The notes below the pieces were generated by a model. That model was not told where the DNA came from and searched no databases. It was given only the letters and a program-made list of their open reading frames with translations. From a virus, in the IMG/VR virus record IMGVR_UViG_3300001533_000601, positions 551 to 21,459 of that record: a stretch of 20,909 nucleotides of DNA. One strand, given 5' to 3'. A program made the translations under genes and the position numbers. The first letter of the stretch is position 1; each line of letters starts with the position of its first letter. Positions 1 to 20,909 of the stretch are shown here, piece after piece.

Positions 1-73
1 GGAAAGTAAGACTTGTTCCAAGGATTTATCTTTGAAACAAGCAATTCCAAGTGATCTGTTGAGGTTTCTATGA
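1..73 (+). CDS. tnpB: TnpB (IS200/IS605 family) C-terminal end, partial
   Basis: Read from base 2, this is the last 23 codons of a gene that begins before the window and ends at TGA 71-73. The visible protein ends in SDLLRFL. It is identified through the second copy at 20735-20806, which is preceded by a segment reading LNAAINIKAVG, the conserved end of the TnpB zinc-ribbon/RuvC region. TnpB is an RNA-guided nuclease carried by IS200/IS605 transposons. The two copies align over 87 nt without gaps and with five mismatches: Leu/Ile, three synonymous changes and TGA versus TAA. That pattern fits coding sequence. Whether the upstream part is intact cannot be seen. Confidence 0.65.
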   Translation, partial: ESKTCSKDLSLKQAIPSDLLRFL

Positions 74-95
74 TTTACCATAGAAACTGTGACTA
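1..95 (+). mobile_element. Right end of an IS200/IS605-type element, copy A
   Basis: The tnpB 3' end runs into a hairpin with an 8-bp perfect stem (64-71 GTTTCTAT, 80-87 ATAGAAAC) and an 8-nt loop. Its first arm overlaps the tnpB stop. A subterminal hairpin just after tnpB is typical of IS605-type right ends and of the omega-RNA scaffold. Similarity to copy B stops at about 87, so the element boundary, and the start of any guide segment, should lie near 88-95. The left end is outside the window. Confidence 0.55.
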
Positions 96-110
96 TTATT
101 TTGGATAATA

Positions 111-118
111 TATAAATA
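111..118 (+). promoter_or_regulatory. T4-type late promoter core
   Basis: Exact TATAAATA, placed 31 nt before the ATG at 149. It lies just beyond the IS right end and would drive the 149-1122 genes. Confidence 0.7.
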
Positions 119-148
119 TAATTAAATAACTATATGAGGAAAATTAAT

Positions 149-805
149 ATGAACACACTTAGAAATATTAAAAGAAATCTATTTGTTGAAGCTGCTAATA
201 GATATTTTAATGAAGAATATGATAAAAATAATTATGTTTATGGTGAAATATTATCTATACAAAATGATGATGCTAATGAATTTTTTGACATTATGGATAA
301 TGCAGGAGAAGAACAGGCTTTAAAGTATTTTTCACAATGGGATAATAATGACTATACACAAGTTTATGCGGATTATAATAAGGTTATAGGTAGTAGTGAC
401 GATGTTTATGAAAATGATAATTATATTATGTCATACAATAAAAGACATGGCTATGCCTCGTTGTATGTTAAATTAGATAAAGATGACTTTATAACTCGAT
501 ATGGTGATAAAGATATAATAGAGGGTGCTGATGGTTCAAATGAATCACCTAAGAATGAGTATATAACTTTGAAGTTTTTTGCGAGTAATACGGAATTTTT
601 ACAAAATAGATATAAAGGTTCTGATCGCCGATATTATGTATTGCAATGGACTAGAGGATATGATAACTTTCCATTTTTATATACAGCTACCAAATCTTGG
701 GAACCAGATACGCCTATTAATAAAGTTAAAATTAATTTTTTCGATTTCCCTGAAGGTCACGAGGCATATTTTTATATGTTGAAAGAAAATAAAGATATTG
801 AGTAA
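149..805 (+). CDS. Unrecognised phage protein, 218 aa
   Basis: I do not recognise this family. The protein is rich in Asp, Asn and Tyr, has no evident signal peptide or membrane segment, and looks globular. An in-frame ATG at 134 would add five residues, but nothing before it resembles a ribosome site. The ATG at 149 has AGGA at 137-140 with an 8-nt gap, so 149 is preferred. A late promoter at 111-118 precedes it. The stop is followed two bases later by the next ATG, so the two genes are probably co-transcribed and translationally coupled. Confidence 0.75.
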   Translation: MNTLRNIKRNLFVEAANRYFNEEYDKNNYVYGEILSIQNDDANEFFDIMDNAGEEQALKYFSQWDNNDYTQVYADYNKVIGSSDDVYENDNYIMSYNKRHGYASLYVKLDKDDFITRYGDKDIIEGADGSNESPKNEYITLKFFASNTEFLQNRYKGSDRRYYVLQWTRGYDNFPFLYTATKSWEPDTPINKVKINFFDFPEGHEAYFYMLKENKDIE

Positions 806-807
806 GG

Positions 808-1122
808 ATGAGATTAATAGACGAATTAGCAAAATTTGAATCTAAAATAACAAAAGATGATGGAAATAATAACGAATCTGCTTCTACGGATCAACTATAA
901 GACTTTACGGAAGCAGGATTAGTAATAGAAAAAGGTTTTACTGTGGATGATGCCGATCCCAAAGAATTAGAAATGGGACGTAAAGTTGAAATGGAACATA
1001 CCATTAATCCTAATTTTGCTAAAAGAATAGCATTAGATCACCTGGCCGAAATACCAGATTATTACACTCGTTTGATTGCTATGGAAAATGAAGCAAAAGG
1101 AGAGAATAAATTTAAGGATTAA
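808..1122 (+). pseudogene. DUF5661-like protein with an in-frame TAA
   Basis: From ATG 808 the frame reads 30 codons to TAA 898-900, then continues open in the same frame to TAA 1120-1122. The second part contains MGRKVEMEHT and ALDHLAEIPDYYTRLIAME, which resemble the conserved core of DUF5661-type proteins (function unknown) found in phages and bacteria. The first part begins MRLIDELAKFES, a credible N-terminus, so this looks like one roughly 104-residue gene split by a nonsense codon. No good ribosome site precedes an internal start. It could be a real mutation, a sequencing error, or a functional core started internally. The family name is from memory of its motif. Confidence 0.6.
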
Positions 1123-1151
1123 TATTTTAAAATAGACGAGATATGAAAATT

Positions 1152-1185
1152 AATTTGAGGACACCATTTTTGATGTCCTCAAATT
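1152..1185 (+). terminator. Hairpin, probable terminator after the DUF5661-like gene
   Basis: There is a 12-bp perfect stem: AATTTGAGGACA at 1152-1163 pairs with TGTCCTCAAATT at 1174-1185, with a 10-nt loop. It is followed by AT-rich sequence, not a clean T run, and directly by a late promoter. It separates two transcription units, but its strength is uncertain. Confidence 0.6.
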
Positions 1186-1187
1186 TA

Positions 1188-1195
1188 TATAAATA
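1188..1195 (+). promoter_or_regulatory. T4-type late promoter core
   Basis: Exact TATAAATA abutting the preceding hairpin and 40 nt before ATG 1236. It would drive the 1236-3532 cluster. Confidence 0.75.
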
Positions 1196-1235
1196 AAAGA
1201 GAGATACTGTATCGAATTTTTACAGGAGAATTTAA

Positions 1236-1658
1236 ATGGAAATTAATGACAAATTATTTGAAAACATCATTGTTGTGGGTCGTTCAGACGATAAATCTAC
1301 AATTTTTGATGAAATTGCTGATCAAGAAGCTAAAATGGCGGAGAATAAAGATTTGTATGATGCACACGATAAGATCACGAAAGTATATGGTCAATTGTTT
1401 AGAAATGGTGAAATTCAGACTATGGCCCCATCAATTGATGTTAACAAAGGTGTTCTTAGAATTGATGGCGTGACAAAAGACGATGTAGCATCGGATGTGT
1501 CAAAATACACACCTGATGAAGTGGTAGACATGTTCACTGCTCAATTAGCTAAAGTTATACCCGACAATTTAGAAGTTACTTTTGAAACCGCAACAGGTGA
1601 TCAGATTCCTAAGATGGGTAAACAAAGATTTACTATTCTTATAAATAGAAAGGGATAA
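1236..1658 (+). CDS. Unrecognised phage protein, 140 aa
   Basis: First gene of a late cluster. AGGAGA at 1224-1229 lies 6 nt before the ATG. The protein is mixed alpha/beta in character and has no motif I can name. The segment VSKYTPDEVVDMFTAQLAKV suggests a helix, and the end (RFTILINRKG) looks like a beta strand with a basic tip. It sits upstream of several probable virion genes and is separated by only a few bases from the next gene, so a structural or assembly role is likely but inferred from context only. Confidence 0.75.
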   Translation: MEINDKLFENIIVVGRSDDKSTIFDEIADQEAKMAENKDLYDAHDKITKVYGQLFRNGEIQTMAPSIDVNKGVLRIDGVTKDDVASDVSKYTPDEVVDMFTAQLAKVIPDNLEVTFETATGDQIPKMGKQRFTILINRKG

Positions 1659-1662
1659 TATT

Positions 1663-2046
1663 ATGCCTGAAAAGATTAAGGGTAGCCCTATAGAAATTAT
1701 GAAGGCTATTTCTATGTTTGACATAGAAACAGATTATAATGACACACAAGCTAAAGAAAAACTAGATATCCTATTCCACAATTTAATAATTAGTAAAGAT
1801 CCTAAAGCAAAAGAATTTTTAGCAAGATTTTTAAAGGGTGTTTCTAATATTATTGCGGATATGGGTATTATAGAAAGACCAGAAGAAGAACCCGTTGACG
1901 ATGTAGAGATGCCTGATGAGGCTCCCGAAGAGACTACGGAGGAGAAGCCTACGGAAGAACCTATTGAAGATGAAGTACCTGATGAACTACTCGGTGCGGG
2001 ATATAATAGATTAATTACACATGCTAATAGTTTTTTATATTCATAA
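1663..2046 (+). CDS. Unrecognised protein with Glu/Pro-rich tail, 127 aa
   Basis: Residues 1-70 look helical. Residues about 71-110 are a Glu/Pro/Asp-rich linker, followed by a short hydrophobic-aromatic end. It starts 4 nt after the previous stop, with AGGG at 1651-1654 as a weak ribosome site, so coupled translation is likely. An open frame on the opposite strand here is serine-rich and is simply the complement of the Glu-rich codons. No function can be assigned. Confidence 0.75.
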   Translation: MPEKIKGSPIEIMKAISMFDIETDYNDTQAKEKLDILFHNLIISKDPKAKEFLARFLKGVSNIIADMGIIERPEEEPVDDVEMPDEAPEETTEEKPTEEPIEDEVPDELLGAGYNRLITHANSFLYS

Positions 2047-2058
2047 GGAGAGAAATTT

Positions 2059-2553
2059 ATGAGTACGTTCATGACTTTTTTAGATAATATAGATAATGAT
2101 ATTATAAATGAAACATATGTAGATGACACTATTGTTGAAAAGGTAGAATCAAAACCACAATTAAAGAAAAAAGTGGTTACGAAAAAACCTATTACCGTAA
2201 AGAAGGATTCCTCTATTAAACTTATAGAGGCTCGTATTCGTACAAAGTTAGATTCTATCGGACTTAACGAATCCGCTATTAATGATGTTGTTACTTTTGT
2301 ACTATATGATATACAAAAGATTAAAGATGTTGAAAGTTCATCGACATCTCCGACATCAAAAGCTCCTACTCAAACAAAAATAACTGTTCAAGAAAATAAA
2401 AAATTGAATACTGTAAGAGGTAGAGCGGAAAGTCTTTTAGAAGGTTTAATAGATACACCGACATTTGTACCACTTCCTACATATGGTAGTGGAGATGTTG
2501 TTGCGGAATCTAATTTTAGTAATGTCGCAGATCGTGCATCTTCATTGTTATAA
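2059..2553 (+). CDS. Unrecognised protein, 164 aa
   Basis: AAGGAG at 2045-2050 precedes the ATG at a normal distance. Residues about 30-55 are Lys-rich (KKKVVTKKPITVKKD). The middle (KLIEARIRTKLDSIGLNES) looks helical, and the C-terminal third is low-complexity Ser/Thr/Pro. The composition suggests a flexible, possibly virion-associated protein. It lies 11 nt before the next gene in the same cluster. Confidence 0.72.
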   Translation: MSTFMTFLDNIDNDIINETYVDDTIVEKVESKPQLKKKVVTKKPITVKKDSSIKLIEARIRTKLDSIGLNESAINDVVTFVLYDIQKIKDVESSSTSPTSKAPTQTKITVQENKKLNTVRGRAESLLEGLIDTPTFVPLPTYGSGDVVAESNFSNVADRASSLL

Positions 2554-2564
2554 GGGAGGTTTAA

Positions 2565-3065
2565 ATGGCAAGTTATATATTTGACCATGTGAAAGAATTG
2601 ATAGCTACACAATCTATCAACTTAGTTCCTAACGACGATAATGTTTATAAAGTTGTGCTTGTTTCCGCTGATGCGTTGAACGGTACAACATATAGTAAAG
2701 AAACATATTGGTTAGATAAGTTATCGAAATTTGAAATTACCGAAGTTGATGATTATAATAATATCGGATATGAACCAAAATATCTTAAGGATGTCGGAAT
2801 AGAGACTATTTCTGATGCGGGAGGATCATGTAATGATGGTTTGCCTGATAAAAGTATATATGCTAATAATGTTGTGTATAATGTATCAACCATTGATGCT
2901 GATGGAGCAATAATTTTATATTCAATACCGGATAATAGTGAAGACTATTATCCGATTGCTGCACTAGATCTTCGATCTGATGGAGCAACAACAGTACAAT
3001 CTAATAATGGTACATTTAAATTATTATTAAATAGTGAAAATGGTGGATTTTTAACGATAAAATAA
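2565..3065 (+). CDS. Putative virion structural protein, 166 aa
   Basis: A strong GGGAGG at 2554-2559 sits 5 nt before the ATG. The sequence is beta-rich: MASYIFDHVKELIATQSINL at the start, VYKVVLVSADAL near residue 28, and an end (FKLLLNSENGGFLTIK) that resembles the end of the next protein. Size, strand pattern and the tandem arrangement suggest the two are distant paralogues of a small phage virion fold. That relationship is inferred from pattern and not shown by strong identity. Confidence 0.7.
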   Translation: MASYIFDHVKELIATQSINLVPNDDNVYKVVLVSADALNGTTYSKETYWLDKLSKFEITEVDDYNNIGYEPKYLKDVGIETISDAGGSCNDGLPDKSIYANNVVYNVSTIDADGAIILYSIPDNSEDYYPIAALDLRSDGATTVQSNNGTFKLLLNSENGGFLTIK

Positions 3066-3079
3066 TAGCGAGGTGCTAA

Positions 3080-3532
3080 ATGGCAGATGTGATTCCAACT
3101 ATCTTTTTAAAAGATCAAGCGGAAAAGAAAATTGATTTTGCTAATGACAGTATGAAAATAGCACTTCTTACGGGAACATATAATGTGTGTACTCTTAGAG
3201 AAACAACTTCATTTGATGAAATATCCTCTAATGAAGTCGCATCATTATATGGATATCCATTAGGAGGTTTTCCTATTGGGGGAAAGACCGTTACTGTTAA
3301 TACGGATGAGGATAGCATCGTATATAATATGAACGATGTGGGGATGACGGTAGCGGGAGGAACATTTGGTCCCGTTAGATATGGTGTGCTATACGATACA
3401 TCTAATAATAATCATCTAGTGTATGTCTTTGACTTTGGAGAAGATAAAACTGTTAATGATGGTGCTCAATTTAAAATACAAATAGATGATAATGGTTTGA
3501 TGAAAGCAAGACAAACTACAATTAGTAGTTAA
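3080..3532 (+). CDS. Putative phage virion protein, 150 aa
   Basis: The sequence follows a widespread small virion protein pattern. An N-terminal helix is followed by a strand with MKIALLTGTYN, then EISSNEVASLYGYPLGG, a glycine-rich turn with KTVTVNTDE, GPVRYGVLYD, and LVYVFDFGEDKTVNDGAQF with a final strand. Such proteins occur among tail, neck or decoration genes of many phages. GAGGTG at 3070-3075 gives a 4-nt spacing. A hairpin follows the stop, so this is probably the last gene of its cluster. The exact position in the particle is unknown. Confidence 0.75.
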   Translation: MADVIPTIFLKDQAEKKIDFANDSMKIALLTGTYNVCTLRETTSFDEISSNEVASLYGYPLGGFPIGGKTVTVNTDEDSIVYNMNDVGMTVAGGTFGPVRYGVLYDTSNNNHLVYVFDFGEDKTVNDGAQFKIQIDDNGLMKARQTTISS

Positions 3533-3538
3533 CATAAA

Positions 3539-3563
3539 AGTGGCTATGATACTCGTAGCCACT
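3539..3563 (+). terminator. Intergenic hairpin before the gp14-like genes
   Basis: AGTGGCTA at 3539-3546 pairs perfectly with TAGCCACT at 3556-3563 around a 9-nt loop. No T run follows, so it may act as a weak terminator, an mRNA-stabilising end or an RNA-processing site. It lies 16 nt before ATG 3579. Confidence 0.45.
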
Positions 3564-3578
3564 ATATAATGAGGTGTA

Positions 3579-4301
3579 ATGGTAGTTATAGATCATACAA
3601 TATCAACAATAGGTTGGGAAGTAGGGCAAATCACGATAACAACAGGTATGTCCTATAACTATTTAGAATATCCAGCTGTACCAAACAAATCAGAGAATAT
3701 ATGTTCATCAACATATGATAATGATAGAGATTTAGCTGCAATTGTAAATATGGAAATGTGGAATATGTTTGGTGTAAAAATAATTTTCTATAAAACAACA
3801 TATGATGTGGAAAGAGATAAAGTGTGGGGAGAAGATGTTGATAGGTACATTACCGACGAATGGAATGTCATGTCATATTTTCAATTACCAAAAGAGAATA
3901 AGGTTTGGAGTAAGTTTGGTATAGAGGGTGTAAATGATTTCTCAATATACATATCAAAGTTGCATTTTAGAGATCAAACCGATAATTATATTCCTAGAAT
4001 TGGAGATTTGATACTCACTCCTTATAATAATAAATTATATGAGATATCGGAAGTAAAAGAAGAAGCTCCTATGTTTATGTTATCAAAACAATATGCGTGG
4101 GAAATTATTGTGAAAAAAGCAAAAATAGAACAAGAATTATCGGTATCACCTTCATTATCGGCTTCTCCTATTGCTAATTTTTATAATGTTGAAGACTTGT
4201 TTAGTATTAAGAATGATGTAGATGTTGAGAAGGAAGATATTATTTATAAACCAAATATAGGTGAAAAACCGTCTGGCGATCCTTTTGGAACTTGGGGATG
4301 A
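3579..4301 (+). CDS. 14: Neck protein, T4 gp14-like, copy 1
   Basis: T4 gp14 forms, with gp13, the head-completion neck through which DNA passes. The family pattern is visible. WNMFGVKIIFYKTTYD is followed by KVWGEDVDRY (compare the FGED motif of T4 gp14), then WSKFGIEGVNDFSIYISKLHF, PRIGDLILTPYNNKLYEISEV, and a C-terminal tail ending DPFGTWG. Its length of 240 aa is close to that of T4 gp14. GAGG at 3571-3574 precedes the ATG. It overlaps nothing and is followed after 3 nt by a clear paralogue. Assignment rests on motif order, and the duplication is unusual. Confidence 0.72.
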   Translation: MVVIDHTISTIGWEVGQITITTGMSYNYLEYPAVPNKSENICSSTYDNDRDLAAIVNMEMWNMFGVKIIFYKTTYDVERDKVWGEDVDRYITDEWNVMSYFQLPKENKVWSKFGIEGVNDFSIYISKLHFRDQTDNYIPRIGDLILTPYNNKLYEISEVKEEAPMFMLSKQYAWEIIVKKAKIEQELSVSPSLSASPIANFYNVEDLFSIKNDVDVEKEDIIYKPNIGEKPSGDPFGTWG

Positions 4302-4304
4302 TAA

Positions 4305-4967
4305 ATGGCTGAATTTGATTTTAATACGGGTCAAAATCCATATTTTGATTTTAGTGATGATAGCAAATATGGTAATGATAAGAGTCTCATTGGTGTAATC
4401 ATTAATGAGTATTATAATAAATATGGTGTTTGTATGGAGTACTATCAAACTACATATGATAAATCATATGATACGGTATGGGGAGAAGATAATGATAGAC
4501 ATTACGTTCGTAAATTCGATTTAAATGGGTATTTTAATCTTCCGAGAGAAGATAAAATATGGACAAAGTTTGGTATCGAAGGTACGGATGAAATTATTGT
4601 ATGGGTGTCAAAGAGACATTTTAGAGGTGCATCTATGACTCCTGAACTCGAACCATATGAGCGTCCACAAATCGGGGACATTATAAAAACTGATTATAGT
4701 AATTACTTTTATGAAATAACTGAAGTTGCGGAAGATACAGGTCAATATTTTCAATCTAATCAATTCATTTGGGAATTGCATATTAGACCAATGAAAGATG
4801 AATTTATTACAACTTCTCCTGAATTATCGGCGTCTGATATTAATATGATAACCAATATAGATGACATTTTTAATATTGATAATACCGTTGATGTAGAAAA
4901 GGAAGACATTGTTTATAAGCCAAAACCTGGTGAAAAACCTAATAAAGATCCGTTTGGTAATTGGTAA
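4305..4967 (+). CDS. 14: Neck protein, T4 gp14-like, copy 2
   Basis: This 220-aa paralogue of the preceding gene keeps the same blocks in order: YYNKYGVCMEYYQTTYD, TVWGEDNDRH, WTKFGIEGTDEIIVWVSKRHF, PQIGDIIKTDYSNYFYEITEV, and a tail with DVEKEDIVYKPKPGEKP ending DPFGNW. It lacks about 20 residues of the copy-1 N-terminus. It starts 3 nt after the copy-1 stop with only a weak GGGGAT upstream, so it probably depends on coupling. Which copy does the gp14 job, or whether both form a mixed ring, cannot be told. Confidence 0.72.
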   Translation: MAEFDFNTGQNPYFDFSDDSKYGNDKSLIGVIINEYYNKYGVCMEYYQTTYDKSYDTVWGEDNDRHYVRKFDLNGYFNLPREDKIWTKFGIEGTDEIIVWVSKRHFRGASMTPELEPYERPQIGDIIKTDYSNYFYEITEVAEDTGQYFQSNQFIWELHIRPMKDEFITTSPELSASDINMITNIDDIFNIDNTVDVEKEDIVYKPKPGEKPNKDPFGNW

Positions 4968-4977
4968 TTACAAATAA

Positions 4978-4985
4978 TATAAATA
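4978..4985 (+). promoter_or_regulatory. T4-type late promoter core
   Basis: Exact TATAAATA, 39 nt before ATG 5025. It would drive the fibre genes and the HNH gene. Confidence 0.75.
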
Positions 4986-5024
4986 TTAATAGTATTAAAT
5001 TAATTAAAAATAAAGGTATATATT

Positions 5025-6110
5025 ATGGCATGCACTAATACCAATCCTTGTGATCAAACTTCCGTATCTACTTCTGCTACGGGGAAAAAGATATCACAAT
5101 TAAATCCGATGTATCAATTATCAGCAAACGATTTGTTTGTTGTTGTTGATGTTAATGCCGATGGTCCAAATACCGCTGATATTACTAAAAACATTGAATA
5201 TGGTGTTGTTATATATTATGAGAATGACGGTACAAACCTATCAGCAAATACATTTCAAGACGCTATTACGGAGTTAGATAGAGCTATATTGGATATTTCG
5301 GCATCAACTAATATAATAGATGTTACCGATAGCAATACATATCTTAAAACACAAGGAGCGTGGACTCAAAGTGATGTATTTGATGATGATATGTATTATA
5401 GTATTACTGAAGTTGACGGAATACTTGAAGATTATACGACAATTGTGGATTTTGATAGTCACACAACCGATTCAACGATTCACTATCCTATTAGTGCTAT
5501 AGATCACGGTGAACTGTTAGGATTACTTGATAATGATCATCCACAATACGCTATGAGTGATGATTTAGAATCTCATGTAAATAGTGCATCGATTCACTTT
5601 ACGGTTGATAGTATTGAGGGATTAGTTCCTCCAGGTGGAACCGATGGTTATATATTAACTAAAAATTCTAATTCTGACTATGATTATGTTTGGGCAGAAA
5701 ATGAGTCTATTGATGATGTAGTAGATTCTAATACATATGTAAGATCTCAAGGTATATGGGTACAAAGCGATATATTTACTTCTGCAAATTATTATACTAG
5801 TGCAACAGTTGATACATTATTAGACGATAAAGTTGATAATACGGATTTTAATTCTCATGTAAATAGTGCGTCAATTCACTTTACGGAAGCAAGTATTGAT
5901 CATGGAAGTATACAAGGATTACTTGATAATGATCATCCACAATATGCTACAAGTGCATCCATTATTCCATTATATGGTGATACCGCAAGTATACCTTCTG
6001 ATGTATTGATAGGTACAGTATATTTTAACACCGATTTAGGATATCCTATTTGGTTTAATGGAAGTAATTGGGTTAACGCCACGGGCGCAGTTATTATTGG
6101 TCCATCATAA
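5025..6110 (+). CDS. Tail fibre / host-recognition protein, 361 aa
   Basis: The N-terminal region (GKKISQLNPMYQLSANDLFV) is a common fibre-anchor pattern. It is followed by repeat modules such as HVNSASIHFT and GLLDNDHPQYA, each seen twice, which are typical of trimeric phage fibre shafts. The C-terminus has the beta pattern GTVYFNTDLGYPIWFNGSNW that ends many phage fibres, so the gene appears complete and intact. AAAGG at 5012-5016 precedes the ATG. Its shaft modules recur in the broken fibre gene downstream, so the two are paralogues able to recombine. The HNH gene lies right behind it. Confidence 0.8.
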   Translation: MACTNTNPCDQTSVSTSATGKKISQLNPMYQLSANDLFVVVDVNADGPNTADITKNIEYGVVIYYENDGTNLSANTFQDAITELDRAILDISASTNIIDVTDSNTYLKTQGAWTQSDVFDDDMYYSITEVDGILEDYTTIVDFDSHTTDSTIHYPISAIDHGELLGLLDNDHPQYAMSDDLESHVNSASIHFTVDSIEGLVPPGGTDGYILTKNSNSDYDYVWAENESIDDVVDSNTYVRSQGIWVQSDIFTSANYYTSATVDTLLDDKVDNTDFNSHVNSASIHFTEASIDHGSIQGLLDNDHPQYATSASIIPLYGDTASIPSDVLIGTVYFNTDLGYPIWFNGSNWVNATGAVIIGPS

Positions 6111-6126
6111 TAATTAGGAATTAAAA

Positions 6127-6363
6127 TTGAATATTAAAAAAAATAATTCTTTGGAAAATATTTTAGGATGTAGTGTTGAACAATTACAAAAACATCTTAA
6201 TACCACGTTTATTAATAACTATGATAATAATGATGAGTTACATATAGACCATATCATACCAATATCAAAGGCTACGACTATAGATGAAGTTTATGAATTA
6301 AATAATTATACTAATCTTCAATATCTATTAGCTAAAGATAATCTTATTAAAGGGGTAAAATAA
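6127..6363 (+). CDS. HNH homing endonuclease, 78 aa
   Basis: This small HNH nuclease is of the phage homing type. LGCSVEQLQKHL leads into the catalytic block ELHIDHIIPISKA (His-x-Asp-His), followed by LNNYTNLQYLLAKDNLIKG with the conserved Asn and Lys of the ββα-metal fold. No zinc-binding Cys pairs are seen. The frame starts with TTG at 6127, with AGGA at 6116-6119 seven bases upstream. It lies between two paralogous fibre genes, and its stop overlaps the ATG of the next gene (TAATG). Such enzymes cut a related allele and drive gene conversion of the flanking sequence. The cleavage site is not evident. Confidence 0.85.
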   Translation: MNIKKNNSLENILGCSVEQLQKHLNTTFINNYDNNDELHIDHIIPISKATTIDEVYELNNYTNLQYLLAKDNLIKGVK

Positions 6364-6539
6364 TGAGTTTCGAGTTTAAAATAAAGAATGGTATTATTAT
6401 AGATGATACTGCTCCAGTAAATGGTATCGTGAATGATGTCACAGTATCCTCATCATCTAATACTAATTTAGCTACAGAAAATGCTATTGTTAAATACACT
6501 ACAACACAAATAAATAATTTAGATATAAGAAGATTATAA
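6363..6539 (+). CDS. Fibre N-terminal anchor fragment, 58 aa
   Basis: Starts at the ATG overlapping the HNH stop and reads MSFEFKIKNGIIIDD, then a segment with SSSSNTNLATENAIVKYTTTQ, the usual start of myovirus structural/fibre proteins. It stops at TAA 6537-6539 because of the frame break near 6528. If expressed alone it would be an anchor without a shaft. Confidence 0.6.
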   Translation: MSFEFKIKNGIIIDDTAPVNGIVNDVTVSSSSNTNLATENAIVKYTTTQINNLDIRRL

Positions 6540-6623
6540 TAATCCTCACCAAGTGGATAAAACTGATGTCGGTTTGAGTGCGGTAGATAATACATCTGAC
6601 TTAGATAAGCCGATTTCAACCGC
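6528..6623 (+). repeat. 96-bp direct repeat in the fibre gene, copy 1
   Basis: Identical to 6954-7049 over 96 bases by direct reading. The offset is 426 bases, a multiple of three, so both copies keep one frame. The first frame break lies exactly at the left edge of this copy. Confidence 0.85.
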
Positions 6624-7431
6624 TACACAATCTTCTCTTGATTTAAAAGCGGATTCAACGGATTTAAATGATTATGTGTTGTCTGCAGATTTTAATACTC
6701 ACGAAATAGATACAACTATTCATTTCACTATAGATGAAATTGATGGTTTAGTTACCTCTGCGGGTACTAATGGTCAAGTGTTGATGAAGAACTCTAATGA
6801 TGATTATGATTATGATTGGCAAACTCTACTTGGTGGTGGAGATATGCTTAAAGCAACATATGATACAAATGATGATGGTACTGTTAATCAGTCGGACAAT
6901 GCATTAGCTCTTGGTGGAGAATTGCCAGGATACTATGCTACATCGGCAAATCTAGAAGATTATAATAATCCTCACCAAGTGGATAAAACTGATGTCGGTT
7001 TGAGTGCGGTAGATAATACATCTGACTTAGATAAGCCGATTTCAACCGCAACACAAATAGCTCTTGATTTAAAAGCGGATTCAACCGATTTAAATGATTA
7101 TACATTAAGTGTGGATTTTAATGCACATGAAACAAGTGCATCAATTCACTTCACCGAGGCATCTATTGATCATGGAAACATTCAAGGTCTTTTAGATAAC
7201 GACCATCCTCAATACGCAACTTCTGCTAATTTGGATGCTCATACAAGTGATTCAACAATTCATTTTACGGAAGCGTCTTTAGATTTAAATCAATATGCGA
7301 CTTCAGCTAACTTAGATACTCATACAAGTGATTCAACAATTCACTTTACGGAAGCAAGTATTGATCATGGTAGTATTTCTGGATTGTTAGATAATGACCA
7401 TCCTCAATATGCTACTTTCTCATACAAGTGA
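6553..7431 (+). CDS. Fibre shaft fragment, 292 aa
   Basis: Middle part of the broken fibre gene, starting at GTG 6553 and open back to 6529. It has two near-identical modules (HQVDKTDVGLSAVDNTSDLD, at 6550 and again at 6976), a segment with TNGQVLMKNSNDDYDYDW, then HTSDSTIHFTEAS-type repeats. It ends in TGA after the 14-base loss near 7415-7420. The GTG has no convincing ribosome site, so independent translation is doubtful. Confidence 0.5.
   Translation: MDKTDVGLSAVDNTSDLDKPISTATQSSLDLKADSTDLNDYVLSADFNTHEIDTTIHFTIDEIDGLVTSAGTNGQVLMKNSNDDYDYDWQTLLGGGDMLKATYDTNDDGTVNQSDNALALGGELPGYYATSANLEDYNNPHQVDKTDVGLSAVDNTSDLDKPISTATQIALDLKADSTDLNDYTLSVDFNAHETSASIHFTEASIDHGNIQGLLDNDHPQYATSANLDAHTSDSTIHFTEASLDLNQYATSANLDTHTSDSTIHFTEASIDHGSISGLLDNDHPQYATFSYK
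6954..7049 (+). repeat. 96-bp direct repeat in the fibre gene, copy 2
   Basis: Second copy of the repeat at 6528-6623. It begins AGAAGATTATAATAATCC, and similarity weakens after CAACCGC. Confidence 0.85.
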
Positions 7432-7909
7432 TTCAACAATTCACTTTACGGAAGAATCATTAGATTTACAACAATATGCTACTTCTGCAAATCTTGATAC
7501 TCATACAAGTGATTCAACAATTCACTTTACTGAAGAATCATTAGATTTACAACAATACGCTACTTCTGCAAATCTTGATACGCATACAAGTGATTCAACA
7601 ATTCACTTTACGGAAGAATCATTAGATTTACAACAATATGCTACTTCTGCAAATATGCTCATACAAGTGATTCTACAATTCACTTTACGGAAGAATCATT
7701 AGATTTACAACAATATGCTACTTCTGCAAATTTTGATACTCATACAAGTGATTCTACAATTCACTTTACGGAAGAATCATTAGATTTAAATCAATATGCA
7801 ACTTCTGCAAATCTTGATACACATACAAGTGATTCAACAATTCACTTTACGGAAGCAAGTATTGATCATGGTAGTATTTCTGGATTGTTAGATAATGACC
7901 ATCCTCAAT
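7240..7909 (+). repeat. Tandem repeat array, 81-bp unit, in the fibre shaft
   Basis: Units beginning CATACAAGTGATTC start at 7240, 7321, 7421, 7502, 7583, 7660, 7741 and 7822. Most spacings are 81 bases (27 residues). The spacing of 100 contains an extra IDHGSISGLLDNDHPQ module less 14 bases, and the spacing of 77 lacks 4 bases. The 88 bases at 7321-7408 recur exactly at 7822-7909. Confidence 0.9.
7394..7702 (+). CDS. Fibre repeat fragment, 102 aa
   Basis: Consists almost entirely of the 27-residue repeat HTSDSTIHFTEESLDLQQYA with a TSANLDT tail, about three times. It is in its repeat frame only from about 7421 to 7655. The ATG used lies out of the repeat frame of the preceding piece, so this is a fragment of the broken gene and not a separate protein. 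Confidence 0.3.
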   Translation: MTILNMLLSHTSDSTIHFTEESLDLQQYATSANLDTHTSDSTIHFTEESLDLQQYATSANLDTHTSDSTIHFTEESLDLQQYATSANMLIQVILQFTLRKNH

Positions 7910-7973
7910 TTCGTTAAGTGCGGATGTTGTATTAAAAACTCTTTATGATTCAAATACTATAGTTGCTGCTACA

Positions 7974-8858
7974 GTGGATGATACTCCTACTGCTCGTACA
8001 ATTAATTCCGATCAGTTGGTTGGTAGACTTAGTACGGGTCCGATACAAGGTATAGATTCTACCGATGTTAGAACTATAATTGGTAGTTCAACCGCTCAAT
8101 GGAACGCTAATGAGCTTCAAGGATACGCTGTATCCGAAACCGCTCCTAGTGATGGTGATGTGTTGGTTTATAACACTACAGGCTCCGTATGGACTCCTGA
8201 AGCACCAAGTAGTGGTGGTGATGTTGCTACCGATACTATTTGGGATGCAAAAGGTGATTTGGCATTAGGTACTGGTGTGGATACTGCATCACGCCTTGCG
8301 GTAGGTACTAATGACTTAGTACTTGTTGCCGACTCTACTCAAGATACGGGTGTTAAGTGGGCGACAGTTCCTGCAGGTTCTGTTCCTGATGGTTCAGATG
8401 CGACTGCTATTCATGACAATGTTAGTGGTGAAATAAACGCTATTACTGAAAAGACAACTCCTGTGGATGCGGATTTACTTCTTATTGAAGATAGTGCAGC
8501 GACTAATGCCAAAAAGAAAGTTCAAATTGGTAATTTACCAAAACCAGAATTGACAAAAAGTATATATATTGAGAATCCTACCGCAACCGACAATATTGGT
8601 ATTTGGGAACCAGGAGTGGCGATAACTATAACTAAGGTTGTGCATAAGACTGTTGGTGCAACAGTAACATATAATATTAGTCATAGTAACGGTACAGATT
8701 TATGGGCTACGGATGAAGTTGCAAGTACAACTAGAGAAGCAATAAATAGTTTTACCGATGCTACTTGTACGGCTAATAACTACATTAGATATCAAGCAAG
8801 TGCAATAGGAACAACACCAACTGCTATTGAAATTACAATAACATATACGGAGGATTAA
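7974..8858 (+). CDS. Fibre C-terminal fragment, 294 aa
   Basis: The distal part of the second fibre. The same frame is open back to about 7908 (SLSADVVLKTLYDS), which suggests the GTG at 7974 is not a true start. It contains LVGRLSTGPIQGIDSTDVRT, a segment with GDVLVYNTTGSVWTPEAP, and a C-terminal beta domain (KSIYIENPTATDNIGIWEPG to ITITYTED) like the end of many phage structural fibres. It is followed after 1 nt by the next gene. Confidence 0.6.
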   Translation: MDDTPTARTINSDQLVGRLSTGPIQGIDSTDVRTIIGSSTAQWNANELQGYAVSETAPSDGDVLVYNTTGSVWTPEAPSSGGDVATDTIWDAKGDLALGTGVDTASRLAVGTNDLVLVADSTQDTGVKWATVPAGSVPDGSDATAIHDNVSGEINAITEKTTPVDADLLLIEDSAATNAKKKVQIGNLPKPELTKSIYIENPTATDNIGIWEPGVAITITKVVHKTVGATVTYNISHSNGTDLWATDEVASTTREAINSFTDATCTANNYIRYQASAIGTTPTAIEITITYTED

Positions 8859-8859
8859 T

Positions 8860-9153
8860 ATGTATCATATAATAGAAAAGGTTGAATGGTTGGACGATAA
8901 TGCTGTTCGTACCACTCTTGGCTATGTACCAGATAATAAAGAAGGATTACAAGATTTTATATCTATTGAAATGACTCATGGACTGTGGATATATAATCAT
9001 AGAGAAGAGTTAGAATCAGGTGAAATTACACTTGGAGCGTATCTTAGTGCAGGACCAATATACATCTCTCCATCTACTACAAGTATCGTTGATAAAATGG
9101 GATTAAATGAAATTGATGATTTAAAAAATCCAGAGGGGGTTAAATGGCATTAA
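8860..9153 (+). CDS. Unrecognised phage protein, 97 aa
   Basis: GGAGG at 8849-8853 gives a good ribosome site. The gene starts 1 nt after the fibre stop and overlaps the next gene by 10 nt, so the three are translated as a unit. The sequence begins MYHIIEKVEWLDDNAVRTTL, is soluble, and has no recognised motif. Its place behind a fibre gene suggests a fibre accessory or assembly factor, but that is context only. Confidence 0.75.
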   Translation: MYHIIEKVEWLDDNAVRTTLGYVPDNKEGLQDFISIEMTHGLWIYNHREELESGEITLGAYLSAGPIYISPSTTSIVDKMGLNEIDDLKNPEGVKWH

Positions 9154-9794
9154 CTGCGGGTAATACCTCGGCATATAATTCTGCTCCTGGATCAACTAAT
9201 CCATTTACGTGGTCTCATAACCATAATATTGGTAGTAATGGGTATTTAGTAATATTTTTAGCAATCCCCAGTGGTAGTGTTAATAGTGTGACATATGATG
9301 GTGTATCAATGACGGAAATAAGATCAGAATCACCAACTGTTCCTGCAACAATAGGATGGAGTATATGGGGTATTGATAACCCATCAACTGGAAGTAATAC
9401 TGTATCGGTGACATTAAATAGTCAAAATTGGAATTCTTCTTCAGGTGCTGCTTTTTCATATTTAGGATCTAGTGGGTCTGGTGTTACTGGATATAATGGA
9501 ATTGGTGAGGATAGTCCAACTTTAGATATGACAATTTCAAGTAATTCTATAATAATTGCTGCGGGTGCTTCGGGGCTAAATAATGGAGCATTTATTGAGA
9601 TTCCAGATGGAACAAGTAGGTCTCTTGATTATAATCATACCATAAACAATTATACTTGGGGTGCAGATTCTCCTACATTGTCAAGTGGAACAAAAACAGT
9701 TCAAGCGGGTACTATTGATGGTAGTAATACTGTATTAATGGCGGTAGAAATAAAAGAAGCATCAACGGCTACAAGACGGATTATTATTATATAA
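9144..9794 (+). CDS. Putative beta-rich surface/virion protein, 216 aa
   Basis: GAGGGGG at 9133-9139 lies 4 nt before the ATG, inside the end of the previous gene. The protein is Ser/Thr/Gly-rich with repeated strands: VNSVTYDGVSMTEI (a motif common in phage and bacterial surface proteins), GIDNPSTGSNTVSVTLN, SSNSIIIAAGASG and GSNTVLMAVEIKEA. This suggests an immunoglobulin-like or jelly-roll fold. No signal peptide is evident, so it is probably assembled onto the particle, perhaps at the fibre. It ends in a hydrophobic RRIIII. Confidence 0.72.
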   Translation: MALTAGNTSAYNSAPGSTNPFTWSHNHNIGSNGYLVIFLAIPSGSVNSVTYDGVSMTEIRSESPTVPATIGWSIWGIDNPSTGSNTVSVTLNSQNWNSSSGAAFSYLGSSGSGVTGYNGIGEDSPTLDMTISSNSIIIAAGASGLNNGAFIEIPDGTSRSLDYNHTINNYTWGADSPTLSSGTKTVQAGTIDGSNTVLMAVEIKEASTATRRIIII

Positions 9795-9804
9795 TGATAA
9801 TTAA

Positions 9805-9812
9805 TATAAATA
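9805..9812 (+). promoter_or_regulatory. T4-type late promoter core
   Basis: Exact TATAAATA, 39 nt before ATG 9852. It opens the head-gene transcription unit leading to the portal gene. Confidence 0.75.
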
Positions 9813-9851
9813 ATAGAATAAAGTTAACGGTTTATTAAAAACGGGGATATA

Positions 9852-10253
9852 ATGGAAAATCTATATGAAGATCTTTATGGAGATGTTAAGAATATGCTTA
9901 ACAATGCCAAGCGTAGGATGGGTGTCCGTAAAGCCGAATTAAATAGATCTGATAATGATAATGAAACGATTACAACTGACTCTAATTATAACAATGGGAA
10001 AATGAATATAGATGAGGAGTTTTGTAAGAGACTCATCACTTATTTAAATAAAGAAATGGACAAATCATTCCCTGCCCCTACAAAATTAAAAAGTGTATTA
10101 ACTTATGAAGTTAAAAAGATATTGAAGTCTGGAGACGAAAAAGAAATAAAAAAAATTGTTGAAAATATTAGAGATATTGTTCTCAAAGAAAAAATAAAGT
10201 TTTTAGATACTATAGAAAAGAAGGTAGAGAAAATTCTTGTTAACAAATATTAG
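9852..10253 (+). CDS. Unrecognised helical protein, 133 aa
   Basis: First gene after a late promoter, with a weak GGGG ribosome site at 9843-9846. It is strongly charged and mainly helical. A basic N-terminal part (NNAKRRMGVRKAELNRSDND) and a Lys/Glu-rich C-terminal helix (EIKKIVENIRDIVLKEKIKF) flank an Asn-rich linker. It stands at the head of the cluster ending in the portal gene. T4 has no obvious equivalent at this place. Function unknown. Confidence 0.72.
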   Translation: MENLYEDLYGDVKNMLNNAKRRMGVRKAELNRSDNDNETITTDSNYNNGKMNIDEEFCKRLITYLNKEMDKSFPAPTKLKSVLTYEVKKILKSGDEKEIKKIVENIRDIVLKEKIKFLDTIEKKVEKILVNKY

Positions 10254-10263
10254 GAGATGTTTT

Positions 10264-10401
10264 ATGAGTTATCATGATTATCTGACAACATTTTCAAAAG
10301 AAGACACTGTTAATAAATCGGACGAGGATAAAAATTTATTATTTAACGAATTGGTCGAATATATGGCAAATCATATAGTTGACTCAAGCTTGGTGGGATG
10401 A
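10264..10401 (+). CDS. Small unrecognised protein, 45 aa
   Basis: ATG 10264 has AGGAG at 10252-10256, a 7-nt gap. The protein begins MSYHDYLTTFSKED and ends in an acidic helix, NELVEYMANHIVD. Its TGA (10399-10401) overlaps the ATGATG of the next gene, a classical coupling junction. The good ribosome site and the junction support a real small gene despite its size. Confidence 0.65.
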   Translation: MSYHDYLTTFSKEDTVNKSDEDKNLLFNELVEYMANHIVDSSLVG

Positions 10402-10859
10402 TGGATATAGAAAAAGTAAATGCAATGATTGCTAATCTCGTATCTAAGAGAGAATGGCTTCAAAATGATATAAATAAGAAACGTGAAGATATTCTTAGAG
10501 TACAAGAGGATGTTGCAGGTCTTCAAGAAAAAGTACAAGAGATAGACAAGAATATTGCAGAAATAAAACTTCGTGCTGACAAGGATAAGGAAAGAGAACA
10601 ATCTCAAAATGAACCTATGGTTAAGAAACCTATAGATAAAAATTCTAATCCTTTAGGTGTTGAAGAAGAAGCGGATGCTGCTACAAATACAGGATCTTTA
10701 GATGCTTCAAGCGTAAGTTCTGGCGGTAATTTTGGAGGATGGAGACATTATTCCAAAATGGGAGAAGTATCAAAACGATCACGTCCCAAGAAGAAGAAAA
10801 AGAAAAAAATTGTTGAGTTTGTAGATTCATTTTTTGAATTGATTGAGAATGGAGAATAA
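10398..10859 (+). CDS. Coiled-coil protein with polylysine tail, 153 aa
   Basis: Two consecutive ATGs (10398 and 10401) could start it. Residues about 5-65 form a long charged heptad-like coil (VQEDVAGLQEKVQEIDKNI). A Ser/Gly-rich linker with GGNFGGWRHYSK follows, then a run of seven lysines near residue 135 and an acidic end. It is coupled to the 45-aa gene and followed 2 nt later by the portal gene. A role in prohead initiation or core assembly is possible from its position, but the family is not recognised. A TATAAATA at 10469-10476 lies within the coding sequence. Confidence 0.72.
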   Translation: MMDIEKVNAMIANLVSKREWLQNDINKKREDILRVQEDVAGLQEKVQEIDKNIAEIKLRADKDKEREQSQNEPMVKKPIDKNSNPLGVEEEADAATNTGSLDASSVSSGGNFGGWRHYSKMGEVSKRSRPKKKKKKKIVEFVDSFFELIENGE

Positions 10860-10861
10860 TA

Positions 10862-12694
10862 ATGAATATACCTATTTTAGGTGATAAGAATCCGTTTGCG
10901 AAATTTTTTAGATTTGGAAGGGTACAAGATTCAAATACTAAAGAAGATGTTCAACAAGTAAGAAATAGTCAAGGGTATTCACAAGAAGAACTTGATTTTG
11001 GTTTTGCTTCATATTGGAACTATGGTATCGGAAGCCCCGAAAGCTCAGGCTACGGGATGTCGTCTATTAGTATTCAATTTGATCAATATTTTAGAGCAAA
11101 AGCTCAAAGAATTTTTAAATATCGTGAAATGTCTTATTATCCTGATATTAATGATGGTTTGGATATGATATGTGATGAAGCGATGGTTGAAAATTCTCAA
11201 ACGGGAAATTATCTCGAATTGTATCTTAAAGATGAAGTTCCTGAACATATTGAAGAACAAATTCGTGAGCATTGGGATTATTTGATTAATGATGTGTATG
11301 TATTAAATGACACTGGTTGGGATTTATTTCATAGATGGCTTGTCGATGGAGAGTTGTATATCGAACTTATCTTGGACGATAAGGGTGAAACTATTATTGA
11401 TTTTAAAGTACTTCCTCCTCATACAATGACACCCGTTTATGATAATACCGAAATAATAGGTTTTGTCCAAACACCTAGTTATACGTATGGTGTTAATGAT
11501 GGTGGTGCATCTGGTAATGTAGACAATGCGGGTTATGGAGCAAATGGTAGTGGTTATAATAATTCCTATACTATGGGTGGACAAGAAAATACACAAAATG
11601 ATGAAGTTCGTTTCGATAAAAATCAAGTTGTTTATATCAATTATGGTGAAACAGGTAGAAACAAATTAGATGTACGCGGGTTTTTAGAATCAAATATACG
11701 CATATATAATCAGTTAAAGTATCTTGAGGATGCCGTAGTAGTTTATCGCATCGTTAGAGCACCTGAGAGACGCATATGGAACGTTGGTGTAGGTAAGATG
11801 ACAAAAGGTAAAGCCGAACAATATATTCGTGGACTCATACAAAGATATCGTAAGAATGTGTACTATGATCCATCAACTGGTGCTATGGACTCTTCTCGTA
11901 ACTTTCAAGCTATGACTGAAGATTTTTGGTTCGCTAAAGATGAGAATGGTGAAGGAACAAGTGTTGATACACTTGCGGGCGGTCAAAACCTTGGTGAAAT
12001 GTCTGATGTATATTACTTCGAGCGTAAACTTCATCAAAATATGAAAATTCCACGTAACCGTTGGGGTGGACCTACAGACGACGCATCGGATGTATACACC
12101 ACTGGTAAAGGTGGAGAGATAACTCGTGAAGAAATAAAATTCTCTCGTTTTGTTAATAGGCTTCAAAAAAGATTTAGTATTATGTTTATGGAGTCTTTTT
12201 TAACACATCTTAGACTTATGGGTTTTGATGACAAATATATTGACGAATCGCTATATAAAATTCAATTTACACAATCAAATCTTTGGAAACAATACAAAGA
12301 ATTAGAAATTCTTGAAGCTCGTTTTGGTATTCTTGGTGCTATTGAGACATACATTTACAAACCAGAAGAAAATGAAAATGGTCCATTCTCTATGAATTTT
12401 GTATTGAAAAATTGGTTCTTAATGAGTGAAGAAGAATTTGAAGCTAATAAAGATATATTAGAAAAAGAAAAAGAAGCTGCACGTCTTAGAATGCAAGATA
12501 TTGGTTTTGACAAACAAGGCGGAGAAGGATCAGAAGGTGAAGAAGCTGGCGATGAATTTGGTGGAGGAGATGAAGGTGAATTCGGAGGCGGTGACGAGTT
12601 TGGTGGGGGAGAGTTCGGTGGTGGAGAAGAGTTCGGTGGGGGAGATGAATTCGGTGCTGCCGAGGGTGAACCAGGCGAATTTGATGCTGATTAA
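10862..12694 (+). CDS. 20: Portal vertex protein, T4 gp20-like, 610 aa
   Basis: The portal dodecamer nucleates head assembly and is the channel and motor dock for DNA packaging. Features of the gp20 family include FRAKAQRIFKYREMSYYPDI, DGLDMICDEAMVE, WDLFHRWLVDGELYIELILD, VYRIVRAPERRIWNVGVGKM, KIPRNRWGG and the clip/crown helices after it. The body resembles T4 gp20 (524 aa) in order. The extra length comes from a Gly-rich insert near residues 210-245 and a C-terminal Gly/Glu/Asp/Phe repeat tail (EFGGGDEFGGGEFGGG) from about residue 550. GGAG at 10851-10854 precedes the ATG. Confidence 0.92.
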   Translation: MNIPILGDKNPFAKFFRFGRVQDSNTKEDVQQVRNSQGYSQEELDFGFASYWNYGIGSPESSGYGMSSISIQFDQYFRAKAQRIFKYREMSYYPDINDGLDMICDEAMVENSQTGNYLELYLKDEVPEHIEEQIREHWDYLINDVYVLNDTGWDLFHRWLVDGELYIELILDDKGETIIDFKVLPPHTMTPVYDNTEIIGFVQTPSYTYGVNDGGASGNVDNAGYGANGSGYNNSYTMGGQENTQNDEVRFDKNQVVYINYGETGRNKLDVRGFLESNIRIYNQLKYLEDAVVVYRIVRAPERRIWNVGVGKMTKGKAEQYIRGLIQRYRKNVYYDPSTGAMDSSRNFQAMTEDFWFAKDENGEGTSVDTLAGGQNLGEMSDVYYFERKLHQNMKIPRNRWGGPTDDASDVYTTGKGGEITREEIKFSRFVNRLQKRFSIMFMESFLTHLRLMGFDDKYIDESLYKIQFTQSNLWKQYKELEILEARFGILGAIETYIYKPEENENGPFSMNFVLKNWFLMSEEEFEANKDILEKEKEAARLRMQDIGFDKQGGEGSEGEEAGDEFGGGDEGEFGGGDEFGGGEFGGGEEFGGGDEFGAAEGEPGEFDAD

Positions 12695-12703
12695 TGAAAA
12701 TAA

Positions 12704-12711
12704 TATAAATA
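12704..12711 (+). promoter_or_regulatory. T4-type late promoter core
   Basis: Exact TATAAATA 30 nt before ATG 12742, between the portal gene and the core/protease genes. Confidence 0.72.
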
Positions 12712-12741
12712 GTATATAGAACGATAATAAAGGAGATTCAA

Positions 12742-12906
12742 ATGGAATCAGTAATTCAAATGGTATTAGATAGTAATTGGACGGATATGACTAAATATAC
12801 CGAACGAAAAGCTGCCACAAAAATATCAGAGAAGATTGCAGAAAAGAAACAAGAAATTGTAGATATAATGAATCGTGGCTATGATATAGACGCAAAATCC
12901 GAATAA
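12742..12906 (+). CDS. Small helical protein, possible prohead core protein, 54 aa
   Basis: AGGAG at 12731-12735 precedes the ATG, and a late promoter lies just upstream. The sequence is one long charged helix (ERKAATKISEKIAEKKQEIV). In T4 the small prohead core genes 67 and 68 lie between 20 and 21, and this gene occupies the same place, so a core role is plausible by position. There is no sequence proof. Fourteen bases separate it from the protease gene. Confidence 0.6.
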   Translation: MESVIQMVLDSNWTDMTKYTERKAATKISEKIAEKKQEIVDIMNRGYDIDAKSE

Positions 12907-12920
12907 GGGAGAGAAGGACT

Positions 12921-13580
12921 ATGAAACTTCTAAGAGAATACGTTCCATACAATAACATAAAAATGATTTCTGAAGAAGTGGAAGGAAAGAAGAATTACTT
13001 CTTGAAGGGTCCGTTCTTGGAAGCTAATGTTAAAAATAGAAACGGTAGAAAATATATGCAAGAAACTCTTGATCGTGAAGTGAAAGATTTTTATGAAACA
13101 AAAATCAAAACTAAAAGATCAATGGGTGAACTTGATCATCCACCTGAACCTACGATTAACCTTGATAGGATTTCTCACGTTATTACCGACTTAAAAATGG
13201 AAGGTAATATTGGATACGGAGTAGCTAAGTTACTCAATACTCCTTGCGGACAAATAGCGAAAGCACTTGTCGATGATGGTATTCAGCTTGGAATGTCAAC
13301 ACGTGGTGTTGGTACACTTGATGGTGATTTGGTAAAAGATGACTTTAAACTTATAACTATAGATATAGTTGCTGATCCTTCTGCATCAACGGCATTTGTA
13401 GAGGGTGTTTTGGAAAATAAAAATTATATCGTTGGTGATAATGGTGAAATTGTTGAAGCAGCGGTGGAACAATTACAACGAAATATGGATAAAGCAGTAA
13501 GAGAAAATGTATTTGATAAAGCATCTTTCTCGGCAGCAACACTTGACTATATGAAAGAATTTATAAATTCTATTAGATAA
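12921..13580 (+). CDS. 21: Prohead core protease, T4 gp21-like, 219 aa
   Basis: A serine protease of the phage/herpesvirus assemblin type that cleaves the core and capsid proteins during head maturation. FLEANVKNRNGRKYMQ leads to the catalytic His in MGELDHP (His73), and the nucleophile Ser126 lies in GMSTRGVG. The strand DIVADPSASTAFVEGVLE follows, and the length is close to T4 gp21 (212 aa). GGGAGAGAAGG lies just before the ATG. Order 20-core-21-22-23 matches T4. The C-terminal helix may be removed by self-cleavage. Confidence 0.93.
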   Translation: MKLLREYVPYNNIKMISEEVEGKKNYFLKGPFLEANVKNRNGRKYMQETLDREVKDFYETKIKTKRSMGELDHPPEPTINLDRISHVITDLKMEGNIGYGVAKLLNTPCGQIAKALVDDGIQLGMSTRGVGTLDGDLVKDDFKLITIDIVADPSASTAFVEGVLENKNYIVGDNGEIVEAAVEQLQRNMDKAVRENVFDKASFSAATLDYMKEFINSIR

Positions 13581-13593
13581 AATAATAAAATTA

Positions 13594-13601
13594 TATAAAT
13601 A
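13594..13601 (+). promoter_or_regulatory. Late promoter core with long leader
   Basis: Exact TATAAATA 205 nt before ATG 13807. It is the distal member of a tandem pair in front of gene 22. Confidence 0.65.
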
Positions 13602-13607
13602 TTAATA

Positions 13608-13766
13608 GCTTTGTCTATGATTTTAATAAAGATAGACAATATTTAAAAAAAAAATAGATTTTATTTTTAAATATTTAAGTCCTTGTAAAAGGCTAAGTTA
13701 TAAAGATAAAGATTTTTCAAATATTTACTTAGATTTAAAAAGTGTTAAAATTTGAAGAGAAAATAA
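13608..13766 (+). other. Structured leader region before gene 22
   Basis: Non-coding sequence between two late promoters. It holds an 8-bp stem (13611-13618 TTGTCTAT with 13632-13639 ATAGACAA), a long A/T inverted repeat centred near 13660, and CCTT-GTAA-AAGG, a short stem with a GNRA-type loop near 13681-13692. No open frame of note is seen. It would be transcribed only from the distal promoter. Confidence 0.5.
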
Positions 13767-13774
13767 TATAAATA
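13767..13774 (+). promoter_or_regulatory. T4-type late promoter core (proximal)
   Basis: Exact TATAAATA 32 nt before ATG 13807. It drives the scaffold and major capsid genes. Confidence 0.75.
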
Positions 13775-13806
13775 CTTATAAGAATATGATTTAGGAGGAA
13801 TTTCTT

Positions 13807-14649
13807 ATGTCAAAGAACATTACCCAAAAAATCAGGGAACTTTTGACACCTGAAGATTTGAAGGTTTTTGAAAATGCTGTAGATAGCATGATCGAAGAAA
13901 AAACAGAAGCAAAACTTTCAAATTTAATTCAACTCAAAGAAGAAGAATTAAAAACAAAATATGCAAGTCTTGCTGAAGAGTATACTTCAAAAGAGGTGGA
14001 AAAACGTTTAACTGAAAAAAAAGCTAAAATTGTTGAAAGCTATGATAAGAAACTTTCTCTTCTTGAGCAGAAAGTTGTTACTAAACTTGATTCATATCTT
14101 GATCATGTAATCAGCGAGCAGATCTCTGATGAAATGCTTGAGAAAGTTGCAATCAACGAAACACTTCAACCTGTTGTTGAAGGGATTCGTGCAGTATTTA
14201 GTGGCAACCATCTTAAACTCAATTCAAAAGCACAGGCTACAATTGATAGTCTTACGAAAGCTGTTGAAGAGATTAAAGGTGAACTTTCCGAGTCAATAGA
14301 GAAAAATATTCAGCTTGAAAACAAATTAGAAAAGAGTGCTGTATATCTTCTTATTTCTGAAAAAACTAACGGACTTAAAAAATCTGACAAACAAAAAGTT
14401 GTTGAGATGTTCAAGTCTAAAGAATTTGACGAAGTGGAAAAGGATATTGATAACTACCTTAAACTTATCAAAGAATCTGAATTTTCAAGACTAAAGAAAC
14501 CTGTGAAAAAGACTTCGGTTAAATCAAAGGTTGACTCTGTAAACGAAGGTGCAGTTCCTGAAGTGAAAAAAGAATCTGTGGCAAAAACAATCGAAGAAGA
14601 TGTTAAGTCAACAGTAACAATGGTAGATGTATCAAACAAGTTTTTATAA
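13807..14649 (+). CDS. 22: Prohead scaffolding core protein, T4 gp22-like, 280 aa
   Basis: The main scaffold fills the prohead and is degraded by gp21. The protein is almost wholly helical and highly charged, as in T4 gp22 (269 aa). The N-terminal coil (KLSNLIQLKEEELKTKYASL) is followed by DEMLEKVAINETLQPVVEGI, a typical gp22 block, then more coil and a Lys/Glu/Val-rich tail. AGGAGG at 13793-13798 is a strong ribosome site. Placement between 21 and 23 supports the call. Codon choice starts to shift here toward CTT, AAC and CGT, as expected for abundant products. Confidence 0.9.
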   Translation: MSKNITQKIRELLTPEDLKVFENAVDSMIEEKTEAKLSNLIQLKEEELKTKYASLAEEYTSKEVEKRLTEKKAKIVESYDKKLSLLEQKVVTKLDSYLDHVISEQISDEMLEKVAINETLQPVVEGIRAVFSGNHLKLNSKAQATIDSLTKAVEEIKGELSESIEKNIQLENKLEKSAVYLLISEKTNGLKKSDKQKVVEMFKSKEFDEVEKDIDNYLKLIKESEFSRLKKPVKKTSVKSKVDSVNEGAVPEVKKESVAKTIEEDVKSTVTMVDVSNKFL

Positions 14650-14691
14650 ACCGAAATAAACAATCTATATACAATATAGGGAGGACGGAAT

Positions 14692-16008
14692 ATGTCTAAT
14701 TATAAACAACAATTGGTAAGCAAATGGGAATCTGCTAAAGGTCCTATGAGCATCAAAAGCATTGAAGATCCTTACATCAAGGAAAACCTTGCTACTCTCC
14801 TTGAAAACCAAGAGAGAAAAGATTTTAACGGAAATCAGATTTTTATGGAATCTGATGGTGCAACAACTACAGGTGGACTCGACACTGCTTTCGGTGACGG
14901 TGGTCCTACAGGTGTTGCTGGTGACGGTGGTCCATCTGGATGGACTGGTGGCGACTGGAGACATCGTCCAGTAGCTCTTGCTCTTATGCGTAGAACATTC
15001 CCTGACCTTTTCGCTAACAAAATTGTTGGTGTACAGGCAATGTCAACTCCTGTGGGATTGAGTTATGCTCTTCGTTTCACTTATAACAAAAATGGTACGG
15101 GTACAGAAGCTGCTTGGGATGACGTGTACTCTAACGTTGGTTACTCTGGTAACAAAGTAAACACAAGCTCTCCTCTCACAGGTCTTTTGACTTCTGCTGG
15201 TGAAGCATTTCAGATCGCTGACTCTCGTACTTCTTGTCTTACTGATACTTGCACAGAGCAAGAATGGAATCAACTTGGTCTTCGTATTGACCAACAAGCT
15301 ATCGAAGCAGTGACTCGTAAACTTGCAGCAAGTTTCTCTCTTGAAGCTGCTCAGGACATTAAAGCAATGCACGGTATCGACATCGAACGTGAAATGGTAA
15401 ATGTACTTCAGTACGAAATTACTGCTGAACTTGACCGTGAACTTCTTGCAAGCCTCAAAAAGGTTGCTACTGATCTTACAAAAGAAGGTACAATCGTTCC
15501 TGCGATTGATGTAACTTCTGGTGACAACTACGGTCGTTGGAACGGTGAACGTTTTATGAGCATCATCTCTGCGATCATCTATCAGGCTAACCAGATTGCT
15601 ATCAGCACTCGTAGAGGTCCTGGTAACTTTGTAGTAGTATCTCCTGATATCGCAACAGCACTTCAGGCTGCTGGTCACCAATTCGTAAACTACGAGCAGA
15701 ATGTTAACCCTGCAACTACTATGGCTGCAATCGGTAAACTTAATGGTACAATCGATGTATATCGTGACCAGTATGCTCAGAGTTCTTACGCTCTTGTTGG
15801 ATACAAAGGTCCTGGTGTTTCTGATGCTGGTGTGATTTTCTCACCTTACATCATGGGTCTCCAGAATCGTGCAATCTCTCCTGACGATTACTCTCCAAGA
15901 ATAGGTGTAATGTCTCGTTACGCTATCACTAACTCACTTCTTGGTGCAGGTCGTTACTACAGATTGATTCCTTTCATGAATGTAAGTAACCTTATTCCTG
16001 GTGCATAA
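14692..16008 (+). CDS. 23: Major capsid protein, T4 gp23-like, 438 aa
   Basis: HK97-fold shell protein. The gp23 signature is clear: GDWRHRPVALALMRRTFPDLFANKIVGVQ-type sequence near residue 90, GEAFQIADSR, then the A-domain (ISTRRGPGNFVVVSPDIATAL) and YVLVGYKGP-like YALVGYKGP, ending PFMNVSNLIPGA. A helical N-terminal delta region of about 53 residues precedes a Gly-rich segment. NQIFMESDG (after Glu53) is a candidate gp21 cleavage site. It is shorter than T4 gp23 (521 aa), as in distant T4 relatives. AGGGAGG at 14678-14684 is a strong site. Codons favour AAC, TTC, CGT and GGT, unlike neighbouring genes, which suggests very high expression. Confidence 0.95.
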   Translation: MSNYKQQLVSKWESAKGPMSIKSIEDPYIKENLATLLENQERKDFNGNQIFMESDGATTTGGLDTAFGDGGPTGVAGDGGPSGWTGGDWRHRPVALALMRRTFPDLFANKIVGVQAMSTPVGLSYALRFTYNKNGTGTEAAWDDVYSNVGYSGNKVNTSSPLTGLLTSAGEAFQIADSRTSCLTDTCTEQEWNQLGLRIDQQAIEAVTRKLAASFSLEAAQDIKAMHGIDIEREMVNVLQYEITAELDRELLASLKKVATDLTKEGTIVPAIDVTSGDNYGRWNGERFMSIISAIIYQANQIAISTRRGPGNFVVVSPDIATALQAAGHQFVNYEQNVNPATTMAAIGKLNGTIDVYRDQYAQSSYALVGYKGPGVSDAGVIFSPYIMGLQNRAISPDDYSPRIGVMSRYAITNSLLGAGRYYRLIPFMNVSNLIPGA

Positions 16009-16034
16009 CCTAGAATATAGTGTGAAATAAAACT

Positions 16035-16067
16035 AAAGGAACACTAATTATTTAGTGTTCCTTTTTT
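16035..16067 (+). terminator. Rho-independent terminator after gene 23
   Basis: GGAACACTA at 16038-16046 pairs perfectly with TAGTGTTCC at 16053-16061, and flanking A and T bases extend the stem to about 13 bp. It is followed by a T run to 16067. This is the clearest terminator in the window. Confidence 0.92.
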
Positions 16068-16082
16068 GTTTTGTTGAATTTA

Positions 16083-16090
16083 TATAAATA
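16083..16090 (+). promoter_or_regulatory. T4-type late promoter core
   Basis: Exact TATAAATA 37 nt before ATG 16128, just beyond the gene 23 terminator. It starts the neck/packaging transcription unit. Confidence 0.75.
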
Positions 16091-16127
16091 ATTTAAGGTA
16101 ATGTATATTAAATGAATTGAGGTAATT

Positions 16128-16640
16128 ATGTATGTTAGAAATGTAGCTGGATATAATTTTGCTTTCAAGTATCGTGATGCGGTATTATATGTTCCTTATG
16201 ATGGAAGAATTTATTCAATTCCCGATGATAGTGGGTCATATAGAGAATTAAAAGTTATTCCCGCAATGCACATCAGAACTCAACCCGTCACATATATTAA
16301 TAAAGATGGTAGTGTCGCTAGTAAAAAATTAAGTGGTCATAAAAGACATGGAAGACCACCAAAAATAGTTGATCCGATACAACCATTAAAAGGCGTAAAA
16401 ATAAAACGCAATATACCCGAAAAAGAAGAACCCATTGTTGAGGAGAACACCGTCGATAATTCTGTTATGAATATTGATATTGATGATGATATGTTGAATT
16501 CTAAAAAAGTAGAAGAACCTAAAGTTGAATCCCCTATTGAAGAAAATGTCGAAGAAAATCAATCTACTTTGAATAAAACTACTACTAAAAAAGTAACTAA
16601 AAAGCGCAGTAGTAGATCACCTCGTAAGAAGGTTAAATAA
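16128..16640 (+). CDS. Unrecognised protein with AT-hook-like motif and basic tail, 170 aa
   Basis: Residues 1-60 look like a small beta domain (YRDAVLYVPYDGRIYSIPDD). Residues 71-79 read HKRHGRPPK, matching the GRP core and basic flanks of an AT-hook minor-groove binder. An acidic middle (SVMNIDIDDDMLN) and a Lys/Arg/Ser-rich C-terminus (TKKRSSRSPRKKVK) follow. The gene lies between the capsid and neck genes behind its own late promoter. A DNA-associated head protein is a reasonable guess, but the family is not recognised. Confidence 0.72.
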   Translation: MYVRNVAGYNFAFKYRDAVLYVPYDGRIYSIPDDSGSYRELKVIPAMHIRTQPVTYINKDGSVASKKLSGHKRHGRPPKIVDPIQPLKGVKIKRNIPEKEEPIVEENTVDNSVMNIDIDDDMLNSKKVEEPKVESPIEENVEENQSTLNKTTTKKVTKKRSSRSPRKKVK

Positions 16641-16652
16641 TAGGAGATACAC

Positions 16653-17417
16653 ATGAGTGTAGTTAGACCTGTATCTTTACAAGACATGAAGCAATATGTA
16701 AAAACTCGTTTGGGTCATCCTGTAGTAAATGTTGAAATTTCGGATACACAATTAGAGATTGCTATTTCTGATTCGATACAAGATTTTAATAAATATAATT
16801 ATGGTGATGGTGTTGATTTGGTTAATACCACACTTTTAGTATCTGCGGGTGTAAGCGAATATTATGTCGGTGATAGTGGTATAGAAGCAGCATACGATAT
16901 CAATTTATCCGTTATGGGTGATATCAATGCGTTATTCTCCCCTACACACTTATTGTTATATAATGACTGGGTTAACAACGGGAACTATCCTGGTGGGCCT
17001 GGTAATGCGTTATATTCATTCGGTGGTGGTGGAGGTATGCTTACTAGTTATGAAATTATGGGTGAGTATATGGCTCAAGCGAATATGATGCTTAGTGAAC
17101 AATACACAGTGAAATACAACTACAACAATCAAAGTTTGGTTGTTACTCCGACACCAAAACAATGTATGATTGCAACTTTAAAGTTGTATTGTCGCACGGA
17201 CGCTGAAAAATTATACAATCATCCTCTTGTTAAGAAACTTGCTGTAGCAAGAGCGAAAATACAATGGGGATTACAATTAGGTAAATACACAATAACCCTT
17301 CCTGATGGTTCAACTATGAATGGTTTTGAAATCATGAATAGAGGATACGAGGAAGAAGAAAAGGCATTTGAAAGAATTGAAGCGGAGAGTGATCCCATTG
17401 ACTTTTTCATCGGGTGA
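16653..17417 (+). CDS. 13: Neck / head-completion protein, T4 gp13-like, 254 aa
   Basis: gp13 closes the filled head and forms the neck with gp14. The family layout is visible: MKQYVKTRLGHPVVNVEISD at the start, a helix with AISDSIQDFNKYNYGDG, a glycine-rich loop with SFGGGGGMLTSYE, the NYNNQSLVVTPTP strand pair, and a C-terminal LPDGSTMNGFEIMNRGYEEE ending DPIDFFIG. This parallels the T4 gp13 end (LPGG... DPPFGILVG). AGGAGA precedes the ATG. At 254 aa it is shorter than T4 gp13 (309 aa), mainly in the middle. It is far from the gp14-like genes, unlike the adjacent 13-14 of T4. Confidence 0.82.
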   Translation: MSVVRPVSLQDMKQYVKTRLGHPVVNVEISDTQLEIAISDSIQDFNKYNYGDGVDLVNTTLLVSAGVSEYYVGDSGIEAAYDINLSVMGDINALFSPTHLLLYNDWVNNGNYPGGPGNALYSFGGGGGMLTSYEIMGEYMAQANMMLSEQYTVKYNYNNQSLVVTPTPKQCMIATLKLYCRTDAEKLYNHPLVKKLAVARAKIQWGLQLGKYTITLPDGSTMNGFEIMNRGYEEEEKAFERIEAESDPIDFFIG

Positions 17418-17449
17418 GAATAGAAGGTGAACCTATAGATTTACGAATT

Positions 17450-17476
17450 TAAAAAAAAATACCGTGAGTTCCACGG
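17450..17476 (-). terminator. Possible minus-strand terminator
   Basis: On the minus strand CCGTG-GAACT-CACGG (17476 to 17462) is followed by a run of nine T (17459 to 17451). The stem is only 5 bp but GC-rich in an AT-rich genome. On the + strand it would be a hairpin with no T run. No minus-strand gene is seen. Confidence 0.3.
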
Positions 17477-17498
17477 AAATTAAAGCCTTTGGAGAGAA

Positions 17499-17506
17499 TA
17501 TAAATG
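17499..17506 (+). promoter_or_regulatory. Variant late promoter core
   Basis: TATAAATG, one base from the TATAAATA consensus, lies 19 nt before ATG 17526. That is closer than the usual 30-45 nt, so support is weak. Confidence 0.35.
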
Positions 17507-17525
17507 ATAAAATAGGAGAATAATT

Positions 17526-18014
17526 ATGAGTTTTAAAGATTATATCAAAGAACAAGAAGACCTTATCGTTCTTGATCAAGAAAAAACAAAAAAACAAAAA
17601 ATTGCGGATCTCATCCGCACAATGGAAGATATCAATGATGAAAAATTCCATGACTTTGCCGTTAATGAACTCGGAATGGAAGAAGCTGAAGCCGAAGCAC
17701 TTGTATATAAAATGCTTCGTGATTTTCTTCTTACTAATGATAACGATGAAGATGGTATTCCTGATGATCTTGAAATTGGTGACGAGTTTGCTACTGATGA
17801 TATGGACACTGATATCGTACCTGTTGATGATGATGAGGATTATTCTAATATGCCAGATGTAGCAAAGAATTTTATAAATGCTAGTGAAGATTTACTAGAA
17901 CAATGGCAGGAATTAGGATTAGATGATGTTAACGGATATCCTAAATATCTTCCATCTTTTGATGAACTTGTGTATGATATGAGGGACTTTTTGGATGGAG
18001 TACTTAAAGGATAA
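17526..18014 (+). CDS. Acidic unrecognised protein, 162 aa
   Basis: AGGAGA ten bases before the ATG. A basic helical start (MSFKDYIKEQEDLIVLDQEK) leads to a helical region with EEAEAEALVYKMLRDFLL, an Asp/Glu-rich linker near residues 73-110 (DNDEDGIPDDLEIGDE), and a helical end with NFINASEDLLEQWQELGLDD. The DNDEDGIPDD stretch resembles thrombospondin-type-3 calcium-binding repeats, though that may be chance in an acidic linker. The next gene starts 5 nt later, so the two are coupled. Confidence 0.75.
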   Translation: MSFKDYIKEQEDLIVLDQEKTKKQKIADLIRTMEDINDEKFHDFAVNELGMEEAEAEALVYKMLRDFLLTNDNDEDGIPDDLEIGDEFATDDMDTDIVPVDDDEDYSNMPDVAKNFINASEDLLEQWQELGLDDVNGYPKYLPSFDELVYDMRDFLDGVLKG

Positions 18015-18019
18015 CACTT

Positions 18020-18673
18020 ATGAGATTTTTAGACGAACTCGAATTATTCCTAACGGAAGAAAAGGAAAGCTATAAGTTTTATCCTGTTGATTATGATTTA
18101 GAGTCTGGAATATCTTTTGGTGTTGATTTAGTTGATACGGATGAAACTGTAGCAAAAGTTGCTATAAAAACAATTGATGGAGTTGCTATTGATGCACTAA
18201 ATGGTAATTATAATTACGATGAAGTGTATGCGGATGTCGATATTGAGGGCGATACTGATAATCCTATAAATGCGGATTTGATGTTATGGGTTCTTAAGAA
18301 ATTAAAAAATATGGGATACGATGAACAAACCATTAGACTTGATGGTGATATATATTATAAAAAACCCGAAAACCTTTCGGACATAGCAATTGATGTAGAT
18401 GGTGATGATGATGATAAAGAGCTTCCTCAAACGGACTCCGAATTTGATCCGTCAAAATATTGGAAAGATGATAATGATGAAGATGATAACGATGATACTC
18501 CTTATCAACCTAAATCTATATCATTTGATGATGTTAAATTTTCAAATGACTCCGATGATGATGATGGCGATGGAACCAACGATAAATCAGACGAAGACGA
18601 CTCTTCCGAAACTACAGATGCCGAGGACAAATCGGATGAAGATGATGAAGAGGAAAAGAAAAATTCAAAATAA
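18020..18673 (+). CDS. Acidic unrecognised protein with Asp-rich tail, 217 aa
   Basis: The first 120 residues look globular (ISFGVDLVDTDETVAKVAIK; DLMLWVLKKLKNMGYDEQTI). From about residue 125 the protein is low-complexity Asp/Glu/Ser (DVDGDDDDKELPQ, then DDEEEKKNSK at the end), likely disordered. Repeated GAT codons make the DNA repetitive. It follows the previous gene by 5 nt and precedes gp15 by 9 nt. Pairs of acidic proteins between neck and tail-completion genes are not part of the T4 core set. Confidence 0.72.
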   Translation: MRFLDELELFLTEEKESYKFYPVDYDLESGISFGVDLVDTDETVAKVAIKTIDGVAIDALNGNYNYDEVYADVDIEGDTDNPINADLMLWVLKKLKNMGYDEQTIRLDGDIYYKKPENLSDIAIDVDGDDDDKELPQTDSEFDPSKYWKDDNDEDDNDDTPYQPKSISFDDVKFSNDSDDDDGDGTNDKSDEDDSSETTDAEDKSDEDDEEEKKNSK

Positions 18674-18682
18674 GGCAATACA

Positions 18683-19534
18683 ATGATAAAATATTATTAC
18701 CCTAGAACAGTAAGGGCTATTACTATAGCCCTTACTGATATGTTTAATGATATCCGTGTTGTAAAATATGATGCGAACAATAATCCTATATCTGAAAAGG
18801 ATGTTCCTATCACATTTGGTCCTATAGAAAAATATCATCAAGATAGAATTGAAGATCATTATTATGATGCAGATAATGTTGAACATAATCAACGTTATTA
18901 TTTACAAATCCCACGCATCGCTCTCGTTCCAAATGGGATAGTATATGACGCTGATAGAGCTTCAGGGGTGAATGAGTGGCGATATTGGATGCAAGAGTCC
19001 CTAGAGCTATCTGAGAGCGAAATAGATAGTATTGTGTCAGATTATCAACCAACTCCATACAATTTCAATTTTACTATCTATATTAAAAATGATTCTATGG
19101 ATTATATGTCTCAAATCCTTGAAAATATATTACCATATTTTAATCCATCATTAATGCTTCGTGTTAAAGAGTTTTCTTTCTTAAATATTGAAAGAGATCT
19201 TCCTGTGTTGCTTGACGGTGTTGGATATGATTTTATAGATGATGAGACAGTTTCGGATACACGATATGTGAATGCTACATTAAACCTCACGGTAAAAGGT
19301 TATATGTATAGACCATTCTTAATGTCAAAAGTTATTAAAATTATCAATTCAAAATATATTGACTATCCAAATCAAACATTCCGTGAAGGTTTTCATACTT
19401 CTGGTGTTATGACTTCGGGTGGAGGTATACCTATTGATCCAAGTGAACTTCCAACTTCGGGTGGTTATTGGACAAGCGGTTTTTATGAAGCTGAGAACAA
19501 AGAATATAATTGGTATAAAAACATTACACCATAG
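18683..19534 (+). CDS. 15: Tail sheath stabiliser/completion protein, T4 gp15-like, 283 aa
   Basis: gp15 caps the contractile tail and connects it to the neck. The N-terminus (YYPRTVRAITIALTDMFNDI, VPITFGPIEKYHQDR) and the middle (FNFTIYIKNDSMDYMSQILE, ILPYFNPSLMLRVKE) follow the gp15 pattern, with a core strand near RYVNATLNLTVKGYMYRP. T4 gp15 is 272 aa, so the length fits. Its place just before the terminase genes matches T4 order (15-16-17). TAAGG at 18671-18675 serves as ribosome site and overlaps the previous stop. A strong 13-bp hairpin lies within the first 55 bases of the coding sequence. Confidence 0.85.
   Translation: MIKYYYPRTVRAITIALTDMFNDIRVVKYDANNNPISEKDVPITFGPIEKYHQDRIEDHYYDADNVEHNQRYYLQIPRIALVPNGIVYDADRASGVNEWRYWMQESLELSESEIDSIVSDYQPTPYNFNFTIYIKNDSMDYMSQILENILPYFNPSLMLRVKEFSFLNIERDLPVLLDGVGYDFIDDETVSDTRYVNATLNLTVKGYMYRPFLMSKVIKIINSKYIDYPNQTFREGFHTSGVMTSGGGIPIDPSELPTSGGYWTSGFYEAENKEYNWYKNITP
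18708..18737 (+). promoter_or_regulatory. Strong hairpin inside the start of gene 15
   Basis: CAGTAAGGGCTAT at 18708-18720 pairs perfectly over 13 bp with ATAGCCCTTACTG at 18725-18737 around the loop TACT. It begins 25 bases after the ATG. It codes for residues about 9-19, so the pairing is constrained by two needs. Downstream position relative to the start codon suggests translational control or RNA processing. Confidence 0.55.
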
Positions 19535-19554
19535 ATATCTGCGACACCGATAAC

Positions 19555-19562
19555 TATTTATA
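19555..19562 (-). promoter_or_regulatory. Possible minus-strand late promoter core
   Basis: The + strand reads TATTTATA, so the minus strand reads an exact TATAAATA, in the spacer between genes 15 and 16. It would transcribe leftward, antisense to gene 15. Chance occurrence in AT-rich spacer is possible. Confidence 0.3.
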
Positions 19563-19580
19563 TTTAAGAATTGAGGTTTT

Positions 19581-20201
19581 ATGAGTGATATTGAATCAGT
19601 TAATGATATACACCGCTCTTTTTTCTCCATTGGCGAAGCTCTCGATGCCGAATTTGTGGAAGAAGCAAGTATGGAAGAAATAGACGAACAAATCAAAGAA
19701 GAGTTTTCTAGTGAACTCAAAGATACCAAATTGAAAGAAAAGTCTACGGATTTGATGACAAATGTTCAAAATGAAGTTGTGACCATCAATGAAAAGAAAG
19801 AAGAATTAGAGAACGCATTAACTACTGCGAGAATAAAAGACTCTAATTTTCTTGAAAAAGAGATTAAAGGTTTGATACTCTCTTCTAAACGTGTCCTAGA
19901 AACGCTTGAGAAGGACATTAAGATAGGTGCACCGCCTCGGATGTACGAAGTGTACGCTACAATGCTAAATGCGATTACAGGGCAATATAAAGAGCTTAGA
20001 AGCCTTAATGAATCTATTGCTAAGTTTGTACTTGAAAATAAAAAGCAAAATCTCGAAGAAACTAAAGAAGATCATAAATTGGTTCTTAATTCAAATGATG
20101 CTTTGAACATGTATATCAAAGCAAAAGAGCTTAGTCAAATGGATCGAATTGATGCCGATTTTACTATTGTTGATGAAGATGAAATAAATCGTGAGGAATA
20201 A
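19581..20201 (+). CDS. 16: Small terminase subunit, T4 gp16-like, 206 aa
   Basis: The small terminase forms a ring that recognises DNA and stimulates the gp17 motor. The protein is helical and charged. An acidic N-terminal segment is followed by a central coiled region (LENALTTARIKDSNFLEKEI) and a typical block IGAPPRMYEVYATMLNAITG with QYKELRSLNES near residues 118-145, then an acidic tail. T4 gp16 is 164 aa, and the extra length is N-terminal. GAGG at 19573-19576 precedes the ATG. It lies directly upstream of the large terminase, as in T4. Confidence 0.82.
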   Translation: MSDIESVNDIHRSFFSIGEALDAEFVEEASMEEIDEQIKEEFSSELKDTKLKEKSTDLMTNVQNEVVTINEKKEELENALTTARIKDSNFLEKEIKGLILSSKRVLETLEKDIKIGAPPRMYEVYATMLNAITGQYKELRSLNESIAKFVLENKKQNLEETKEDHKLVLNSNDALNMYIKAKELSQMDRIDADFTIVDEDEINREE

Positions 20202-20231
20202 TAATGAATGAATTAGCAAATAGAGGTAATT

Positions 20232-20594
20232 ATGTTTTTAGGTAGACCAAATTTAAGAGGCGAGGATGAACAATATGAGTTCACCGAAGAACTCTTAGAG
20301 GAATATTTTAAGTGTGCAGAAGATATAGTGTATTTTGCTGAAAAATACTTTTATATAGTTAATATTGACGAGGGAAAACATAAAATAAAATTATATGATT
20401 TTCAGAAAAAATCCCTTAAAGTTTTTACATCTAATTCCGTAAATGGTAAGAAAAATACAATAGTCCTTATGCCAAGACAAATGGGTAAGTGTCTTTTTAA
20501 AGACTCAAAAATAACTATTCGTAATAAAAAAACAGGAGAAATTAAGAAAATATCAATAGAGGATATATATCATATGGCACGGCAAATAGGATAA
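20232..20594 (+). CDS. 17: Large terminase N-terminal piece fused to split-intein N half
   Basis: The first 86 residues match the start of T4 gp17. A helix with CAEDIVYFAEKYFYIVNID leads to LYDFQKKSLKVF (adenine-binding region) and NTIVLMPRQMGK, the Walker A motif (compare SRQLGKTT in T4). Directly after the Walker A Lys comes Cys87 and a 34-residue segment, CLFKDSKITIRNKKTGEIKK then ISIEDIYHMARQIG, ending at TAA. This has the block-A pattern of an intein N-terminus and no further ATPase sequence. GAGG at 20223-20226 precedes the ATG. The product needs a partner carrying the C half of the intein and of the terminase to give an active motor. Confidence 0.85.
   Translation: MFLGRPNLRGEDEQYEFTEELLEEYFKCAEDIVYFAEKYFYIVNIDEGKHKIKLYDFQKKSLKVFTSNSVNGKKNTIVLMPRQMGKCLFKDSKITIRNKKTGEIKKISIEDIYHMARQIG
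20490..20591 (+). other. Split-intein N-terminal fragment (34 aa)
   Basis: Starts at the Cys codon 20490-20492, just after Walker A GK, a favoured intein site because the next host residue is normally Thr or Ser, a suitable +1 nucleophile. The pattern C-L-x-x-D-S-x-I-T-I with TGEIKKISIEDIY agrees with intein block A and the next strands. The short N half resembles the atypical split intein of an environmental large terminase (AceL-TerL, 25-residue N half). The matching C half is not in this window. Confidence 0.75.
20559..20570 (+). repeat. 12-bp direct repeat GAGGATATATAT, copy 1
   Basis: Encodes EDIY inside the intein N half. The same 12 bases recur at 20845-20856 on the other side of the tnpB remnant, also in a frame reading EDIY. 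Confidence 0.6.
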
Positions 20595-20606
20595 TGTGAA
20601 AAAATA

Positions 20607-20614
20607 TATAAATA
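20607..20614 (+). promoter_or_regulatory. Late promoter core leading into non-coding sequence
   Basis: Exact TATAAATA 13 nt after the terminase stop. No usable open frame follows: the nearest ATGs give 2- and 8-codon frames. A transcript would run through the tnpB remnant and right-end hairpin. Confidence 0.55.
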
Positions 20615-20656
20615 TTCTTATTATTGTATGAAATAAAGAAAATACATAAACAGTAA

Positions 20657-20806
20657 TATAAAGAACGATGTAACTTAAATGCCGCTATCAATATCAAAGC
20701 CGTAGGAGTCACTACGGCTCAACAAACAGTGATGGAAAGTAAGACTTGTTCCAAGGATATATCGTTGAAACAAGCAATTCCAAGCGATTTGTTGAGGTTT
20801 CTATAA
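20657..20806 (+). pseudogene. tnpB: tnpB remnant, C-terminal end only
   Basis: An open stretch without a start codon runs from after TAA 20654-20656 to TAA 20804-20806. It contains LNAAINIKAVGVTTAQQTVM, the conserved end of TnpB (DRDxNAAxNI), then 23 codons nearly identical to the window start. Before LNAA the match fades: bases around 20666-20680 would read D-L-N-A if GTAAC (20670-20674) were removed. All catalytic RuvC residues are absent except possibly the decayed last one, so no nuclease can be made from this copy. Confidence 0.7.
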
Positions 20807-20820
20807 TTTACCATAGAAAC
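20698..20820 (+). ncRNA. Candidate solitary omega-RNA scaffold / IS right end, copy B
   Basis: Stems visible by eye: AGCCGTAG/CTACGGCT (20698-20705 with 20712-20719, 6-nt loop), CTTGTT/AACAAG (20745-20750 with 20769-20774) and GTTTCTAT/ATAGAAAC (20797-20804 with 20813-20820). TnpB omega-RNAs come from exactly this region, the tnpB 3' end plus the right end, with the guide just downstream, here from about 20821. The three arms shared with copy A carry no base change that breaks pairing. Whether it is transcribed and bound by a TnpB encoded elsewhere is inference. Confidence 0.45.
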
Positions 20821-20909
20821 AGTAAGACAATAAAAATGTTGTTTGAGGATATATATTGGGTAGGCAATCCTGTCCCTATTAAAAGTTCTATCGTAAGATA
20901 GTCATAGTA
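20821..20909 (+). other. Unassigned sequence after the tnpB remnant
   Basis: Contains copy 2 of the 12-bp repeat (20845-20856), a 21-codon frame from ATG 20836 reading MLFEDIYWVGNPVPIKSSIVR and ending at TAG 20899-20901, and CTATC-GTAA-GATAG (20888-20901), a stem with a GNRA-type loop. No gene can be assigned before the window ends. Confidence 0.4.

What the first reader, a model, noticed from the sequence alone, without database searches (positions are those of the whole stretch)
20232..20594. Large terminase fractured at the Walker A motif by a short split-intein N half
The protein matches gp17 up to MPRQMGK and then switches to a 34-residue sequence starting with Cys and carrying the intein block-A pattern, ending in a stop. 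Seen: the switch point and the stop. Known: inteins favour ATPase P-loops, and fractured genes with split inteins occur in phages, including a terminase intein with a 25-residue N half (AceL-TerL). Inference: packaging here depends on trans-splicing of two gene products, joined inside the ATP-binding loop so neither half is active alone.
Basis: partly seen in the sequence, partly recalled or inferred. Interest (0 to 1): 0.85.

Follow-up and report, generated by a model that had tools for sequence, protein, structure and literature searches.

The report
Phage terminase split by split intein
This T4-like phage makes its DNA-packaging motor as two separate proteins, cut inside the ATP-binding loop, each carrying half of a self-splicing intein that should weld them together; the missing half was found on an overlapping contig, and relatives show the same cut, some with the motor in three pieces.

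Summary
ORF 20232-20594 encodes 86 residues of T4-type TerL (gp17), ending at PRQMGK of Walker A, then a 34-residue intein N part starting with Cys, then stop. The contig ends 315 nt later. The predicted C half exists: an exact 83-nt end overlap leads to IMG/VR contig 3300001533_000682, which opens with a 115-aa intein C part (...GILSHN), then Ser and the rest of gp17. Removing the inteins gives a colinear 509-aa TerL, the same length as an uninterrupted relative. Isolated phages carry both parts as one contiguous intein at the same GK|T site. The C part folds as an intein (pLDDT 92; best PDB match VidaL). About 20 further TerL loci show the same break, several with TerL in three genes. Cultured Vibrio phage vB_VmeM-32 has its halves ~77 kb apart, with no intact TerL found. 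Corrections: AceL/GOS-TerL use Cys+1 and resemble a different TerL site; this TerL also has a cis LAGLIDADG intein; the endonuclease slot between the halves holds a TnpB remnant. Splicing itself is untested. New variant of a known kind.

The parts
20222..20226 (+). AGAGG ribosome-binding site of the TerL N gene
   Evidence: sequence
20232..20489 (+). TerL (gp17) residues 1-86, ending PRQMGK: first half of Walker A, including its lysine
   Evidence: uninterrupted homologues L005, L006
20490..20591 (+). IntN, 34 aa, Cys1, block A
20592..20594 (+). TAA stop ending the N gene
20607..20614 (+). TATAAATA, resembling the T4-type late promoter, between the halves; a candidate promoter for the C gene (function inferred)
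   Evidence: 11 copies on the + strand of the window, about 3.6 expected
20672..20823 (+). remnant of an IS200/IS605-type TnpB element: last 44 codons of tnpB plus the hairpin 3' end, occupying the place where relatives carry a homing-endonuclease gene
   Evidence: 20734-20823 is 93% identical to window 1-90
20827..20909 (+). 83 nt identical to the end of contig L008 (IMGVR_UViG_3300001533_000682), which carries the C half (IntC 115 aa, then Ser and the rest of TerL with a cis intein) beginning about 235 nt beyond the window end

Best explanation
The large terminase of this T4-like phage is a fractured gene. Gene 1 (20232-20594) makes the first 86 residues of gp17 plus a 34-aa IntN. Gene 2, 550 nt downstream on the overlapping contig and with its own ribosome-binding site, makes a 115-aa IntC followed by Ser and the rest of gp17. 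The two intein parts associate into one HINT domain; Cys1, the terminal His-Asn and Ser+1 carry out class-1 trans-splicing, joining PRQMGK to STMSS and rebuilding the P-loop as GKS. The break lies between the catalytic lysine and the Mg-binding Ser/Thr, so neither product should hydrolyse ATP alone. A second, cis LAGLIDADG intein at motif III (VIIVS|TPVG) must leave too. Shown: both genes, junction residues, colinear 509-aa product, fold of IntC, conservation in relatives. Inferred: splicing in the cell, its order, and the inactivity of the halves.
For: N half exact. C half on an overlapping contig with an exact 83-nt overlap, and that contig lacks an N half. Both halves on one contig in about 20 relatives, all broken at reference residue 86|87. 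IntN and IntC align to the two ends of one contiguous intein at the same site in Vibrio phage BX-1; an equivalent insert in Salmonella phage Maynard is annotated as an intein. IntC passes TIGR01443 and its model matches VidaL, gp41-1, CatC and other inteins. Invariant His-Asn, and Ser/Thr at +1. Purifying selection on both parts. Spliced product colinear with uninterrupted TerL. The cultured phage vB_VmeM-32 lives with the two halves as unlinked genes.
Against: No splicing experiment or proteome was available. Window and L008 are separate contigs and could come from two strains of one population. The Thr of the usual block-B TxxH is Ala here (ADxH), and the cis intein ends in Gln rather than Asn; both are departures from the consensus, though neither by itself abolishes known inteins (own knowledge).
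Confidence: 0.92

Rival explanations
1. The intein is a dead remnant: the halves no longer splice, and packaging uses another intact terminase or non-covalent assembly of the two halves.
For: Splicing is untested. Genes in pieces that work as two peptides without ligation are known in phages (a ribonucleotide reductase case cited in PMC10448857).
Against: Catalytic residues are intact and conserved, both intein parts are under purifying selection, and no intact TerL was found in vB_VmeM-32. The break separates Lys from Ser/Thr inside the P-loop, with 34 and 115 extra residues at the break.
Confidence: 0.05
2. RNA-level splicing: a group I or group II intron in the gap joins the two parts, and the intein is one contiguous protein after RNA splicing.
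For: The terL of phage ICP1 is joined by RNA splicing (PMC10448857). The gap RNA is more structured than shuffled sequence (z -4.8).
Against: No Rfam intron match at permissive thresholds. Gaps in relatives are only 47-102 nt in L021, L026, L001 and L019, too short for a group I intron. The structure is accounted for in part by a TnpB-element 3' end. In vB_VmeM-32 the halves are ~77 kb apart on opposite strands.
Confidence: 0.02
3. Sequencing or assembly error: the protein is really one ORF with a contiguous intein.
For: The window ends at a contig edge, and contiguous inteins at this site exist in isolates.
Against: Every forward frame of the 550-nt gap has 13-22 stops. The C half starts with its own ATG and RBS. 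The same split layout recurs on about 20 contigs.
Confidence: 0.01

Closest known systems
AceL-TerL / GOS-TerL / Cat-TerL atypically split inteins
   Same: Split intein in a phage TerL with a very short N part (25-37 aa) and a ~104-115 aa C part (PMC11766414); the CatC structure is among the fold matches of the IntC here.
   Different: They are Cys+1. The L001 second split intein, at QEYN|CKF, matches CatC at 6.7e-8, whereas the Walker A IntC scores only 0.54. The window's intein is at Walker A GK|S with Ser+1.
VidaL intein (PDB 6vgv)
   Same: Best fold match of IntC (E 2.3e-7, TM 0.81, rmsd 1.5 A).
   Different: 28% identity; its native gene and insertion site could not be checked here.
Contiguous TerL mini-inteins of Ackermannviridae-type phages (Maynard, Kuja, BX-1, VPALA)
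   Same: Same GK|T insertion point and homologous over both parts.
   Different: One gene, 159-179 aa, not split.
Fractured genes with split inteins and a free-standing endonuclease (Dassa et al. 2009; cited in PMC6892783, not readable here)
   Same: Two genes carrying complementary intein halves; relatives L003, L014, L017, L020, L024, L027 and L049 hold an endonuclease-type gene in the gap.
   Different: In the window's phage no endonuclease gene is left in the gap; a TnpB remnant is there instead.

Membership tests
Split intein, class 1 | Nucleophile (Cys/Ser) at intein position 1 | tested here: met
   Cys87 of the N gene, Cys in the aligned relatives
Split intein, class 1 | C-terminal His-Asn and Cys/Ser/Thr at +1 | tested here: met
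   GILSHN|S in L008; His-Asn invariant and +1 Ser or Thr in all 28 rows
Split intein, class 1 | Block B histidine | tested here: met
   His51 invariant; the Thr of TxxH is Ala in most rows, a known kind of variation
Split intein, class 1 | HINT fold | tested here: met
   IntC model pLDDT 91.9; PDB matches are inteins, VidaL first
Split intein, class 1 | Two parts encoded by separate genes that together make one intein | tested here: met
Split intein, class 1 | Trans-splicing activity | not testable with these tools
   needs expression or proteomics
AceL/GOS-TerL insertion allele | Cys+1, with sequence similarity to the CatC consensus | tested here: not met
   Ser+1; CatC E 0.54 for this IntC against 6.7e-8 for the second intein of L001. 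The native AceL site itself could not be read
Fractured gene with free-standing homing endonuclease | Endonuclease gene between the halves | tested here: not met
   met in several relatives; in the window's gap no endonuclease ORF or significant profile match
Group I/II intron | Covariance-model match in the gap | tested here: not met

The most novel reading that the evidence does not exclude
A family of short-N split inteins specialised for the GK|S/T junction of phage P-loop ATPases has repeatedly turned the T4-like packaging motor into two or three separately encoded proteins, and lets the gene halves drift to distant genome sites (as in vB_VmeM-32), so that packaging competence depends on one or two trans-splicing reactions and could be timed by when each piece is expressed.
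Probability: 0.35. Interest if true: 0.7.

Novelty: new variant of a known kind. Interest (0 to 1): 0.52.

Why it matters
TerL is an essential motor and a standard marker gene for phage phylogeny, and here it is cut between the catalytic lysine and the Ser/Thr of its P-loop. The intein's need for Ser/Thr at +1 is met by one of the most conserved residues of Walker A, which may explain why the site is reused, also in other ATPases. Three-piece TerLs and a cultured phage with unlinked halves are ready test systems for natural trans-splicing under strong selection, and new short-N split inteins are useful for protein labelling. Annotation pipelines will miss or truncate such TerLs: in vB_VmeM-32 the N half is filed as a hypothetical protein.

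Tried and rejected
Group I/II intron in the gap: no Rfam match. Decayed homing endonuclease in the gap: no significant profile match; the last codons before the IntC start read DCLDFIRG, resembling CLEFIRG at the end of the L014 endonuclease, but this is too short to claim. Targets for the sequences that follow the two TnpB-type 3' ends: no match in any fetched locus. PF03237 on the own record: no hit, as expected with only the N part present. Key papers on AceL/GOS-TerL and on fractured genes are not held, so the native insertion site of AceL-TerL was inferred from Cys+1 and from CatC similarity. No paper describing a TerL cut by two split inteins turned up, but the library is partial. In one search I placed the cis intein's Cys1 in the extein; the alignment exposes the one-residue excess, and the corrected product is 509 aa with a 445-aa cis intein.

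Full report
What is there. The window is bases 551-21459 of a 21,459-bp virus record. Its genes are T4-like: portal gp20 (Pfam Portal_T4, 4.6e-101), prohead protease gp21, major capsid gp23. The last ORF of the structural cluster, 20232-20594, encodes 120 aa. Residues 1-86 are the start of gp17/TerL: PHROG family phrog_5989 matches residues 4-87. Residue 87 begins CLFKDSKITIRNKKTGEIKKISIEDIYHMARQIG, followed by TAA.

The C half. The contig stops 315 nt after the TAA. A 29-nt probe from its end hit one IMG/VR contig, IMGVR_UViG_3300001533_000682. The last 83 bases of the window are identical to one end of that contig. Read in the same direction, that contig opens with a 983-aa ORF: 115 aa of intein C part (MAEVIETLDVDEWEIL...MYDVTVDSESHTLFTNGILSHN), then STMSSVYLLHFMLF..., the rest of gp17, followed by a tail sheath gene. 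The contig holds no N half. The ATG lies 550 nt after the IntN stop, behind AAGAGG, and every forward frame between holds 13-22 stops. So this is not a single-base error.

A second intein in the same protein. Within the C half, at VIIVS|TPVG (the ATPase motif III region), lies a 445-aa insert starting with Cys and ending GHQ, with a LAGLIDADG domain (Pfam LAGLIDADG_3, 9.9e-11). Removing both inteins leaves 509 aa, colinear with the uninterrupted TerLs of L005 (509 aa) and L006 (508 aa) (with the one-residue correction stated under Tried and rejected).

Why it is an intein. Three lines agree. First, the 34-aa tail and the 115-aa head align with residues 1-32 (53% identity) and 68-179 (42%) of one contiguous 179-aa insert in the TerL of Vibrio phage BX-1, at the same GK|T point. 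Kuja, VPALA and Maynard have equivalent inserts, and Maynard's was annotated as an intein by its depositors. Second, IntC exceeds the cut-off of the intein C-terminal model TIGR01443 (21.1 against 15.6 bits). Third, an AlphaFold2 model of IntC (30-row alignment, pLDDT 91.9) matches the VidaL intein first (E 2.3e-7, TM 0.81, rmsd 1.5 A), then other inteins, including the atypically split CatC. His51 of block B, Asp96 of block F and the terminal His-Asn are invariant, and +1 is Ser or Thr in all rows. Both parts are under purifying selection (dN/dS about 0.24 for 28 codons of IntN and 0.20 for IntC against L001; dS is near saturation).

How widespread. Searches of IMG/VR, of GTDB genome contigs and of GenBank phages gave about 20 further TerL loci with the break at residue 86|87 of the reference and both halves on one contig, plus contiguous and uninterrupted forms. 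In L001/L002, L015, L018, L021, L023, L064 and L074 the downstream part is broken again, near residue 271, before a C-x-F stretch following QEY in L001, so TerL is in three genes. The second intein of L001 is the one that matches CatC, the consensus of AceL/GOS-TerL (6.7e-8; only 0.54 for the Walker A IntC), and AceL/GOS-TerL are Cys+1 (PMC11766414). Other loci put a homologous IntC on AAA ATPases (L038, L045, L048, and the similar L035), on a protein that I read as gp46/SbcC-like (L037) and on a DnaB-like helicase (L047). In L035 and L038 the break is again GK|T.

A cultured example. Vibrio phage vB_VmeM-32 (KU160494) has the N half as VmeM32_00107 (79947-80624, minus; LSRQLGK|CVTGDTKITVRNK) near gp16, and the C half as VmeM32_00001 (1102-3216, plus) next to gp18. 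The halves are about 77 kb apart on opposite strands, and searches of the whole record with either half found no intact TerL. The main text of the paper on this phage does not contain the word intein (PMC6483233). A viable phage with only these halves is the best indirect evidence that this family splices.

The gap. Relatives hold a free-standing, zinc-finger, endonuclease-type gene there (L003, L014, L017, L020, L024, L027, L049), and L001 and L019 keep only its tail (1.8e-9 and 4.5e-13). In the window's phage the gap instead contains the last 44 codons and the hairpin end of an IS200/IS605-type TnpB element: 20734-20823 is 93% identical to window 1-90, which follows a tnpB gene at the start of the record (Pfam 1.2e-20 and 5.8e-21). 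The gap RNA is strongly structured (z = -4.8). A sequence resembling the T4 late promoter, TATAAATA, lies at 20607.

Mechanism and limits. Shown by sequence: two genes, matching halves, correct nucleophiles, colinear product. Inferred: that the halves meet and splice in the infected cell, that neither half is active alone (the Walker A lysine is on one and the Ser/Thr on the other), and that the C half has its own late promoter. Not excluded: that the window and L008 represent two strains of one population.

Verdict. The kind of system is known (split-intein-fractured phage genes, TerL included). The Walker A site with Ser/Thr+1, the combination with a cis intein, the three-piece TerLs and the unlinked halves in an isolate make it a new variant.

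Noticed in passing
KU160494 1102-3216 (+) and 79947-80624 (-): Vibrio phage vB_VmeM-32: TerL halves as two unlinked genes on opposite strands, the N half filed as hypothetical protein; its C half also holds a cis mini-intein after the Walker B motif (DE|C...HN|CAF).
   Followed up: yes
L062 1-585 (record G000:C1:1-585), window 1-90 and 20672-20823: An IS200/IS605-type tnpB gene that appears frameshifted, with a structured 3' end at window 1-90, and a tnpB-less second copy of that end in the gap between the terL halves.
   Followed up: partly
L035, L037, L038, L045, L047, L048: A homologous intein C part sits on other phage ATPases (AAA, gp46-like, DnaB-like), again at or near the P-loop.
   Followed up: partly
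L001 8821-9804; L021 4533-5540; L015 2752-3783: At the second TerL break the gap carries a different endonuclease-type gene (DUF7487 / PHROG homing endonuclease) from the one at Walker A.
   Followed up: partly
L055 3001-4398 (Synechococcus phage B23): TerL has a large insert resembling a LAGLIDADG intein at the same GK|T site that starts with Ala instead of Cys, as class 2 inteins do.
   Followed up: no
L017 5311-5994, L016 1362-2054, L056 2393-2983, L050 3186-3671: A short extra TerL ATPase-like ORF next to terL, possibly a degenerate paralogue (gp17.2 in the annotation of phiM12).
   Followed up: no
window 7157-7936: Tandem ~81-nt repeats within fibre-like ORFs (THTSDSTIHFTEESLDLQQYATSANLD), with frame changes between neighbouring ORFs.
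   Followed up: no
window 6127-6363: Short ORF with a sub-threshold HNH endonuclease match (E 0.003), possibly a truncated homing endonuclease next to the fibre-like genes.
   Followed up: no
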